Shown one piece after another: positions 1 through 64,000 of a stretch of 64,000 nt of DNA. The position numbers and the translations under genes were made by a program. The notes beneath the pieces were generated by a model that saw only the letters and a program-made list of their open reading frames with translations, was not told where the DNA came from and searched no databases. Each line of letters opens with the position of its first letter. Position 1 is the first letter of the stretch. Source of the stretch: Nitrososphaerota archaeon (GTDB lineage Archaea > Thermoproteota > Nitrososphaeria > Nitrososphaerales > Gagatemarchaeaceae); the NCBI GenBank assembly GCA_029785825.1, contig JAFLYY010000001.1, positions 372,001 to 436,000 on the forward strand, written 5' to 3'.

Positions 1-33
1 ATTTCTGGTTTTCTTCAGCCGGTCGAATCTTCC

Positions 34-1632
34 CTAGGCCGTGCCTTCCGACGCTTCAGCCCTGCGTTTGGATATCCTGACTTTCTCCACCTCCATCCCG
101 GTCCAGATCGAGACGTACCCCAGGGCGTCCAGCACCTTCTGCCTATGCTCCTCTCTTACCCCCGATGCCCCGATAATCCTCAGGGCGTCGACGAGCATCT
201 CGACCCCCGCGAGCTTCGCGTCTATCTCCCCCAGCTTCGCCTTCGAGACGAAGAGGTCCCCGGCCCTCACGTACCCGTCGGCGTCGAAACCCGCCAGGGC
301 CAATCTCAGCGACTCCAATGAGACCCCTTTCTCCTTTGCAATCTCGCTGAGGCTCACGACGTCCTCATCGAGGACGATGTCTTCCTTCCTGATCGCCCCC
401 GCCTGCACCCTCAGGATGGACGCCTCCCTCTCCTTCAGGTGCTCGATCACAGGCTTGACGGGGACCTCTTTCTTGTAGTAGACGACCACCGCCTTCCGCC
501 TCAGCCTCTCCACCTTGGCGCAGGCGAGGCTCTCGTCCACCGCTATAATCATATCAACGCCAGCGACCGACTCCAGCTTGTCTAACTTCCTCTCCAAATA
601 ACCGGGGGTCCAGAAGCCCACCACCTCCAGGTAGACCTTCGCGCCATCCTTCTCGAAGCCGAAGTCTGGTATCAGGACGTGCCTCCCCGCGATGAGAGGC
701 TCGGGCTCCCTCTTCACCGACCACCCCGAGCCATAGGATGCGAAAGACTTCGCGAACCTCTCCTCCACCGAGCTGTCGTAGAGCTTTGTAGTGGGCCCGC
801 CCCAGTCGTCGGACGTGTCTATCTTTCCCTTCAGCTCGCCGCTCTCCGTCTCGAAGATGTAGACCCTGTTCCCCCTGCTCCTCGAGAGTATCTCGGCCTT
901 GATCCTCCAGGTGTCTGAGGCTGCGATCATGGGGAGGAGCTTCGCTACCGACGTGCCGTACCTGTCAGTCAGCTTGAAGAGGGAGAGGGGGCCGTCCAGG
1001 GAGACAGTGTACCCGCCTCTGCCATCGCCGCCGTTGTCGCCCTTCTCCACAGAGTAGATCAGACCGAACCTCTTCACGCCCCGGAAGATGTTCTTCCAGT
1101 TCCCAGAAGCGGAGAACTCGACCCTGAGCGACTTGAAGAGGAGGGTCTGGGTCAGGGAGAGGTTGTACCTCCTGAGGAGGAGCCCAGAATCGAGTGGTTG
1201 GAAGTCTTTCAGCACCAGCTCTTCGTCCAGGTCGCTGTAGATGGTCCTCTCGAGTGCCTCTTCTGGGATGCCCAGCTTCGCTGCGACTGTGCGCACGACC
1301 TCCCCCCTCTCTTCTACGCTCGTCACCCTCTTCCTGCTCGCTTCCTCGAAGACAGCCATCCGCGCCTGCATCGGGTCCACCGCGCCCTCAGCCTTGAAGA
1401 CGCACCTCCTCTCGAGGAGGGCCGCCAGGCCCCTGACCAGCTTGAAGTCGTAGCCTTCCCCTTCCGCCTCGGCGAGCCTATCAATGAGCTCCCCTTTCCT
1501 CTTCCCTACGGAGTCGCGGTAGACGCCGGTGACCCTCTCGGCGAGGGCCAGCGTATCCGCGTCGAGGCCGACGTAGAGGGGGTTGATCTTCCCCCTGGAA
1601 ATCTTGGCCCTCAGCAGGTTAGACGGGAGCAT
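34..1632 (-). CDS. bax1: Bax1-like nuclease, partner of archaeal XPB (DUF790)
   Basis: A 532-residue protein matching the DUF790/Bax1 family in its start (MLPSNLLRAKISRGKINPLY) and overall length. Bax1 is known to bind archaeal XPB helicase, and the pair acts on DNA repair bubbles in a nucleotide-excision-repair-like process. The central to C-terminal part, around residues 310-380, has the restriction-endonuclease-like pattern of the family: PDFGF, then KVYLEVVGFW, where E and a nearby acidic residue are candidate metal ligands. The gene lies 9 bp after the XPB gene on the same strand, which is the standard archaeal arrangement and the strongest support for the call. The ATG start is kept. 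The C-terminal tail is basic and presumably flexible. Nuclease activity is inferred from the family. Confidence 0.88.
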   Translation of the reverse strand: MLPSNLLRAKISRGKINPLYVGLDADTLALAERVTGVYRDSVGKRKGELIDRLAEAEGEGYDFKLVRGLAALLERRCVFKAEGAVDPMQARMAVFEEASRKRVTSVEERGEVVRTVAAKLGIPEEALERTIYSDLDEELVLKDFQPLDSGLLLRRYNLSLTQTLLFKSLRVEFSASGNWKNIFRGVKRFGLIYSVEKGDNGGDGRGGYTVSLDGPLSLFKLTDRYGTSVAKLLPMIAASDTWRIKAEILSRSRGNRVYIFETESGELKGKIDTSDDWGGPTTKLYDSSVEERFAKSFASYGSGWSVKREPEPLIAGRHVLIPDFGFEKDGAKVYLEVVGFWTPGYLERKLDKLESVAGVDMIIAVDESLACAKVERLRRKAVVVYYKKEVPVKPVIEHLKEREASILRVQAGAIRKEDIVLDEDVVSLSEIAKEKGVSLESLRLALAGFDADGYVRAGDLFVSKAKLGEIDAKLAGVEMLVDALRIIGASGVREEHRQKVLDALGYVSIWTGMEVEKVRISKRRAEASEGTA

Positions 1633-1641
1633 CCTGGTCCT

Positions 1642-3093
1642 CTACTCCTCGTAGAGCTCTCCCTCGTCGGCTCCTTTCGTTACGACAGGCTCTGGGACGC
1701 CTTCTTTCTCCTCCACGGCTTCCGTCTCTCTCCCCTTCCGCGATCCCCTGGCCCGCTTCCTCCTCGAGCTCGTCCTCGTCTCCGACGTCTCCCTCGACAC
1801 GAGTTCGATCAGCCTCGCCTTTTCCTTCCCTTCGCTCTTCCTCAGGAGCCTCCCCAAGCGCTGGATGAACTCCCTCGAGCTCCCGGTACCGCTGACGATG
1901 ACCCCTATGGAGGCCTCGGGGACGTCTATCCCCTCGTCCAACACCTTCGAAGTGGCGATGGCTCTGAACCTCCCCTCCCTGAACCCCTTCAGGACCTCGT
2001 ACCTCTCCTCCTTCCCGGTGGTGTGGGTGATGAACGGGAGGAGGAAACGCTTCGATATCCTGTAGACCAGGTCGTTGTGCTGTGTGAAGACCAGGACCCT
2101 CTCCTCCGGGTTCTCGCGGAGTATCTCCTCCAGCCGGTCCAGCTTCGCCTCCGAATCGAAGGCGACCTTGACCGCGCGATTCCTCGCGAGGAGGGCCCTT
2201 CTCGCTTCCGGGTCCCTGGCCGTCCTCATTATGAACCTCTGGAAGTCCATGGGGGTCCTCATCCAGATGCGGTTCTTCTCCAGGTAGCCGGTGAACTCCC
2301 TGTAGTTCCTCTGGTACTCCTCCTTCTCCGCTTCGGTCAGCTCCACATTCACCTTCTCGACGGCGTAGTCGGAGAGATATCTGCCCGCGAGGTCCTCTGG
2401 GTCGAGCCTGTAGACGACGCCCCCGATGAGCCTCGGCAGCTCCAAGTGGAGCATGTCGTCCCTCTCGTAGGTCGCGGTGAGGCCCATCCTGTAGGGGGCC
2501 GTGAACATCTCCGCTATCTGCCTGAAGCTCTCGGCGGGGAGGTGGTGGGTCTCGTCGGCGATCAGCAGGGAGAACCTGTTCCCCAACTCCGACGCCCTCA
2601 GGAAGGCAGAGTCGTAGGTGCAGATCGTAACAGCCTTCAGCGTGTTCTCCCCTCCGCCGTATACCCCGACCTCTATCCCGAGGTCTTCCGCGACCCTCCT
2701 CCTCCACTGCTCAAGGAGGTCCAGGGTGGGGACAATCACCACTGCGGGCCTGTTTACCAGTTCGATCGCTTTCATCCCTATCACGGTCTTGCCGGCTCCT
2801 GTGGGGAGGACGACCACGCCCCGCCTCCCCGCCCTGTCCCAGGAGTCGAGCGCCTTCCTCTGGTACGCCCTCAGCTCCCCCTTGGACCTCAGCTCCGGGC
2901 AGGGAGGGAGGTCCTCCACCCCGTCCTTGACCTCGCCCAGCTCGCTCTTCCTCAGGAAGTCGACTATCTCCCTGTAATAGAGGGCCTGGGCCCTGAACGC
3001 CCTCACCCTGTCGTCCCAGGCGGAGTAGGGGACCTTCGCCTCCCCCCTGACGAGGAGGGTCCCCCTGTCATACGACAGGTAGGTGGGCTGCAA
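1642..3093 (-). CDS. xpb: XPB-type superfamily 2 DNA helicase
   Basis: A 483-residue SF2 DNA helicase. With the TTG start at 3093 the protein begins MQPTYLSYDRGTLLV, the same beginning as known archaeal XPB proteins; a longer GTG start at 3150 adds an unrelated basic stretch. A TATA-like CTAAAT lies about 26 bp upstream of the TTG, consistent with a leaderless message. Motifs seen: Walker A GAGKT (residues 99-103), DETHH Walker B (180-184), LTATYERDD containing the RED-type motif (205-213), and motif VI QRLGRLLR (411-418). The C-terminal 60 residues are highly charged. It acts with the downstream Bax1 in DNA unwinding and repair. Start confidence is lower than function confidence. Confidence 0.92.
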   Translation of the reverse strand: MQPTYLSYDRGTLLVRGEAKVPYSAWDDRVRAFRAQALYYREIVDFLRKSELGEVKDGVEDLPPCPELRSKGELRAYQRKALDSWDRAGRRGVVVLPTGAGKTVIGMKAIELVNRPAVVIVPTLDLLEQWRRRVAEDLGIEVGVYGGGENTLKAVTICTYDSAFLRASELGNRFSLLIADETHHLPAESFRQIAEMFTAPYRMGLTATYERDDMLHLELPRLIGGVVYRLDPEDLAGRYLSDYAVEKVNVELTEAEKEEYQRNYREFTGYLEKNRIWMRTPMDFQRFIMRTARDPEARRALLARNRAVKVAFDSEAKLDRLEEILRENPEERVLVFTQHNDLVYRISKRFLLPFITHTTGKEERYEVLKGFREGRFRAIATSKVLDEGIDVPEASIGVIVSGTGSSREFIQRLGRLLRKSEGKEKARLIELVSRETSETRTSSRRKRARGSRKGRETEAVEEKEGVPEPVVTKGADEGELYEE

Positions 3094-3351
3094 CGTAGTC
3101 GTTCCACCCCGCCGCGGATTTAGTCTTTCTTCGCCTCGCCTGGCTGGCACGCGAACAAGAAATCACCGAATCCTTCGCATGAACAGCCAGGCGGTCCCGA
3201 CGGAACGCTTTATTGACCGGACACCGCATGTGGGCACGGGCCGAAATCTACGTCAAGAGCTCGGAAGGAACGGGATGGCAGGACACCGCCGCTCAGCCAG
3301 TCAGAGTTGACCGCTTTATTCGGCCTCCTCCCCCGCTTCAGGTCAGGTGGG

Positions 3352-3672
3352 GTGAGCGTCTCCGTGAATGGGATTCCCATGGCGCGGCTCGACTCCGAAT
3401 CCAAGCTCCTCAGCATAGAGACGGACGGGATGAGGCAGGGCGGCATAAGGCTGGGGAAGATGCTCGGCCTCAAGAGGGGGCGGGGCGGCGTGGGGATGCT
3501 GCTAGGGGAGTCGGAGGGGATGGCGAGGAGGCTCTCTGAGATGGGCTGGACGCTCGCGCTCTACGACAAGGACCAGAGGCTGCTGAGCATGGGGAAGGGG
3601 GCGTCGAGGCTCACGGGCCACATCGAAGCCAATCCACTAAAGCTGAGGAGGCTGCTGGCGGCCCTCCGGTAA
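3352..3672 (+). CDS. Small conserved-looking hypothetical protein
   Basis: A 106-residue protein with no family I recognise. The GTG start at 3352 is preceded by a GGTCAGGTGGG purine-rich stretch and a TATA-like CTTTATT at 3314-3320; an upstream in-frame TTG at 3307 overlaps that box and is less likely. The sequence is glycine- and arginine-rich in the middle (GLKRGRGGVG) and ends in a basic leucine-rich helix, LKLRRLLAAL. The pattern IETDGMRQGG followed by LYDKDQRLLSMGKG looks like a small alpha/beta fold. It has no signal peptide or membrane segment. It stands alone, divergent from xpb. No function is proposed. Confidence 0.6.
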   Translation: MSVSVNGIPMARLDSESKLLSIETDGMRQGGIRLGKMLGLKRGRGGVGMLLGESEGMARRLSEMGWTLALYDKDQRLLSMGKGASRLTGHIEANPLKLRRLLAALR

Positions 3673-3725
3673 ACATGGTCAGCAACGGGTCTACGAGAAA
3701 GCGGGGAGGAGCGCCGAAGGCTTGC

Positions 3726-3968
3726 TTACTTTGACATCAGCGCGACGTTCTTCTCCGCCGATGCCTTCTTTTCGCCCTCTGTCAGGTCCCGCATATGGAC
3801 AGTGAGGCTCAGGACCCCGTTCAACTCCCAGCCCAGCTGCGAGCCCAGCAGGTTCACCTTCGCGTGCTGGAAGTTCATGTCCAACTGGGAGTGCTTGTCG
3901 CTCAGCGCCTCAATCAGCCCCTCGAAGAGCCCTTTCTCCACCTCTTCAGCTTCCTTTGATTCGCTCAT
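3726..3968 (-). CDS. Small charged hypothetical protein
   Basis: An 80-residue, strongly acidic then mixed-charge protein beginning MSESKEAEEVEKGLFEGLIEAL and ending in a lysine-rich helix. No cysteine motif, signal peptide or membrane segment is visible. A hydrophobic central stretch (VNLLGSQLGWELNGVLSLTVHM) looks like two beta strands between helices. An AT-rich GATATATC lies at 3991-3998, upstream of the ATG, and is the only good promoter candidate nearby. The gene is transcribed toward the unrelated 3352-3672 gene. It is probably real because of codon pattern and promoter position. Function is unknown. Confidence 0.65.
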   Translation of the reverse strand: MSESKEAEEVEKGLFEGLIEALSDKHSQLDMNFQHAKVNLLGSQLGWELNGVLSLTVHMRDLTEGEKKASAEKNVALMSK

Positions 3969-4086
3969 GGCTCCGCCGGCTATCGGGCGCGATATATCCG
4001 TTTAAGCGAGCGGGCCGCATCAGCAAGAAAGCCGGTTCGCGCGGCCTCGGAGTGACCATAGCAGCTGGTTTTCCGAACGGGCTAGG

Positions 4087-5073
4087 TCAATAGTCCCGGT
4101 CCGAGAGGGAGTCGCAGAGCTCGAAGAGCCTGCTCTTCGCGTCCGACGGCCCGACGGATTGGAGGAGCCTCTTCGCCTCCCCTACATACCGCAGCGCCCT
4201 CTCCTGGCAATACTCGACGGAGCCGTTCCGCCGCACTATGTCCTTCATCCTCTCGACCTCCCAGCCCTCGAGCGACGTCCTCCCGGAGAGGCCCTCAGCG
4301 AAGCGCCTCTCTTCTCCGGAGCACCTGCTCAGCGCATGAATCGTCACCAGGCTCTTCTTCCCTTCCCTCACGTCTGTGAATACGGGCTTGCCGAGCACCT
4401 CCTCGCTCCCCATCACGTCGAGCAGGTCGTCCCGGACCTGGTAGGCCATGCCGAGCCGTTCTCCGAACCTGTATGCCGTCCTTACCTCGGCGTCCGGCGC
4501 CCCGGCCACTATCGCGCCGCTGGCTGAAGGGGCAGCCAGGAGCGACGCCGTCTTGAGCCTGATCATCCTCTCATAATCCTTCTCAGTGGCCCGCCCCCTC
4601 TCCGCCATCCGCATGTCCAAGAACTCCCCCATTGTCGTGGCCCTGCAGCACTCGCCGACGAGGTCGAAGAGCCTGCAGAGCCTCGCGCTCGGCATCCTAT
4701 GGTAGCGGGAGACCATCTTCGGGACATAGAATAGGAGCATGTTGGACGCGAGTATCGCATTGGTGAGGCCGTGCCCGTTCACGACAGACTCCTTCCCCCT
4801 CCTCTTGTCGGAGCCGTCGATTATGTCGTCCTCCACGAGGGCGGCCGAATGGGCGAGTTCGTACGCCACCGCTATGGGGACCGCCTGTTCGTAGCCTCCG
4901 GATAACGCCTCGCACCAGAGCAGGGCCAGCACGGCCCTGACCCTCTTGCCGCCGCTCGACAGGGCGTCCCTCACCGAACTGCCGAGCGCCGACCTCCCGA
5001 AGGAGAGGCCGAGGAGCTCCGTGTTCACGCGCTCCACGTACCTGTCCAACCCTGCCATTCCCGGTGCAGCCAT
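4087..5073 (-). CDS. Polyprenyl (geranylgeranyl) diphosphate synthase
   Basis: A 328-residue trans-prenyltransferase that condenses isopentenyl diphosphate with allylic diphosphates, supplying isoprenoid chains for archaeal lipids and quinones. Both aspartate-rich motifs are present: DDIID at residues 82-86 (first) and DDLLD at 215-219 (second), with GGKRVR before the first and GKPVFTDVREGKKSL after the second. Small residues just before the first motif favour a product longer than C15, so geranylgeranyl diphosphate is the likely product. The reading frame extends upstream to 5418, but the ATG at 5073 is chosen because a TATA-like CTAAAG lies about 27 bp before it and because that extension would run through the opposite-strand small gene at 5200-5373. 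Confidence 0.9.
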   Translation of the reverse strand: MAAPGMAGLDRYVERVNTELLGLSFGRSALGSSVRDALSSGGKRVRAVLALLWCEALSGGYEQAVPIAVAYELAHSAALVEDDIIDGSDKRRGKESVVNGHGLTNAILASNMLLFYVPKMVSRYHRMPSARLCRLFDLVGECCRATTMGEFLDMRMAERGRATEKDYERMIRLKTASLLAAPSASGAIVAGAPDAEVRTAYRFGERLGMAYQVRDDLLDVMGSEEVLGKPVFTDVREGKKSLVTIHALSRCSGEERRFAEGLSGRTSLEGWEVERMKDIVRRNGSVEYCQERALRYVGEAKRLLQSVGPSDAKSRLFELCDSLSDRDY

Positions 5074-5199
5074 CGGTCTCCGCCCGACCGCCCCGCGCTT
5101 TAGGCCTTCCAGTGGGAGCATCGCCTGCAGGGATTGCGTGGTCGATGGGCTGGCCGCGGAGCCCCTACCCGTTATTAGCGGCTGGCCCCTCCGGCTTCG

Positions 5200-5373
5200 A
5201 TGACCGACTCGGGTTGGCTCTCCCTCAACACTCCGCTCCCTTACTTGGGGGCGATGTATTTTCTCGCGTACCGCCACGACCTCGGAAGGATCGCGAGCTC
5301 CTTCCACGACCTCTCGAACGACTCCGAGTGGTATGCCGTCTTCGAACGTCTCGACCTGGCCGGCGCGCGCTAG
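5200..5373 (+). CDS. 57-residue hypothetical protein
   Basis: A short gene starting ATG at 5200 and ending TAG at 5373. The translation, beginning MTDSGWLSLNTPLPYLGAMY and continuing with FLAYRHDLGRIAS, has ordinary protein composition with several aromatic residues and a plausible amphipathic helix. A TATA-like CGTTATTAG at 5169-5177 sits about 26 bp before the ATG, the spacing expected for a leaderless archaeal transcript. It is divergent from the prenyl synthase gene. No family is recognised and no cysteine or signal motif is visible. The main reason to believe it is the promoter spacing combined with good composition. Confidence 0.6.
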   Translation: MTDSGWLSLNTPLPYLGAMYFLAYRHDLGRIASSFHDLSNDSEWYAVFERLDLAGAR

Positions 5374-5767
5374 CGTATCTAAGCTAGAAATGTGCTCTGT
5401 TTGGCAGGATATCCCCATTTCTGGTTCGTAAGCTTTCCGTGACGGCGCACGTAGCGAGACTCCAGACGAGCGCCAGCGTGCAAACTAGTACCAAAAACGG
5501 CCGTGAATGTGCCCCTCTAGGACTGACGCAGGTAGTGAAGGGTCAAAGCCCTTCCGTGGTGTCTTCATCCTGTATCGAAGACTAGGATGCTATATTGGCT
5601 GCCGGAGCATCGGAAAAGCTCCGGAATCGAATGCCCCGGCATGCGGTTCCCGTCCGGCCCGCGTTAGTACTCGCCTAGGGCTGGTCCTGGTCTAAAGTTG
5701 ACTCGGTTAGAAGACTGGTCGGATCCTGGGCAGGCGAGACTTGGCCAACAGAGAGGACGGTTTTTGA
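5374..5767. other. 394-bp intergenic region without a convincing gene
   Basis: Neither strand holds a convincing reading frame. The notable content is a perfect 7-bp stem-loop at 5602-5624 and a purine-rich GAGAGGACGG just before the cyclase start at 5768, which could serve as its ribosome-binding site. Confidence 0.6.
5602..5624. repeat. Perfect 7-bp inverted repeat (stem-loop)
   Basis: CCGGAGC at 5602-5608 and GCTCCGG at 5618-5624 are exact reverse complements separated by 9 bases. It lies about 145 bp upstream of the nucleotide cyclase gene. It could be an operator or an RNA hairpin in a leader. No neighbouring T-run suggests termination. Confidence 0.45.
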
Positions 5768-7735
5768 ATGACTTCATGCCAGGCCGCGCTCTTGTCAGAC
5801 TCCGAACGCAGGCTGGTGGCCATCATGTTCACTGACATCGTGGGGTATACCGCGCTGACGCAAGAGAACGAATCAGCCACGATGGCGCTGCTGGAAGGTC
5901 ATCGGAAACTCATACGCCCAATACTCGCAAGCCACGGTGGACGTGAAATCAAGACAATCGGGGACGCGTTCCTCGTAGAATTCGGGAGCGCGCTGGATGC
6001 TACCCTCTGCGCTGTCGCAGTCCAGAGCGCGATAAACGACCTGAGGCTCAGCAGGGGCGGAAGGCTTTCTCTCAGGATAGGCATCCACATAGGGGACGTC
6101 GTCGAAAAGGAGAACGACGTCCTAGGCGACGCTGTGAACATCGCGTCTAGGATTGAGTCGCTGGCTGACGCTAACGGGATCTGCATCTCTGGGTCTGTTT
6201 TCGAGCAGGTCAGGAACAAGCTCCCTTACGCGCTGGACAAATTGGCCGCGCCAGACCTGAAGAACGTCCGAGAACCCGTAGACGTTTACAGGGTCGTTCT
6301 GCCCTGGGGAAAAACCACTCCTGCCGAAGCGGTAACCTGCCCTTCGAACAGGGTTGCAGTACTCCCGTTCGCCAACATGAGCCCAGACCCTAACGATGAA
6401 TACTTCGCAGACGGGATGACCGAGGAGCTCATCGACAGGCTGGCGCAACTGAAGGGGATCGAGGTTATCGCGCGAACGTCAGTGATGAGCTACAAGAAGA
6501 AGGAGAAGAAGGCGTCCGAGATTGCACGAGAGTTAGCCGCGGGGTCGCTGGTGGAAGGGAGCGTCAGGAAGGCGGGGAACAAAGTGAGGGTCACCGCCCA
6601 GCTCATCAACGGCTCGACCGAGGGGCACCTCTGGTCTTCCCACTACGACGGCAGCCTCGACGACATTTTCGCGGTACAGAGCGAGATAGCGGAGAAGGTG
6701 GCGGGAGAACTGAAGGTCAAGCTTCTCGACTCGGAGAAGAGTGCCATGAAGAAGAAGCCTACCGAAGATACCATGGCCTACACCGATTATTTGCAGGCGA
6801 TGCAGCTCCTCAACAGGCTTGAAGAGGAGCCTCTCAGGAACGCCTTGGCCCTCTTCCAGCAGGCCATTGAAAGGGACCCCTCCTTCGCCAGGGCGTTTGC
6901 GGGCCTGGCCGAGTGCTATACGTGGCTCGCCAACCGGGCTTACATCCCTATCCAGGAAGCCATAGAGAAGGGGCGCGCGGCCGCCCTGAAGGCCATGGAA
7001 CTGGATCCGGAGCTGGCTGAGGCGCATCACAGCATGGCCTTGATCATGTACATGGCCGACGACCCCGAAGGGAGCATGATTGAGCTTAGGAGGGCGGTTG
7101 AACTCAACCCCAACCTGGCCGGAGCATACGTTCTGCTCGCCGAAACATCGGCCGCATTCGGGGACGTTGTCGAGATGGTCAACTCAGCCGAGAAGGGATA
7201 CCTGCTCGACCCCCTATCCCCTGGTGCGATAACGTGGCTGGGCATGGCTTACTTCTACGCCGGGAAAGGGGAGGAGGCATTGGCGCACTGCAGGAAGACT
7301 CTGCACCTGGAGCCGTACCGCACCTACCGTCTCATGTTCGACTACTGCGCGTACACGAGAGACTACGTCAAGGCGGAGCAGTTGTTGAGGGAGCTGGAGA
7401 GGATGGGTCCAACCCTGATGCCAACTTTACTCGACAAGGGGTACTTGGCCGCCCTGGCCGGAGACGTCAAGACCGCACACGAAATGATAGCGAAGCTCGA
7501 GCCGGGGAAGGGGCTGGGAGACGTCTCTTACGTGGGATTCGTCTACTACGCCCTTGGAGACATGGACAAGTTCTTCGAGTGCATGCTCAGGGCTGCGGAT
7601 GGCCACATGCTCCGGGCGGCCGAGTTCAGGCTCAGCCCACTCTTCGAGGAAGCGAGGCGGGACCCGCGGTTCGGCGAAGTCTTGAGACGCGGAGGGCTGC
7701 CCTACAGCTCACCAGTCCGACAGCTTCCCAGGTAG
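5768..7735 (+). CDS. Class III nucleotide cyclase fused to TolB-like domain and TPR repeats
   Basis: A 655-residue soluble protein with three parts. Residues about 14-180 form a class III adenylate/guanylate cyclase domain with FTDIVGYT (metal-binding D23), IKTIGDAF (K62, D66) and GDAVNIASR (D121, N124, R128). The two metal aspartates, the adenine-selecting Lys/Asp pair and the transition-state Asn/Arg are all present, so it should be catalytically competent and ATP-selective. Residues about 194-320 match the TolB/FlgO-type domain often found after such cyclases (VAVLPFANMS, DGMTEELIDRL). Residues about 330-620 are tetratricopeptide repeats. The architecture is common in bacteria and occurs in some soil archaea; horizontal origin is inferred. 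There is no membrane segment, so the signal sensed is probably a protein or metabolite in the cytosol. Confidence 0.9.
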   Translation: MTSCQAALLSDSERRLVAIMFTDIVGYTALTQENESATMALLEGHRKLIRPILASHGGREIKTIGDAFLVEFGSALDATLCAVAVQSAINDLRLSRGGRLSLRIGIHIGDVVEKENDVLGDAVNIASRIESLADANGICISGSVFEQVRNKLPYALDKLAAPDLKNVREPVDVYRVVLPWGKTTPAEAVTCPSNRVAVLPFANMSPDPNDEYFADGMTEELIDRLAQLKGIEVIARTSVMSYKKKEKKASEIARELAAGSLVEGSVRKAGNKVRVTAQLINGSTEGHLWSSHYDGSLDDIFAVQSEIAEKVAGELKVKLLDSEKSAMKKKPTEDTMAYTDYLQAMQLLNRLEEEPLRNALALFQQAIERDPSFARAFAGLAECYTWLANRAYIPIQEAIEKGRAAALKAMELDPELAEAHHSMALIMYMADDPEGSMIELRRAVELNPNLAGAYVLLAETSAAFGDVVEMVNSAEKGYLLDPLSPGAITWLGMAYFYAGKGEEALAHCRKTLHLEPYRTYRLMFDYCAYTRDYVKAEQLLRELERMGPTLMPTLLDKGYLAALAGDVKTAHEMIAKLEPGKGLGDVSYVGFVYYALGDMDKFFECMLRAADGHMLRAAEFRLSPLFEEARRDPRFGEVLRRGGLPYSSPVRQLPR

Positions 7736-7965
7736 AGGCATAGAGCTTCACAAGGCTCAAGGAACAGGTGGAAAAACTCGCCGTCGAAAGGACCCACTCA
7801 AGAAACCAAGGGAATCCCGTCAGGCCAGCACTTCTGGAGACGAGGGACGATGTGGAGAACCAGGCAGTCGAGCGGAATCTTGTCCCACTGGTTAGTGTAC
7901 GTGCGCGGACACGCTACGCGGTCACGTGAATGAGCATCTGATATGTGTGGGCCGACGTCGACGCG

Positions 7966-8679
7966 CTACAAGCCAGAGAAGATTATCAAGCCCAGTAGGA
8001 CAACGAATACCATGACCAACAGCCCAAAGGCTATGGTCTTCGTTCGAAGTGGTGGTTCCATGAAGTGTGCCTGGGCAACGTTGGGGAGTTGGACCGCCCC
8101 CGAAGATCGAAACAGCGAGAATATTGCCCACGCATCGATGATCAGAATCTCGTAGATTTCGGTCGTGGCTGAAGATGGAAAGGGTATGAGGATGTCGCCA
8201 AGAGGCATGATGATGGCCAAGATGACCGGGATGACAGCGCCAGTGAAGTCCATCGCAGTGAAAGACCCGATTCCCATTACAAGAATGGCGAGGGCTGCCT
8301 GCACGAAGAAGTATGTGGACACAAAATCGTGCGGATATGTACCGCCGTGATAAATGCCAATCAAGGCAAGAAAGAGTCCTGCGACGAACCAGAACGCTCC
8401 CCCAAAGACCTGCATCTTCTTCGCTGACGTTGCCACGATGCCAAGAGACATGACCCAGATAATGACCGCGATGACTCCCAGACCGTCATTGTAGACCCAA
8501 GGGAACTTGGAGAATGAGGGATCGCCAAAGCTGCTGAGAGCATCCCGAGTCAGTATCCATTGGGGGTTGAGCAGATAGCACAGGAGAAACAGAATCCAGG
8601 GGACGACCACGAGCGCCACACCGGAGTACTTGGCTATCCTCTCAACCCTCAACTTTCCTTCGGCGTTTCCGGGCTCCAA
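7966..8679 (-). CDS. DUF998 family integral membrane protein
   Basis: A 237-residue membrane protein with six to seven hydrophobic helices and the family's typical GGTYPHDFVSTYFF segment after the third or fourth helix. DUF998 proteins are widespread in archaea; their role is not established. The start is TTG at 8679, about 27 bp after a TATA-like CTTATCTAAC (8703-8712 on the opposite strand reading), consistent with a leaderless message. It lies alone between a 230-bp stretch with nothing recognisable and a degraded region. No signal sequence is separable from the first helix. Confidence 0.75.
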   Translation of the reverse strand: MEPGNAEGKLRVERIAKYSGVALVVVPWILFLLCYLLNPQWILTRDALSSFGDPSFSKFPWVYNDGLGVIAVIIWVMSLGIVATSAKKMQVFGGAFWFVAGLFLALIGIYHGGTYPHDFVSTYFFVQAALAILVMGIGSFTAMDFTGAVIPVILAIIMPLGDILIPFPSSATTEIYEILIIDAWAIFSLFRSSGAVQLPNVAQAHFMEPPLRTKTIAFGLLVMVFVVLLGLIIFSGL

Positions 8680-8983
8680 CCGGCAAGAGGTGAGTCAGGT
8701 GTTAGATAAGCGGTTCTCAACCGCGCACTGCGCATACGCGTTCTCACTGTGGAGCCCAGGCAATGCTGCACAGCGGGAGCCTGTGCAGAAGTACCCCAGA
8801 CCGCCGCTAGGCGCCGAACGAGCACAGAACACTGTCGTGAGCGCACCAGTCTGGCCTCAGAACTTCCGAACGCAAGTACCCCCTCTGCCATCACACGGAG
8901 TGGTTCGAAAACTGGTCGAGGCTCCAACGGCCTGACCAGCGAGCATTCATCGGACAGCGCCATGCGTCCGCCTCGCTATGATC
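8680..8983. other. Non-coding or degraded stretch
   Basis: About 300 bp with no convincing frame on either strand. The DUF998 promoter lies at its left end. Open frames here have arginine- and serine-rich shadow composition. Confidence 0.5.
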
Positions 8984-9320
8984 TTACACACAAGGGCCCC
9001 AATGGATGAGACTGACGAGGGTCTTGCGACTGGATTCCTCTTCGAGGATCCGCATGAGAGTCGTCTGCGAAACGCCGGACTGACCCAGGCGCGATACGAT
9101 GGTGTAGGCGAGTTTCCTGTCGGGAACGAGTCCAACGATCTTGCCCTTGGCGGCAGCCCCAGAGTGGCTCGACTCCCGATAGAAGTTGAACTCGTGTTCG
9201 CCGCCCAACTTTGGCTCCATCTTGGCCCGTCGGCGCCCACCGAGTCCGCTCCTTCTCGCTGGTTAGCGCCTTGATAACCGGCGCCGGGGCATTTGTGAGG
9301 ACTGCCTTTCTCGCTGCTAA
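8984..9320 (-). pseudogene. Frameshifted SRPBCC/AHSA1-like protein remnant
   Basis: Two adjacent frames on the minus strand together give an AHSA1/SRPBCC-like protein. The upstream frame encodes AVLTNAPAPVIKALTSEKER, matching the usual N-terminal strand and helix (APxxVWxALTDPExLxxW). The downstream frame encodes MEPKLGGEHEFNFYRESSHSG and then GKIVGLVPDRKLAYTIV, matching the conserved beta-strand core. The frame changes near 9210-9230. The C-terminal helix that normally closes the fold is missing because a stop follows LVSLIHWGPCV. It is therefore both frameshifted and truncated. Family assignment rests on pattern memory, but the two halves fit in the right order. Confidence 0.6.
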
Positions 9321-9509
9321 TCTGCTGCTTGCTCGCGCATAGGACCTTGGGCTCCGTGACTCAGGTTCGAGGGGGCTCCCCAAAAGTCCTCGAGGAGTAA
9401 CATCTCGGGCACTTTTCCCGGTTGACAGAGTGTTACCGATGCCGGCCCTGACCTAGGACAGCTACGTACCGGGTCCCAGCCCCAGCGGATGGTTGGCGCT
9501 TCGCCCAGA

Positions 9510-10406
9510 CTACGCTTCCGAGTATGCTACCAACGCGCTCGACTTCGGAAGAGGTACGTACAGCAGCTGCCTCTTCTCGTCAAAGGTGAGCGTATGGGCT
9601 CCCTCTCCCGTGGCCAGTGCTTGTCCAGCTGTCATCTTCTCGGTATCGATCACGTCGACCACCCCCGGTTCCCCGACCGCACAGTAGAGGAGACCCCTCT
9701 TCCGGTTGCGCCAGAGCACGTCCGGCTCCCCAGACAGGGGGACCCTCGCCGTCTCCTTTTCGCGGATGAGGTCCAAGGAGACCAGCGCCTTTCCGTCGCA
9801 GGCCACGAAGGCGCGGCCGGTCCCTTCGACAGCTTCCAGACCATGCGGGCCGTTTACGGAGACGTTGACGAATTTCCGCTCGGTCATGTTATCTGGGGAA
9901 ATCATGGTTACGCCCGGCGGGTCTCGGATGTTCACGAGGAAAACGTCCAGTTTCCCGTCGTAGAGACACCAGCGCGGCCTTCCCCTGAGGCTGGACGACG
10001 CGATGACCTTCCCCAGTTCCGGGTCGACCAGCCTTGCCTGGTTGTCCTTCACGTCAGCGACGAGCAGGTGCCTCCTCAGGGAGTCCCAGGCAAGGCCGTT
10101 GGGCCTGAGCCCGACGGGAACCTCTCTCACCACTCTGTCGCTGTCGACGTCGATTACGAGCAGTTTGCCGTCTCCCCGTGCTGCAGCGAAGACGCGCCCG
10201 TCTGGTTGGGCGCAGAGCACCCCGCTCGCCTCGGGGCACCCGTCGATGGTCGCGACGTGGGACATGGCTTCCCCGTCGACCACCACCACGCTGTTGTTGG
10301 CAGTGTGGGCGATGTAGACCTTCCCGCTTTGGAGGTGCACGTCGGCGTGGTCGAAGCCGCCAGCCCCAAGCGAAGGCAGCTTGACGGAACCGACTAGCTT
10401 CAACAA
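9510..10406 (-). CDS. YncE-like (YVTN family) beta-propeller protein
   Basis: A 298-residue protein built from repeated blades of the form GKVYIAHTANNSVVVVDGEA, DGKLLVIDVDSDRVVREV, RRHLLVADVKDNQARLVD and KRQLLYVPLPKSSALVAY, typical of the seven-bladed YVTN/YncE group. It lacks a signal peptide, unlike many relatives, so it probably works in the cytosol. Such proteins bind metabolites or nucleic acids, and no specific activity can be read from the sequence. It begins with two TTG codons (10406 or 10403) and lies 52 bp downstream of the ChrB-like gene on the same strand, so it may be the last gene of the arsenic/chromate resistance block. Confidence 0.8.
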   Translation of the reverse strand: MLKLVGSVKLPSLGAGGFDHADVHLQSGKVYIAHTANNSVVVVDGEAMSHVATIDGCPEASGVLCAQPDGRVFAAARGDGKLLVIDVDSDRVVREVPVGLRPNGLAWDSLRRHLLVADVKDNQARLVDPELGKVIASSSLRGRPRWCLYDGKLDVFLVNIRDPPGVTMISPDNMTERKFVNVSVNGPHGLEAVEGTGRAFVACDGKALVSLDLIREKETARVPLSGEPDVLWRNRKRGLLYCAVGEPGVVDVIDTEKMTAGQALATGEGAHTLTFDEKRQLLYVPLPKSSALVAYSEA

Positions 10407-10458
10407 TGCGCTCCGTTCTCCCTCAAGGCAAGGAGGAGCTACGGGGGAGGTGCCGCTG

Positions 10459-10902
10459 TCATGGCTTCTGGACCGTCAGCTTGCAGAAAGCGTAGAGAGC
10501 GTCGTAGGTAGGGAACTCCCTCTCCATCTTCTCGTGGTCGTTCCTAGCTAGGACCTGGAAGCCCTCAGCGACCGCCTTCAGCCCCGCTGACTCCGGCGGC
10601 ACTTCGGGGGTCTTAGTGTCGGCCCCCCTGACTATCTTGGCCATCTTGAGCAGCGCCGGGTCCTTGAGGCCGTATTTCTTGACGATCGCGTCGAAGCTGC
10701 ACCGCTCCTCCCCGTCCTCTTTGTAGTGCGTCAGTTCGATGTCCGGCGCGTCAAAAGGAGTGGCGTTCTCCGCCTTCGCGACCTCCTTGACCATCGACGC
10801 GGGCACGAAGAGAAACTCCGCTTGCGAGTCGACGAACTTCCTTATCAGCCAGGGACAGGCTATCCTGTCTACATGGGCGTTTGACCGAGTCACCCACTTC
10901 AT
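10459..10902 (-). CDS. Chromate resistance protein, ChrB C-terminal domain type
   Basis: A 147-residue stand-alone version of the ChrB C-terminal domain. The opening MKWVTRSNAHVDRIACPWLI, then FVDSQAEFLFVP, CSFDAIVKKYGL and IVRGADT are family hallmarks. In bacteria this domain follows a regulatory N-terminal part and contributes to chromate resistance; single-domain homologues also occur. The conserved H, D, C and second C may bind metal. A TATA-like GTTTAAGTATGG lies about 28 bp upstream of the ATG at 10902, so the gene probably has its own promoter although it follows arsC on the same strand. A link to metal(loid) stress is inferred from family and neighbours. Confidence 0.82.
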   Translation of the reverse strand: MKWVTRSNAHVDRIACPWLIRKFVDSQAEFLFVPASMVKEVAKAENATPFDAPDIELTHYKEDGEERCSFDAIVKKYGLKDPALLKMAKIVRGADTKTPEVPPESAGLKAVAEGFQVLARNDHEKMEREFPTYDALYAFCKLTVQKP

Positions 10903-11088
10903 AGCAGTTGGCCCGCCCGGGCCTCACCATACTTAAACACCCTTCGGGACCATAAGGTACCGGCAGGCCGACTCTCGGTCTAGGGGCCTGTCCCACATCC
11001 TTACGGTCGCAGGCCCGGCTATGGGGCCGTCCTCCGTCCGACTCGTATTGTGCGCCGCCCCTTCAGATGAGCCGAGCCAAAGCCGACG

Positions 11089-11526
11089 CTAGGGCGCCAG
11101 CTTTTCGGCCCTCGCTAGGTCCTTTACCCTCTTCTCGATCTCGTCCCTGATCTTCCTCACCTCGGGGAGGAGCTTCCCCTTCGGATCCTCGAGGTCCCAG
11201 TCGACGACCTTCTTTTGCATCCTGTTCAGCATCGGCCTCGGACACACCTTCTCCACAGAGCACCCCATGGTCATGACGATGTCCGCCTTGTCGATCATCT
11301 CCATGGTGAGCATCTTCGGTACCTTGAGAGAGAGGTCGAACCCCTTCTCTGACATGGCCTCCACCACGGTCGGGTTGATCGAACCAGCTGGTACCGTCCC
11401 TGCGCTCATCGCCGCGAGCCCCATCCTCGCGGCGAAGGCCTCCGCCATCTGGCTCCTGCCTGCGTTCTCCACACAGACGAAGAGCACACGGGTTCGTCTG
11501 GAACCGTCGACTGTTCTACCTGCCAC
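11089..11526 (-). CDS. arsC: Arsenate reductase, low-molecular-weight phosphatase type
   Basis: A 145-residue protein of the LMW tyrosine phosphatase fold that reduces arsenate to arsenite. The P-loop CVENAGRS has the nucleophile C18 and R24 (C-x5-R). The redox pair C89 and C95 lies in MGCSVEKVCP, and VDWDLEDPKG supplies the general acid aspartate. This pattern is that of thioredoxin-coupled ArsC; the alternative, a protein phosphatase, is unlikely given the extra cysteines and the adjacent arsenite exporter. Its start codon immediately follows the acr3 stop (11527), so the two are translationally coupled. Arsenite made here would be exported by Acr3. Confidence 0.93.
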   Translation of the reverse strand: MAGRTVDGSRRTRVLFVCVENAGRSQMAEAFAARMGLAAMSAGTVPAGSINPTVVEAMSEKGFDLSLKVPKMLTMEMIDKADIVMTMGCSVEKVCPRPMLNRMQKKVVDWDLEDPKGKLLPEVRKIRDEIEKRVKDLARAEKLAP

Positions 11527-12666
11527 CTATGCGACCTCCATCCCTGGCCCTGCCTCCCAGATCCCGTTCGCCCCGAGACGGGGGAACCTCTCAGCGGGGG
11601 ACGTGGCGTGGAAAAACCTCTTCTGGAGCCAGAAGGCTACGTTGACCAAACTGATCATCACAGGCACCTCGATCAGCGGCCCTATCACAGCCGCGAGGGC
11701 CTCCTGAGAAGCAAGCCCGAAGACCGAAACGGCGACCGCTATCGCCAGTTCGAAGTTGTTGCTGGCCGCCGTGAAAGCCAGGGTCGTGGTCCTGGGATAG
11801 TCCAGCTTCGAGTAGACGCCCAGGGCAAACGACGCGAAGAACATTATGACGAAGTAGGTCAGCAGGGGGACTGCGACGAGGACTACGTCGTAGGGGATGC
11901 TGACTATGTCCGCCCCTTCGAGTGAGAACATGACGACGATGGTGAACAGCAGGGCGATGAGCGACGTCGGGGCCAGCTTGGGGATCAGGGTCTCCTCATA
12001 CCACTCTCTCCCTCTCCGCTTCAGGAAGTAGAACCTCGTTGCCATCCCCCCGAAGAACGGGATGCCGAGGTAGACTAGGACAGACTGGGCCACAGAGAGA
12101 AGTGAGACGTTCACAACGGTGCCTTGCCCCGCGATCCAAGTGCTGGCGAGCGTGACGTAGAAATAGGCGAGAACGCTGTAGAAGACTATCTGGAAGACCG
12201 AGTTCAGAGCCACCAGTATCGCGGCCCACTCGCCATCTCCTTGGGCGAGCCCGTTCCAGACCATCACCATTGCGATGCACCTCGCAATTCCGATGATGAT
12301 CAGCCCGTTCCTCAGGTCGGGATAGCCTGCCAGAAACACCCATGCCAGGGCGAACATCAGCAGCGGCCCCACCACCCAGTTCAGGACCAGCGAAGCGGAA
12401 AGCATCTTCTTGGACCCCTTCTCGCTCATCACCTTTCCCAAGTCCTCATACCTGACACGGGCCAAAGGAGGATACATCATCCAGATCAGACCTATGGCTA
12501 TCGGAATCGAGGTCGTTCCGACGCTGAGAGAACTCAGCGCTGCCGACAGGCCAGGGAATGCATCTCCTGCTCCCAGGCCCGCGGCCATGGCCAGGAAGAT
12601 CCACAGAGTCAAGAGCCTGTTTATGAAAGACAAGCGGCCTTGGGGCTTATCGCTCGAGACGGCCAT
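11527..12666 (-). CDS. acr3: Arsenite efflux transporter, ACR3 family
   Basis: A 379-residue integral membrane protein with about ten helices that exports arsenite using the proton gradient. The key motif [18 protein letters not shown] carries the conserved cysteine of helix 4 needed for arsenite transport in this family. [16 protein letters not shown] near the C terminus is the second conserved membrane motif. It lies 4 bp after arsR and abuts arsC, making a compact arsR-acr3-arsC operon. Expression should be released by arsenite through the upstream ArsR. Confidence 0.95.
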
Positions 12667-12670
12667 CCTC

Positions 12671-13045
12671 CTACGAAGTGAGGTTTCTAAGGAGCTCCAG
12701 CGCTGGGGAGTCGGTCGCCTCGTAGAAGGCCCACCTTCCCTTCTTGCTCCTCTTCAGCAGGCCTGCCTGTTCCAGCACGCCCAGGTTATGCGACACGGTG
12801 GGCTGGGGCATCTCGAGAGCGGATTCGAGCTCGCAGACGCACATCTCCCCCTTTGAGAGGAGCAGCAGGATCTTCATCCGACTTGACTCTCCCATCGCGC
12901 CGAAGAGCTTCTCTGCACGGCGGAGCTTCGCCGCAGACTCCGGAGCTGCCAGCTTCTCAGCTTCGGCCCTGGCCCGTATGATGTCCGATGGCTGGCAGAT
13001 TTTGAGCTCGAGCATCCGTTGGACAGACGCGCTCTGCTTCTCCAT
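12671..13045 (-). CDS. arsR: ArsR-family metal-responsive repressor
   Basis: A 124-residue winged-helix repressor. The [10 protein letters not shown] segment is the ELCVCDL-type metalloid-binding motif, and [18 protein letters not shown] is the DNA-recognition helix-turn-helix. A 40-residue N-terminal helix extension precedes the usual core. It should repress the acr3-arsC operon and itself until arsenite binds the cysteines. A perfect inverted repeat and TATA element lie just upstream. The ATG at 13045 follows a GAGCTGGG sequence 5 bases before it. Confidence 0.93.
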
Positions 13046-13060
13046 CCCAGCTCGCTCATC

Positions 13061-13102
13061 ATATCCATATATATTAATTTATAATAGCTAACACTAGTTA
13101 GC
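13061..13102 (-). promoter_or_regulatory. arsR promoter with inverted-repeat operator
   Basis: An AT-rich TATA region (13069-13085, reading TTATAAATTAATATATA on the minus strand) is flanked upstream by the perfect inverted repeat GCTAAC-ACTA-GTTAGC at 13087-13102. The repeat abuts the TATA/BRE position, so ArsR bound there would block TBP/TFB. Operator assignment is inferred from position and symmetry. Confidence 0.7.
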
Positions 13103-13154
13103 GAACGCGGCCGCCACAGAAGGTTATAGCGAGGGCATCTACAAAAAAATTTGA

Positions 13155-13568
13155 GCCAAGGGTCTTCCGGGGTTCCGGCCGGCACCACAGGCGGGAGCTG
13201 ACGCGATATTCCTGGGCCTCGTCGTCTATTGGATTCTGGCAGCAGTCGACAGAAAGGACGTGGCCAACATCTTCACAGGGCAGGCTCTGAAAGCCGGAGC
13301 CTGGGCTCCGGTTCACATCGTGACGCTTGTCGTCCTGTCCTATCTGGGCGATACTGACTACGGGGAAATCGGGGTCCTCGACTTCCCTGTAGACTTCGTG
13401 GTCGTCATAATCATAGGCCTGGTTTTCTACTACTGGTCCGTGATGTCAGGGTACAGGACGACAGAGATAGAGCAGATGGCCGCCCTCGGAACCCAGTTTG
13501 TGGGGAGCGAGTCCCCCGAGAGCGCCCCAGCTGGTCAGAAGACTGACGTAAAACCGGCCGGGGCGTGA
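13155..13568 (+). pseudogene. C-terminal remnant of an APC-type amino acid permease
   Basis: The open frame downstream of a stop at 13152 encodes two strong membrane helices (AIFLGLVVYWILAAV and a second ending VIIIGLVFYYWSV), joined by a segment with QALKAGAWAPVHIVTL, and then a short hydrophilic tail. This resembles the last helices of archaeal APC permeases (YYW-V-SGY-T). No ATG, GTG or TTG occurs before 13260, so the first helix cannot be translated from a normal start. Translation from GTG 13260 would give a 102-residue fragment. It is most likely a 5'-deleted permease. An A-rich TATA-like element at 13139-13151 may still drive it. Family call is tentative. Confidence 0.45.
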
Positions 13569-13570
13569 GC

Positions 13571-13595
13571 CATCCTTGGCCCTCGGCCAAGGATG
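13571..13595. terminator. Perfect 11-bp stem-loop after the permease remnant
   Basis: CATCCTTGGCC and GGCCAAGGATG are exact reverse complements separated by only CTC, three bases after the stop codon at 13568. This is the strongest hairpin noticed in the window. The position suggests transcription termination or mRNA 3'-end protection, though no T-tract follows. Confidence 0.5.
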
Positions 13596-13889
13596 AACAT
13601 CGCATTCGTCCCTTTGCGTAATCCATATCATGGAATCGCCCCGCAGCGGTTCGCCTGATCGTCGTCAGCCAATGGCGGACGGCGCTGCCGCCGGCGGCCC
13701 TTTTGGTGTAGAGCGAGTCTGCGAGCGCGGTCTGTAGGCTCCAACGCCGGCGTCACGGGCCTCGTGAGTCTCCACTATGCCAGTCCAAGATACTCTGGTG
13801 AGAGGGTCGAGAAGATGAAAACGAGTCTCCACCTTCCGCATTAGGGAACCAATATAGTATGGGGGTGCCGAGAGCATCCCACGGTCGCC
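13596..13889. other. Intergenic region with acdA promoter
   Basis: About 290 bp without a convincing gene. A TATA-like CAATATAGTA at 13851-13860 lies about 30 bp before the TTG start of acdA and is the only clear signal. Confidence 0.5.
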
Positions 13890-15272
13890 TTGCGCAGAGA
13901 CGTCGCGCCGTTCTTCGCTCCCAGGAGCGTGGCGGTAATCGGTGCTTCCAGGACCCCGGGGAAGATCGGGCACGAGATTCTGCGCAACATCAAACTGTCA
14001 GGATACAAGGGAAGCGTCTTCCCGGTCAACCCCAACTACGGATCCGTCCTCGACATTCCCTGCTACGGGACGCTCGCTGACATCCCGTCGGACGTCGACC
14101 TGGCCCTGATAGCCGTCCCCGCGAAGCTGGTGGAGGGGGTTGTCGGAGACTGCGTAAGGAAGAAGGTGAAGGGTGCCATAATCATAACCTCGGGGTTCTC
14201 CGAAGTGGGTGACAGGGGCTCCGAAGACAGACTGGTCTCCATGGCCAAGGGGACGATGAGGATCATCGGGCCGAACACCTTCGGGCTCTACTGCGCACGA
14301 AGCAGTTTGAACGCGACCTTCGGTCCGACGAAGGTCCTCGAGGGGAAGACGGCTTTCATCACCCAGTCCGGGGCGCTGGGGCTCGCCCTGATGGACTGGA
14401 CCACCGAGGAGAAGTACGGGGTGTCCGCCATAGTCAGCATAGGGAACAAGGCCGACGTGGACGACGCCGACTTGGTAGAATATTTCGCCGACGACCCCTC
14501 CACCAGTTCCATCCTGATCTACATGGAAGGGCTGAAGGACGGGAGGCGGTTCTTCGAGGCGTCCAAGAGGGCGGTGAGGCGGAAGCCGATAGTGGTGATA
14601 AAGGCGGGCCGGTCCGCCAGGGGGGCCCAGGCCGCGTCGTCTCACACGGGGTCCATCGCCGGGCAGGACGCCATCTTCGCGGCGGCGTTCCAGCAGGCGG
14701 GGGTTATGAGGGCCGAGGGGATGACCCAGGCCTTTGACTGGATCCAGGCCCTGAACGAGAACCCGGTCCCCCGAGGGGAGAACGTAGTCGTGGTCACAAA
14801 CGGCGGGGGGCTGGGGGTGCTCTCTACGGACAGGTGCGAAATGCTCGGCCTGAAGCTGATGGACCTCCCCGGCGACCTTACGAAACAGATACAGGCTGTG
14901 ACTCCGAGCTTCGGGTCGGTCAAGAACCCGATAGACCTCACGGCCAACGCTGACGACCTGCTCTACGGCGAGGTCCTCAGGCTGGTCATGAGGCAGAGGG
15001 AGGTCGACGCAGTCATAGCCCTCTTCTGCCAGACGGCGAACATCGACCCTGGCTTGGTGGCGCGAGCCATCGTGGACGCGAGAGACAAAGAGGGAGTTGA
15101 CAAACCGATCACGGCCGCCTTCATCGGCGGGCACATGTCCCAGATGGCCTACGCGAAGATGCTCGAACGGAGGTTCGCGGCGTACCTTACTGCCGAGCGA
15201 GCCGTGGACGCGATGAACGCGCTGATGACGCGCCACAGGCAGCTGGAGTCGTTCGGGAAGGGGAGCAGTTGA
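13890..15272 (+). CDS. acdA: Acyl-CoA synthetase (ADP-forming), alpha subunit
   Basis: A 460-residue CoA-binding/CoA-ligase subunit that, with the beta subunit next door, interconverts acyl-CoA, ADP and phosphate with free acid, CoA and ATP. The N-terminal CoA-binding domain starts RSVAVIGASRTPGKIG. The middle GPNTFGLYC and QSGALGLALMDW are succinyl-CoA-synthetase-like. SHTGSIAGQDAIFAAAFQQA contains the conserved histidine of the family that carries the phosphate. The TTG start follows a TATA box by about 30 bp. Substrate range (acetate, propionate, isobutyrate or aryl acids) cannot be read from the sequence. It could make ATP from acyl-CoA esters. Confidence 0.9.
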   Translation: MRRDVAPFFAPRSVAVIGASRTPGKIGHEILRNIKLSGYKGSVFPVNPNYGSVLDIPCYGTLADIPSDVDLALIAVPAKLVEGVVGDCVRKKVKGAIIITSGFSEVGDRGSEDRLVSMAKGTMRIIGPNTFGLYCARSSLNATFGPTKVLEGKTAFITQSGALGLALMDWTTEEKYGVSAIVSIGNKADVDDADLVEYFADDPSTSSILIYMEGLKDGRRFFEASKRAVRRKPIVVIKAGRSARGAQAASSHTGSIAGQDAIFAAAFQQAGVMRAEGMTQAFDWIQALNENPVPRGENVVVVTNGGGLGVLSTDRCEMLGLKLMDLPGDLTKQIQAVTPSFGSVKNPIDLTANADDLLYGEVLRLVMRQREVDAVIALFCQTANIDPGLVARAIVDARDKEGVDKPITAAFIGGHMSQMAYAKMLERRFAAYLTAERAVDAMNALMTRHRQLESFGKGSS

Positions 15273-16090
15273 CGGCGACAGACCAGAGGAAGGCCAGGAT
15301 ATCCAGGCTTCTCCGTTCAGTGCTGGACTCAGGGAGGGCGTCTCTTCTGGAGCATGAGGCGGACCTGGTCGCTAGGTCTTACGGGCTGAGGGTCGCCCCC
15401 TCGGGGCTGGCCCGGACCGAAGGAGAGCTGGCTCCCCTGGCGAGGAAGTTGGGGTTCCCCCTCGTGCTGAAGATCGCATCCAAGGATGTCCTCCACAAGT
15501 CTGACGTCGGGGGGGTCGTGGCCGGGGTCACTTCTCTGAAGGACGCGCGTTCTGCATACAGGGAGATACTGCGCAACGTCAGGGCCGCGAAGCCACGAGC
15601 GGCGGTCTCAGGGGTCCTCGTCCAGAAGATGGCGCCCAGGGGGAACGAGTTCGTGGTCGGCGGGAGCAGGGACCCGCAGTTCGGGCCTGCGGTCATGTTC
15701 GGCCTCGGGGGCGTCTACGTCGAGCTCTTCAGGGACGTCTCATTCAGACTCGCCCCGCTTTCCAAGGACGAAGCCTTCGAGATGATGAAACAGACGAAGT
15801 CATCCAAGCTCATGGAGGGGTTCAGGGGGTCTAAGCCCCTCGACGCAAGGGCGGCCGCGAAGGCAATCGTCGCGGTGGGGGACATCATGGCGGACCACCC
15901 TGACATCGACTCCGTCGACGTCAACCCTCTCTTCGTTTATCCCCACGGCGTGCTGGCCGTCGACGTGAGGGTCATGGTGAAGGAGCGCGCCACGCAGCGA
16001 ACGGACGTCATCCGGACCCGTGAAGCCCGGCGTGGGTGGGGACGGCGCGGCCAGCTGATGCATCCTCCACTGCGCCGACCATCATCCTAG
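15269..16090 (+). CDS. acdB: Acyl-CoA synthetase (ADP-forming), beta subunit (ATP-grasp)
   Basis: A 273-residue ATP-grasp subunit that pairs with the preceding alpha subunit. Conserved parts include GLRVAPSGLARTEGEL, FPLVLKIASKDVLHKSDVGG, the GVLVQKMAPRGNEFVVGGSRDPQFGP region and the C-terminal DIDSVDVNPLFV. The TTG start overlaps the alpha stop in TTGA, so the subunits are translationally coupled. The family normally ends soon after a VDVRV-like strand; here about 35 extra arginine-rich residues follow, suggesting loss of the original stop codon. Together they form one operon with no further partner. Confidence 0.88.
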   Translation: MTATDQRKARISRLLRSVLDSGRASLLEHEADLVARSYGLRVAPSGLARTEGELAPLARKLGFPLVLKIASKDVLHKSDVGGVVAGVTSLKDARSAYREILRNVRAAKPRAAVSGVLVQKMAPRGNEFVVGGSRDPQFGPAVMFGLGGVYVELFRDVSFRLAPLSKDEAFEMMKQTKSSKLMEGFRGSKPLDARAAAKAIVAVGDIMADHPDIDSVDVNPLFVYPHGVLAVDVRVMVKERATQRTDVIRTREARRGWGRRGQLMHPPLRRPSS

Positions 16091-16117
16091 ACCGAGAGCG
16101 GGTCCACGGGAACGACG

Positions 16118-17263
16118 TTACCTGGGCTTGGTTGCCGAAACTACGAACGCGGTCGCGGCGAGTGCGGCTCCTAGGAGGAAGACCCCCTGGACTCCGACCG
16201 ATGGTATCAGGAGGACGGCGGCGGCGGGCGCCAGGAGTTCTGCGACGCCCGAGGAGGCCTGGAACGCGTAGCTGGCGTTGACCACATCGGCCTCATTCAC
16301 CGAGCTAAAGGCGAAGTAGCTTGAGATAGGATAGACCATGGCATGTGGGAGGCTGAAGAGAACCATGCCGAAGACGAAGAGGGGCCAGGCTGAAGCCAGG
16401 CCCAGACAAAGGGTCGATGCCAGCAGCAGGCCCGTGGAAGCGAGTAGCAGCTTACTCAAGCCCACGCGGGAACTGGTCGCCAGGATACGCAACCCGGTGG
16501 AGACAAGGAAGACCGCGGCGAACAGCAACAGTGCGTCCTCAGCTGAGAAGCCGAACCTGGCCTCGGCGGAGATTGCGCCGTACGAGAGGAAGACCGGAAG
16601 TAGGAGGGCATAGAAGAAGTTGACCGTGAACGCGCGCCGGAACCCAGGCTTGCGGAACGCAGCCCCCCACCTGGCCGGGGAGGGTGCCGGAGGCCGCGGC
16701 CTCCCTTCTAAGCTCGACGCTCCCATGATTGCGCCGACGGCGCCCAGGACGCAGACCAGAGCGAGGGCTCCGAACACACCATCGAACCCGAAGAGCTCCA
16801 GCGCTCCGTAGGCCAAGAGGGGGCCGAGGACCAGGCCCACCCCCAGGGCAGTGGAATAGAGTCCGATCCCCCTGAAAGGCTTCTCAGGCCTCGACTCCAG
16901 GTGCATGAACGCGGAGAGGAACGGCTGGGGGAGTCCCATCCCGACCCCCGAGCCGAGTGCTTCCAGCCAGAACGGCACGTAGTGCGTTCCCGATGCCAGG
17001 ACCGCCGCCGACGCCCCCAGGAGCACGAACCCAGCGACCGACGAGGTTGACTGGTCTCTGATCAACACGGTGGCCGTCATCACGCCTGCAGCGTTGCCCA
17101 CCCACAGGAGTACGACGAACGCCCCGGCTTCGGCAGCCGCGGCCCCAAGGACCGACGTCGCGTAAAGCGGGACCACTATGGCCAGAGACGACGTGAGGAG
17201 CCTGAGGGCCAGCGCAAGTGCGAACCCCGGCCTCAGGTATGTGCTCCTCCCGGGGGCGGTCAA
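16118..17263 (-). CDS. MFS-type transporter
   Basis: A 381-residue membrane protein with twelve predicted helices in two halves, of major facilitator superfamily type. The first helix pair follows a short basic N terminus. The central loop after helix 6 is long and charged (LEGRPRPPAPSPARWG). No substrate motif is identifiable. It lies 15 bp downstream of a glycosyltransferase and a sulfoquinovose synthase gene on the same strand, so it may export or import a compound linked to that pathway, but MFS transporters for drugs or small organics are equally possible. Confidence 0.78.
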   Translation of the reverse strand: MTAPGRSTYLRPGFALALALRLLTSSLAIVVPLYATSVLGAAAAEAGAFVVLLWVGNAAGVMTATVLIRDQSTSSVAGFVLLGASAAVLASGTHYVPFWLEALGSGVGMGLPQPFLSAFMHLESRPEKPFRGIGLYSTALGVGLVLGPLLAYGALELFGFDGVFGALALVCVLGAVGAIMGASSLEGRPRPPAPSPARWGAAFRKPGFRRAFTVNFFYALLLPVFLSYGAISAEARFGFSAEDALLLFAAVFLVSTGLRILATSSRVGLSKLLLASTGLLLASTLCLGLASAWPLFVFGMVLFSLPHAMVYPISSYFAFSSVNEADVVNASYAFQASSGVAELLAPAAAVLLIPSVGVQGVFLLGAALAATAFVVSATKPR

Positions 17264-17278
17264 GCTGCGGCCAGGCTC

Positions 17279-18370
17279 CTAGCGGGCAAGGCCGTACACC
17301 TTCATGAGCGACCGGCCGACCTTCTCGGGGGAGAACAGCTCCATCGCCCTCCTCCGCCCGCCCTCTCCCAGCCTGCGCCTCAACTCGGGGTCCTCCACGA
17401 GCTTCTTCAGGTTCTCCCTTAGCCCTTCCTCGTCTCCGACCTCAGACAGAAGCCCCGAAACACCATCCTGGACCGCCTCCGCCACCGCCGGGATCTTGGT
17501 GGAGACCACAGGTATCCCCCTCCTCATGGCGTCGACCACCGTGATGGCGAAGGCGTCAGCCCTGGTCGGGAGGAGGAGCACATCGGTCGTCGGCCAAACG
17601 CATTCTGTCAGACTCTTCCCCGACGAGCCGTCAATCTGGGCGATCCTCCTGTCGGACTTCACCTCCAGCCTCGCCGCCGGAGTCCCGACGGGGCCCACGA
17701 ACACCAGCCTGGTTCCATCTTCCTTGAGGGACCTGAACGCCCTGAGGGCGGCGTCCCCTCCTTTCCGTCGGAAATCCCTTCCGATGTAGAGGACATTGCA
17801 CCCCCGATGTTCCTTCTTCGCGTCGACGGTCTCGAACGGAGGGGGGATGACGAAGACCTTTGAGTGGTCCACTCCATCCTCGACGAACCCCTTCCTAGCC
17901 CAGTCAGACCACGTCACGACCCCCGCGCACCAGCGCGAGTTCAGGTACGACGAGAACCCCTCGGTCGTCGACCTCCTCACGAACCCCTTGACGTTGTTGT
18001 AACCCGAAAGGAATTGGCCGAACGACTGGTCGCTTTCGTGGACCCAGCGGCGCTCGAACTTCCTGACGTCCCAGAAGAAGGAGTGCACCAGTGCCTTCCC
18101 CTTCTGGTCCAGGGGGGCAAGGTGCTCCAAGGCGAACCTCGCCGCCACTAGGGCGACGTTGACGGGGTTGAACTCGTAGTTCGCCGCCCTCGCGGGATAC
18201 CGGAAGCGGTCGGTCGCCAGAGTGTACTTCACCCCCGGAGGCGGATGCCTGAGCCTCCTCAGGGGCCCTGACCTCAGGCCGCCGGTCAGAGGGTCGGTGG
18301 GAGAGAGGAGAAGGCACTCCAGGTCGTGGCTGGGCTCACTGGGGGCCCGAAGGCTCGAAGACGTATCCAA
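17279..18370 (-). CDS. Glycosyltransferase, GT4/GT1-like fold
   Basis: A 363-residue GT-B glycosyltransferase. The C-terminal domain has the pattern VLYIGRDFRRKGGDAALRAF, VFVGPVGTP, DVLLLPTRADAFAITVVDAM (the E-x7-E-like donor-binding region, here with D and A in place of the first Glu) and GIPVVSTKIPAVAEAVQDG. The N-terminal half is divergent. The TTG start is 3 bp from the sulfoquinovose synthase stop, so the two are co-transcribed. A plausible role is adding a sugar, possibly sulfoquinovose, to a lipid-linked or S-layer glycan; this is inferred from the neighbour. Confidence 0.82.
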   Translation of the reverse strand: MDTSSSLRAPSEPSHDLECLLLSPTDPLTGGLRSGPLRRLRHPPPGVKYTLATDRFRYPARAANYEFNPVNVALVAARFALEHLAPLDQKGKALVHSFFWDVRKFERRWVHESDQSFGQFLSGYNNVKGFVRRSTTEGFSSYLNSRWCAGVVTWSDWARKGFVEDGVDHSKVFVIPPPFETVDAKKEHRGCNVLYIGRDFRRKGGDAALRAFRSLKEDGTRLVFVGPVGTPAARLEVKSDRRIAQIDGSSGKSLTECVWPTTDVLLLPTRADAFAITVVDAMRRGIPVVSTKIPAVAEAVQDGVSGLLSEVGDEEGLRENLKKLVEDPELRRRLGEGGRRRAMELFSPEKVGRSLMKVYGLAR

Positions 18371-18373
18371 GAC

Positions 18374-19651
18374 TTACCGGGATACCTTGGCGGGCTGGTC
18401 TTGAGCCAGTTCCATCAGCTCCATGGCAGAGGGCCACCCGGTGAGATCGCGGGGAAGCTGGAACACGTCCGAGGCTACGCTCTTGCGTCCGCCCCAGGGG
18501 ACCGAAGGAGCGAGGAGTGCCTTCATCCGCATCGCCCGCGACTTGTGCTCTATCACCACCTCGAAGACCTCGCGCAGGACTTCGTCCATGGTCTTCGTCC
18601 GGGCGAACCCAAGCGAAGGAAGGACCTTGTGCTGGACCCTATAGTAATGTTCCTCGCTCTCCACCCTTGGGTTCCTGACCTTCTCGAAGCCGACGTCCAG
18701 GCCGAACTCGTCTGCGATGCGTCTGACCTTCTCCGCCAGCTGCAGGGTGTCGAACGTCTCGTCTATCTGGTTGACGACTCGGTATTCTCCTTCGCGGGGC
18801 GGGTTGTCGAGCAACAGGGTCAGGCATTTTATGCTGTCGTAGAGGGAGAGATACCCTCTCGTCATCTTCCCTCTCCCGTAGATCAGGAGCTTGTTGTAGA
18901 CCACGGCCTGGGCGACGTACTTGTTGACCACTGTCCCCCACACGGAGTCGAGGTCAAATCTGGTGGCCAGCCGCCCGTCGACGACCTCGCCCGTCCTGCA
19001 CCCGTAGACCACCCCCTGCATGACGTCGGTAGCCTTCAGGCCGTGGATCTTGTTCGCCAGCATCACGTTGAACGTGTCGAAGACTTTGCTCAGGTGGTAC
19101 CAGCTCTGGCCCGTCCTGGGGAACATAGCTTTGTGCTTCCTCCCGCCCCTGCGTATCTCGACCGGGCCCTCCGTGATCTCCACATTGGGGGTCCCGTACT
19201 CGCCCATGGTCCCCATCTTCAGCAGGTGGGAGCCGGGGGTGTGCCTGGTCATCGAGAAGACGATGTTCAGGTTCGTGGCCACGTTGCTGAGCTCTGTGTA
19301 GAGGGCGTGCTCTTGGTCAATCATGCTGAACGGCGCACTCCTCTGCTGGGCGAGGTGGACCACGGTTCCGGGGCGGTATCTCGAAATGACCCAGTCGACC
19401 TCGCTAGGGTTCCTGGCGTCGGCCCGGACGAAGGCGAGGTTCTGCTTGCCGGACGCCTTCTCGTAGGTCGAAATCCTCGTCTCCGGGCTCTCTATGGGGA
19501 CAAGCGAATCAGACCCGACGGACTGCACCAGCCTTCGCGTGACGAGGTTGTCGACGATTACCACGTCCCTCTCGCTCCGCCAAGCGAGGTGCAACGCGAG
19601 CGGCCAACCTATGTATCCATCGCCGCCGAAAATGACGACAGAATCCTTCAA
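18374..19651 (-). CDS. agl3: UDP-sulfoquinovose synthase (Agl3/SQD1 type)
   Basis: A 425-residue short-chain dehydrogenase/epimerase-like enzyme that makes UDP-sulfoquinovose from UDP-glucose and sulfite. The NAD-binding motif GGDGYIG is at residues 9-15. The catalytic set is T148 in MGTMGEYG and Y185/K189 in YHLSK; the Thr-Tyr spacing of 37 matches plant SQD1. RADARNPSEVDWVI and LAQQRSAPFSM are also family signatures. In Sulfolobus the homologue Agl3 supplies sulfoquinovose for S-layer N-glycans. It heads an operon with a glycosyltransferase and an MFS protein. A TATA-like AGATAAATAGG lies about 58 bp before the start. Ordinary sugar epimerase activity is a less likely alternative. Confidence 0.88.
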   Translation of the reverse strand: MKDSVVIFGGDGYIGWPLALHLAWRSERDVVIVDNLVTRRLVQSVGSDSLVPIESPETRISTYEKASGKQNLAFVRADARNPSEVDWVISRYRPGTVVHLAQQRSAPFSMIDQEHALYTELSNVATNLNIVFSMTRHTPGSHLLKMGTMGEYGTPNVEITEGPVEIRRGGRKHKAMFPRTGQSWYHLSKVFDTFNVMLANKIHGLKATDVMQGVVYGCRTGEVVDGRLATRFDLDSVWGTVVNKYVAQAVVYNKLLIYGRGKMTRGYLSLYDSIKCLTLLLDNPPREGEYRVVNQIDETFDTLQLAEKVRRIADEFGLDVGFEKVRNPRVESEEHYYRVQHKVLPSLGFARTKTMDEVLREVFEVVIEHKSRAMRMKALLAPSVPWGGRKSVASDVFQLPRDLTGWPSAMELMELAQDQPAKVSR

Positions 19652-19765
19652 AGGACCCCGATAGCCCGTCGGAAGCGGTCCAACACTCCAGAGGCTGTGG
19701 CGGCCTATTTATCTGAAGAGAACGTTGCGTATGAACGGTGCGTTCATCCGTTCCAGAGCCACCAG

Positions 19766-20059
19766 TCAGATGGCGACCCCGAAGGCCGAAAGAAAGCTCT
19801 GGGCGCGCCTCACTTCCCTCACGAACTCCAGCCCCTTCGAGGTCACCCTGTAGTATCTGCTCCCTCCGTCTTCATGCTCGCTCAGGAGGCCCCTCTTCTG
19901 GAGCTCGGCAACGTGTTTCATCAGGCGGTCATGGGGGAGATTTGCTTTCTGGAGTATCCTGGTCGTCTTGGCCTCTCCCTCCTCCTCGGTCACCGTCAAG
20001 ATGTCGAAGTAAATCTTGATGGTGCTCCTCTGCTTCTCAGCTTGAACCAACTCTTCCAC
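19766..20059 (-). CDS. Small winged-helix regulator (HTH_45-like)
   Basis: A 97-residue single-domain DNA-binding protein. The N-terminal helices (STIKIYFDILTVTEEEGEA), recognition region (RILQKANLPHDRLMKHVAEL) and wing (SRYYRVTSKGLEFVREV) fit the HTH_45 group, abundant in Thaumarchaeota-like genomes. Its start lies inside the 3' end of the preceding membrane-protein gene by 23 bp, so the two are translationally coupled and may form a sensor-regulator pair. Target genes cannot be deduced. Confidence 0.8.
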   Translation of the reverse strand: MEELVQAEKQRSTIKIYFDILTVTEEEGEAKTTRILQKANLPHDRLMKHVAELQKRGLLSEHEDGGSRYYRVTSKGLEFVREVRRAQSFLSAFGVAI

Positions 20060-20699
20060 TCCAGATGACGAAGATCAGAAGAAGGACGAAACCCGCGAGG
20101 TTCGTAGTCCCCCCGATGACGTAAAGGAAACCCGAAGTGAGGATGCTTCCGGTAAGTTCACCCAGGTGGGAAAGGGCAATGAGGGCGAACGCGAGGAGGA
20201 CGATGAGCGAGAACCTGTTCCTCTGCTCGGAGTATGCCATCACCCCCTGGAATGCGATGAACGAAACCAGAACGAGTATCACAAGCTCGCCTGTGTCGAG
20301 GATCAAGGTGCGGAACAGCAGGGGCATCACCGGGCCTACCGCCGCCAGAGGCGCCAGGGCCTCCGCCCGGTCCATCGGCACCCCCTTCTGGACGCGGACG
20401 GTGTAGCCTGCGGCGATGATGAGATAGGCGGCCGACTGAAGAACGAGATACAGGGCGGTGGCGCTGTAGATGAGAGCAATCCTGTCGGTGACCCTGGCGA
20501 GGTTGAACGCGGCGAAGAGGTAGAGCGACGCCTGGGCAAGGAGACCAACCCCCAGGAGCATGAAGCCAACGCTCAGGTACCTGAGGAAGCCAGACCCCGT
20601 CACCCTCCTGTACCTGAAGGCGTAGTAGCTCACTCCCAATGCGACCGCGCCGCTGACGAGGTTAAGGAGGGAATTGGGAACCAGATACGGCTCTACCAC
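20037..20699 (-). CDS. Seven-helix integral membrane protein, unknown function
   Basis: A 220-residue protein made almost entirely of hydrophobic helices (about seven) with short loops, one of which holds RVQKGVPMDRAEAL. No catalytic or heme motif is evident. Similar small multi-helix proteins are often encoded beside HTH_45 regulators in archaea; here the downstream regulator gene overlaps its end. A membrane sensor that controls the regulator is one possibility, stated as inference. Confidence 0.7.
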   Translation of the reverse strand: MVEPYLVPNSLLNLVSGAVALGVSYYAFRYRRVTGSGFLRYLSVGFMLLGVGLLAQASLYLFAAFNLARVTDRIALIYSATALYLVLQSAAYLIIAAGYTVRVQKGVPMDRAEALAPLAAVGPVMPLLFRTLILDTGELVILVLVSFIAFQGVMAYSEQRNRFSLIVLLAFALIALSHLGELTGSILTSGFLYVIGGTTNLAGFVLLLIFVIWSGRVGSS

Positions 20700-20874
20700 T
20701 GTCGCGCCTCCCGCCGGATGGGGTCGAGAGCTGTAGCGTGGCGGCCAGGAGTGGGGGTTCCCCGCGATTTCAAATGATGCCTTGGCTCTTCGAATCCGGG
20801 CGAGGGTTATAGAGGTTTTTCGGCCCTGGTCAGGCCATCAAAGGATAAGTCGGCCGCCCCGGCGCCCCTCTGGC

Positions 20875-21762
20875 TTGCCTCGCCGAGCGCCGAAAGTCAA
20901 AGGGCTGTTCACCGCCCTCCTCACCCCCTTCGACGGGAAGGGAAGGGCAGACGCCGGTAAGGCTGCTGACCTGGTCCGGTTCCAGGTCTCCAAGGGGGCA
21001 GACGGCATCTATGTCTGCGGTAGCACCGGGCTGGGGCCGATGCTGGGGGTTGACGAGAGGAAATCGCTCGCCGAAGCCGCCGTTGGAGCCGCCGGCAGGG
21101 TTCCGGTGGTGGTGCAGGTGGGGTGCGCAGACACACCTTCGACCGTACTGCTCGCGAAGCACGCAGAGAAGGCGGGGGCCTACGCCGTCGCCAGCCTTAC
21201 GCCGTACTACTACAGGCCTGGGGAGCTGGCGGTGACAAAGCACTTCGAGGCCGTTTCGAAGGCGGTCACCCTTCCGCTTCTCGCATACAACATCCCGCAG
21301 TTCACAGGGAACAACCTCCTCCCTGAGACTGTGGCCGCGCTTGCCGATGCTGAGACTATAGTGGGGGTCAAAGACTCCTGTCGTGACCTGCTCCAGCTGC
21401 TGGACCTGATGGACAGGGTCCCTGAAGGGTTCGTCGTCATGAACGGTACAGAAGAGTATGGCCTTTTCGCGATGATGTCTGGGGCCGACGGTTTGGTCTC
21501 GGGAGGGGCTAACGCGCTCCCGGAGCTCATGAAGTCCATGGTGGCAGCCGAGACGAAGGGGGACCACCAGGGCGCGATCGAAGCACAGGCCCGGGTCAGG
21601 GAATTCAAGGACCTGGTAAGATCCAGCCCCATCCCTTCCTACTACGCGATACTCCGCGAAAGAGGGTTCGACTGCGGTTCCCCCAGGGGACCCTTCCTCG
21701 AGCTGCGGAGGGCGGAGTCGGGCCGGTTGATTTCCGCGCTAAGAAGGCTTGACTTCCTATAG
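20875..21762 (+). CDS. Dihydrodipicolinate synthase/KDG aldolase family lyase
   Basis: A 295-residue class I aldolase of the DapA/NanA/KdgA superfamily. The Schiff-base lysine is K166 in GVKDSC and the catalytic tyrosine is Y138 in LAYNIPQ; their spacing of 28 is that of E. coli DapA (Y133, K161). GSTGLGPML replaces the usual GTTGE. This difference and the lack of lysine-pathway neighbours leave the substrate open: lysine biosynthesis, 2-keto-3-deoxygluconate or a related keto acid. The TTG start at 20875 is chosen because AAAGGATAAG lies about 27 bp upstream; the frame runs upstream to 20782 but through the promoter. Confidence 0.85.
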   Translation: MPRRAPKVKGLFTALLTPFDGKGRADAGKAADLVRFQVSKGADGIYVCGSTGLGPMLGVDERKSLAEAAVGAAGRVPVVVQVGCADTPSTVLLAKHAEKAGAYAVASLTPYYYRPGELAVTKHFEAVSKAVTLPLLAYNIPQFTGNNLLPETVAALADAETIVGVKDSCRDLLQLLDLMDRVPEGFVVMNGTEEYGLFAMMSGADGLVSGGANALPELMKSMVAAETKGDHQGAIEAQARVREFKDLVRSSPIPSYYAILRERGFDCGSPRGPFLELRRAESGRLISALRRLDFL

Positions 21763-22386
21763 TCTCCCGGCTAGCTCCCTGTGCCTGAAGCACCCTACCA
21801 GGTGATCGTTCACCATCCCAGTGGCCTGCATGTGGGCGTAGCAGATGGTGGGGCCGGCGAACCCGAACCCGCGGCTGACAAGATCTTTGCTCATCGCCGT
21901 AGCCTCCGGGGTGACGGCAGGTATCTCCTTCAGCGAACGCCACCTGTTGACCTTCGGCTTGCCGCCCACGAAGCGCCAGACGTAGTCGTCGAAGCTACCG
22001 AACTCCTCCTGCACCCGCAAAAACGCCTTTGCATTCTTGACCGCAGACTCGACCTTCCTCCTGTTCCTCACTATCCCTGGGTCGTCCAACAGCCTGCTCA
22101 CCCTCCCGCTGCCGTAGCGCGCCACCTTTTCGGGATCGAACCCGTCGAAGGCCTTCCTGTAGCCTTCCCGTTTCTTCAGGATGATGTACCAGTTGAGGCC
22201 CGCCTGGGCCCCTTCGAGGACAAGGAACTCGAACATGAGTGCGTCGTCGTGGACCGGAACCCCCCACTCCCTGTCGTGGTAGTCGCGGTAGATTGGGACG
22301 TCCATCGAGGGCCACCCGCACCTTTGGAGGCTGCTCAACCCCTCCCCCACCTCCTCCCTGGATAAATCGGGATTGCTTTCCCGCAT
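21757..22386 (-). CDS. tag: DNA-3-methyladenine glycosylase I
   Basis: A 209-residue base-excision repair enzyme that removes 3-methyladenine from alkylated DNA. RCGWPSMD, YRDYHDREWGVPV and the C-terminal NDHLVGCFRH carry the Cys, His, His and Cys ligands of the Tag zinc snap. LEGAQAGLNWYIILKKREGYRKAFDGFD is the conserved substrate-pocket region, with the catalytic Glu after LVL. The ATG at 22386 is chosen from nearby promoter-like sequence; the frame extends farther without homology. It is convergent with, and overlaps by 6 bp, the DapA-family gene. Tag is mainly bacterial, so acquisition by transfer is plausible. Confidence 0.9.
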   Translation of the reverse strand: MRESNPDLSREEVGEGLSSLQRCGWPSMDVPIYRDYHDREWGVPVHDDALMFEFLVLEGAQAGLNWYIILKKREGYRKAFDGFDPEKVARYGSGRVSRLLDDPGIVRNRRKVESAVKNAKAFLRVQEEFGSFDDYVWRFVGGKPKVNRWRSLKEIPAVTPEATAMSKDLVSRGFGFAGPTICYAHMQATGMVNDHLVGCFRHRELAGRL

Positions 22387-22423
22387 GGCAACGCGTAAGT
22401 AGAGCGGACGGCTATCAACACGC

Positions 22424-22558
22424 ATGCCTGTCTGCCCCAAGTGCGGCAAGCTGATCAGCCCCAAGAAGTACAAGAGGCATCTGGAGCGCTGCGGGACGAC
22501 CCACAAGCACGCCGCACAGCCCCTGAGATCTGGAGACGACTTCTTCGAGCGGGTATGA
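22424..22558 (+). CDS. 44-residue C2HC zinc-finger-like protein
   Basis: A very short gene encoding MPVCPKCGKLISPKKYKRHL followed by ERCGTTHKHA and an acidic end. C4, C7, H19 and C23 have the spacing C-x2-C-x11-H-x3-C, a good single zinc finger, and the lysine/arginine content suggests nucleic-acid binding. A TATA-like CGTAAGTAG lies about 26 bp before the ATG. It is divergent from tag and 38 bp upstream of a tRNA gene. No specific role can be assigned. Confidence 0.72.
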   Translation: MPVCPKCGKLISPKKYKRHLERCGTTHKHAAQPLRSGDDFFERV

Positions 22559-22596
22559 AGCTTAAAACCACCTTCGGGCCTGGCCCGTTTTCGAGC

Positions 22597-22704
22597 GCCC
22601 TGGTCGTATAGAGGTCAGTATGCTGCCCTGTCACCGGCGTATCGCCGGCAGAGCGGCAGCGACCCGGGTTCGAAATCTCGGCGACGAAAGTCCCGGCCAG
22701 GGCG
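22597..22704 (+). tRNA. tRNA-Asp (GUC) with two introns
   Basis: Acceptor GCCCTGG (22597-22603) pairs with CCAGGGC (22697-22703), followed by discriminator G. Anticodon stem CTGCC (22623-22627) pairs with GGCAG (22655-22659), with GTC at 22630-22632. Intron 1 is 22634-22653, after position 37: CTGT pairs with GCAG between two 3-nt bulges, and the inner CCGGCG-type hairpin is perfect. T-stem CCGGG (22664-22668) pairs with CCCGG (22692-22696), but the loop is 23 nt; TTCG pairs with CGAA between bulges AAA (22673-22675) and AGT (22689-22691), which places intron 2 at 22675-22690 and restores a normal TTCGAAT loop. A TATA-like GCTTAAAACC precedes the gene by about 32 bp. No CCA is encoded. Confidence 0.9.
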
Positions 22705-22862
22705 CCTACGTTCCAATTCCGGCTCACAGCCGTCAAGAGGCGAGGGGCCCTCTCGGGTCTAGGGCCGGGGATTGCCTACCGAGCTTTCAAGCAGGTTGAA
22801 AGGTCAAGAAACGGCGATTCAAACGCGTTGGAATAAGTGGCTTCCGACTCGGCCTCCTTTCC

Positions 22863-23084
22863 ATGCAGAGACTTTCCGTGATCTCCGTGATGGCCCTCCT
22901 CGCGATAGGGTGCGTCCTTGCTGGAGCGGTCTTCATTCATCCCTTGACAGCTGCCCCCTCTCCCACGAGCTCCCCTTCCACCCAGGGCGCCGCTCCGCCC
23001 ACCGCGTCGAACAGCACCCTCCTGACCCAACCTCCGGCCACCCAGAGCGGTGGCGATGACGGCGGGGGCGGCGGCGATCACTAG
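22863..23084 (+). CDS. Small exported or membrane-anchored protein
   Basis: A 73-residue protein with an N-terminal hydrophobic segment (LSVISVMALLAIGCVLAGAVF) followed by a proline-, serine- and threonine-rich low-complexity tail ending in GGDDGGGGGDH. It looks like a signal anchor with an extracellular linker. It begins a gene cluster with a probable heme b membrane protein and a Rieske protein, each starting within 15 bp or overlapping, so it may help assembly or docking of an electron-transfer unit. The Asp- and His-containing tail could bind metal. Function is inferred only from context. Confidence 0.65.
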   Translation: MQRLSVISVMALLAIGCVLAGAVFIHPLTAAPSPTSSPSTQGAAPPTASNSTLLTQPPATQSGGDDGGGGGDH

Positions 23085-23099
23085 CCGCGGGGCCACCCT

Positions 23100-23588
23100 T
23101 TGAACGGCCCGCTGTGGCTTGGCGAAGCAGCCGGCTTCGCTGCGCTCGCCTTCACTGGAGGGTCCGCGTCCATGGTGATGTTCAGGGCAAGGCTGGTGAG
23201 GGCCGTCGGAGGGGCGCTACGGCTCAGGTGGATGCACGTCTCCATGTCCGTGCTTGGAGCCCTTTTCATCGCGGTCCACATCTACGTCCTGTTCCTCCCG
23301 CCGGACCTCCTCCCGGTGGACCTGGGGTACGCGGCCGTCGCCCTCGGGCTCGCCCTCTGGGCCACGGGGGTGGGGTTCCTGGAGAGGAACAGGGACTCCT
23401 TCTTCCTTCATGGGGCCCTCGCCGTCTCGTTCTTCACCGCGGTGATACTCCACGCGGCCTCATCCAGCACCACTTTGCCCTCCCGGCTGGCTTTCGCATC
23501 CCTCGCCGCGGTCGCGGTCGCCGCCCTGGCCAACGCCGGCTACCACGCCAGGAAGCTGCTCCCAGCCAGGTCGAAGCCGGATGGATAG
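23100..23588 (+). CDS. Four- to five-helix membrane protein with bis-heme b histidine pattern
   Basis: A 162-residue integral membrane protein. One helix carries H46 and H60 (MHVSMSVLGALFIAVH) and a later helix carries H104 and H118 (LHGALAVSFFTAVILH). Two histidines exactly 14 residues apart in each of two helices is the ligand layout of cytochrome b and ferric-reductase-type proteins holding two stacked hemes. The Rieske gene overlaps its stop codon. I infer a minimal membrane b-type cytochrome that exchanges electrons with the Rieske protein. It is far shorter than cytochrome b of the bc1 complex and lacks the PEWY motif. TTG start at 23100. Confidence 0.75.
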   Translation: MNGPLWLGEAAGFAALAFTGGSASMVMFRARLVRAVGGALRLRWMHVSMSVLGALFIAVHIYVLFLPPDLLPVDLGYAAVALGLALWATGVGFLERNRDSFFLHGALAVSFFTAVILHAASSSTTLPSRLAFASLAAVAVAALANAGYHARKLLPARSKPDG

Positions 23589-24051
23589 GCGGGAGCTCCT
23601 CCGGCGGATGGTGACCACAGCCCTCTTCGGGGCTCTCGGAGCGGTGGCCATCTTCGAAGCCGTCGCGAAGCTCGGCCAGTCGCAGCCCGTCCCGGTCCTC
23701 ACTCCAGGCGCGACGACAGGAGGCCAGGCCACCACCGGGCAGCAGGCGCCAGCAGGGTACTTCATAGTGGCTCCGCTTTCGGCGCTCTCGGGGAAGGCTT
23801 CGGCGTACTTCAACCACCCCACCCGGGGTCTCTCGATACTTGTTGACTACGGTGGTCAGTGGCGTGCCTTCAGCGCACTATGCACCCACGCCGGGTGCAC
23901 CGTGGACTTCACCGGTTCGCAGATCTACTGCCCCTGTCACGGTGGCTCTTTCAGCCCGACGAGCGGGGCAGTGCTGGGCGGCCCGCCCCAGACTCCTCTC
24001 CCGGAGTACTCGGTGCAGATTCAGGGCGGCAGTCTGTACGTGAGCGGATGA
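23581..24051 (+). CDS. Rieske 2Fe-2S protein
   Basis: A 156-residue protein with a twin-arginine-like N terminus (MDRRELLRRMVTTALFGALG) that serves as export signal or membrane anchor, a Gly/Thr/Gln-rich linker, and a Rieske fold. Cluster ligands are C101 and H103 (CTHAGC) and C117 and H120 (CPCHGG); C106 and C119 should form the disulfide typical of high-potential bc1-type Rieske proteins. It would sit on the outer face of the membrane and shuttle electrons. The start overlaps the end of the di-heme b gene by 8 bp, so the proteins are translationally coupled. No quinol-oxidising cytochrome b or c1 gene is in the window. Confidence 0.93.
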   Translation: MDRRELLRRMVTTALFGALGAVAIFEAVAKLGQSQPVPVLTPGATTGGQATTGQQAPAGYFIVAPLSALSGKASAYFNHPTRGLSILVDYGGQWRAFSALCTHAGCTVDFTGSQIYCPCHGGSFSPTSGAVLGGPPQTPLPEYSVQIQGGSLYVSG

Positions 24052-24076
24052 AGACTCTCGCAAAAAAAGGGGGACC

Positions 24077-24104
24077 AGTGGCCTGAGGCTACGCCTCGGC
24101 CACT
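24077..24104. terminator. Hairpin between convergent genes
   Basis: AGTGGCC plus GAGGC (24077-24089, one T bulged) pairs with GCCTC plus GGCCACT (24093-24104) around a TAC loop, giving 12 base pairs. It lies 25 bp after the Rieske stop and touches the stop codon of the gene on the opposite strand, so it may end transcripts from either side. Confidence 0.45.
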
Positions 24105-25417
24105 CAGTCTTCTGCTTGGTTTGAGGCACTGCAGCTGGTCGCTGTGACCGGTAGGTTGCAGGACAGCTGTGCGTTGGCGCCGAGAGATGCGATGATGTGC
24201 ATGGTGTAGACCTGGTGGGCTAGGGTGGACGGGACCAGCACCAGTCCCGACTGACCGAAGGAGATGGTGCCTGTGAAGGTGAGGTCCACGCACTGACCCG
24301 GAGCGAGGGTCAGGCCGCCCGCCCCGCTCTCCCCGATGTCCCCGCTGACAAGCTGCATCTTCAGAGAGACACAACCTGTCCCGGTGACGGTCGAGTTGAC
24401 GGGGGCGAAGATGACTTGGTCGGGGGTCTCCGTTTCGCATCTGCTTGACTGTTCTTGACTCGTCTTTGCGGAAGTAGTTGTGGAAGTAGCGGTCGTCGTT
24501 GTGTTCGAGTCGGGCGAATCCGGCGCCCCTCCGTCTGAGGAGTGCGAGGTGCTGTTGTCATTGCTGCTTGGTGTGCAGGAAGTCCCGGCGCGCGTGAAGT
24601 TTCCATGGAAACCTATCGCGTTGAGGACAACAGAGGCGTTTCCTATGTTGTTGACTTTGACCGAGATTGTCGTGGTGTTTCCCGATACCGAGAACGCCGA
24701 AAGGTTGGCGGTTAGGTTGCCCTGGGCGCTCTGCAGCTGGCTCTCATCTTCAGAGGTGAGATGCTGCTGGTCGCCGGTCTTGTCATGGCTTAGGTCGCTC
24801 CCTGTCGCCGCTCTGACGATTCCCACGGTCGAGGGCCACATCTGGTAGCCCGTCGGCGTGCTCACAATGATCGGGTTCAGCTGCAGGAGGGCGACGCTGT
24901 TCCCGTCCAAGGGCGCCGGCTCTGCGAGGTTCACGGTCACGGTGCTTCCGCCTGTCGCCAAAGTCACCTGGGATGTCGTGCTGTTGACGTCTATGCTGAT
25001 GCTTGTCACGGTGAACGCGAATGACTTGATGAGAGACCCGTTGGGGAGATTGGTCGACGCGACTGTCTGTGAGACGTTCAACGCCCCGAGCTCGAGGAGG
25101 TCAACTGTCGCCGACCCGCCAGGAGGCGAGACTGAGACTGTCGTCAGCCCGCCATGTGACGCTGGCTCGGAGACAAGGAGGGTGACCGACGAGTAGGTGA
25201 GGTTAAGGTAGGTCGTCCCGGTGGGGACCACTGGCGGATCTGCGAGCTGTATTATCAGACTCGCCTGAGTCCCGCCCTGCACGCCTGTAGTGTTGGTCTG
25301 CGATGCGCCCCCGTTACCGGAGGTTGGGGAAAGGAAGAATGTCGAAGAGACTATGATGAGTGCAGCGACGGCGAGCGCCGCCGCGGTGTATTTCAGTGCC
25401 TGTTTTCTTACGGACAT
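24104..25417 (-). CDS. Exported DUF4382 surface protein
   Basis: A 437-residue exported protein. An N-terminal basic/hydrophobic signal anchor (VRKQALKYTAAALAVAALII) is followed by a DUF4382 domain (about residues 50-200; SLIIQLADPPVVPTG, YLNLTYSSVTLLVSE, VDLLELGALNVSQTV), then a threonine/serine-rich linker and a beta-rich C-terminal domain with several cysteines that could form disulfides. Many N-x-S/T sites suit N-glycosylation. The start at 25417 is chosen because GGAGGGG lies just before the ATG. There is no C-terminal anchor. DUF4382 proteins are cell-surface proteins of unknown role. Confidence 0.8.
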   Translation of the reverse strand: MSVRKQALKYTAAALAVAALIIVSSTFFLSPTSGNGGASQTNTTGVQGGTQASLIIQLADPPVVPTGTTYLNLTYSSVTLLVSEPASHGGLTTVSVSPPGGSATVDLLELGALNVSQTVASTNLPNGSLIKSFAFTVTSISIDVNSTTSQVTLATGGSTVTVNLAEPAPLDGNSVALLQLNPIIVSTPTGYQMWPSTVGIVRAATGSDLSHDKTGDQQHLTSEDESQLQSAQGNLTANLSAFSVSGNTTTISVKVNNIGNASVVLNAIGFHGNFTRAGTSCTPSSNDNSTSHSSDGGAPDSPDSNTTTTATSTTTSAKTSQEQSSRCETETPDQVIFAPVNSTVTGTGCVSLKMQLVSGDIGESGAGGLTLAPGQCVDLTFTGTISFGQSGLVLVPSTLAHQVYTMHIIASLGANAQLSCNLPVTATSCSASNQAED

Positions 25418-25528
25418 TGTCCCCTCCATCCGGAGGTCCTCGGATATTGCTAGGCCCTTGAATGGACCGGGAGCACGCGGTCGCGCTCCTTTCAACGCCC
25501 CTGAATGCGGGCCGTCTCATCGAGGCTG

Positions 25529-25972
25529 CTATCGCCAGGATGCCAGTCTCCGCCAGACCCTGGCCGTCTCATACCACACCACTACGACGAGCGCGGCCGA
25601 GGAGGCGACCAGCAGTGGGACGTAGGAAGCAGACCTGTAAGCCATGACCGAGAAGTACGAAACCAAGACGGTGAAAAGCACCGATATGAAGAGCAGCTGG
25701 GGCACCACCACCGTCCCCACCTTGACGTAGCCTTCGAGGATCTGGCCAGTCGCATCCTTCGTCGCAAGGTATCGGCCGTAGCTGTCCTGGGATGCGTACC
25801 CCCAGTCGATGAGACGGCCGAGATGATATGAAGCGAGCGAGGCGGTCGAGAAACCTAGCCCGCCCTGGACGTCCTTGAGCTCGCAAGGGCCGTGCCGAAG
25901 GATGTAAAGATAGACGCGGAGCGTGTTCCCTCTCAACTCAGGCCCTGCATCGGGGCTCCCGGCCTTTCTCAT
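25529..25972 (-). CDS. Membrane-anchored winged-helix protein
   Basis: A 147-residue protein with an N-terminal winged-helix domain (TLRVYLYILRHGPCELKDVQ, then STASLASYHLGRLIDWGYAS) and two C-terminal membrane helices (VVVPQLLFISVLFTVLVSYF and YVPLLVASSAALVVVVWY). The layout suggests a regulator tethered to the membrane that could sense the envelope state. It lies just upstream of the DUF4382 surface protein on the same strand, so regulation of that gene is possible. The DNA-binding part is MarR/ArsR-like but not assigned to a named family. Confidence 0.78.
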   Translation of the reverse strand: MRKAGSPDAGPELRGNTLRVYLYILRHGPCELKDVQGGLGFSTASLASYHLGRLIDWGYASQDSYGRYLATKDATGQILEGYVKVGTVVVPQLLFISVLFTVLVSYFSVMAYRSASYVPLLVASSAALVVVVWYETARVWRRLASWR

Positions 25973-26009
25973 CCTTCATCTGTCCGTCCGCGGCCGGCTC
26001 CATTTAATG

Positions 26010-27251
26010 TTAGGGGGCGGAACCGGCGATCCTTCCCATCGACTCGTAGTCCCGCTGGAGCCTGGGTCCCAGGGCCAGGAACCCGACGAACACCACGACG
26101 GTGAACCCTGCCATGACGTACCACCCCAGGGCCGGAGCGAAGCTCAGGATCTGGAAGAGAGAAGGGCCTGCGGCGTTGGCCGTGGACCGCCCCATGCTCG
26201 AGGCGGCGTAGTAGTACCCCTGGTACGTCCCTCTGTTGCCGGACTTCGAAAAGAGCGCGATTACGGTCTGGGACGGCACCGTCAGGAGAATCTCCCCGAG
26301 GGTGATCACCACCATCACGAGCTCGTATTGCAGGAACCCTTTGAAAAGCCCCGCCAGCAAGAAGCTGAGGCCCACTAGGAGAGGCGAGACCAGGAGCGGG
26401 AAGATGAGCATCCTCGCACGCTGCACGAGGTCGGTGAGCGGGAGCTGAAGCAGCACGATCACGGCGCCGTTGGTGGCGAACAGGTATCCGATCTGGGTGT
26501 TGGTGAAACCCAGGAAGTCGGCCACGTATAGCGACAGCGGGGTGATCTCGTAGCCGACGGCGACGAACAGGGCGCCGGTCAGGATTAGGAATGAGATCAC
26601 GGTGCCGTCCTCCTTCCATGAGAGGGACCGTCTCACGCCGCTTTCGCGGGCTGTGTGCCTCACCCCTCCCCTGATCAGCAGGACAGTCAGGACGATGACA
26701 GGGATCACAGATGCGGCGCTCAGGAAGAAGACCGTGGAGTAGCCGTAGGCGTCCGCTATCGGCCCCCCGATAGCCGGCCCGATGGCAAATCCGAGGTTCC
26801 CTCCTATTGTGAGCAGGTTGTACCCCGGCCTGATCTGGTCTTCAGGGTGCCCTGCGATGATCGAGCCTGTTGCAGGGTTCGAAAAGCTCCTCAGCAGCGA
26901 GAACAAGCAATAGACGACGAAGAAGTAGACTGCGCTGGCGTGCCCTAGCACCATGTAGCCGAGCGCGACAGACGACGCGATCGACATGGTGTAGCCGGCG
27001 AGCATGACCTTCTTCGGGCCCACGGCGTCGACGATCCTGCCGCCGAACATCTGGCCCCCCATGCCGAGCACCCCGGCCGCGAAGTACACCAGACCGGTCG
27101 TAAGGAGGGAGACCCCCCTGGTCTCGACCAGGTAGATCCCAAAGAAGGGCATGGCCATAGAGAAGCCGAGCGAGTTGACCGTCCTGACGGTGAAGAGGAC
27201 GTATGACTCCCTTGCAAGGCTCCTTAGCCCGTACCTTCCGAATAACCACAT
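26010..27251 (-). CDS. MFS-type transporter
   Basis: A 413-residue major facilitator protein with twelve helices. GGRIVDAVGPKKVMLAGY between helices 2 and 3 is the family's motif A (G-x3-D-x2-G-x-[RK]). The DHA1-like drug-efflux group is the closest general fit, but the substrate is unknown. It has its own upstream region and no obvious operon partner. Confidence 0.85.
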   Translation of the reverse strand: MWLFGRYGLRSLARESYVLFTVRTVNSLGFSMAMPFFGIYLVETRGVSLLTTGLVYFAAGVLGMGGQMFGGRIVDAVGPKKVMLAGYTMSIASSVALGYMVLGHASAVYFFVVYCLFSLLRSFSNPATGSIIAGHPEDQIRPGYNLLTIGGNLGFAIGPAIGGPIADAYGYSTVFFLSAASVIPVIVLTVLLIRGGVRHTARESGVRRSLSWKEDGTVISFLILTGALFVAVGYEITPLSLYVADFLGFTNTQIGYLFATNGAVIVLLQLPLTDLVQRARMLIFPLLVSPLLVGLSFLLAGLFKGFLQYELVMVVITLGEILLTVPSQTVIALFSKSGNRGTYQGYYYAASSMGRSTANAAGPSLFQILSFAPALGWYVMAGFTVVVFVGFLALGPRLQRDYESMGRIAGSAP

Positions 27252-27294
27252 GTGCCCCTGCTTTCTTGGAACCTTTGCCTCGACCTGCTCGGTT

Positions 27295-27459
27295 CTACCC
27301 GAAGCCCAGTCCGGCGGAGTCCATCTTTTTGACGCAGTCGGCGCAACGGAGCCCCCGAGGCGTCCTGTACAGTCTCTCCTTTGACCCGCACTCTGGGCAC
27401 GCGTGTTCAGTTTCTCTGCGCTGGGCGACGGAGTCTTCCAACGCTCGACGGTAAGGCAT
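27295..27459 (-). CDS. 54-residue zinc-ribbon protein
   Basis: A short gene encoding MPYRRALEDSVAQRRETEHA followed by CPECGSKERLYRTPRGLRC and ADC. The cysteine pairs CPEC and CADC are 15 residues apart, a typical zinc ribbon. The N-terminal helix is charged. It lies upstream of the MFS gene on the same strand (44 bp between stop and the next start) and may be co-transcribed. Archaeal zinc-ribbon proteins of this size often bind RNA or transcription factors; no specific role is claimed. It ends TAG at 27295. Confidence 0.72.
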   Translation of the reverse strand: MPYRRALEDSVAQRRETEHACPECGSKERLYRTPRGLRCADCVKKMDSAGLGFG

Positions 27460-27504
27460 GGGGTTCTTATCCACTACTACGCGTCAGGCCGTGCCGGCTA
27501 GCTA

Positions 27505-27522
27505 ACAAAACTTATAATTTGT
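27505..27522 (+). promoter_or_regulatory. Promoter of the peptide ABC transporter operon
   Basis: An AT-rich CTTATAATTTG element at 27511-27521 stands out from GC-rich surroundings and lies about 27 bp before the TTG start of the first permease gene, as expected for a TATA box with a very short or absent leader. Confidence 0.7.
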
Positions 27523-27542
27523 ATTGAAGCGTTCCTTGGTTA

Positions 27543-28574
27543 TTGGCGAGTCTACGGTACCTCATAGACCGTGCGATAAACCGCATAGCGACCCTCCTCA
27601 TACTGATGCTCTTCTCCTTCTTCATCTTCGAGGTCATCCCGCAAGCCGTGGGCTTCAATCTCGGCTTTTTCTTCTCTGGCATCACGATGCTCAGCCCGCA
27701 TGCGGCCGAGGGGCAGCTCGCTCTCGTCAACGCGGCCGTAGTGAAGTTTGGCCTTAATGACCCTCTCCCACAAAGAATACTTGTCTTCTTCTACAACCTG
27801 TTCACGTTCAACTTCGGCAACAGCGCCCTCTTCAAAGAGCCTGTAACGACGGCGATAGCCCAGTACCTCCCCAACAGCTTGGTGCTGGCGAGTTTCTCAC
27901 TGGCCACGACCACGATTCTGGCCATCGTTGTGGGCACTAGGGCGGCGAAATCCTTCATCAGTTCGAAGAGGAAGATCGGAGACTCAGCCCTTTCGGCCCT
28001 TTCGATAGTCACGTTCAACATCCCGTTCATTGTGCTCGCGCTTTTCCTCTACATACTCTTCGCAGACGAGCTCCGCTGGTTCCCGATCAACCTCGCGTTC
28101 GCGACCACCAACGGGGGTCTTTCCCACTTCACCGGGGTTGAGTATTACCTGAGGTATCTTTGGGCCGCTGTACTCCCAATCGTCGCGCTTACGATTGTAG
28201 GATTCGGGAATGGGGCCATCCTCATCAGGAACAACATCATAGACGAGTACAACTCCGCCGGCTATGTCACGTATGCCAAGGCCAGGGGCATCCCGGAAAA
28301 CCAGCTGTTCTACAGGCACGCGTTCAGGAACGCGATGTTGCCTTTCGTTACCCAGGTCGGGCTCGCCGTGGCGTTCATAGTAGGGGGGTTGTTCTTTACC
28401 GAAGTCCTGTTCGACTTCCCGGGGATAGGATATGCCTCGGTCAACGCCGCTGTCTCTTTCGACATCCCGTTCCTGATTGGGTCTACCTTCGTCTTTGCTA
28501 TTTACACCCTGGTCGTCCTGTACATTCTTGACCTCGTTTACGCTCGTTTAGATCCGAGGATTCAGCTTGTCTAA
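27543..28574 (+). CDS. Peptide/nickel-type ABC transporter permease (DppB-like)
   Basis: A 343-residue inner-membrane permease with six helices. The EAA loop reads YAKARGIPENQLFYRHAFRN, the coupling site for the ATPases. The N-terminal RYLIDRAINRIATLLILMLF is the usual DppB start. The extracytoplasmic loop after helix 1 is short. It starts TTG at 27543 after a clear TATA box, and the next permease gene overlaps its end by 8 bp. It should form a channel with the DppC-like protein for uptake of oligopeptides or related solutes. Confidence 0.92.
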   Translation: MASLRYLIDRAINRIATLLILMLFSFFIFEVIPQAVGFNLGFFFSGITMLSPHAAEGQLALVNAAVVKFGLNDPLPQRILVFFYNLFTFNFGNSALFKEPVTTAIAQYLPNSLVLASFSLATTTILAIVVGTRAAKSFISSKRKIGDSALSALSIVTFNIPFIVLALFLYILFADELRWFPINLAFATTNGGLSHFTGVEYYLRYLWAAVLPIVALTIVGFGNGAILIRNNIIDEYNSAGYVTYAKARGIPENQLFYRHAFRNAMLPFVTQVGLAVAFIVGGLFFTEVLFDFPGIGYASVNAAVSFDIPFLIGSTFVFAIYTLVVLYILDLVYARLDPRIQLV

Positions 28575-30174
28575 ACGCGATGCTGGGCTCTTCGCCCGCG
28601 CGTTCAGGCGGAAGTCCGCTCTGTTCGGCATCGGGATTGTAATCATCTTCATCTTGATAGGGACCGTGGGGGCGACGACAGCGCCCTTCTCCAACGGGTA
28701 TTCTCCTCCCCAGTTTGATGCGGCGGCGCCCAACGCTCTCCCAGGCTGGGTCTCGGTGTTTCCTGGCTTCCAATCCCTTCCTCCAAACATCGCCTACCCC
28801 TCCTCGGTTTCTGCCCAGGAGTTCAAGACCGCAGCTGCCGTTGCGGCCTGGTCACCTGCCGGGCCAAGCGCCAGCTTGGTGCACTATTCTTCCACGGTGG
28901 GCCCCAGCGGGATGACTCCAGCTCAGCGCGCGTACGAGCTTGTGAACTCGGGTCCCGGCAGCGAACTGATCAACGCAAGCGGAAACTCCCAGACACCGAT
29001 TTCCCTGGAGTTCGGGGCCACCCAGAGCTACCGTTACTCGTCTCCTAGCATCTTCGCGGCGCAGGTAGCGTTCGACCCGGCGTCGGTAACGGGTGCCGGA
29101 GTCGCGGTGTTCCTTTCCATCAAGACCACCAACGGGACATACCCATTGGCCCTTGAAGCCAATCCAGCGGGGGTGTCCGCCCTCGAGTCAGGTAGTTCAG
29201 CATCAGCGTACCTCTCATACTTTACCAACCCTATCATCCCGGCGCTCCAAGAAGGCAGCTGGAACTATGTGAGCGGAGTGACGACGGCGACCCAATTGAT
29301 GCCCCTGTACTATCTCAACTCCAGTGTCGTGTCAGGAGCAAAGGTGACCACCTTGGCTTCGACAATCTTCAAGGGGATCACGTCGTACACTCTCGGCGAG
29401 ACCGTAATGATCTTCCCCCAGGGGAAGTACAGCGTCCAAATCTATCAATCGGATCTGAAGTACCAGGTCTTGGGTAAGGTCTACGGGGTTCTCGGCACCG
29501 ACACGAACGGCGCCGACTTCTGGTCCGAATTCGCGATAGGTGCAAGGGCAGCCCTGGAGATCGCGTCCGGCGCTGCCGTCATCACGCTTGCCATAGGGAT
29601 AACCGTCGGGCTCATTGGTGGATTCTTCGGGGGTATCGTGGACAGCGGCTTGCTCCTCCTCACGGACTTCCTCCTCCTCATCCCTGCTCTCATCCTGCTG
29701 GTGGACCTTGACACCGTCTTCACGTTGGCCCACATCATAACCAACAAGATATTGTTGCTCGACATCATTTTCGGTGTCCTCCTGTGGCCTGTACTCTCTC
29801 GGACTATCAGGTCACAGACGCTTTCTCTAAGGTCGACGACCTACGTGATAGCCGCCGGGGCCATGGGGGGCGGGAGGCTCTACGTCTTGAGGAGGCACAT
29901 CCTCAATCACGTAGTGGGCACGATCATAGCCCTCACCATCTTCTTGCTGGCAGGGTTCGTGGTCCTCGACGTGGGGGTCGATTTCCTAGGACTCGGCATA
30001 ACCCAGACACCAACATGGGGGAACATCTTCGCCAGCTTGGTCAACACGGTGTCACCGTCTAACGGGTACCTCTGGTGGATGACTCTCCCGCTATCTGCGG
30101 CGATACTGCTGGTCTCGGTGTCGTTCTTCTTCATAGGGTACGCCATCCAATCGGAGTATTCAAGAGCGGCATAA
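28567..30174 (+). CDS. Peptide ABC transporter permease (DppC-like) with large external insertion
   Basis: A 535-residue permease, about 230 residues longer than usual DppC. After helix 1 (residues about 17-37) comes a serine/threonine/alanine-rich stretch predicted outside the membrane (about 40-300), then the conserved LGTDTNGADFWSEF equivalent of LGTDxxGRDxxSR near residue 310 and five more helices. The EAA-type loop is YVIAAGAMGGGRLYVLRRHI. The insert contains beta-like segments (LVHYSSTVGPSGMTPAQRAY, SLEFGATQSYRYSS). It may form an ectodomain that docks the binding protein. The TTG start overlaps the preceding gene. Insert function is unknown. Confidence 0.88.
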   Translation: MSKRDAGLFARAFRRKSALFGIGIVIIFILIGTVGATTAPFSNGYSPPQFDAAAPNALPGWVSVFPGFQSLPPNIAYPSSVSAQEFKTAAAVAAWSPAGPSASLVHYSSTVGPSGMTPAQRAYELVNSGPGSELINASGNSQTPISLEFGATQSYRYSSPSIFAAQVAFDPASVTGAGVAVFLSIKTTNGTYPLALEANPAGVSALESGSSASAYLSYFTNPIIPALQEGSWNYVSGVTTATQLMPLYYLNSSVVSGAKVTTLASTIFKGITSYTLGETVMIFPQGKYSVQIYQSDLKYQVLGKVYGVLGTDTNGADFWSEFAIGARAALEIASGAAVITLAIGITVGLIGGFFGGIVDSGLLLLTDFLLLIPALILLVDLDTVFTLAHIITNKILLLDIIFGVLLWPVLSRTIRSQTLSLRSTTYVIAAGAMGGGRLYVLRRHILNHVVGTIIALTIFLLAGFVVLDVGVDFLGLGITQTPTWGNIFASLVNTVSPSNGYLWWMTLPLSAAILLVSVSFFFIGYAIQSEYSRAA

Positions 30175-30176
30175 CG

Positions 30177-31160
30177 ATGGCGTCCCACACGAGCGTCCTC
30201 AGTGTTAGAGGCTTGCATGTGACCTTCTCGACGCCGAGAGGGCCGCTGCACGCCGTGCAGGGGGTCAATTTCGATCTGGGAGAGGGAGAGACAATGGGCC
30301 TGGTGGGAGAGTCTGGCTCAGGTAAGTCTACCCTTGCGCTGGGTATCCTCCGACTCCTCCCCCTGAACGGAAAGTGGACAGCAGATTCAATCTCGGTAAT
30401 GGGTCAGAACGTGACCTCGATGTCGGAGAGGGACCTCGACGACAAATTCAGATGGACGAAGATCGCCTACGTCCCCCAGGCTTCCCAGAACGCACTCGAC
30501 CCGCTTTACAGGGTCGGAGACCAGTTCGTCGAGACCGTGGCGGCCCACGCCAAGACCGAAAGGGATGACGTCCTGAAAAGGGCGAGGACGCTCCTCGAAC
30601 AGGTCGGCGTCGACCCGTCTAAACTTCAGAGCTACCCATGGGAGCTTTCGGGGGGTCAGAAGCAGAGGGTCATGATAGCCATGGCCCTCATATTGGAGCC
30701 GAAGATTATCATACTCGATGAGCCCACGACCGCTCTGGACACCATCATCCAAGCCCAGATACTGGAGCTCTTCAAGCAGATGCGGACATTCCAGAAGCTG
30801 TCGAGCATCTTCATATCCCACGACATCGCTGTGATAGCAAACATAGCTGACAGGGTGGGCGTTATGTACGCAGGAAACCTGGTCGAGGTCGCCTCGGTGA
30901 ATGACATCTTCAAGAATCCTATTCATCCCTACACTCAGGGCCTTCGGGAGTCGGTTCCAGACGTCCGCAAGAACAAGGCGATAAGCTTCATACCTGGGAC
31001 CCCTCCTGACCTCGTGAACCCTCCCGCAGGGTGCCGATTCCACCCGAGATGCCCGTACGTCCAAGGAGTTTGCAAGACTACCGATCCACCGCTCGTTCGG
31101 TATCCTGGAGACCACTACGCCGCATGTCACTTCGCCGAGAGATGGGTGACGCAACAGTGA
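30177..31160 (+). CDS. Peptide ABC transporter ATPase (DppD-like)
   Basis: A 327-residue ATPase that energises the two permeases. Walker A is GESGSGKST, the signature is LSGGQKQRV and Walker B is IIILDEPTTALD, with the H-loop at FISHDIAVI. The C-terminal oligopeptide-transporter domain has HPYTQGLRESVPDV and the cysteine-containing GCRFHPRCPY motif, which in some relatives binds an iron-sulfur cluster. The ATG at 30177, 2 bp after the permease stop, is preferred over an upstream frame extension. The next ATPase gene overlaps its end. Confidence 0.93.
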   Translation: MASHTSVLSVRGLHVTFSTPRGPLHAVQGVNFDLGEGETMGLVGESGSGKSTLALGILRLLPLNGKWTADSISVMGQNVTSMSERDLDDKFRWTKIAYVPQASQNALDPLYRVGDQFVETVAAHAKTERDDVLKRARTLLEQVGVDPSKLQSYPWELSGGQKQRVMIAMALILEPKIIILDEPTTALDTIIQAQILELFKQMRTFQKLSSIFISHDIAVIANIADRVGVMYAGNLVEVASVNDIFKNPIHPYTQGLRESVPDVRKNKAISFIPGTPPDLVNPPAGCRFHPRCPYVQGVCKTTDPPLVRYPGDHYAACHFAERWVTQQ

Positions 31161-32128
31161 CGCCTCAACCCAGAGGGAACGACCCGATTCTCGAGACACA
31201 GGACCTCACGGTTCAATTCAAGCTGAAGGGGGGGCTGAAGCTGAACGCAGTTGACGGGGTCACGCTCTCCATCGCCAGGAACCAGTCTTTGGGGGTCGCG
31301 GGCGAATCGGGTTCTGGCAAGACGACACTGGGCAAGACCCTCTTGAGGATCCAGAAGCCCACGGGGGGGACGGTGAAGTTCGAGGGGAAGGACATCACCA
31401 AATTCAGGGGCAAGGAACTCCGAAGGTTCCAAAGGAGCGTACAGATGGTTTTCCAGGATCCCTTCGACGCCATCGATCCACTCTTCACAGTCTTCGACGC
31501 CGTTGCGGAAGGGGTGAGGGTCGGCCAGATAGAGAAGAGTCAAGACAGGCTCGAGGCCATCGTGTCCGACGCCTTGAAGCGCGTCCAGCTTAGCCCGCCA
31601 GAGGAGTTCATCCGCCGGAGGATAACAAGCCTGTCCGGGGGGCAGAGGCAGCGTGTAGCCGTAGCCCGCTCGCTCGCCATGAGCCCGTCGGTCCTGGTCC
31701 TTGACGAACCTGTTTCGATGCTGGATGCGTCGGTCCGGGGAGGGGTAATCGCCCTCATGGACGACCTGAAGAAGCTGGGGACCACTTTCGTGACAATCAC
31801 GCACGACATCGCGACTGTGAGGTTCTTCACGGACACTCTGGTCGTAATGTACCTTGGCCAGGTGGTCGAGATCGGCGCTACAAAGGAAGTGGTCGGCGAC
31901 CCCCTCCACCCCTACTCCCAGGCGCTGATCGCCGCGGTCCCCGTCCCGGACCCGTCCTACCAGGTGAAGAGCCTGGCCAAGGGCGAGATAGCCAACGCAG
32001 CCGCACCGCCGTCCGGCTGCCGCTTCCATCCTCGCTGCCCCTACGCCCAAGAAAGGTGCAAGGTAGAGGAGCCGAAGCTGAGAGAAGTGAGGAAAGGAAG
32101 GTTCGCTTCGTGTCACTTCGCCCAGTAG
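31142..32128 (+). CDS. Peptide ABC transporter ATPase (DppF-like)
   Basis: The second ATPase of the transporter, 328 residues with the ATG at 31142; a GTG at 31157 that overlaps the preceding stop as GTGA is equally possible and has a good GGGTGA upstream. Walker A is GESGSGKTT, the signature LSGGQRQRV, Walker B VLVLDEPVSMLD and the H-loop TITHDIATV. The C-terminal CRFHPRCPYAQERC motif matches the DppD partner. It pairs with DppD as a heterodimer beneath the permeases. Confidence 0.92.
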   Translation: MGDATVTPQPRGNDPILETQDLTVQFKLKGGLKLNAVDGVTLSIARNQSLGVAGESGSGKTTLGKTLLRIQKPTGGTVKFEGKDITKFRGKELRRFQRSVQMVFQDPFDAIDPLFTVFDAVAEGVRVGQIEKSQDRLEAIVSDALKRVQLSPPEEFIRRRITSLSGGQRQRVAVARSLAMSPSVLVLDEPVSMLDASVRGGVIALMDDLKKLGTTFVTITHDIATVRFFTDTLVVMYLGQVVEIGATKEVVGDPLHPYSQALIAAVPVPDPSYQVKSLAKGEIANAAAPPSGCRFHPRCPYAQERCKVEEPKLREVRKGRFASCHFAQ

Positions 32129-33327
32129 CGATATTAGTCCTGGCGCTGCTCGTTGCAGTCCCTGCGCCTGTCCTCGCCGGGGGAAGCGGGACCGTCTCCA
32201 AGACTGTGCCTGTATCCGAGGTCCTGCCTTGGTTCGACCAGGCCGGGTTATCCTTCAGCTATAGCTTGACAGGCACCAGCGTGGGCATTCAAGGAGGGCA
32301 ACAGACCTACCTCGGGACTGCGTCTGTCGAGACCCTTGGCATGGCTTCAAATGACACCCTCCGAATATCCACAAATGCAGACGTCGGCAATCCCCTTTTC
32401 CCCAACGGCACTTTCTACGATGACCCCTTCTTTCCCGGCTACGTACAGGTCCTTCCCCTAGCGCTCGTAGTTCCGAGCACCTTTACCGTCCTCTCTCCCT
32501 CCTACGGGCTCACCTTCCATTACCTCGGGAACGTCACGAGCAGTTTTGAAGGCGGGACGGTGGAGACCTACGCCTACACCGTCAGTGCCTCTGGCCCTGC
32601 CCAAGGGGAGTCCGCCGTCGTGAAGTACTACCGGGTCATCCCATCAAGCGGCCTGATTGTGGAGGAGGAGCTCACCAACACGCAGGTCGGGACGACTCTC
32701 AATGCGACGCTTACCGGCTTGGGTGGCGGCTCAACCGCGCGGTCGGGCGGAACTCTGCAGTTCACCGCGCCAGTTTTCGCGGCTCCAGGGAGTTCCATCG
32801 TTTACAAGAACACGGGGGCAGGGAACCAGGTCATCAACTACACGACAATCTTCTCAGAGCCTGGGGGACTCTTTGCTTATTCGCGAACAGTGGTCGCGAA
32901 CGGCACGCTGTCCGGGACGCAGTTCTTCGTGGACGACGCGGCCGGGCCCAGGTTCTACCCTGCCGCGAGCAGTTTTGGGAGCGTCATCACCTTTCCAGTC
33001 GCGGTGGGCTCGCTCGAGACAGGGATCCTTACGAGGCTTGGAACGACGACGGTCAAGACCCTCGACGGCTACTTCCTCACGCAGGCGTACGCCAACAAGA
33101 CGATAGGGTTCGAAGCGTACCTTGACAACTCCACTGGGGTCGCTGTCTTCTTGGAGCTCCCGGGAGGGGTGCTCCAGCTGTATGCGTCAAACTATCTCTT
33201 TCCGGAACCACCGCCGGGACCGAGTCTCCTGTTGGATTATCTTGTCCCGGTCGCTATCTTGGTAGTCGCAGGACTACTCGTAGCGATGCACTTCCGGAGG
33301 GCCCCAAGAAGGCGCGGCCGACGGTGA
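32110..33327 (+). CDS. Exported membrane-anchored protein in the peptide transporter operon
   Basis: A 405-residue protein with a signal peptide (SLRPVAILVLALLVAVPAPVLA), a long beta-rich extracellular part with several N-x-S/T sites, and a C-terminal helix (LVPVAILVVAGLLVAMHF) followed by a basic RRAPRRRGRR stop-transfer tail. The GTG start at 32110 overlaps the ATPase gene by 19 bp, so it belongs to the operon. No domain is recognised. A role in substrate capture, or as scaffold for the binding protein, is inferred from location only. Confidence 0.75.
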   Translation: MSLRPVAILVLALLVAVPAPVLAGGSGTVSKTVPVSEVLPWFDQAGLSFSYSLTGTSVGIQGGQQTYLGTASVETLGMASNDTLRISTNADVGNPLFPNGTFYDDPFFPGYVQVLPLALVVPSTFTVLSPSYGLTFHYLGNVTSSFEGGTVETYAYTVSASGPAQGESAVVKYYRVIPSSGLIVEEELTNTQVGTTLNATLTGLGGGSTARSGGTLQFTAPVFAAPGSSIVYKNTGAGNQVINYTTIFSEPGGLFAYSRTVVANGTLSGTQFFVDDAAGPRFYPAASSFGSVITFPVAVGSLETGILTRLGTTTVKTLDGYFLTQAYANKTIGFEAYLDNSTGVAVFLELPGGVLQLYASNYLFPEPPPGPSLLLDYLVPVAILVVAGLLVAMHFRRAPRRRGRR

Positions 33328-33371
33328 CCCGCCGCCAACGAACATGCAAGTGGACTGCAAGGTGGTTTTTC

Positions 33372-33406
33372 TAACGAATGTACGAACGTTAACAATACCT
33401 AAATAC
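33372..33406 (+). promoter_or_regulatory. TATA box and inverted repeat before the binding-protein gene
   Basis: A CTAAATAC element (33399-33406) about 30 bp before the TTG start of the binding-protein gene is preceded by TAACG (33372-33376) and CGTTA (33387-33391), an inverted repeat with a 10-base spacer. It suggests a separate, possibly regulated promoter for the abundant binding protein. Confidence 0.5.
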
Positions 33407-33433
33407 TGTTGGTGAGGTCGATGAGCGCAAGAA

Positions 33434-35929
33434 TTGGTTCTAAAGCACCACGAGTTGGTGATTGCGAGCGTTGCCGTCGCCTTCTTGTTGAGCTTTAACG
33501 CGCTGGCTGCGGTCGCGGCCGGACCCAGTCCAGGAGCGGAGTACCTGCCGTCGTACTCAATCTATGGAACTCCGTCAGTACCAAGCAGCGTGTCGGTCCT
33601 TAACGCGACCAGTGAAACGTGGGGGCCGTACATCAACACTCTGTACATGACGTGGTTTACTACTTCTGAGGCGATTGTGGAGGCGCTCGTCAACGGCTAC
33701 ATTCAGTTCGACAGCGCCGGAGTCGGGAACATCCAGCAGTACAACCAGCTCCAGCCCTATACGCTCACGGGGCAGATCGCTATCAACATAACCGTGACGA
33801 ACAGTTTCGGTTACATCGGGTTCAACACCAACAAGGGACTGACGTCGAACGTATGGGTCAGGAGAGGGCTCCAGCAACTGACCAACTATGCCGAGATGTC
33901 GCAGGCGCTCGACAACGGTATACTTGGACTAGCCTCGCCATACTACTTGTACCCGTCAGTGTACGGGTCCTACTTCACTACCGCTGAGGCTCAGGCGTAC
34001 GCAAACTATGGAGCATACAACGTAGCGGCCGCAGAAGCCGACCTGGCAAAGGCGTGTTTCCCGACGGGCAGCACGAACTGCTTGGTTGACCACTCAGCCG
34101 CAGGATATTGGTCCTTCACCAACGGCACAAAGGTGGCCCCACTGTCCATATACACGAGCACGGGTCCCGGACTGCAGCTAGAGGACGCCCAAATCGAGGC
34201 TATGTCGAACAACGCGAACGCCATTAACTTCACAGTTAACATCACCCCGGTCAACTTCAACACCATCATCGACAGTATCCTTCCGACCGGATCGTTCGAG
34301 ATGTACTTCCTAGGGTGGTCTCTGGGCACGCCAGTCACTCCCACTTGGATTTACTTCATATTCGGGAACTACGTCCTGAACACTTTCTACCAGGACTTCG
34401 TCAATCAGACGATGTGGAATGAGTTCAGCCTTCTTGAGAACTCTGCATCGACGCGGGCTCTGGCACAACAGTACACCCAGGTGTCTGCCGTCGACCTGCA
34501 GCTGCAGCTACCATACATCATGATGAGTTGGGGGACGAGCCTGACGCCAGTGAACGTACAGACATGGAAGGGGTACTACCTGGAGGCACCCTACGGGATC
34601 AACAACCAATTCCCTGGTGAGATCCATCCTGCCGGTTCGATCTTCGGAAGCCTCTACAGATTCGGGATGCCGCAGAACCCGGACACACTGAACTTCTACT
34701 CCGCGACTTCGTTGTACGACTTCCAGATTCTCGATAACTGGGTCGCGAACCCGCTGACCGTCTCCCCGAGCAACCCTGTAGGGATTGCCCCAGAGATTGC
34801 GTCGAACTACACGGTGGGCTCGCTTACCGGGACCGACCCGAACGGGCACTACGTGAACGGCACTGTGATCACGATGAACTTCAACCCGAACGCGTACTGG
34901 TCTGACGGAGTCCCGTTGACTGCAGCTGACTACAACTTCACACTATGGTACCTGGACCTCGGTGGCTTCTCAAGCAACCCATACAACCCCTCAAGTGGGG
35001 TCGTGAACATCGACCCTGGGGTATCAGTGAACTACACTGCGGAGTCTAGCGCGCCGGGCCTGGAGTACTTCGGCCTTGCATCTGGGATGGTCGACACCTA
35101 CGTGCCGCCAAGCAACCCATACCAACTTCAGATTTTCTTCAACACGTCATCGATATTCAACCTAAACAACGTCTACGCGATCGGCTCAGGAATCATCCCG
35201 GAGCACATATTCGGCTCGATATCCCCTGTCACGCTAAACGGCGAGACGACCGCGCAGTACCTGTCCCAAGCGGTGGGCGCCGGTCCATACACACTTGCCG
35301 AATACAGTCCGACCAACTCGTACGCCCAGTTGCAGTACAACCCGTCGTTCTTCTTGACGAACCCGCTCTCTGTCCAGCTTAACGCGACCCAGGGGGGTAC
35401 GGCCCTCTTCTCCATGACGGCAAGCACATGGAGTGGTTCGGGGCTCACGTCGAGCTCCACCGGCTTCACAGGCGCATACGCGCCGGTGACCGGCGCAAAC
35501 GGCACAGTCTACGTGATTAACCCGACGACACAGGCCGTCGTAGCTTCGTACCCGCTTAATGTAGGAACCAACGGCCAGTACACGGCCCAGATCCCCACAG
35601 GATCACTCACAGCGGGGACCTCATACACACTGGACGCACAGCTATCATGGACGGGATTGCAGTACATGGACTTCGCGAACGGCGGGACGACTGGAACCAC
35701 CTACTACTACCACCAGTACTCGACGCTGAACGTGCTTGCCGCTGGTCCAACTAGCTCGCAGTCGACAACGGCGCCGACGACCCCCAGTACCACCGCGCAA
35801 TCAACGACCGCTCCCGTCGCTTCTTCTAACACTGCTCTGTACATCGTGGCCGCAATCGTCGTAGTCGCAGTCGTAGTACTGATAGCCGCCCTGGTGACGA
35901 GAAGGGGCGGTAAGGCAGCGCCTGCGTAG
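33434..35929 (+). CDS. Membrane-anchored peptide-binding protein (SBP family 5) with swapped halves
   Basis: An 831-residue exported protein. After a signal peptide (VIASVAVAFLLSFNALAAVAA), residues about 80-400 look like the second half of a family 5 binding protein: YIGFNTNKG and VRRGLQQLTNYAEM near 126-155, and YNVAAAEADLAKACF near 195. Residues about 415-640 look like the first half: NPDTLNFYSATSLYDFQIL, then APEIASNYTV, YWSDGVPLTAADYNF near 489, IIPEHIFG near 580 and GAGPYTLAEY near 615. An Ig-like beta region, a Thr/Ser-rich linker and a C-terminal helix with RRGGK complete it. It should capture peptides for the upstream ABC transporter. The order of halves is opposite to canonical DppA. 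Confidence 0.85.
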   Translation: MVLKHHELVIASVAVAFLLSFNALAAVAAGPSPGAEYLPSYSIYGTPSVPSSVSVLNATSETWGPYINTLYMTWFTTSEAIVEALVNGYIQFDSAGVGNIQQYNQLQPYTLTGQIAINITVTNSFGYIGFNTNKGLTSNVWVRRGLQQLTNYAEMSQALDNGILGLASPYYLYPSVYGSYFTTAEAQAYANYGAYNVAAAEADLAKACFPTGSTNCLVDHSAAGYWSFTNGTKVAPLSIYTSTGPGLQLEDAQIEAMSNNANAINFTVNITPVNFNTIIDSILPTGSFEMYFLGWSLGTPVTPTWIYFIFGNYVLNTFYQDFVNQTMWNEFSLLENSASTRALAQQYTQVSAVDLQLQLPYIMMSWGTSLTPVNVQTWKGYYLEAPYGINNQFPGEIHPAGSIFGSLYRFGMPQNPDTLNFYSATSLYDFQILDNWVANPLTVSPSNPVGIAPEIASNYTVGSLTGTDPNGHYVNGTVITMNFNPNAYWSDGVPLTAADYNFTLWYLDLGGFSSNPYNPSSGVVNIDPGVSVNYTAESSAPGLEYFGLASGMVDTYVPPSNPYQLQIFFNTSSIFNLNNVYAIGSGIIPEHIFGSISPVTLNGETTAQYLSQAVGAGPYTLAEYSPTNSYAQLQYNPSFFLTNPLSVQLNATQGGTALFSMTASTWSGSGLTSSSTGFTGAYAPVTGANGTVYVINPTTQAVVASYPLNVGTNGQYTAQIPTGSLTAGTSYTLDAQLSWTGLQYMDFANGGTTGTTYYYHQYSTLNVLAAGPTSSQSTTAPTTPSTTAQSTTAPVASSNTALYIVAAIVVVAVVVLIAALVTRRGGKAAPA

Positions 35930-36043
35930 CAGTAGTGAGGAAGAGATGGCCATCAGTTTGATGAACGCGTCGAGATTCCCATTGTCCCGCGAGTCGGGGA
36001 CATCGAGCTTAAATCGGTGCAATGGCGTGGTGGTGCCGTAAGG

Positions 36044-36751
36044 ATGAACAGGAAAGCGTGGAACCATGCCGTTCCAAAGGCTGCTTGTATCGCAGGCATC
36101 GCATCACTTTTGCTTCTAGGAATGTCAGTGACGCCAGCGATGGCGCAGTCGTCCGGATGGGGAATGACTCTGACCTTCTCATCCTCACTCCAGACGGGCC
36201 AGAACCAACTAATCACTGCACTTGTTACCTTCAATGGGGTCCCGACAGACCCGGCTGTAGTCAATGCAACCCTAATTACCCCGGAGGGGACCCAGGTAAG
36301 CCTAACTGGCTTCCTCGATGTAACGACCGGCCTCTGGCAGACGCTTTACAGGATTCCTGACACCGGGTCGTACTTCCTTGCAGTGACAGCGTACAACGGC
36401 ACTGAAACGATTACCGCGTGGGGTACATTCAGCGGGCTGGAGTCGAACACCGCGGGCCTCACCAACATCGCCACCAGCATCGGCTCGGTCCAGGGGAACC
36501 TCACTCAAGTGAAGAGCATGCTGTCGGCGATACAGAGTTCTGACACCTCACTGGGCAACCAAATCACCAGCGGGAACAACGGGATTCAGTCCTCGATAGC
36601 CGGGCTGAGCTCTCAGCTTAGCAGCCTCGCGAACACCGTCTCGTCTGTTTCGACGAGCGCGTCGAACGCCGAATACTACGCGTTAGGTGCGCTCATAGTA
36701 GCGCTGATAGCCGTGGTCGTCGGGGCCTACGGCATCATGAAGAAACAGTAG
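36044..36751 (+). CDS. Exported protein with coiled coil and C-terminal membrane anchor
   Basis: A 235-residue protein: signal peptide (AACIAGIASLLLLGMSVTPAMA), an Ig-like beta domain (about 35-125; NQLITALVTFNGVPTDPAVV), a region of heptad-like repeats (QGNLTQVKSMLSAIQSS, SIAGLSSQLSSLANTV) predicted as coiled coil, and a C-terminal helix (YYALGALIVALIAVVVGAYG). The ATG at 36044 follows GTAAGG and lies about 33 bp after a TATA-like CTTAAATC. It follows the binding-protein gene and likely works at the surface with it; the coiled coil could oligomerise or space components. Function unknown. Confidence 0.75.
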   Translation: MNRKAWNHAVPKAACIAGIASLLLLGMSVTPAMAQSSGWGMTLTFSSSLQTGQNQLITALVTFNGVPTDPAVVNATLITPEGTQVSLTGFLDVTTGLWQTLYRIPDTGSYFLAVTAYNGTETITAWGTFSGLESNTAGLTNIATSIGSVQGNLTQVKSMLSAIQSSDTSLGNQITSGNNGIQSSIAGLSSQLSSLANTVSSVSTSASNAEYYALGALIVALIAVVVGAYGIMKKQ

Positions 36752-36810
36752 GCACTGCGACTGTCTAACAACCGATATCCATACATCCGTTCTCTAGGAC
36801 CCCCCTTCGC

Positions 36811-38031
36811 TTGAGCAGTTTCGAGGTTCTGCCGCTCCGACCCAACATCCTGAAGGGCGTCCTGGCCGCAGGATACATCAGGCCGTTCCCCGTGCAGGCG
36901 CAGGCCGTCGGCCCCCTTATCGACGGGAAGGACTTCGTCGGGCAGGCGAGGGCGGGGTCCGGCAAGACGCTGGCTTTCGGGATCCCCATGGTCCAGGCAA
37001 TCGACGAACGCCAACGGGAAGTCCAGGGGCTGATCCTGGCTCCTACCAGGGAGCTCGCCGTGCAGATAACCCTCGAGCTGCAGAAGATAGGGTCCTTCAC
37101 GGCCGTGAGGGTCGTGACCGTGTACGGGGGGCAGTCCATGAACACCCAGCTCGACGCTCTGAGGAGGGGCGCCCACATAGTTGTAGGCACTCCAGGCAGG
37201 ACCATCGACCACATCAAGAGGGGGACCCTGAGGCTCGATTCTGTCCGCTTCGCGGTCCTCGACGAGGCGGACGTCATGCTAGACATGGGCTTCATCGACG
37301 ACGTCGACTTCATCCTCGGCAAGACCCCCCGCGGGCGGCAGATGGCCCTGTTCTCGGCCACCATGCCAGGTTCCATCCTCCGGCTGTCGCAGAGGTACAT
37401 GAAAGATCCGGTGAAGGTGATGGTGGACGAGAACGTCACCTCAGCCGATACGCTGGAACAGCTCTACGCGAGGGTCGAGCGTGACAAGAAGCTGGAACTG
37501 CTTCTAGACATCCTCGAAAAGGAGAGCCGGAAGAGCGCTGTGATATTCTGCAGGACCAGGCACGGCACCATCCGGCTGGCCAGGGAGCTGGAGAGGCGGT
37601 TCCACAGCGTCGTGTCCCTCCACGGCGACCTGACCCAGAACCAGAGAGACCGCGCCATGGCGCTCTTCAGGTCGGGGAAGGCGGACATCCTGGTAGCCAC
37701 CGACGTGGCCAGCAGGGGGCTCGACATAAGACAGGTGGACTGCGTGATCAACTACGACGTCCCCGAAGACCCGGTGGTCTACTTCCACAGGGTCGGGAGG
37801 ACGGCCAGGGCGGGAGACGTGGGACGGTCCTACACGTTCGTCAGCCGCGACGAGGAGCACGACTTCGCCCGGATAACCGCCCGCGCAAGCGCTCCCGTAA
37901 AGCCGCTGAGGGAGGAAGACGCCAGGAGGCCGCAGGGGCCGGTCCTGTCTTCGAAGGGCGCGCACCCATGGAGGCACGGCCGTCGGGAAAGGCACAGGGG
38001 GAACCCCGGGCGCTGGCGCCGATACCATTAA
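36811..38031 (+). CDS. DEAD-box RNA helicase
   Basis: A 406-residue ATP-dependent RNA helicase. Motifs in order: Q-motif region GYIRPFPVQAQAV, AGSGKT, PTRELA, TPGR, DEAD, SAT, then FCRTRHGT, ATDVASRGLDI and HRVGRTARAG. A basic C-terminal tail (GRRERHRGNPGRWRRYH) probably binds RNA. The start is TTG at 36811. It lies upstream of eIF1A but with its own promoter region between. It likely unwinds RNA structure in ribosome assembly, decay or cold response. Confidence 0.95.
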   Translation: MSSFEVLPLRPNILKGVLAAGYIRPFPVQAQAVGPLIDGKDFVGQARAGSGKTLAFGIPMVQAIDERQREVQGLILAPTRELAVQITLELQKIGSFTAVRVVTVYGGQSMNTQLDALRRGAHIVVGTPGRTIDHIKRGTLRLDSVRFAVLDEADVMLDMGFIDDVDFILGKTPRGRQMALFSATMPGSILRLSQRYMKDPVKVMVDENVTSADTLEQLYARVERDKKLELLLDILEKESRKSAVIFCRTRHGTIRLARELERRFHSVVSLHGDLTQNQRDRAMALFRSGKADILVATDVASRGLDIRQVDCVINYDVPEDPVVYFHRVGRTARAGDVGRSYTFVSRDEEHDFARITARASAPVKPLREEDARRPQGPVLSSKGAHPWRHGRRERHRGNPGRWRRYH

Positions 38032-38036
38032 AATAA
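38024..38036 (+). promoter_or_regulatory. TATA box of the eIF1A gene
   Basis: ACCATTAAAATAACG, at the very end of the helicase gene, is AT-rich against GC-rich surroundings and lies about 35 bp before the eIF1A ATG. Confidence 0.6.
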
Positions 38037-38065
38037 CGCTTGGGCCGGCGTCCCCCTGGAACAAC

Positions 38066-38371
38066 ATGGGGAAGAGGAAGGTCCTCAGCGAGGCGAACCT
38101 GAAGGAACTGGTCATGCCCCAGCAGGGAGAGATCCTCGGCAGGGCCATCAAAATGACGGGCGGAGACCAGGTGATAGTGAAATGCGCCGACGGGGCGACC
38201 CGGATGTGCCGGATCAGGGGGAAGCTCAAGAGGAGGATGTGGATCCGCGAAGGCGACATCGTCCTCGTCGCCCCTTGGGACTTCGACAACTCCAAGGCTG
38301 ACATCCTCTGGCGCTACATCAAGGCACACGCCGACTGGCTCGACGCCAACGGATATCTGAAGGGCGTATAG
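38066..38371 (+). CDS. eif1a: Translation initiation factor aIF1A (eIF1A)
   Basis: A 101-residue S1/OB-fold initiation factor that binds the ribosomal A site and helps scan for and position the initiator tRNA. GEILGRAIKMTGGDQVIVKC, RMCRIRGKLKRRMWIREGDI and VLVAPWDFDNSKADILWRY are the classic eIF1A pattern. Length is normal. It has its own TATA box and is followed 40 bp later by an unrelated oxidoreductase gene. Confidence 0.97.
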   Translation: MGKRKVLSEANLKELVMPQQGEILGRAIKMTGGDQVIVKCADGATRMCRIRGKLKRRMWIREGDIVLVAPWDFDNSKADILWRYIKAHADWLDANGYLKGV

Positions 38372-38410
38372 CAACAAGAGATTAACGCCGCTGCCGTCAG
38401 GCCTCAGCCC

Positions 38411-39727
38411 ATGGCGGTGCCCCGTCAGACGGACGTCCTCGTCCTGGGGGCGGGGGTGCTGGGTGTGACGGTAGCCTACTGGCTTACCTCGCTCTACGAC
38501 TGCACCGTGACGCTGGCGGACCGGTCGCCATACGCGGGGGCAAACGCCACCGCCAGAAACACCGGGGTGATCCACCGGCCCTTCTACCTCGACCCTGTGA
38601 AGAAAAGGGTCTTTGCCAGGTCGGCCCTGATCTCCCGCGGCCTCTGGAAGGCTTTCGCCGAAGAGGAGGGGCTCCCATGGAGCCCCACTGGGACCTACAA
38701 CGCTGCGGTGGAAGAGCGCGAGATCCGTACCCTGGAGACCTACCGGGCCTGGGGTGTCGAGAACGGGATGGACGCGACGGAGATGGAACTCCTCGATGCG
38801 CGCGAAGTGAGATCCCGAGAGCCAGAGGTCACCTGCAGGGCTGCGCTCTACTCCAAGACCGATGTGTCGGTAGACTTCGCCGCGTTCACCCGCCGCATCC
38901 TGCGGCGGCTGCTCTCAAAGGGGGTGGGGTTCCTCGGAGGCCGCGAGCTGACAGGGGTCAGGAAGGAGGGTGGGGGGGCGCTCGCGGAGTTCGAGTCCGC
39001 GGACGGCAGGGAGCTTGTCAGGTGTGGTTTCCTGGTCAACGCCGCCGGAGGGGGTGCCCTCGGCGTCGCCCAGCGCATGGGGTTCGCCCGGAGGTTCGCG
39101 GCCCTGCACTTCCGAGGGGAGTACTGGGTGGTGGAGGGTCCGCTCTCCTCGAAAGTCACGTCCAACGTCTACAGGCCGCCGAGGTTCCCTCAGTATCCCT
39201 TCCTAGACCCTCACTTCGTGGTGAGGGCGGACGGGTCCAGGCAGATCGGCCCTAACGCGGTCGTGGTCCCCGGGCCATACGTCTACTCCGGAGCCGGCCT
39301 TACAAAGCTCCCCCAGGTCCTCGAGCGCCCGGCCGCGCCGAAGGTCAGGCTCTTGGCCGACAGGGGCTTCGCGTCGCTGGTCCTGCGAGAGTGGAGGAGC
39401 TCCCTCTCGAAAGGCGTCATGTGCGGCAGGGTCAAAGAATTCATCCCAGCCCTGGAGCCTTCAATGCTCAAGAGGCATGCCGTGTTCGGGGTCCGTAGCT
39501 CCGTCGTCGATGCCCAAGGGTTCGTCTCCGAGGCGCTCCTCTTCAAGGGGGAGGGTTCGGCTCACATCATCAACTACAACTCCCCAGGCGCTACCGGAGC
39601 CCCCGCTTACTCTGCCAGGGTCGTGGACGAGCTCCGTTCGGCAGGCCTCCTCGCGCGGCTGAGGCCCAGGAAGGAGAGCGTCGGACTCCCGGGATGGTCT
39701 TTCGACGACGTGATCGCAGGGTTCTAG
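38411..39727 (+). CDS. FAD-dependent oxidoreductase (LhgO/DAO family)
   Basis: A 438-residue flavoprotein. The N-terminal dinucleotide motif VLVLGAGVLGVTVAYWL binds FAD, followed by ATARNTGVIHRPFYLDP, typical of the L-2-hydroxyglutarate oxidase branch of the glycine oxidase/DAO family. SVDFAAFTRRILRRL precedes the second conserved region. FVNAAGGGAL-type sequence (FLVNAAGGGALGVAQ) and the C-terminal NYNSPGATGAPAYSA are also present. Likely substrates are 2-hydroxy acids or glycerol 3-phosphate; the exact one is not decidable. Electrons could pass to quinone. Confidence 0.82.
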   Translation: MAVPRQTDVLVLGAGVLGVTVAYWLTSLYDCTVTLADRSPYAGANATARNTGVIHRPFYLDPVKKRVFARSALISRGLWKAFAEEEGLPWSPTGTYNAAVEEREIRTLETYRAWGVENGMDATEMELLDAREVRSREPEVTCRAALYSKTDVSVDFAAFTRRILRRLLSKGVGFLGGRELTGVRKEGGGALAEFESADGRELVRCGFLVNAAGGGALGVAQRMGFARRFAALHFRGEYWVVEGPLSSKVTSNVYRPPRFPQYPFLDPHFVVRADGSRQIGPNAVVVPGPYVYSGAGLTKLPQVLERPAAPKVRLLADRGFASLVLREWRSSLSKGVMCGRVKEFIPALEPSMLKRHAVFGVRSSVVDAQGFVSEALLFKGEGSAHIINYNSPGATGAPAYSARVVDELRSAGLLARLRPRKESVGLPGWSFDDVIAGF

Positions 39728-39780
39728 GCCAGGGCGAGCCTAGCCGGCTGAAGGACCGTCCCGTGGAGGGACCGGGCGTC

Positions 39781-40956
39781 TCACCGGTACCGCTTGCGGT
39801 ATGTAACGAAGGCCATGAGGTCGTAGGCGACCTTTGCAGCGCCCCCGGCGAAAGGGAGCCCTCCAACCAGCCCCGCCCCCAGCATCGCGGCCGACACAGG
39901 GCTGGCGAAGAACGTCCCTGCGCTCCTCACCGTGTTGGTGACGGCGTAGGCCTGGACCCGCTCCTCCTTCTGGAACATCTCGGTCATCAGCGCCTGTCTC
40001 GTGGGGACGTCCATCTGCGAGAGGCTCTGACGGAGGAAGAGGAACGCGAGCGCGAGCGTCAGCGACCCTGCGGCCCCCATGAGGATCAGGAACGCGTTCG
40101 AAGCCAGGTGGGTGTAGACCATGGTGCGCAGGTTTCCGACCCTGACGGCTATGAATGCCGACCCATAGGTGGATGCAGCGGAGATGAGGGTCGCCACGAA
40201 GAACACCAGGCCGAGTGCGGCCAGGGTCAGGCCATAGGTCGAGTTGAACCAGATGGACAGGAGGTAGGTCGTGGCGAAGACCCCCCCGAAGGCGTCCACC
40301 GAGAACAGGCCAGAGAGCCTGACCAGGTCCTTTTTCCCCTGGGGCGTGAGGTTGGCGAACCCCGGCCTAGTCGCCCTGCTTCTCTCTAACCCATGCAGCC
40401 CGCTGTATGTCACGAAGAGTATGGCGCCGGCGAGGGCGAACCCAGCGAAGGCGGCGTGGAAAGCGAAGACCCTGTCGCCCAGGAAACCTGGGCCCGACGC
40501 CGCCAGCTGCCCCAGCGCGGCCGCCGAGTACCCTATCATGTTGTACCTTCCGAAAACCTTGACGCTCGTCCCCGAGCCAGCCAGGTCTGGGAGGGCCCCT
40601 GCCTCTATAGACTGGAACGGCCCCGCCTCAGTCCCTGTGCTGCTTATGTTCCCGATGAGGCACGCGCCCAAGATAGGTACCGCCGCCGGGGAGACCACCA
40701 GGATGACCCCGGCCACCACCATGAGCAGGCTGAACGCCTGCAGGAGCCGCCTCCTCCCCACGGCCGAGTCGAGGTAGGTCACAGTGACGTTGGAGAGGGC
40801 GTTCCCTGCGACTATGGCGACCAGGGCTAGCCCCTGGAAGAAAGGGCCGTACCCGAGAGCCCTGAGATAGAAGGGGATCGAGATGCTGAGGAGCCCAGAG
40901 ACGAAGACCCTCACCGCCTTGACGAAGTAGACCCTGCCGGGCCCTTGGCGAATCAC
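39781..40956 (-). CDS. MFS-type transporter
   Basis: A 391-residue membrane protein with about twelve helices, MFS-like. The N terminus VYFVKAVRVFVSGLLSISIPFYLRALGYGPF and the DSAVGRRRLLQAFSLLMVV loop (motif A position) support this. The GTG start at 40956 overlaps the stop of a small upstream gene as GTGA, so the two are translationally coupled. Substrate unknown. Confidence 0.82.
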   Translation of the reverse strand: MIRQGPGRVYFVKAVRVFVSGLLSISIPFYLRALGYGPFFQGLALVAIVAGNALSNVTVTYLDSAVGRRRLLQAFSLLMVVAGVILVVSPAAVPILGACLIGNISSTGTEAGPFQSIEAGALPDLAGSGTSVKVFGRYNMIGYSAAALGQLAASGPGFLGDRVFAFHAAFAGFALAGAILFVTYSGLHGLERSRATRPGFANLTPQGKKDLVRLSGLFSVDAFGGVFATTYLLSIWFNSTYGLTLAALGLVFFVATLISAASTYGSAFIAVRVGNLRTMVYTHLASNAFLILMGAAGSLTLALAFLFLRQSLSQMDVPTRQALMTEMFQKEERVQAYAVTNTVRSAGTFFASPVSAAMLGAGLVGGLPFAGGAAKVAYDLMAFVTYRKRYR

Positions 40957-41123
40957 GAATGTCGGCCCTTCCTCACCGCGCAGCAGGCGCGGACCGTCTC
41001 CACCGTCACCCTTTCAGCCGTGGCGTCTTCGAACCCTTCGGACTCCATCGTTCCCTGAAGCCTTCCGTCCCAGCGGGTGTCCCAGATTGCCTGCTTCAGC
41101 GATTCGCCGTCCCCTTTCTCCAA
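40953..41123 (-). CDS. 56-residue hypothetical protein coupled to the MFS gene
   Basis: A short frame starting TTG at 41123 (MEKGDGESLKQAIWDTRWDG, ending ETVRACCAVRKGRHS). A TATA-like GTGATAAGAGG lies about 26 bp upstream and its TGA overlaps the MFS GTG start by 4 bp. Both facts point to a real leader gene of a two-gene operon. The CC pair near the C terminus and charged composition suggest a small cytosolic protein or regulator. No family recognised. Confidence 0.6.
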   Translation of the reverse strand: MEKGDGESLKQAIWDTRWDGRLQGTMESEGFEDATAERVTVETVRACCAVRKGRHS

Positions 41124-41505
41124 CCGGGCTCCTGTCGCTCCCCCACCTCTTATCACCTTTCGGGGATGGAAGTCGGGCCGCCACCTCTCGCAGGCGAGCT
41201 TCCGTCACCATTCCCTCATGACCGCAAGCTGTGTCCCAGTCTGGTCCTTGCTGGCTCCGTCGGTCCGCTTCGACAGGATGGCCGGCATGATCCCGGTCTG
41301 CCCTTCTGGCCGTGGGGGTGTCAGCGCAGTCGTTCGATGCCACGACCCCAACAGGCCTTTGAAGGAGTTCCTCATGCGCAGGCATCTTATCGTCCTGGCC
41401 GTGGCGTCTCTCGCCTCAGCCCTGGACATAGGGCCTCCTCTATGTCCTGATGTATGCCGCTCTCCTCGTCCCCGGCAGGCGGGCTCGCGGGGTCACCCCG
41501 CGTCG
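41124..41505. other. Intergenic region of about 380 bp, no convincing intact gene
   Basis: It holds the promoter of the small 56-residue gene at its left end. On the plus strand, ATG 41372 begins a hydrophobic stretch MRRHLIVLAVASLASALDIG, after which the membrane-like continuation LYVLMYAALLVPGRRARG lies in another frame; this could be a frameshifted remnant of a small membrane protein but is too short to judge. Confidence 0.4.
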
Positions 41506-43029
41506 CTAGGTGACCACCAGGAAGACGAAGGCCGACTGCTGCACCCCACCATCCGTGACGGTCACTGCGACCGTGTAGTCCCCCGCGGGGAGGGACGCGG
41601 CGGCAGTGATCTGGACCTTCAGTTCGTAAGAAGTCCCACTTGGAATCGTCGGGACGGACGGGGAGACCGTTATCCGGACGGGAATCGAGTCAGGATTCTC
41701 CGTGTCTGACACGTTCACTCCCAGGGGGGTCGACCAGCTCCCTGTCACGCTCAGGTCTACCGACGCGGTCCCTCCGGGAGAAAGATAGAGCGTGTCGTTA
41801 GCAGGGGGCGAGATGGAGAAGGCCGGGACGAAGCTAGCGTTCACGAATCCCACGTAGTTCCCCGAGAGCGACGTGAACCACATTCCGCCCGTCCCGGGAG
41901 CCATAGAGACGTCGTTCTGGATACCGCCGGCGCCGGAGGCAGGAGGGTCTGACTCGCTGTACTCGGTGAGCGTCCCGGAGGCCTGATGGAGCTCTGCGAT
42001 CCTGTTGGCATAGTGCTCGTTGAACCAGACCTCGGTTCCGGCCGAGTAGATCACATAGGGGAGGGTGGTGTAGCTCCAGGGGACCAGCGAGGTGGGGTAT
42101 CTAGTCCACTGCCCGGTGGCGAAATCATAGCTCACCACGCTCGAAGCGCCGTGCTGAGCCACCCATACCCTCCCGTCTGAGAAAGACACGCTGTCGGGAA
42201 GGACCAAGGTGTAGTTTCCCCCTACCCTTGTGACCGGGACGTCCGTGGAATTGATGGAGGGGTCGAAGGCGTAGATGTGGCCGGTGCATATGCACGACCC
42301 GTTCGACGTAGTAGCCTGGTTGAGCGCGGCGATGAACGCCAAAGACGAGTTGACGAAGTCGACCTGTATTGGCTCGTCATACCTGCTCACGCCGAGCAGG
42401 TTCACCGCCGACACCGTCAGGTTGGGGGAGACGCGCCCAAGCTGTGCGGGATACTGGGTTATGTTGTCCGACGTGTACCACAGGTTGTCGTGCGGCCCGA
42501 CAGCCAGCCAGTAGGGGTAAGGCGCCTTGGCCGTAAGGTTCACGGCCTCTGTCGAACCTGTCGCGGGGTCGACCCCTATTATGGTCCCCGCGCCGTTGTT
42601 CGCGTACATGTCGGCGGCCCAGACCATGCCGTTCCAGATTGCGATCCCGGACGACTGCGACTGGTCCAGGCAGTCCGGGGGTTTCGGCGTGGGGAACCCC
42701 GGCCACGCGTACTCGACCAGGGTCCCGTTGTCTGGAAAGAGGTGTGCGACCCCCGGTAACTCCTGCTCCGCGAACCAGACGGACCCGTCGGGAGCCGCGA
42801 TGACGCCGTTGGGAATCCTGCCCTGGCTCGGGAGTGCCCACTCGGTCACCGCTCCGAATGTCGTGCTAGCAAGCTGGGTAGACGAGTGCGTCCCGCCGGG
42901 GATCGGGTCGCACTGGGAAAGCGAGGCAGTGGAGGTTCTGCCTTCGAAGACCGGGGCTCCATAGGCGGCGAAACCGGCGGCCGCCAGGATAGCGAGCACA
43001 GCCACGGCGGCGACCGCGTTCCTACGCAA
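41506..43029 (-). CDS. Exported Vgb-like beta-propeller protein with C-terminal beta domain
   Basis: A 507-residue exported protein. After a signal peptide (AVAAVAVLAILAAAGFAAYG) comes a propeller of the virginiamycin B lyase/streptogramin lyase type with repeated blades such as NGVIAAPDGSVWFAEQ, WLAVGPHDNLWYTSDN and DVSMAPGTGGMWFTSL. A C-terminal NEW3-like beta domain follows (PAFSISPPANDTLYLSPGGTA, then YELKVQITAAASLPAGDYTV). No clear lyase catalytic His-Glu set was established, so enzymatic activity is not claimed. Archaeal members are surface proteins of unknown function. It ends with no anchor. Confidence 0.8.
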   Translation of the reverse strand: MRRNAVAAVAVLAILAAAGFAAYGAPVFEGRTSTASLSQCDPIPGGTHSSTQLASTTFGAVTEWALPSQGRIPNGVIAAPDGSVWFAEQELPGVAHLFPDNGTLVEYAWPGFPTPKPPDCLDQSQSSGIAIWNGMVWAADMYANNGAGTIIGVDPATGSTEAVNLTAKAPYPYWLAVGPHDNLWYTSDNITQYPAQLGRVSPNLTVSAVNLLGVSRYDEPIQVDFVNSSLAFIAALNQATTSNGSCICTGHIYAFDPSINSTDVPVTRVGGNYTLVLPDSVSFSDGRVWVAQHGASSVVSYDFATGQWTRYPTSLVPWSYTTLPYVIYSAGTEVWFNEHYANRIAELHQASGTLTEYSESDPPASGAGGIQNDVSMAPGTGGMWFTSLSGNYVGFVNASFVPAFSISPPANDTLYLSPGGTASVDLSVTGSWSTPLGVNVSDTENPDSIPVRITVSPSVPTIPSGTSYELKVQITAAASLPAGDYTVAVTVTDGGVQQSAFVFLVVT

Positions 43030-43048
43030 AAGGGGGCTCCCGCAGGCT

Positions 43049-44248
43049 CTACGAGTACGCCTCGAACCCCTTGCCTAGGGCCCCGAGCGCCAGCTTCTGT
43101 TCCATGATCTCGTTCGCGCCCTCGTAGATCATCGTCACCCTGGTGTCCGCGAAGTGCCTCGCCGGCCTCCCTTCGAAAGAGTAGCCGTTCGCCCCGAATA
43201 TCTGCACCGCTCTGTTGGCGGCGTCGAACGATGCGTTGGCTGCAAAGTACTTCGCCCGGGCGCACCAGATGTCTGTTGCGTCCCTGAGCCCAAGGTTGGT
43301 CGGGTCCTCTTCGTACTTCTGCTTGACGAACGCCGCCTTCAGTAGAAGGAGCTTGGCCGCTTCGAGGTTCGTGGCCATCAGCCCGATGTGCCTCTGCACC
43401 AGCTGGTGCTTCCCGATCGGCTTGCCGTGCTGGAACCTGACCCCCGCATACTTCACCGACTCATTGAGGCAGTCCTGTATTACCCCCACGCACCCCGCGG
43501 CGACGCTGAACCTGCCGTTCATCAGCCCGGACAGCGCCACAGACATCCCCTTCCCCGGAGGACCGAGCACGTCCTCCTTCGAGACCTCCACCTTGTCAAG
43601 GTAGACGGTCGAAGTGTCTGCGGTCGGGAGCCCGAGCTTGTGATGGATTATCTCGGCTCTGTACCCGGGACTCGTGGTGTCGACTATGAACCCGCACATC
43701 CCCTCCCTCTTCCCCTTGGGGTAAGCGAAGACCAGGATGTACTTCGAGGACGAGCCAAGGGATATCCACATCTTCTGCCCCGATATTGCGTACTTCCCTC
43801 CCTTCTCCTCGAAATATGTGGTCAGCGACGCGGGGTCGCTCCCGGCGTTGGGTTCCGTCAGCCCGAAGGCGAGTATGGCGTCCCCTCTGCTGGCTGCCGG
43901 GAGGATCCTGTCCTTCTGCTCCTCAGTCCCCCAGTGCTGCACCGTCATCTCCCCCAGTGCCATGTGGACCGAGAAGAAGGTCCTCACCCCCGTCCCTTCC
44001 CTGCCTATCCTCTCGATGGCCAGAGCGTAAGTCACCATGTCTGCCCCCTGTCCGTCTCCGTACTTCCTGGACACAGGAAGCCCCAGGAGATGCGCCTTGG
44101 CGAAGAACGGCCTGACCTGGTCGTTCACCTTGCGGTCAAGGTAATACCTGTCCTCTATCGGGCGGAACTCCTTGCAGGTCGCGTCAATCTGCTCCAGCAT
44201 GAGCGTCTGCTCTTCAGAGACGTCGAAGTTCATCTTTGACAGGTTCAT
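43049..44248 (-). CDS. Acyl-CoA dehydrogenase
   Basis: A 399-residue flavoenzyme oxidising an acyl-CoA to enoyl-CoA. AFGLTEPNAGSDPASL and KMWISLGSSSKYILVF are the FAD/acyl-binding motifs, QIFGANGYSFEGRPARHFAD the CoA/FAD region and MIYEGANEIMEQKLA carries the catalytic glutamate (about residue 378). Chain-length or branched-chain preference is not readable. It lies 24 bp after the B12 mutase small subunit gene, which is suggestive: an isobutyryl-CoA or butyryl-CoA dehydrogenase would fit that mutase. The ATG at 44248 is preferred to a GTG at 44281 that overlaps the upstream gene. Confidence 0.92.
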   Translation of the reverse strand: MNLSKMNFDVSEEQTLMLEQIDATCKEFRPIEDRYYLDRKVNDQVRPFFAKAHLLGLPVSRKYGDGQGADMVTYALAIERIGREGTGVRTFFSVHMALGEMTVQHWGTEEQKDRILPAASRGDAILAFGLTEPNAGSDPASLTTYFEEKGGKYAISGQKMWISLGSSSKYILVFAYPKGKREGMCGFIVDTTSPGYRAEIIHHKLGLPTADTSTVYLDKVEVSKEDVLGPPGKGMSVALSGLMNGRFSVAAGCVGVIQDCLNESVKYAGVRFQHGKPIGKHQLVQRHIGLMATNLEAAKLLLLKAAFVKQKYEEDPTNLGLRDATDIWCARAKYFAANASFDAANRAVQIFGANGYSFEGRPARHFADTRVTMIYEGANEIMEQKLALGALGKGFEAYS

Positions 44249-44271
44249 GAACTCGTCCTGCCTCCGCACCG

Positions 44272-44700
44272 CTACTTCCACCTCTCCTCTCGCACGCGCC
44301 CTCTCACGTGTTCCACGATCTCTTCGAACGAACTCCCCGGCCCGTATAAGCCAGTAATCCCTAATCGCACGAGTTTAGGCTTGTCTTCCTCCGGGATTAT
44401 CCCTCCTCCCACCACCACGATGCCCTTCCCTCCCATCCTGTCGAGGAGCTTCTTCACCTTAGGGAACGCGGTCATGTGCGCCCCATTGAGGAGTGAGAGC
44501 GCGACCACGTCTACGTCCTCGTCTATGGCCATCTGCGCCACCTGCTCCGGCGAGGGGAGGAGCCCGCTGTAGATCACTTCCATCCCAGCGTCCCTGAACG
44601 CCCTGGCCAGGACCAGGACCCCCCTGTCATGCCCGTCCAGCCCGGGCTTCGCTACAAGTATCCTGATCTTCCGCTGAATGGTAACTGACTTCTTCGCCAT
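44272..44700 (-). CDS. B12-binding small subunit of acyl-CoA mutase
   Basis: A 142-residue cobalamin-binding subunit. The base-off/His-on motif DGHDRG has the lower axial histidine, and SLLNGAHMTAFP and GGGIIPEEDKP are the nucleotide-tail contacts. It pairs with the separate large subunit encoded 173 bp upstream on the same strand, as in archaea with split mutases. ATG at 44700 gives MAKKSVTIQRKIRILVAKPG. Confidence 0.93.
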   Translation of the reverse strand: MAKKSVTIQRKIRILVAKPGLDGHDRGVLVLARAFRDAGMEVIYSGLLPSPEQVAQMAIDEDVDVVALSLLNGAHMTAFPKVKKLLDRMGGKGIVVVGGGIIPEEDKPKLVRLGITGLYGPGSSFEEIVEHVRGRVREERWK

Positions 44701-44872
44701 CTCTGTCGAAGGCACCTACCCGGGACTTTCAAAGCTTTTGCCCTAGCCGGGGCCCATGGTCCTCATCGCCATCGGGCGGCTTGAGACGGCTCCCGGGGCG
44801 GTCAGGGCCCGGACCTGTCGCGCCTTGCACGCATCAGGACGCGCCCAGGAGGGATGCGCCAGTGCCAGGGCG

Positions 44873-46633
44873 CTAGATGATCATCGGCTCGCGGTAAGTC
44901 CCCCACGCCCTCCGTCCGACCCCTACAATCTCCCCCAGGGTCGCGTACTGCGTGACAGCGTCGAGCATCGGGTAGATCGAGTTGGCATCCTCCCTTTCGA
45001 ACGCCTTCTCCAGCTTCGCCAGCGCGGTGTTCACTTTCGTCTCGTCCCTCGCCTTCTTCACCGAAGCGAGCCTCTTCGTCTGTGCACGCTGCGCTCGGAA
45101 GTCTATCTTCAGCGTCTCGATCGGCTCCTTCTCTGTTTTCGCATACTTGTTCACCCCCACCACCGAGTCCTTCCCTTCCTCGACCCTCCTCGAAAGCCTG
45201 TAGGAGTTCTCGGCTATCTCCCGCTGGAGGTATCCGGACTTGATCGCCTTCAGCAGCCCGCCGGCGGCCTCAATCCTATCGAAGTACTTGTACGCCTCCT
45301 CCTCCATCTGCTCGGTGAGCCACTCGACGTAGTACGAACCGCCCAGGGGGTCCGCGACGGCGGGGGCCCCTGTCTCCTCGGCTATGATCTGCTGCGTCCT
45401 GAGGGCCACTTCGACCGCCTGCTCTGTGGGGAGCGCCCAGGCTTCGTCGTACGAGTTGGTGTGAAGGGACTGAGTCCCGCCCAGGACAGCCGCCAGGGCC
45501 TCTATGGCTGTCCTTACGACGTTGTTCAGAGGCTGCTGCCAGGTGAGCGAAGCCCCCGACGTCTGGGTGTGGAACCTCATCAGGAGGCTCCTCTTGTCCT
45601 TCACCCCGTACTTGTCCCTGAGCACCGTCGCCCAGATCTTCCTCGCCGCCCTGAACTTCGCGATCTCCTCGAAGAAGTCCATGGTGGAGTTGAAGAAGAA
45701 GCTGAGCCGCGGAGCGAACTGCTCCACCTCCAGACCTGCCTCCAGTCCGAGCTCCACGTACCCGAACCCGTCTGCGAGCGTGAACGCGAGCTCCTGCACC
45801 GCGCTCGACCCCGCTTCTCTGATATGATACCCACTGACGCTGATGTAGTTCCAGAGGGGCATCTCCTTGGACGAGAAGACCATGAGGTCCCTCACCAGTC
45901 TGAGATGAGCTTCCGGGGGATAGACCCACTCCTTCTGGGCGATGTACTCCTTCAGCATGTCCGCCTGCACCGTCCCCCTGAGTTTCGCCATGGGCACCCC
46001 CTGCTTCTTGGCCACCCCGGCGTACATGCAGGTCAGCACCGTCGCAGGAGCGTTGATCGTCATCGACGTGCTCACCTTCCCCAGGGGGATCCCCCCGAAG
46101 ATGACCTCCATGTCCTTAAGGGAGGACACGTTGACCCCGCACCTCCCCACTTCTCCGTGGGCCCGCTCGTGGTCGCAGTCGTATCCGTAGAGGGTGGGCA
46201 TGTCGAAGGCTACGCTGAGCCCCGTCTCGCCGTGCTCCAGCAGCATCTTGAGCCTCCTGTTGGTGTCCTCGGGGGTACCGAACCCGGAGAACATTCTCAT
46301 GGTCCAGAGCCTCCCCCGGTACATGTTCGGATAGACCCCGCGCAAGTACGGGTAGACCCCCGGGTATCCCTGGTCCGAGTAGTCGGCGTCGGAAACGTCG
46401 TCTGGAGTGTAGAGGGGCTTGAGGGGGATTCCGGAGGCCGTCTGGACGTCCTTCCGTTCTTCCGGGGTCCTATCGGCCCACTCCCTGAGGACCGTGTCCT
46501 GCCACTGCTTCACCCCCTTCCTCACCTGCTCGAGCGCCTTCTTGTCGTAGAGTCTTCCCGGGGCTGCTCTCCGCTCCACCACCGACTTCGCCTTCCTCTT
46601 CCAGTAGAGGTCCTTCCCTCCTCTGAGCAACAC
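44873..46633 (-). CDS. Acyl-CoA mutase large subunit, isobutyryl-CoA mutase-type active site
   Basis: A 586-residue catalytic TIM-barrel subunit of a B12-dependent acyl-CoA mutase. TQTSGASLT, LNNVVRTAIEALAAVLGGTQSLHTNSYDEAWALPTE and ADPLGGSYYVEWLT are family hallmarks. Using the GTG start at 46633, the substrate-selecting residues fall at F115 (TMRMFSGFGTPEDTN) and Q233 (KEYIAQKEW), with H270 in SGYHI. Their spacings of 118 and 155 equal Tyr89-Arg207-His244 of methylmalonyl-CoA mutase, so Tyr and Arg are replaced by Phe and Gln, the isobutyryl-CoA mutase pair. A TATA box lies 26 bp before the GTG. Paired with the small subunit and the divergent MeaB GTPase. Confidence 0.92.
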   Translation of the reverse strand: MLLRGGKDLYWKRKAKSVVERRAAPGRLYDKKALEQVRKGVKQWQDTVLREWADRTPEERKDVQTASGIPLKPLYTPDDVSDADYSDQGYPGVYPYLRGVYPNMYRGRLWTMRMFSGFGTPEDTNRRLKMLLEHGETGLSVAFDMPTLYGYDCDHERAHGEVGRCGVNVSSLKDMEVIFGGIPLGKVSTSMTINAPATVLTCMYAGVAKKQGVPMAKLRGTVQADMLKEYIAQKEWVYPPEAHLRLVRDLMVFSSKEMPLWNYISVSGYHIREAGSSAVQELAFTLADGFGYVELGLEAGLEVEQFAPRLSFFFNSTMDFFEEIAKFRAARKIWATVLRDKYGVKDKRSLLMRFHTQTSGASLTWQQPLNNVVRTAIEALAAVLGGTQSLHTNSYDEAWALPTEQAVEVALRTQQIIAEETGAPAVADPLGGSYYVEWLTEQMEEEAYKYFDRIEAAGGLLKAIKSGYLQREIAENSYRLSRRVEEGKDSVVGVNKYAKTEKEPIETLKIDFRAQRAQTKRLASVKKARDETKVNTALAKLEKAFEREDANSIYPMLDAVTQYATLGEIVGVGRRAWGTYREPMII

Positions 46634-46654
46634 TTCCCGCCGCCCTGTCCCAAG

Positions 46655-46687
46655 AGATAAAGAATCCTCTCGAACCGATAAAAGAGG
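46655..46687. promoter_or_regulatory. Divergent promoters of the mutase and meaB genes
   Basis: GATAAAGAA (46656-46664, minus strand TTCTTTATC) is 26 bp from the mutase GTG at 46633, and CGATAAAAGAG (46676-46686) is about 33 bp before the meaB TTG at 46714. Mutase and its chaperone are thus transcribed back to back from about 80 bp. Confidence 0.65.
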
Positions 46688-46713
46688 CACCAGGGACGGC
46701 CGGCCTCACGACG

Positions 46714-47622
46714 TTGCAGATCGCTCAACTGAGCGCGGCCATAAAGAAGGGAGACAGGGCGGCCCTCGCCAGGGGGATCACTCTCGTCGAGAACGAGCCT
46801 TCCAAGGCGTCGGCCCTCATGAAGCGCATAGGGAGCGGCGGCAGGGCGTTCGTCCTGGGGGTCACCGGACCTCCGGGCACCGGCAAGAGCACCCTCGTGG
46901 ACCAGCTCATAGAATCGCTTCGCACAAGGGGCCTTAAGGTAGGGGTGATAGCGGTCGACCCGACGAGCCCCATCACCGGAGGTGCCCTGCTCGGGGACAG
47001 GATACGGATGACCAGGCACACTGGGGACAGGAACGTCTACATCCGGAGCATGGCGTCGAGAGGGTGGTCCGGGGGGCTCTCCATGGCCACGGCGCAGGCC
47101 ATCAGGCTGTTGGACGCCGCCGGGTTCGACATCGTACTCCTCGAGACGGTGGGTATCGGCCAGTCAGACATCGAGGTAGTGGGGGTGTCACACGCTGTCC
47201 TGGTCGTGCTCATGCCGGGTCTCGGGGACGACATCCAGATATCGAAGGCGGGCCTCATGGAGGTGGGTGACATCTACGTGGTGAACAAGGCGGACCTCGA
47301 GGGGGCGGACCGCATGGTGGTCGACATCCTGTCGCTTTTCCAGAGGGGGAGGCACAGGCCGCCCGTGCTGAAGGTCTCCGCCCAATCGGGGGAGGGGTTA
47401 GAGAAGCTCCTGCGATCGGTCGACGAGATACGCGGGAAGTTCGAGGCCGGGGACGAAGTGCTCAGGCTGAGGGGGATCCGGGGCCTTATCGTCGAGACCG
47501 CCCGCGGGGCGGCCCTGGCAAGGTTTACCGCGGTCTCGGAAGCGAAGGCGGACCATCTGGCGAGGCTCGTCGCCGGGGAAAAGATTACGGTGGAGGAGGC
47601 TGCGGCCAGGCTGGCCGCCTAG
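46714..47622 (+). CDS. meaB: MeaB/ArgK-type GTPase, mutase chaperone
   Basis: A 302-residue G3E GTPase that protects and reloads cobalamin in acyl-CoA mutases. GPPGTGKSTLVDQL is the Walker A, VDPTSPITGGALLGDRIRM the switch region and IVLLETVGIGQSDIEV the G3, with NKAD as G4. The TTG start is used. It is divergent from the mutase large subunit gene and near the small subunit, matching its function. The MeaB/IcmF-like GTPase families also serve isobutyryl-CoA mutase. Confidence 0.95.
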   Translation: MQIAQLSAAIKKGDRAALARGITLVENEPSKASALMKRIGSGGRAFVLGVTGPPGTGKSTLVDQLIESLRTRGLKVGVIAVDPTSPITGGALLGDRIRMTRHTGDRNVYIRSMASRGWSGGLSMATAQAIRLLDAAGFDIVLLETVGIGQSDIEVVGVSHAVLVVLMPGLGDDIQISKAGLMEVGDIYVVNKADLEGADRMVVDILSLFQRGRHRPPVLKVSAQSGEGLEKLLRSVDEIRGKFEAGDEVLRLRGIRGLIVETARGAALARFTAVSEAKADHLARLVAGEKITVEEAAARLAA

Positions 47623-47623
47623 G

Positions 47624-48739
47624 TCATCGCTTCTCTATGGGGACGTACCCGAGTCCCGACGGTCCCAGATATGTGGAGTCAGGGCGTATCAGTTTGTTGT
47701 CCTGCACCTGCTCGTTGTAGTGGGCCATCCATCCGAAGATTCTGCTCGCCGCGAAGATGGGGGTGTACAGGGGGATCTCGATCCCGAGCGCGTAGAAGAT
47801 GGGGGCAGCGTAATAGTCGAGGTTAGGAGGGATCTTCTTCCTCTCCCACATCTCCGTCTCCACCGCCTCGCAGAGCCTGTAGAGCCTGTCGTCCCGTCCG
47901 CGCCTCTTCAGAATCTCCCTCAGGTACTCCTTGCAGAGCCTGGCGCGCGGGTCGAACTGCTTGTAGACGCGATGGCCGAAGCCCATCAGCTTCTTCCCCT
48001 CCCTGAATGTCGAGTCGACGAAGGCGGCGGCGTTCTCCGGGTCCTTCACCCTGAGGAGCGTCTCCATGGCCGCCTCGTTGGCGCCCCCGTGGAGCGGCCC
48101 CTTCAGGGCGGCCAGCCCGGCCGAAGCTGCTGCGTACGGGTCCGCCAGGGTCGAGGCGACGACCCTCACCGTGAAAGACGACGCGTTCATGTCGTGTTCC
48201 ATGTAGAGCACAAGGACCCTCTCGAACGTCCGGCGCTCGAACTCTGTATGTTCCCCGGCGGTGAGCATCTGCAGCAGGTTGTCGGCGAACCCGAGCCGCT
48301 CCTTGGGGAGACGCGGGGCGCCGCCCTCGGGGACCCTCCTGGAGTTAGCGGCGAGGACCGACGTCTTCGCCTCTATCGAAAGCTCCCTGTCCGGGAGCGA
48401 CTTTTCCGAGTCGATGCTCCCGAGGGCGGAGACCCCCGTTCGGATGGCGTCTATCGGGTGCGCCCCCTTCCCGAGGCTCCGCATTATGTCGAAGACGCTG
48501 TCTTCGACCCCGGACGTCCCTGCGAGGCTGGAGGAGAACTCGCTGAGCTCCCTCTTCGTGGGTAGCTTCCCATTCAGGACGAGGTACGCCGCCTCCTCGA
48601 ACGTCGCGTTGGCAGCGATATCCGAGATGGGATACCCCCGGTATATCAGGGTCCCGTCCCCTTCGCTCTTCGAGATGCGGGTGTCGGCGACCGAGACTCC
48701 GGCCAGCCCCCGGGGGGCTCTGTACAGCTCGTCTTTCAC
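47624..48739 (-). CDS. Citrate synthase / 2-methylcitrate synthase
   Basis: A 371-residue citrate synthase fold enzyme. LYMEHDMNASSFTVRV contains the first catalytic histidine, GPLHGGANEAAMETL the second and LDYYAAPIFYALG the aspartate. The order prpC-prpB-like with a methylisocitrate lyase immediately upstream, whose stop overlaps this start by 4 bp, suggests 2-methylcitrate synthase (propionyl-CoA plus oxaloacetate). Short archaeal citrate synthases often do both reactions. It could equally supply the citric acid cycle. Confidence 0.9.
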   Translation of the reverse strand: MKDELYRAPRGLAGVSVADTRISKSEGDGTLIYRGYPISDIAANATFEEAAYLVLNGKLPTKRELSEFSSSLAGTSGVEDSVFDIMRSLGKGAHPIDAIRTGVSALGSIDSEKSLPDRELSIEAKTSVLAANSRRVPEGGAPRLPKERLGFADNLLQMLTAGEHTEFERRTFERVLVLYMEHDMNASSFTVRVVASTLADPYAAASAGLAALKGPLHGGANEAAMETLLRVKDPENAAAFVDSTFREGKKLMGFGHRVYKQFDPRARLCKEYLREILKRRGRDDRLYRLCEAVETEMWERKKIPPNLDYYAAPIFYALGIEIPLYTPIFAASRIFGWMAHYNEQVQDNKLIRPDSTYLGPSGLGYVPIEKR

Positions 48740-49629
48740 CGTCGTTTCGGTCCCCTCCTGAGCTCGCTGGCCGCCCTCATGGCCCTTTCGTCGGCCTCCT
48801 CGAACCTGTGGTAGTCGATGAGGTCATAGAACTCGCTCCGGGTCATCAGCGAGCCCAGGACCCCTTTCTGGGTCCCCTCGGACCTCAGGGTGGCGTACAC
48901 GTCCTTGACGCTCTTCATCATGGCCCTGAAGGCCGTCACAGGAAAGATGACCATGTTGTACCCCATGCCTTCGAACTCTGCCGCCGAGATATAGGGGGTC
49001 TTCCCGAACTCCGTCATGTTCGCCATGAGAGGGGCGCTCACCTTCCTTCTGAACTCCTCGAACTCTCCCCGGCTCTCCAGCGCCTCAGGGAAAATCACGT
49101 CGGCGCCCGCCCTCTCGTAGTCTCTCGCCCTTCTCACGGCCCCGTCCAGTCCTTCTCCGGCCCTCGCGTCGGTCCGGGCGATCACGAGGAGGTCCTTCCC
49201 CGCGGACTCCTTCGCCGCCACCAGCTTCTTCGCCATCTCGTCGACTTCGACCAGCTCCTTCCCCTCCAGGTGCCCGCACTTCTTGGGGAGGACCTGGTCT
49301 TCGATGTGAATGGCCGCGACCCCCGCGCTCTTCATCTCATCCACCGTCCTGGACACGTTCACCGCCTCCCCGAACCCAGTGTCAGCGTCGACCACGAGGG
49401 GGACCGAAACCTTCGCCGTGATCTGACGAGACGCCTGCGCTACTTCGCTGAGGGTGGTTATCCCGAGGTCAGGCAAGGCCAGGAGGCTCGAGAACCCCGC
49501 GCCTGAAAAGTAGAGCGCCCTGAACCCTGCCTTCTCCGCCAGCTTCGCCACGGCAGGGCTGAAGACCCCCGGGGCCACCACGATCTTCCCTCCGGTCAAC
49601 ATCTTCCAAAGGGCGCTGGCCTGGCTCAA
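48736..49629 (-). CDS. prpB: Methylisocitrate lyase-like (PEP mutase/isocitrate lyase superfamily)
   Basis: A 297-residue protein of the PEP mutase/ICL superfamily. LVVDADTGFGEAVNV supplies the Mg-binding aspartates, IHIEDQVLPKKCGHLEGK the KKCGH loop with catalytic Cys, and VIARTDARAGEGLDGAV and NMTEFGKTPYIS later motifs. It most likely cleaves 2-methylisocitrate to pyruvate and succinate. The TTG at 49629 (MSQASALWKMLTGGKIVV) is preferred; an ATG at 49602 is possible. The frame runs farther upstream but through the shared promoter and the divergent hydrolase gene. It overlaps the start of the synthase gene by 4 bp. No PrpD dehydratase gene is in the window. Confidence 0.87.
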   Translation of the reverse strand: MSQASALWKMLTGGKIVVAPGVFSPAVAKLAEKAGFRALYFSGAGFSSLLALPDLGITTLSEVAQASRQITAKVSVPLVVDADTGFGEAVNVSRTVDEMKSAGVAAIHIEDQVLPKKCGHLEGKELVEVDEMAKKLVAAKESAGKDLLVIARTDARAGEGLDGAVRRARDYERAGADVIFPEALESRGEFEEFRRKVSAPLMANMTEFGKTPYISAAEFEGMGYNMVIFPVTAFRAMMKSVKDVYATLRSEGTQKGVLGSLMTRSEFYDLIDYHRFEEADERAMRAASELRRGPKRR

Positions 49630-49684
49630 AGACCGCTCTTCCCTCTGCGCCTCTCTCAGCCGCTTTAGGCTTTGCCCCGTCAGG

Positions 49685-49692
49685 ATTAAAAC
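49685..49692. promoter_or_regulatory. Shared TATA element between prpB and the hydrolase gene
   Basis: ATTAAAAC is 26 bp before the GTG of the divergent hydrolase gene at 49714 and is also the only AT-rich element upstream of prpB, so it may serve both directions. Confidence 0.5.
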
Positions 49693-49713
49693 GAGCAGAA
49701 CCCGGTCGGGGCT

Positions 49714-50442
49714 GTGTTCGACTTCGACACGTACGCCTCCCCCCACGACGCGGTCTTCGTCCATGGGGCGGGAGGGAACAGCCTTCTGTGGAGGAGGACG
49801 CTGAAGAACCTCTCGGGGGGGAGCAGGGCCCTGGCCGTCAATCTCCCCGGTCACCCTGCCGGGGACATCACCTGCAGGAGCGTGAAGGAGTACGTCGAAG
49901 CGCTCCACGGCTTCCTGGAAGGGGCCGGGCTCGACAGGCCCGCTGTGTGCGGGCACTCTATGGGAGGAGCCGTCGCGTTGAGCCTCGCGATAGAGCACCC
50001 GGGCGACCTCGGCGGGCTGATCCTCGTGAGCACCGGCGCCAAGCTCGGGGTGGACCCCCAGATACTCGAGGGGTTGAAGGACAGCCCCATGAAGACCATC
50101 GAAGGGGTCATCACACCCTGGAGCTTCGCGTCCATTGATTTGGGCCTGGGCAGAGAAGCGAGGGCAGCGCTCTCGGTCTCCAACCTCCCGGTCTTCCTGA
50201 ACGACTACGAGGCGTGCAAGGGGTTCGACGTGCGCCAGGGTCTGTCTAAGATCTCGGCCAGGACCCTCGTCGTCTGCGGCGACAAGGACAGGATGACCCC
50301 TCCGAAGTGGTCCCACTTCCTGGATGCCCACATCCAAGCGTCTGAGCTCCGCTTCATCAAAGACTCGGGGCACATGCTCCCGCTCGAGAAGCCCGAGTCG
50401 CTCGCACGGGCGATCCAGGGTTTCCTCGAAGGGCTCCGCTGA
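49714..50442 (+). CDS. Alpha/beta hydrolase
   Basis: A 242-residue hydrolase. FVHGAGGNSLLW gives the oxyanion-hole HG motif, CGHSMGGAVALSL the nucleophile elbow serine, VCGDKDRMTPPKW the acid region and DSGHMLPLEKPE the catalytic histidine. Substrate unknown; esters, thioesters or lactones are possible. The GTG start is 26 bp after a TATA element. It is divergent from the methylisocitrate lyase gene and may share regulation with it. Confidence 0.88.
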   Translation: MFDFDTYASPHDAVFVHGAGGNSLLWRRTLKNLSGGSRALAVNLPGHPAGDITCRSVKEYVEALHGFLEGAGLDRPAVCGHSMGGAVALSLAIEHPGDLGGLILVSTGAKLGVDPQILEGLKDSPMKTIEGVITPWSFASIDLGLGREARAALSVSNLPVFLNDYEACKGFDVRQGLSKISARTLVVCGDKDRMTPPKWSHFLDAHIQASELRFIKDSGHMLPLEKPESLARAIQGFLEGLR

Positions 50443-50499
50443 GCGCCCGACCTCCGCCATGAAGAACGGTCCAGGGCTTTTCCAGCGGCCCCTGTCCGG

Positions 50500-51258
50500 C
50501 TAGTCCGTGAACTCCTCTCCGCCCCGGGCTATCCTGGTCATCTCTCCGACCAGCGCGATCAGCCCTTCCTGCGTCGTCGAAGAAACTGGGTAAAGGTCGG
50601 CGCCGAAGGAGAGCCTCCTGATGCTCCTGAAGAGCTCGGAGTAGAGAGAGTACTGCTCCCCGTCCTTGGTCCCGGAAAGCGCGTCCTCGAAGACCTTCGT
50701 GTCCCTGCTCCACTCGGTTATCCGCTTCACCCCGTCCCTGGCGATGTCTCTCTTGGTGAGGACTGTTATCCGTGGGATCTTCAGCCTCAGCCCCACTGAC
50801 GCCGAGAGGAGGGCGAGGGAGAGGAAGTTGGCAGGGGTGCTCGCGAGGAGAGGGTCGAGCAGGAAGAGGAGGAGCTTGGAGTCCGCCTTCGTTTCGCCGA
50901 CGATGAACTCTCCGCTCTCTCTGAATGCGAAGAGCTCCGTCTGCCCGGGGGTGTCGACTATGACGTTCTCCGCCTTGAACGAGTCTATCTCCTCCTGGAT
51001 CTCGGACAGGCGGGTCGCTGTGAGGTCCGCGGCCAGGATGAGAGCGCCGTTGGGGCCCAGACCGTACTCCTCCATGACTCCCTGAAGCTGTATCCTGTCC
51101 CTCACGTCCACGTCAGGCTCGTACGGGAGCGCGACGACCCCGGGGTCGAGGTTGACGGTGATCGCGTCCTCTCCCCTGTTGACGTACCAGTTCTTCAGCG
51201 CCCCCGTCAGGAGGGACTTTCCCGACCCTGCCGTCCCGGTGATGAATGTGACGTCCAT
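50500..51258 (-). CDS. GPN-loop GTPase
   Basis: A 252-residue GTPase of the archaeal/eukaryotic GPN family. FITGTAGSGKSLLTGAL is the P-loop, YGLGPNGALILA contains the defining Gly-Pro-Asn loop inserted in the G domain, VDTPGQTEL the G3 motif and TKRDI the G4 equivalent. Eukaryotic relatives assemble RNA polymerase; archaeal dimers act as GTP-controlled assembly factors. It precedes the CinA-like gene's position in the same direction with 10 bp between, suggesting one transcript. Confidence 0.93.
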   Translation of the reverse strand: MDVTFITGTAGSGKSLLTGALKNWYVNRGEDAITVNLDPGVVALPYEPDVDVRDRIQLQGVMEEYGLGPNGALILAADLTATRLSEIQEEIDSFKAENVIVDTPGQTELFAFRESGEFIVGETKADSKLLLFLLDPLLASTPANFLSLALLSASVGLRLKIPRITVLTKRDIARDGVKRITEWSRDTKVFEDALSGTKDGEQYSLYSELFRSIRRLSFGADLYPVSSTTQEGLIALVGEMTRIARGGEEFTD

Positions 51259-51268
51259 GTGAACCCAC

Positions 51269-52084
51269 CTATGTGGTCGAGCTCCGGGCCGGCCCGACCT
51301 TCCCGCCCAGCTCGATCACCTTGGAGCGCATCTCCTCCGCTACCACGTCCCCCTCTCTGTCCGCCGCGGCCCTATCCGCGTCTATCACGGCTATGTCCAG
51401 CTCCATCTTCGAAACGCCGCCTTTCACCCCCCTTGGGTGGGACTTTATGTACGCGGCAGGGTGCTTCCTGAGCTCTCGCGCGAGGACCGGGGCGAGGGCC
51501 GACTCCGGTACCCCCTCCAGCTTCATGGTGACGTATCTCCTGTGCATCTTCCCCAGCCTTGCCCTGACCTCCGGTTCCACCGACCTTCTGTATATGCTCC
51601 TCATCTCGGCGGGGACCCCCGGGAGGCAGAACACCACGGTCTTCCCTGCGGCCAGCCTCACCCCTGGAGCTGTCCCCTCGTCGTTCTTCAGGGGCCTGGC
51701 CCCGGCCGGAAGGGTCGCCATCTTGACCCTGGCCGGAGTGAGCTCCATGTCCGCGAATCCTGCAGCCGCATAGTGCTCCCTTATCATCGCAAGCGCCTCC
51801 CAGTTCTTCTTCAGAGGCTTCCCAAGCGCGCCAGCCACTCCCAGCAGGGTCATGTCGTCGGGGGTCGGCCCGAGCCCTCCGACCACCACGATGAACTCGG
51901 GCGAACGGGCCAAGACCCCTTTCAGCGCCTCCCCGATCTCCTTCAGGTCGTCGTCGACGGTGGTGATCTCCTTCAGCATCGAGCCCATCCTCGCGAGCCT
52001 CTTCCCCACCCAGTGCGCGTTGGAGTTCATGGTCCTCCCTATGAGGAGCTCCTTCCCCACGGTGAGCATCTCGACCCTTACCAA
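51269..52084 (-). CDS. CinA-like/molybdopterin-binding domain protein
   Basis: A 271-residue protein of the MoCF-biosynthesis/CinA N-terminal family (COG1058). VEMLTVGKELLIGRTMNSNAHW, VVVGGLGPTPDDMTLLGVA, and NDEGTAPGVRLAAGKTVVFCLPGVPAEM are signatures. Bacterial CinA pairs this domain with an amidase; here only the first domain is present. Proposed activity in relatives is ADP-ribose or nicotinamide nucleotide pyrophosphatase. TTG start at 52084. Co-directional with the GPN GTPase. Confidence 0.86.
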   Translation of the reverse strand: MVRVEMLTVGKELLIGRTMNSNAHWVGKRLARMGSMLKEITTVDDDLKEIGEALKGVLARSPEFIVVVGGLGPTPDDMTLLGVAGALGKPLKKNWEALAMIREHYAAAGFADMELTPARVKMATLPAGARPLKNDEGTAPGVRLAAGKTVVFCLPGVPAEMRSIYRRSVEPEVRARLGKMHRRYVTMKLEGVPESALAPVLARELRKHPAAYIKSHPRGVKGGVSKMELDIAVIDADRAAADREGDVVAEEMRSKVIELGGKVGPARSSTT

Positions 52085-52123
52085 GGCGTCTGGGTCCGCC
52101 CGGCAGGGCTTAAAGCGAGTCCC

Positions 52124-52567
52124 ATGTCACTTCCTCCTGGATCGACGCCGCCTCGGCGGATTGTGCTGGGGGCCGGGACCGTGGTGCACAGAGGCGGGAG
52201 GTTGCTGGTGGTGAAGAGGGCGGAAGACCCGCATCGGGGGCTCTGGGCTTTTCCAGGAAGAAAGGTCGAAGCCGGGGAGACCCCCATGGAGGCGGCGCTG
52301 AGGGAAACCAGGGAGGAGGTGGGCCTGGACGTGGAGATAGAAGGCATCTTCGACGTGGTGACCTATTTCCCAAACGAGCTGGGAAAGGGAGTGCGGGACC
52401 AGGTCGTCCTAGTCGACTAACTTGCGAAGCCCGTGAGGGGGAGGGTAAGGATCAACGACGAGTCGACGGCGTTCAGGTGGGCCCTTCCATCGGAGCTCGC
52501 CCGCCTGGGCACCACCCGCCAGATGATCGCCTGCGCGATGAAGTACGCAGAGATGGAGGTCCGATGA
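52124..52567 (+). pseudogene. Nudix hydrolase with in-frame stop codon
   Basis: The first 98 codons encode the N-terminal two thirds of a Nudix hydrolase: VLGAGTVVHRGGRLLVVKRA, then the box RKVEAGETPMEAALRETREE-VG with the catalytic REx2EE. After VRDQVVLVD a TAA (52418-52420) interrupts the frame, yet the same frame continues sensibly with LAKPVRGRVRINDESTAFRW and RQMIACAMKYAEMEVR before a TGA at 52565. TAA sits where a tyrosine (VDYLAKP) is expected. It is therefore a recent nonsense mutation, an assembly error, or recoding. First glycine of the Nudix box is arginine here. A TATA-like GCTTAAAGC lies upstream. Confidence 0.75.
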
Positions 52568-52601
52568 CCTGCCGCGCCTGCAGCTTCGGCCCTTCGCCGC
52601 G

Positions 52602-52826
52602 CTACTTCTCTTTGTTCCCGCTCAGCCACCACTCAAGGTAGTCGGCCTGCTGCCTGGAGCGTTTCCGTCTCTCCTCGTCTTCGGGGTCTCCCTTTGCTTT
52701 GAATCTGGCGTCTGAAAGCTGGTCCCTGGTGAGGAACGCGCCGCACTTCTTGCACCCGTACCTCTTGGTCGGGGCGTCGTACAGCAGTATACCTGCGTGG
52801 CACTCGGGGCATGTCTGATCCAACAC
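52602..52826 (-). CDS. Small zinc-ribbon protein
   Basis: A 74-residue protein. CPECHAGILLYDAPTKRYGC and the following KKC give a four-cysteine zinc ribbon (C-x2-C, C-x2-C). The C-terminal half is highly charged and helical (GDPEDEERRKRSRQQADYLE). Resembles small archaeal RNA-associated zinc proteins, but no function is established. It is convergent with the Nudix pseudogene and divergent from prs. Confidence 0.82.
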   Translation of the reverse strand: MLDQTCPECHAGILLYDAPTKRYGCKKCGAFLTRDQLSDARFKAKGDPEDEERRKRSRQQADYLEWWLSGNKEK

Positions 52827-52933
52827 GAATCGGAGCCCATCCGCGCCGCCGTGTCCTTAACGGTTTCCCTTCCCACGGATTAAGGCTGCAATTCGTTATA
52901 TAGAGATGAGAGATGAGCCGTTCCGATTAACAA

Positions 52934-53824
52934 GTGGCCGAAAGGGTTGTCCTCGCGGGCCCCGCCTCGGAAGAACTGGGGAGGTCTGTGGCGGAGAAGC
53001 TCGGCCTCCCGCTGCTGGATGCCGAGTTCAAGGTCTTTCCCGACGGTGAAACGAAGTTCACCGTCAGCGACAAGGTCTCGGGAAAGGGGGTCGTCATCGT
53101 CCAGTCGACCCACCACCCCGTCGACCAGCACCTCTTCCAGCTCCTCCTCGCCTCCCACCAGCTGAGCGAAGAGGGGGCGAAGGTCACCGCCGTCGTCCCC
53201 TATCTGGCCTACGCCAGGCAGGACAAGCAGTTCCTCCCGGGGGAGGGGGTGACCTTGGGGGTGGTGGCGCACCTGATGCGTTCAGTCGGGGTGCGGAGGC
53301 TCGTCACCGTAGACATACATTCAGCGGAGGGGCTCGCGCTCTTCTCCTTCCCCACGTACAGCGTGTCTGCGATACCGAGCCTGGTCGCCTACGCCAGGGA
53401 GACCCTCGGCCTGAAGGACCCGGTGGTCATCTCGCCTGACTTCGGAGGGTCCAAGAGGACCGAGGCGTTCGCCTCGCTTTACGGCGCGCCGTTCCTGCAG
53501 CTGTCGAAGTCTAGGGACCGCACCAGCGGCGAGGTCACGGTGAGGGAGTCGAAGCTCGACGTGGAAGGCAAGGAAGTCGTGATAGTGGACGACATAATCA
53601 GTACCGGGGGGACCGTGAATGCGGCAGCGCAGACCGTGATGAAACAGGGGGCAAAGCGGGCGCTGGCCATCTGCGTCCACGGGCTCTTCGTAGGGAGCGC
53701 AGTCGAGATCCTCGAAAGGGCATCGGTGAAGACCATCGTAAGCACTAACACGGTCCCCGGCCGGTTCAGCCAGGTTGACGTCTCGGACGCTATCGCTTCG
53801 CACCTCAGGACATTTGAAGAATAA
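52934..53824 (+). CDS. prs: Ribose-phosphate pyrophosphokinase
   Basis: A 296-residue PRPP synthetase supplying the precursor of nucleotides, histidine and tryptophan. LPLLDAEFKVFPDGETKF, the Tyr-Ala-Arg-Gln-Asp segment YLAYARQDKQF of the ATP/ribose site and VIVDDIISTGGTV (residues about 217-229) of the PRPP loop are typical. This class is the shorter archaeal type. GTG start after a TATA-like GTTATATAG at 52895-52903. The tRNA methyltransferase gene overlaps its end. Confidence 0.95.
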   Translation: MAERVVLAGPASEELGRSVAEKLGLPLLDAEFKVFPDGETKFTVSDKVSGKGVVIVQSTHHPVDQHLFQLLLASHQLSEEGAKVTAVVPYLAYARQDKQFLPGEGVTLGVVAHLMRSVGVRRLVTVDIHSAEGLALFSFPTYSVSAIPSLVAYARETLGLKDPVVISPDFGGSKRTEAFASLYGAPFLQLSKSRDRTSGEVTVRESKLDVEGKEVVIVDDIISTGGTVNAAAQTVMKQGAKRALAICVHGLFVGSAVEILERASVKTIVSTNTVPGRFSQVDVSDAIASHLRTFEE

Positions 53825-54770
53825 GGCCCTCGTCCTCCTGTCGGGCGAGCCCGGCTCTATCCCGGCAGCCGAGGCCAGAGCCCTCTTCCGGGCCTACGAC
53901 CACTCGACGACCTTCGAACAGCCGTCCCCCAGAGTGGTCGTAGCCGAGTCGGCGGCGGACCCCTTCCTGGTGGGCCGAAGGATAGCCTTCGCGCGGCGGG
54001 TCGGCGTCGTCGTCCGCGGCCCTCGGGACGCCGGGCCTCTCCTGAAGGGGAGGAAGGTCAGGTTCAGATGCTTCGACCTCCGGCCGGGGCGCGCACCACC
54101 GGACCCGGAGCCGTATCTGAGGGGGGTCGACGCCGAGGTCGACCTGCGCGCCCCCGAGTTGGAGATGACCCTCGTCAGGGGAGACGAAGAGTACCTGGCG
54201 GTCACCTCGCCTGGGACGATGCTGCAGGGGTGGTCTGTCAGGCGCCCAAGGAGGCGGCCCTTCTTCCACCCATCGGCAATCTTCCCGAAGCTGTCCCGGG
54301 CACTGGTGAACCTCACCGGGTGCGCGGCCGGAGACGTGCTACTCGACCCCTTCGCCGGGACGGGGAGCCTCCTCCTGGAGGCGACTCTCGTGGGGGCCCG
54401 TGCGGTGGCGATAGACCAGGTCAAGGGGATGGCCCTAGGAGAGGTCGAGAACATGAAACACTTTGGTCAGGAGTGGCTTGGCGTCCTGCGGGCCGACGCT
54501 GGAAGCATCCCGCTGAGGAGGGTGGACGCCGTGGCGACCGACATGCCCTACGGAAGGGTCTCGAGCACCAGGGGGAAAGAGCCCGAAGAGATACTCAGCG
54601 GCCTCTTCGCCGCGCTCGGAGAGATAATGCCCCCCGGCGGCGCGCTGGTGCTCATGCACCGGAAGGAGGTGTCAGTGTCAGGGGAGCACCTCTTTTCGGT
54701 CGTCGAAGAGCACGACCTTCACGTTCATAAGCTCCTGACGAGGACAATATCGGTCCTCAGGAGGAGATAG
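53814..54770 (+). CDS. tRNA (guanine-10-N2) methyltransferase (Trm-G10)
   Basis: A 318-residue THUMP plus class I methyltransferase that methylates G10 in the tRNA D-arm. The N-terminal THUMP-like part precedes the SAM-binding LLDPFAGTGSLLLEA (about residues 177-191) and the catalytic TDMPYGRVSS (about 241-250), where other members usually have DPPYG or DLPYG. The TTG start at 53814 overlaps the prs stop by 11 bp, so the two genes are coupled. RNase Z follows at once, forming a small tRNA-processing run. Confidence 0.88.
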   Translation: MKNKALVLLSGEPGSIPAAEARALFRAYDHSTTFEQPSPRVVVAESAADPFLVGRRIAFARRVGVVVRGPRDAGPLLKGRKVRFRCFDLRPGRAPPDPEPYLRGVDAEVDLRAPELEMTLVRGDEEYLAVTSPGTMLQGWSVRRPRRRPFFHPSAIFPKLSRALVNLTGCAAGDVLLDPFAGTGSLLLEATLVGARAVAIDQVKGMALGEVENMKHFGQEWLGVLRADAGSIPLRRVDAVATDMPYGRVSSTRGKEPEEILSGLFAALGEIMPPGGALVLMHRKEVSVSGEHLFSVVEEHDLHVHKLLTRTISVLRRR

Positions 54771-54775
54771 TTTCG

Positions 54776-55693
54776 GTAAAGCTCGCGGTCACTTTTCTCG
54801 GGACGAGCTCTGCCGCCCCTACGAAGGAGCGGGGGCTTCCGTCCATAGCCGTAAGGCGGGAAGGGGACGTCGTTTTGATGGACTGCGGCGAGGGGGTGCA
54901 GCGCCAGGTCCTGGCGCATTCCATCGGCCTCGGGAAGGACATGGTGGTCTTGGTCACCCACCTCCACGGCGACCACGTGACGGGGCTCCTGGGGCTCCTC
55001 CAGACCATGAGCCTCGCCCAGAGGCGGAAGCCCCTTGACCTGGTCGGCCCGCCGCCGCTCCTGCGCTGGCTCCAGGTGACTTCCGACCTCCTCCACGTGA
55101 GTCTGACCTTCCCCATCAGGTTCACCCCTGTAAAGCCCGGGATCGTCTTCCGTGCCCCTGGCTTCCGGATAAGGGCCGCCAGGGCGGTCCACTCGGTGGA
55201 GGCCTACAGCTATCTGATCGAGGAGAGCGGCCGTCCCGGGGTGTTCCATCCCGAGAAGGCGAAGGCCCTCGGGGTCCCCGAAGGGAAGCTCTGGTCTGCC
55301 TTACAGAAGGGGAGGACGGTGTCGGTTCACGGGAAGAAGGTCAGGCCGTCCGCTGTCACGGGACCCCCTCGGCCGGGAAGGCGCATAGGCTACTCCGGCG
55401 ACACCCGCCCTTCGCCACAGCTCGCCCGTTTCTTCTCCGGCTGCGACCTTCTGATCTTCGACTCCACCTTCAAGGGAAGCGACGGGGACAAGGCGGTGGC
55501 CAGGAAGCACAGCACGTGCATCGAAGCCGCCGAGATGGCGAAGAAAGCGAAGGCCCGGAGGCTTGTCCTCACCCACTTCAGCGCCAGATATACGAGCACG
55601 GCCCCCCTGGTGAAGGAGGCCCGGAGGGTGTTCCCCGCCGTCATGGCGGCCTCAGACGGCCTCACGGTAGAAGTGGACTACCCTCCCTCCTGA
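54776..55693 (+). CDS. rnz: Ribonuclease Z
   Basis: A metallo-beta-lactamase endonuclease that trims the 3' ends of pre-tRNAs. THLHGDH is the core zinc motif (about residues 61-67), GYSGDTRPS and LTHFSARYTS provide further ligands. The conserved N terminus KLAVTFLGTSSAAPTKERG lies upstream of the first usable TTG/ATG at 54875-54880; in frame from the stop at 54728 to there, no ATG, GTG or TTG occurs, so translation of the essential FLGTSSAAPT strand must begin at a rare codon such as GTA 54776 or ATA 54767. The boundary is therefore uncertain. It follows Trm-G10 by 5 bp. Confidence 0.9.
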   Translation, partial: VKLAVTFLGTSSAAPTKERGLPSIAVRREGDVVLMDCGEGVQRQVLAHSIGLGKDMVVLVTHLHGDHVTGLLGLLQTMSLAQRRKPLDLVGPPPLLRWLQVTSDLLHVSLTFPIRFTPVKPGIVFRAPGFRIRAARAVHSVEAYSYLIEESGRPGVFHPEKAKALGVPEGKLWSALQKGRTVSVHGKKVRPSAVTGPPRPGRRIGYSGDTRPSPQLARFFSGCDLLIFDSTFKGSDGDKAVARKHSTCIEAAEMAKKAKARRLVLTHFSARYTSTAPLVKEARRVFPAVMAASDGLTVEVDYPPS

Positions 55694-55814
55694 CTCCGTC
55701 GCGGCGCCCCGTCTCTCTTCTCCCCATGAACATCGGCCAAAGGACGCTGTCACCCGGTCCGCCAGGCGCGCCGGCCGAAGAGGCTGTCAGGCACCGGGGT
55801 CGGCGCTGGCCGCC

Positions 55815-56231
55815 CTATCTGGAGGCAGGCTCTCCTTCGTAAACGGTCAGCCAATCGACGACCTCCTCCAGCTTGGGGGATGATATGGTGAGGTGGATAG
55901 GCCCCAGGGGCGACTCGCCGGGGCTCCCGCAGACGGCCATCACTCCTGCGGCCGCGGCTTGCCTGTTCAACATCATCGACGTCGTCTTGCCGGTCCCGTT
56001 CAGCAGGAGCTGTCTCCTGGCGACGGAGCGGACGTGCCTGTCTCTGAGCTGGTTCCTGAGGAGGACCAGCGCTTCCTGGTCGTCGCGGACCAGCCTGACG
56101 CCGCCCGCTCTGACAGAGACCGACCCGGGGTCAGCCCCCGCGACGTTCGCCACCGCTCCGGCCACCTTCACAGGGTCTTCGGAGGGGGAGACCGTGGCCT
56201 CCAAGGTCACGTGCACGGGGAGGTCAGGCAC
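55815..56231 (-). CDS. UPF0201 RNA-binding-like protein
   Basis: A 138-residue member of the UPF0201 (COG1325-like) archaeal family: VTLEATVSPSEDPVKVAGAVAN at the start and SPLGPIHLTISSPKLEEVVDWL near the end are characteristic. Relatives have an RNA-binding-like fold with suspected role in RNA metabolism; experimental function is not established. The start overlaps the end of the adjacent UPF0200 kinase gene by 8 bp, the usual archaeal pairing. Confidence 0.85.
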   Translation of the reverse strand: MPDLPVHVTLEATVSPSEDPVKVAGAVANVAGADPGSVSVRAGGVRLVRDDQEALVLLRNQLRDRHVRSVARRQLLLNGTGKTTSMMLNRQAAAAGVMAVCGSPGESPLGPIHLTISSPKLEEVVDWLTVYEGEPASR

Positions 56232-56781
56232 GGGATCCTTTCACCCATCGCTCGACCAGCTTCGCGACGTCCGCCGCGAGCTCTTCGGGGGTGTCCCTCT
56301 GGTTCGACACGGTCTCGTCCGCCAGCGCTATGGCCTCGCCGATCCCCACGTCCAGCTCCCTGCGGTCCCTGGCTGCGAACATTTCATAGCTCAAAGGGTC
56401 GTCCTTCCTCCCCCTCTCCTTCAGCAGCTCGAAACGCCTGGACGGGGATGCGGTGACCGCCACGAGCAGGACCGCGGCCTTCTTCCGGAACGCTTCCACC
56501 TCGGTCATCGACCTGATGCCGTCCACGACTACTTTCTCCGACCCAGAATCCTCCATCTGCTTGAGACAGAGGTCGGCCACGGCGGATGGCCCGCCCTCCT
56601 TGCGCAGTAGCTTCATGACCTCTCCCGTATTCCTGGCGTCGGGGTCCAGCCCCCTCCGCTTCGTCTCGGCCCTGATGACGTCTCCCATGACGACCCGGCT
56701 CCATCCTCCCTCGACCAGGACCTTGGTTGCGGTCGACTTGCCGGCTCCCGGCATCCCCGTGACTGCGACTATCCGGAGCAA
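56224..56781 (-). CDS. UPF0200 nucleotide kinase-like protein
   Basis: A 185-residue P-loop protein of the UPF0200 (dephospho-CoA kinase-like) family. TGMPGAGKST is the Walker A, followed by VVMGDVIRAE, VVDGIRSMTEVEAFRK and VAVTASPSRRFELLKERGRKDD, family signatures. The phosphate acceptor is unknown. The TTG start at 56781 is 27 bp from a palindromic TATA element at 56805-56812; an upstream extension would cross the divergent thpR gene. It is coupled to UPF0201. Confidence 0.86.
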   Translation of the reverse strand: MLRIVAVTGMPGAGKSTATKVLVEGGWSRVVMGDVIRAETKRRGLDPDARNTGEVMKLLRKEGGPSAVADLCLKQMEDSGSEKVVVDGIRSMTEVEAFRKKAAVLLVAVTASPSRRFELLKERGRKDDPLSYEMFAARDRRELDVGIGEAIALADETVSNQRDTPEELAADVAKLVERWVKGSRA

Positions 56782-56804
56782 CTCTCTGGGCCGGACCAAA
56801 AGCG

Positions 56805-56812
56805 AATTTAAA
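56805..56812. promoter_or_regulatory. Single symmetric TATA element serving two divergent genes
   Basis: AATTTAAA is nearly palindromic. Its centre is 28 bp from the thpR ATG (56837) and 27 bp from the UPF0200 TTG (56781). Only 55 bp separate the start codons and no second AT-rich box is present. Confidence 0.65.
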
Positions 56813-56836
56813 GGAACCACGCGGGAGCGAAGGAAG

Positions 56837-57388
56837 ATGCGGGCTTTCGTCGCCTTGGAGCTCCCCGGCGCGGTGGTCGAGTCCCTTGTCCGGTTCCAGG
56901 ATGAACTGGCCCGCACAGGGTCAGACCTGAGGCTAGTCGAGAAGGAGAACCTGCACTTCACGGTGAAGTTCCTCGGCGAGATCTCCGACTCCCAAGCCGC
57001 CCAGGCGGCCGCGGCGCTCGGGTCGCTGAGGCTGAAGGCGGTCGACGTCACGGTATCGGGGGCCGGCGCCTTCCCGGACGCCAGGAGGCCCCGCGTGGTG
57101 TGGGCCGGGGTCGCAGAGGAAGACAAGCGGGCTGTCGAGCCGCTGGCCCGGGCGGTGAGGGAGTCGCTCGAGGGGATCGGAGAGAGGGACGATAGGCCGT
57201 TCCAGGCCCATGTCACCCTGGCCCGGGTCCGGTCGCCAAGGAACTCGCACGAGCTCGAAGCCCTCCTCAGGGAGAACTCGATGCGGAGCTTCGGGCAGGC
57301 AAGGCTCGGGGAGCTCAAGCTGAAGTCCAGCCGGCTGACCCCCAGGGGGGCGGTCTACAGCGACATCGGGGTGTTCCCCCTAGGTTGA
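56837..57388 (+). CDS. thpR: RNA 2',3'-cyclic phosphodiesterase (ThpR/LigT)
   Basis: A 183-residue 2H phosphoesterase. The two catalytic H-x-T motifs are HFTVKF and HVTLAR, in a duplicated fold, and RAFVALELP is the usual start. The enzyme opens 2',3'-cyclic phosphates on RNA and can ligate tRNA halves 2'-5' in vitro, fitting a neighbourhood rich in tRNA processing. The ATG at 56837 follows a TATA element by 28 bp. The CCA enzyme gene overlaps its end as TTGA. Confidence 0.92.
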   Translation: MRAFVALELPGAVVESLVRFQDELARTGSDLRLVEKENLHFTVKFLGEISDSQAAQAAAALGSLRLKAVDVTVSGAGAFPDARRPRVVWAGVAEEDKRAVEPLARAVRESLEGIGERDDRPFQAHVTLARVRSPRNSHELEALLRENSMRSFGQARLGELKLKSSRLTPRGAVYSDIGVFPLG

Positions 57389-58707
57389 CCGCCGTCGGGA
57401 CCGTGATCGGTAGGGCGAGGCGCTTAGCCGTCCCCTCGGACGAGGAGACGGGCCGCGTGAAGGGCGTGGCCGACGCCGTCCTCTCCAAGACCAGGGACGC
57501 CGCGGCCAGGTTCCCCCAGACTAGAGGAGTCCTCCTGGGCGGGTCGTTCGCCAAGGGGACCTGGGTGACTGGGCACGTGGATCTCGACGTGTTCGTCCGC
57601 TTCGACCCCTCCACCCCGGAGGGGGAGTTCGAGCGCATCGGGCTGGAGATAGGCGCCGCAGCCACGGCAGGCCACCCGCGGGGGAAGAAGTTCGCTCAGC
57701 ACCCTTACACGGAAGCGACGGTCGATGGGGTGAGGGTCAACATCGTCCCCTGCTTCGCCGTCTCCAGGGGGGAGTGGAAGAGTGCGGCAGACAGGTCGCC
57801 CTTCCACGTGGAGCTGATAGAGGGGCTCCCCGACGGCCAGAAGGCCGAAGTCAGGCTCCTGAAGATGTTCATGAACGCGGTGGGGGTATACGGGGCCGAA
57901 ATCCAGAGGCAGGGGTTCAGCGGATACGTGGCCGAGGTGCTCGTCCTCAAGCATGGCACCCTCGCGAACGTCCTCGAGTGGTTCGGCAAGCGCGAGGTAG
58001 GGCAGGGCGGGAGGCCTTTCAGCCTCCGCGACCCTGTTGACGAGGGGAGAGACCTCGGCATAGCCGTTTCCGGGGAGAGCTTAGGGAGGATGGTGCTCGC
58101 TTCCAGAGAGTTTCTAAGGCGTCCCGGGATGGGGTTCTTCCGAGCGATGCCAGGGAGAGCCCGCGCAGATCTGCGCAAGGACGTGATTGCCGTCGTCTTC
58201 GCTCACGCGAAGCTCTCAGAGGACACCCTCTGGGGGGAGCTCAGGAAGACCTCGAAGCACATCGTCAGGCACCTGGAGGTCTCAGGGTTCAAGATAGCGA
58301 GGTCGATGGCGGCGTCTGACAACGAGCGCGCGAGCGCCATCTTACTGGTCCCGGAGTTCACCCAGCTCCCGAAGGTCGAGCAGAGGGTGGGCCCGACAGT
58401 GGACAGGGAGCGGGACGTGGGGTCCTTCCTCAAAGCGAACTCCAGGCGCTCGAGGCTGGTCTGGGTGGACGACGACGCGAGGGTACGTATGCTGGTGCCG
58501 AGAGACCACACCCAGCTGACCGAGCTGCTGGCCGACGCCGTCGGGGGGAGCTCGGGTCCGGTCGGGGCGTCGCGCGAGCTGGAGGCGGGGATGAAGAAGA
58601 GCGCGAAGGTCCTCCAGGGAAAGGCGCTGCTCCAGGCGTCAAGGTCGAAGGAGTGGCTGAGGGACGGTATCAGGGAGATCACCACCGATGCAGTCGGAAC
58701 GCGCTGA
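57385..58707 (+). CDS. cca: CCA-adding enzyme, archaeal class I
   Basis: A 440-residue tRNA nucleotidyltransferase adding CCA to tRNA 3' ends. LLGGSFAKGTWVTGHVDLDVFVRF contains the nucleotidyltransferase signature GS-x-(A)KGT and the metal aspartates DLD. HPYTEATVDGVRVNIVPCF completes the third carboxylate region. Length and later domains match archaeal CCA enzymes. The window's tRNA genes lack encoded CCA, so the enzyme is needed. TTG start overlapping thpR by 4 bp; a kinase gene overlaps its end by 20 bp. Confidence 0.95.
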   Translation: MTAVGTVIGRARRLAVPSDEETGRVKGVADAVLSKTRDAAARFPQTRGVLLGGSFAKGTWVTGHVDLDVFVRFDPSTPEGEFERIGLEIGAAATAGHPRGKKFAQHPYTEATVDGVRVNIVPCFAVSRGEWKSAADRSPFHVELIEGLPDGQKAEVRLLKMFMNAVGVYGAEIQRQGFSGYVAEVLVLKHGTLANVLEWFGKREVGQGGRPFSLRDPVDEGRDLGIAVSGESLGRMVLASREFLRRPGMGFFRAMPGRARADLRKDVIAVVFAHAKLSEDTLWGELRKTSKHIVRHLEVSGFKIARSMAASDNERASAILLVPEFTQLPKVEQRVGPTVDRERDVGSFLKANSRRSRLVWVDDDARVRMLVPRDHTQLTELLADAVGGSSGPVGASRELEAGMKKSAKVLQGKALLQASRSKEWLRDGIREITTDAVGTR

Positions 58708-59452
58708 CCTGGACCTCGTCACGAAGGTCCCCTACCTCCGGGTGCTCACCTACCCCAAGGTCTCGAACGAGTTGGCGAAGGTGAGGGTCGCAGAGCTGAA
58801 AAGCCTCGGGGTGGAAGAGGTGGTGTTCGAAGGCCGTACGAGGATAGGCAGCTTGGGGGTCCTGGGGCTCGGTACCGTGGGGGTGGTGGTCAAGGTTCGG
58901 GTCGGGGGGGCGTACTTCGCGCTGAAGATCCGGAGGGCCGACGCCAACCGGCCGGACATGGAAGACGAGGCCCGAGTCACGTCTCTGGTCAACCGGGTCG
59001 GAGTGGGCCCGGAGGTCTACGCCCACACCCGTGACGCCATCCTCATGAAGCTCCTGGAGCCACTGGAGATCGGGGAATGGCTCAAAGGGGTCCGGGGGGG
59101 AGGGAGTCGGGAGAAGGCGAGGGAGCTGGTGCACTCGCTTCTCAACCAGTGCCGGAAGCTCGACATAATGGGGGTGGACCACGGGCAGCTCAGCAACCTC
59201 AGGAAGCATGCCGTGGTCGCCGAAGGGAAGCCCTGGATCCTGGACTTCGAATCGGCCGGGACCTCGCGGAAGCCGAGGAACGTCACCACCGCGGCCCAAT
59301 ACCTCTTCGTAGGGGGGGTGCTCGCCCCGGCCATGAGGCGGGCCCTAGGGGTCAGGGACACCGCCGCGCTGAAAGCTCTCCTCGGCGAATACAAGAGGGA
59401 CCAGTCGGACTACCGCTACTCGAAGGTGCTCGAGCACCTCAGGCTGGCGTAG
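58688..59452 (+). CDS. COG2112-type predicted serine/threonine kinase
   Basis: A 254-residue archaeal atypical kinase. LGLGTVGVVVKVRVGGAYFALKIRR gives the glycine-loop and ATP-binding lysine; MGVDHGQLSNLRKHAVV is the catalytic loop (D and N) and WILDFESAGTSRKPRNVTT the DFG-equivalent DFE. N-terminal 60 residues are divergent. Targets are unknown. It overlaps the end of cca and is followed by tRNA-Pro. Confidence 0.82.
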   Translation: MQSERADLDLVTKVPYLRVLTYPKVSNELAKVRVAELKSLGVEEVVFEGRTRIGSLGVLGLGTVGVVVKVRVGGAYFALKIRRADANRPDMEDEARVTSLVNRVGVGPEVYAHTRDAILMKLLEPLEIGEWLKGVRGGGSREKARELVHSLLNQCRKLDIMGVDHGQLSNLRKHAVVAEGKPWILDFESAGTSRKPRNVTTAAQYLFVGGVLAPAMRRALGVRDTAALKALLGEYKRDQSDYRYSKVLEHLRLA

Positions 59453-59518
59453 CTGGGCGGGACCCGTTGGAAGGCGCGCTCAAACTTTAAACTGACTCTA
59501 GGTTTGGCCCGCACTTGA

Positions 59519-59616
59519 GGGGTCGTAGTGTAGCTTGGTCCAGCATACCAGTGTGAATGACCTTCACGGTGAGCCTGGGGCGCTGGCGATCGCGAGTTCA
59601 AATCTCGCCGACCCCA
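59519..59616 (+). tRNA. tRNA-Pro (GGG) with non-canonical intron
   Basis: Acceptor GGGGTCG (59519-59525) pairs with CGACCCC (59609-59615), discriminator A. T-arm GCGAG-TTCAAAT-CTCGC and variable CGATC are normal. The anticodon region is interrupted: removing 59552-59573 joins CCAG to CCTGGGGCGCTGG, giving a perfect stem CCAGC/GCTGG and loop CTGGGGC with anticodon GGG. The intron (22 nt) forms an inner hairpin GTGAA/TTCAC next to TACC/GGTG with bulge AGT, a relaxed bulge-helix structure, at position 30/31. Read without this, the loop would appear as GAA (Phe) with impossible residues. TTTAAA at 59486-59491 is the promoter. Confidence 0.85.
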
Positions 59617-59781
59617 CTCAAGATTAAGCCTGGTGCGGGAGCATCAGGGCCCTGGAGGGGAGCAGATCGGGCCTGAGCTTGGGCGCTCCGGTCCGGCGGA
59701 TTGGGAACCTTTCTGACGCCAGCCAAAGGATGACCAGCGCTCTCGGCGGATCACGCCTCATACCGCGGACTGGGGCTCCGC

Positions 59782-62433
<2,652 letters not shown>

Positions 62434-62493
62434 GGCAGGACTCGGGTCTGCCTCCCATCTGCCAGGATATATCTGTGAAGTGCCGAATGCTTT

Positions 62494-63006
62494 CTACGCT
62501 GAGCTTGGCCGCCTTCCATCTCGGAGAGGGGTTTTCGGGACGCGCCTCAGCCCCTCCCCGTCGAGCCGGTAGACGTACCACTCGGACAGCCGTCTGGCGC
62601 CGAGGCTCTCGTAGAACCCGAGCGCCTTCTCGTTCCAGGCAAGGACTGACCACTCCATGCGCCCGCACCCCTGGGCGATGGCTTCGTCGACGCACCTCCT
62701 GAAGAGAGCGAGGCCGACCCCGCGCTTCCTTTGCTCCTCGCGCACGAAGAGGTCCTCCAGGTAGAGGGTCGGTCTGGCCAAGAATGAAGAGTAGGAGTAG
62801 AAGTAGAGGGCATAGCCGACCAGCGCGCTCCCCTCCGAAGCTACGAACAGGCGGACGCGCTTCCTCACGAACACGTCCTTCAGTATCCTCCGCTTTGCCG
62901 CCTCTGACGGAGGCGTCAGCCGCTCGAACTCGGCGAGTGACCTCAGCAGCTTCAGGAACTGGGGGGAGTCCGACCTCCTCCCTTTCCGTATCTGGACGGC
63001 GGGCAC
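62494..63006 (-). CDS. GNAT family N-acetyltransferase
   Basis: A 170-residue acetyltransferase of the diamine/spermidine acetyltransferase-like branch. LYLEDLFVREEQRKRGVGLALFRR is the acetyl-CoA binding motif A (R-x2-G-x-G) and MEWSVLAWNEKALGFYESLGA motif B. Substrate could be a polyamine, amino acid or protein N terminus. The GTG at 63006 is chosen because GATTTATTG lies about 27 bp upstream; the frame extends farther but overlaps the SHOCT gene. It follows that gene on the same strand. Confidence 0.88.
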   Translation of the reverse strand: MPAVQIRKGRRSDSPQFLKLLRSLAEFERLTPPSEAAKRRILKDVFVRKRVRLFVASEGSALVGYALYFYSYSSFLARPTLYLEDLFVREEQRKRGVGLALFRRCVDEAIAQGCGRMEWSVLAWNEKALGFYESLGARRLSEWYVYRLDGEGLRRVPKTPLRDGRRPSSA

Positions 63007-63071
63007 GGCACTGATGGCCGCCTGGCAGGCGCAATAAATCGGTTGAGAGTCGAAAAGAGCGTGGCCAGGAG

Positions 63072-63386
63072 CTAGTGCTGCTCCAGGTCCCTCATCATCT
63101 GGTCGAATTGGTCCTTCGTGATCTCGCCCTTGGCGTACCTCTGGCGGAGGATTTCGCGGGCGTCCCCGTAGCCGTAGCCGTAGCCGTGCCTCCAACCCCG
63201 TCCTCCCCATCCCCAGAACACGAACCGGAAGACGAAGAAGACGAAGATGATGAAGAAGATGGACCCGAACGGGAAGAACCACCAGCCGTAGAACGGCGCC
63301 CCGTAATAGGTCATCATCGGGGCGTAGGGTCTGAAGAAGAAGGAAGCGGCCAGCGCAACAAGCACGATCGCAGCGAACGCGACCAA
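63072..63386 (-). CDS. SHOCT-domain membrane protein
   Basis: A 104-residue protein with two hydrophobic segments (AAIVLVALAASFFF and WWFFPFGSIFFIIFVFFVFRFVF), a Gly/Tyr/Trp/His-rich bridge, and a C-terminal SHOCT domain (AREILRQRYAKGEITKDQFDQMMRDL). SHOCT domains promote oligomerisation at membranes. Translation starts at TTG 63386; a more natural basic residue cluster lies just upstream but lacks a start codon. It is divergent from a PadR regulator, so it is a plausible target of it. Confidence 0.75.
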   Translation of the reverse strand: MVAFAAIVLVALAASFFFRPYAPMMTYYGAPFYGWWFFPFGSIFFIIFVFFVFRFVFWGWGGRGWRHGYGYGYGDAREILRQRYAKGEITKDQFDQMMRDLEQH

Positions 63387-63508
63387 GAGCCATGCGAAGG
63401 CGTGCCTGCCCCTGACGTGACCACTGTCGTACGTCGATTGCGTCTGTTCACTCCTCCTTGGCCAGGGGCTCTGGCGGCGGTCTCTTAAGCGTATCGAAAT
63501 ACCAAAAT

Positions 63509-63529
63509 GGAATATCAGAAAGATATTCC
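63509..63529. promoter_or_regulatory. PadR-type operator overlapping the promoter
   Basis: GGAATATC (63509-63516) and GATATTCC (63522-63529) form a perfect 8-bp inverted repeat with spacer AGAAA. The right arm abuts the TATA-like CCTATAAGC at 63528-63536, 26 bp before the PadR ATG. Binding here would block transcription of the regulator and possibly the divergent SHOCT gene. Confidence 0.7.
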
Positions 63530-63559
63530 TATAAGCGCCTCTCCCGACGAGGCGACTCG

Positions 63560-63988
63560 ATGTGGCCGTTCAAGTTCGCCATGGGGAGACGGCGGAAGCG
63601 CGGGCTTCCGCACATGGTGATGTATCTGCTCTCGTCTTCCCCCAAGAACGGCGTCGAGCTCATGGACGGTGTCCAGTCCATCACCCGCGGCTGGTGGCGC
63701 CCCACTCCTGGCTCGATCTACCCACTGATGAAAGAGATGACCGACCAGGGGTTGGTGAGGAAGCTGGATGACGGACGATTCGAGCTGACGGCGAAGGGGA
63801 GGTCAGAGGCTGGCGGCTTCGGTCCGGGCCCCCAGCGTCCTCAGACCATGGACGACGCACTGGGACAGGTCCAGAGCCTGGTTTCGTACATGGAAGACCT
63901 CAAGCGTTCGGGGAGGGAACCGCTGGGAGACCGTTCTGACAGGCTGAAGGACCTGGCGAAGCGTCTGTCCGACCTCCAGGAAGGGTAG
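63560..63988 (+). CDS. PadR-family transcriptional regulator
   Basis: A 142-residue PadR regulator. The winged-helix part (GLPHMVMYLLSSSPKNGVELMDGV, TPGSIYPLMKEMTDQGLVRKLDD) has the family's PGSIYPLLKxLxxxGLV pattern and is followed by a dimerisation helix (DALGQVQSLVSYMEDL). The ATG at 63560 is 26 bp after a TATA box; a longer frame starts inside the operator. It should autoregulate through the palindrome upstream. Confidence 0.9.
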   Translation: MWPFKFAMGRRRKRGLPHMVMYLLSSSPKNGVELMDGVQSITRGWWRPTPGSIYPLMKEMTDQGLVRKLDDGRFELTAKGRSEAGGFGPGPQRPQTMDDALGQVQSLVSYMEDLKRSGREPLGDRSDRLKDLAKRLSDLQEG

Positions 63989-64000
63989 GGGCTCCCACTC

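Follow-up and report, generated by a model that had tools for sequence, protein, structure and literature searches.

On its plus strand, the window (the whole stretch of DNA analysed here, 64,000 nucleotides) carries a tRNA-Asp(GUC) gene of 108 nt (22597–22704), which is conserved in genomes of the same genus and is divided into three exons by two introns, all on this strand. Exon 1 (22597–22633) supplies tRNA positions 1–37, including the anticodon GTC at 22630–22632, and is followed by a 20-nt intron (intron 1; 22634–22653) at the canonical site 37/38. Exon 2 (22654–22674; positions 38–59) contains the 5′ strand of the T-stem, CCGGG (22664–22668), and the adjoining TTCGAA (22669–22674), and is separated from exon 3 by a 16-nt intron (intron 2; 22675–22690) at the T-loop site 59/60. 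Exon 3 (22691–22704; positions 60–73) provides the 3′ strand of the T-stem (22692–22696), the 3′ acceptor strand and the discriminator G73 (22704), with which the gene ends without an encoded CCA. In addition, a TATA-box-like element, CTTAAAA (22561–22567, plus strand), lies 30–36 nt upstream of the gene; it is similar in relatives and may act as a promoter.

The first-pass annotation had claimed that the cloverleaf closes only when two segments are removed, and had set the cut sites at 22634/22653 and 22675/22690. We used a solver that enumerates introns of the bulge–helix–bulge (BHB) type, defined by a 4-bp exon–intron helix with a pair of 3-nt bulges, each cut behind its second base, and rates the cloverleaf left once they are removed. 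Its clear best solution removes exactly these two segments (score 31.4, versus 23.8 for the next), so that the cut sites proved correct to the base, and their removal leaves a complete cloverleaf with intact stems. As controls, none of 300 shuffles exceeded 21.1 (the top value), and no other site on the plus strand of the window did better than 23.9. The spliced 72-mer is called tRNA-Asp(gtc) by ARAGORN; the unspliced sequence received no ARAGORN call, and the Rfam tRNA model gave no match when run on the unspliced gene. Scanning the two strands of the window returned this gene and one tRNA-Pro, and nothing else. The latter, a tRNA-Pro(GGG) at 59519–59616 (plus strand), has a 22-nt BHB-type intron at site 30/31 (59552–59573) and is labelled Ile(aat) by ARAGORN. 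Self-splicing group I or group II introns were rejected as candidates for the tRNA-Asp gene, since 20 and 16 nt are too short for any catalytic core.

Both junctions comprise a 4-bp helix between two 3-nt bulges, with the same pairings and bulges that had been described from inspection of the sequence. Specifically, CTGT in the anticodon loop (22628–22631) pairs with GCAG in intron 1 (22648–22651), including one G–U pair, and is accompanied by the inner helix CGGCG/CGCCG and the bulges CA|C and AG|C. At intron 2, TTCG in the T-loop (22669–22672) pairs with CGAA (22685–22688), flanked by the bulges AA|A and AG|T; because the inner helix (TC/GA) is only 2 bp long, the T-loop motif is of the relaxed type. 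With the exons held fixed and the intron letters shuffled, a 4-bp exon–intron helix plus an inner helix of the observed length arose by chance with P = 0.0004 for intron 1 and P = 0.0012 for intron 2. As a point against the BHB structure, the minimum-energy fold of the whole precursor is a different one (–56.2 kcal/mol, compared with –41.3 kcal/mol for the BHB cloverleaf). Energy for the full precursor proved uninformative, however: the mature sequence likewise misses the cloverleaf by energy alone, and the T-arm in isolation adopts the outer and central BHB helices.

The two-intron arrangement recurs in the tRNA-Asp genes of ~20 separately assembled genomes of the same genus, and all orthologues from the genus and family that parse through the T-loop region have the T-loop intron. 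Among these orthologues the loop of this intron is variable in sequence and length (15- and 17-nt versions of the intron occur), and the elements AAA TC...GA CGAA A-T are kept. The helices have variants: TC/GA is replaced by CC/GG in one member of the genus, and TTCG/CGAA by TTCA/TGAA in another family. The inner stem of intron 1 also varies in orthologues. Two genus members (G012 and G020) lack the anticodon intron and have a D-arm insertion together with the T-loop intron, as do two family genomes from other genera (G032 and G033), and the Nitrososphaerota relatives L051 and L097 combine a D-arm insertion, an anticodon insertion and the T-loop intron. The T-loop intron is therefore stable, while the anticodon intron and the D-arm insertions are gained and lost. 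Outside the family, tRNA-Asp genes with T-loop introns were found elsewhere in the order and the phylum, in other families (L062, L217, L218 and L221).

That general tRNA finders miss the unspliced sequence would be expected if the locus were a decaying pseudogene with insertions, its work being done by a normal tRNA-Asp gene elsewhere. We consider this very improbable: splicing leaves intact stems, relatives have almost unchanged exons and the TATA-like box is conserved. In addition, the assembly, with an estimated completeness of 100%, yielded no tRNA-Asp gene free of introns, and the sole other copy in it, on contig C3 (G000:C3:1-37906; L215 and L216), has introns at the same two sites. The gene neighbourhood around that copy is of the same kind as at the window's locus, and C3 is 99.97% identical to contigs from the genomes of other species over the 3.1 kb compared; on both grounds C3 is most likely a contaminant of the assembly, and a location of its tRNA-Asp copy on a mobile element was rejected. 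A plasmid BLAST gave no match. An epimerase-like ORF on the same contig (L216:10193-12604) is split by a large insertion resembling an intein.

The T-loop intron was also sought in 398 Nitrososphaerota genomes with the pattern GGGTTCRAA N{8,38} YGAANNTCCC, which matched 81 of them, about a fifth; the reversed control pattern produced only about a dozen matches. A looser T-loop pattern, with 256 matches that were mostly chance, had been replaced by stricter ones, and a strict Asp-specific pattern matched only 5 genomes because too much of its sequence was fixed. In f10, a large family of the order that we tentatively take to be Nitrosopumilaceae (marine ammonia oxidisers), the T-loop introns parsed as examples lie in tRNA-Glu(UUC). 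After six strings with intact T-loops followed by a chance match had been set aside, 70 distinct intron strings were available for covariation analysis, in which exon base 57 and its intron partner form A–T in 46, G–C in 21, G–U in 3 and A–C in none; only this pair could be tested, since the remaining three positions of the helix are invariant in the pattern. The pairing of base 57 across the phylum and in the orthologues indicates that the exon–intron helix is probably maintained by selection. This bears on whether the 16 nt might instead be retained, giving a tRNA with an enlarged T-loop. Against such a tRNA, the 16-nt segment forms a BHB with the T-loop, one exon–intron pair covaries, and the loop of the insert varies freely while the BHB elements are kept; moreover, the T-loop must contact the D-loop. 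We regard retention as no more credible than pseudogene decay. Least probable of all is an origin of the introns by chance or misassembly, given that, short as the motifs are, the identical structure occurs in the ~20 congeneric genomes assembled separately and shuffling fails to reproduce it.

The enzymes for BHB splicing appear to be at hand, in that the genome encodes two tRNA-splicing endonuclease proteins and an RtcB RNA ligase (E = 3.9e-167). The alpha subunit of the endonuclease, encoded in the region of C1:698,699, has the Tyr, His and Lys motifs (VYEHG, DHAPY and RKQF), with chain 3p1z_B as its best match among solved archaeal endonuclease chains (E = 1.6e-42). The second protein (beta), encoded in the region of C1:1,415,312, has no His at the position corresponding to that of alpha, and is likely the structural subunit. 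Judged from these sequences, the pattern is that of an (alpha-beta)2 endonuclease, the type that would accept relaxed motifs; this architecture is given for Thaumarchaeota and has been tied to relaxed BHB substrates (PMC4090602; PMC4033280). In the mechanism that we propose, the 3′ part of each intron would pair with four exon bases shortly before the 5′ splice site and thereby present two 3-nt bulges, the heteromeric (alpha-beta)2 endonuclease would cleave behind the second base of each bulge, and the exons would most likely be joined by RtcB. The identification made in the first-pass annotation, a tRNA-Asp gene with two BHB introns, one of them in the T-loop, and both cut sites, is now backed by fold, conservation, covariation and the encoded enzymes. 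Overall, we put the probability at roughly 95% that 22597–22704 is a functional chromosomal tRNA-Asp gene whose precursor, which we infer to be spliced, is interrupted at 37/38 and 59/60 by archaeal BHB introns of the ordinary kind.

T-loop introns are common across archaea. An exact scan with CCGGGTTCGAA N{8,38} CGAANNTCCCGG, using one genome per species, found at least 119 matching stretches, and 64 of the 80 matches listed are complete tRNAs with a 59/60 intron. Among the matches listed, such tRNAs occur in Thermoplasmata, Asgard lineages, Woesearchaeota, Micrarchaeota, Aenigmatarchaeota, Nanoarchaeota, Thermoprotei and Nitrososphaerota, with glycine UCC as the commonest anticodon and Asp GUC as the second. 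Two bacterial matches of the collection scan (L076 and L083) were rejected as not being tRNAs. Exact 300-base matches link six contigs from genomes of this genus to contigs of named Nitrososphaerota or Thaumarchaeota MAGs, and assign the window to that phylum.

Introns are also frequent in the other tRNA genes of this genome, at sites that include the D-loop, 30/31, 37/38, the variable loop, 53/54 and 59/60. Our census covered tRNA loci and a few contig stretches. Among the 37 chromosomal tRNA genes resolved, ~32 have introns, 12 have two or more and the introns number at least 45, counts that are estimates because about nine expected tRNAs fell outside the resolved set, D-loop junctions are often ambiguous, and three variable-loop introns and those of tRNA-Arg(GCG) were set by eye. 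This intron density approaches that of Pyrobaculum; Pyrobaculum calidifontis, which belongs to another lineage, has 71 introns in 46 tRNA genes (PMC8450103). Several further loci are of interest in their own right. A tRNA-Ser(GCU) (L227; G000:C1:1516230-1516650, minus strand) parses with three introns, including one of 26 nt in the T-loop at 59/60. A probable tRNA-Trp(CCA) with a D-arm insertion (L280; G000:C1:1530500-1530900, plus strand) gave no solver solution, and its long anticodon intron holds C/D-box-like motifs. On contig C2, five clustered class II tRNAs for Leu and Ser (L214; G000:C2:150895-151549) are partly redundant with the chromosome, and a class II tRNA-Leu(CAA) (L025; G000:C2:151188-151274, plus strand) parses with C, not U, at position 33. 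The sampled end of C2 has 53% GC, with ParB-like and Orc1/Cdc6-like ORFs (named by eye) near the tRNA cluster, and the contig may be either a megaplasmid or a foreign contig.

The literature already documents multiple and noncanonical BHB introns, use of the 59/60 site, and noncanonical introns from Thaumarchaeota: 59/60 is a listed noncanonical intron site (PMC4090602), and the noncanonical tRNA introns published for Thaumarchaeota were used in training the BHB model of tRNAscan-SE 2.0 (PMC8450103). The first-pass annotation had singled out a T-loop intron in such a genome as worth recording, multiple tRNA introns being mainly reported from Thermoproteales-type archaea. The element of surprise does not hold, and rarity is not supported: the host is a nitrososphaerote, from a phylum with noncanonical tRNA introns on record, the site is a listed one, and the feature is shared by about a fifth of the phylum genomes sampled and by many other archaeal phyla. 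The introns described here resemble published archaeal noncanonical BHB introns (PMC4090602; PMC8450103) in site, length class, BHB geometry, predicted cutting after the second bulge base, the presence of a canonical intron alongside, the (alpha-beta)2 endonuclease that the genome appears to encode and the phylum (Thaumarchaeota is listed), but differ in their host, an uncultured high-GC nitrososphaerote lineage. As in the multi-intron tRNAs of Thermoproteales, some tRNAs have two to three introns, many of them noncanonical and genome-wide; Thermoproteales have 0.84 introns per tRNA gene, compared with 0.21 for all archaea (tRNAscan-SE 2.0, PMC8450103). Caldiarchaeum subterraneum likewise has D-, V- and T-arm introns, several in some genes, but introns interrupt only 13 of its 45 tRNA genes, well below the number here (PMC3293823). 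In the literature searched, mostly non-subscription, we found no description of this gene or of the T-loop introns of this lineage, including those in tRNA-Asp.

We give even odds to a broader reading, in which 59/60 is a second widespread archaeal tRNA intron site (in tRNA-Asp, -Glu and -Gly of Nitrososphaerota, Asgard, DPANN and Thermoplasmata) and, at the same time, the genus has independently come near the intron load of Thermoproteales. T-loop introns conceal real tRNA genes from general finders, as illustrated by ARAGORN, which reports a single tRNA in the window and mislabels it. Specialists might find the heavy intron load of this genus and the wide distribution of the 59/60 site useful; with nearly every tRNA interrupted and many related genomes available, the genus offers a natural set for following how introns are gained and lost in a lineage other than the hyperthermophilic Thermoproteales.
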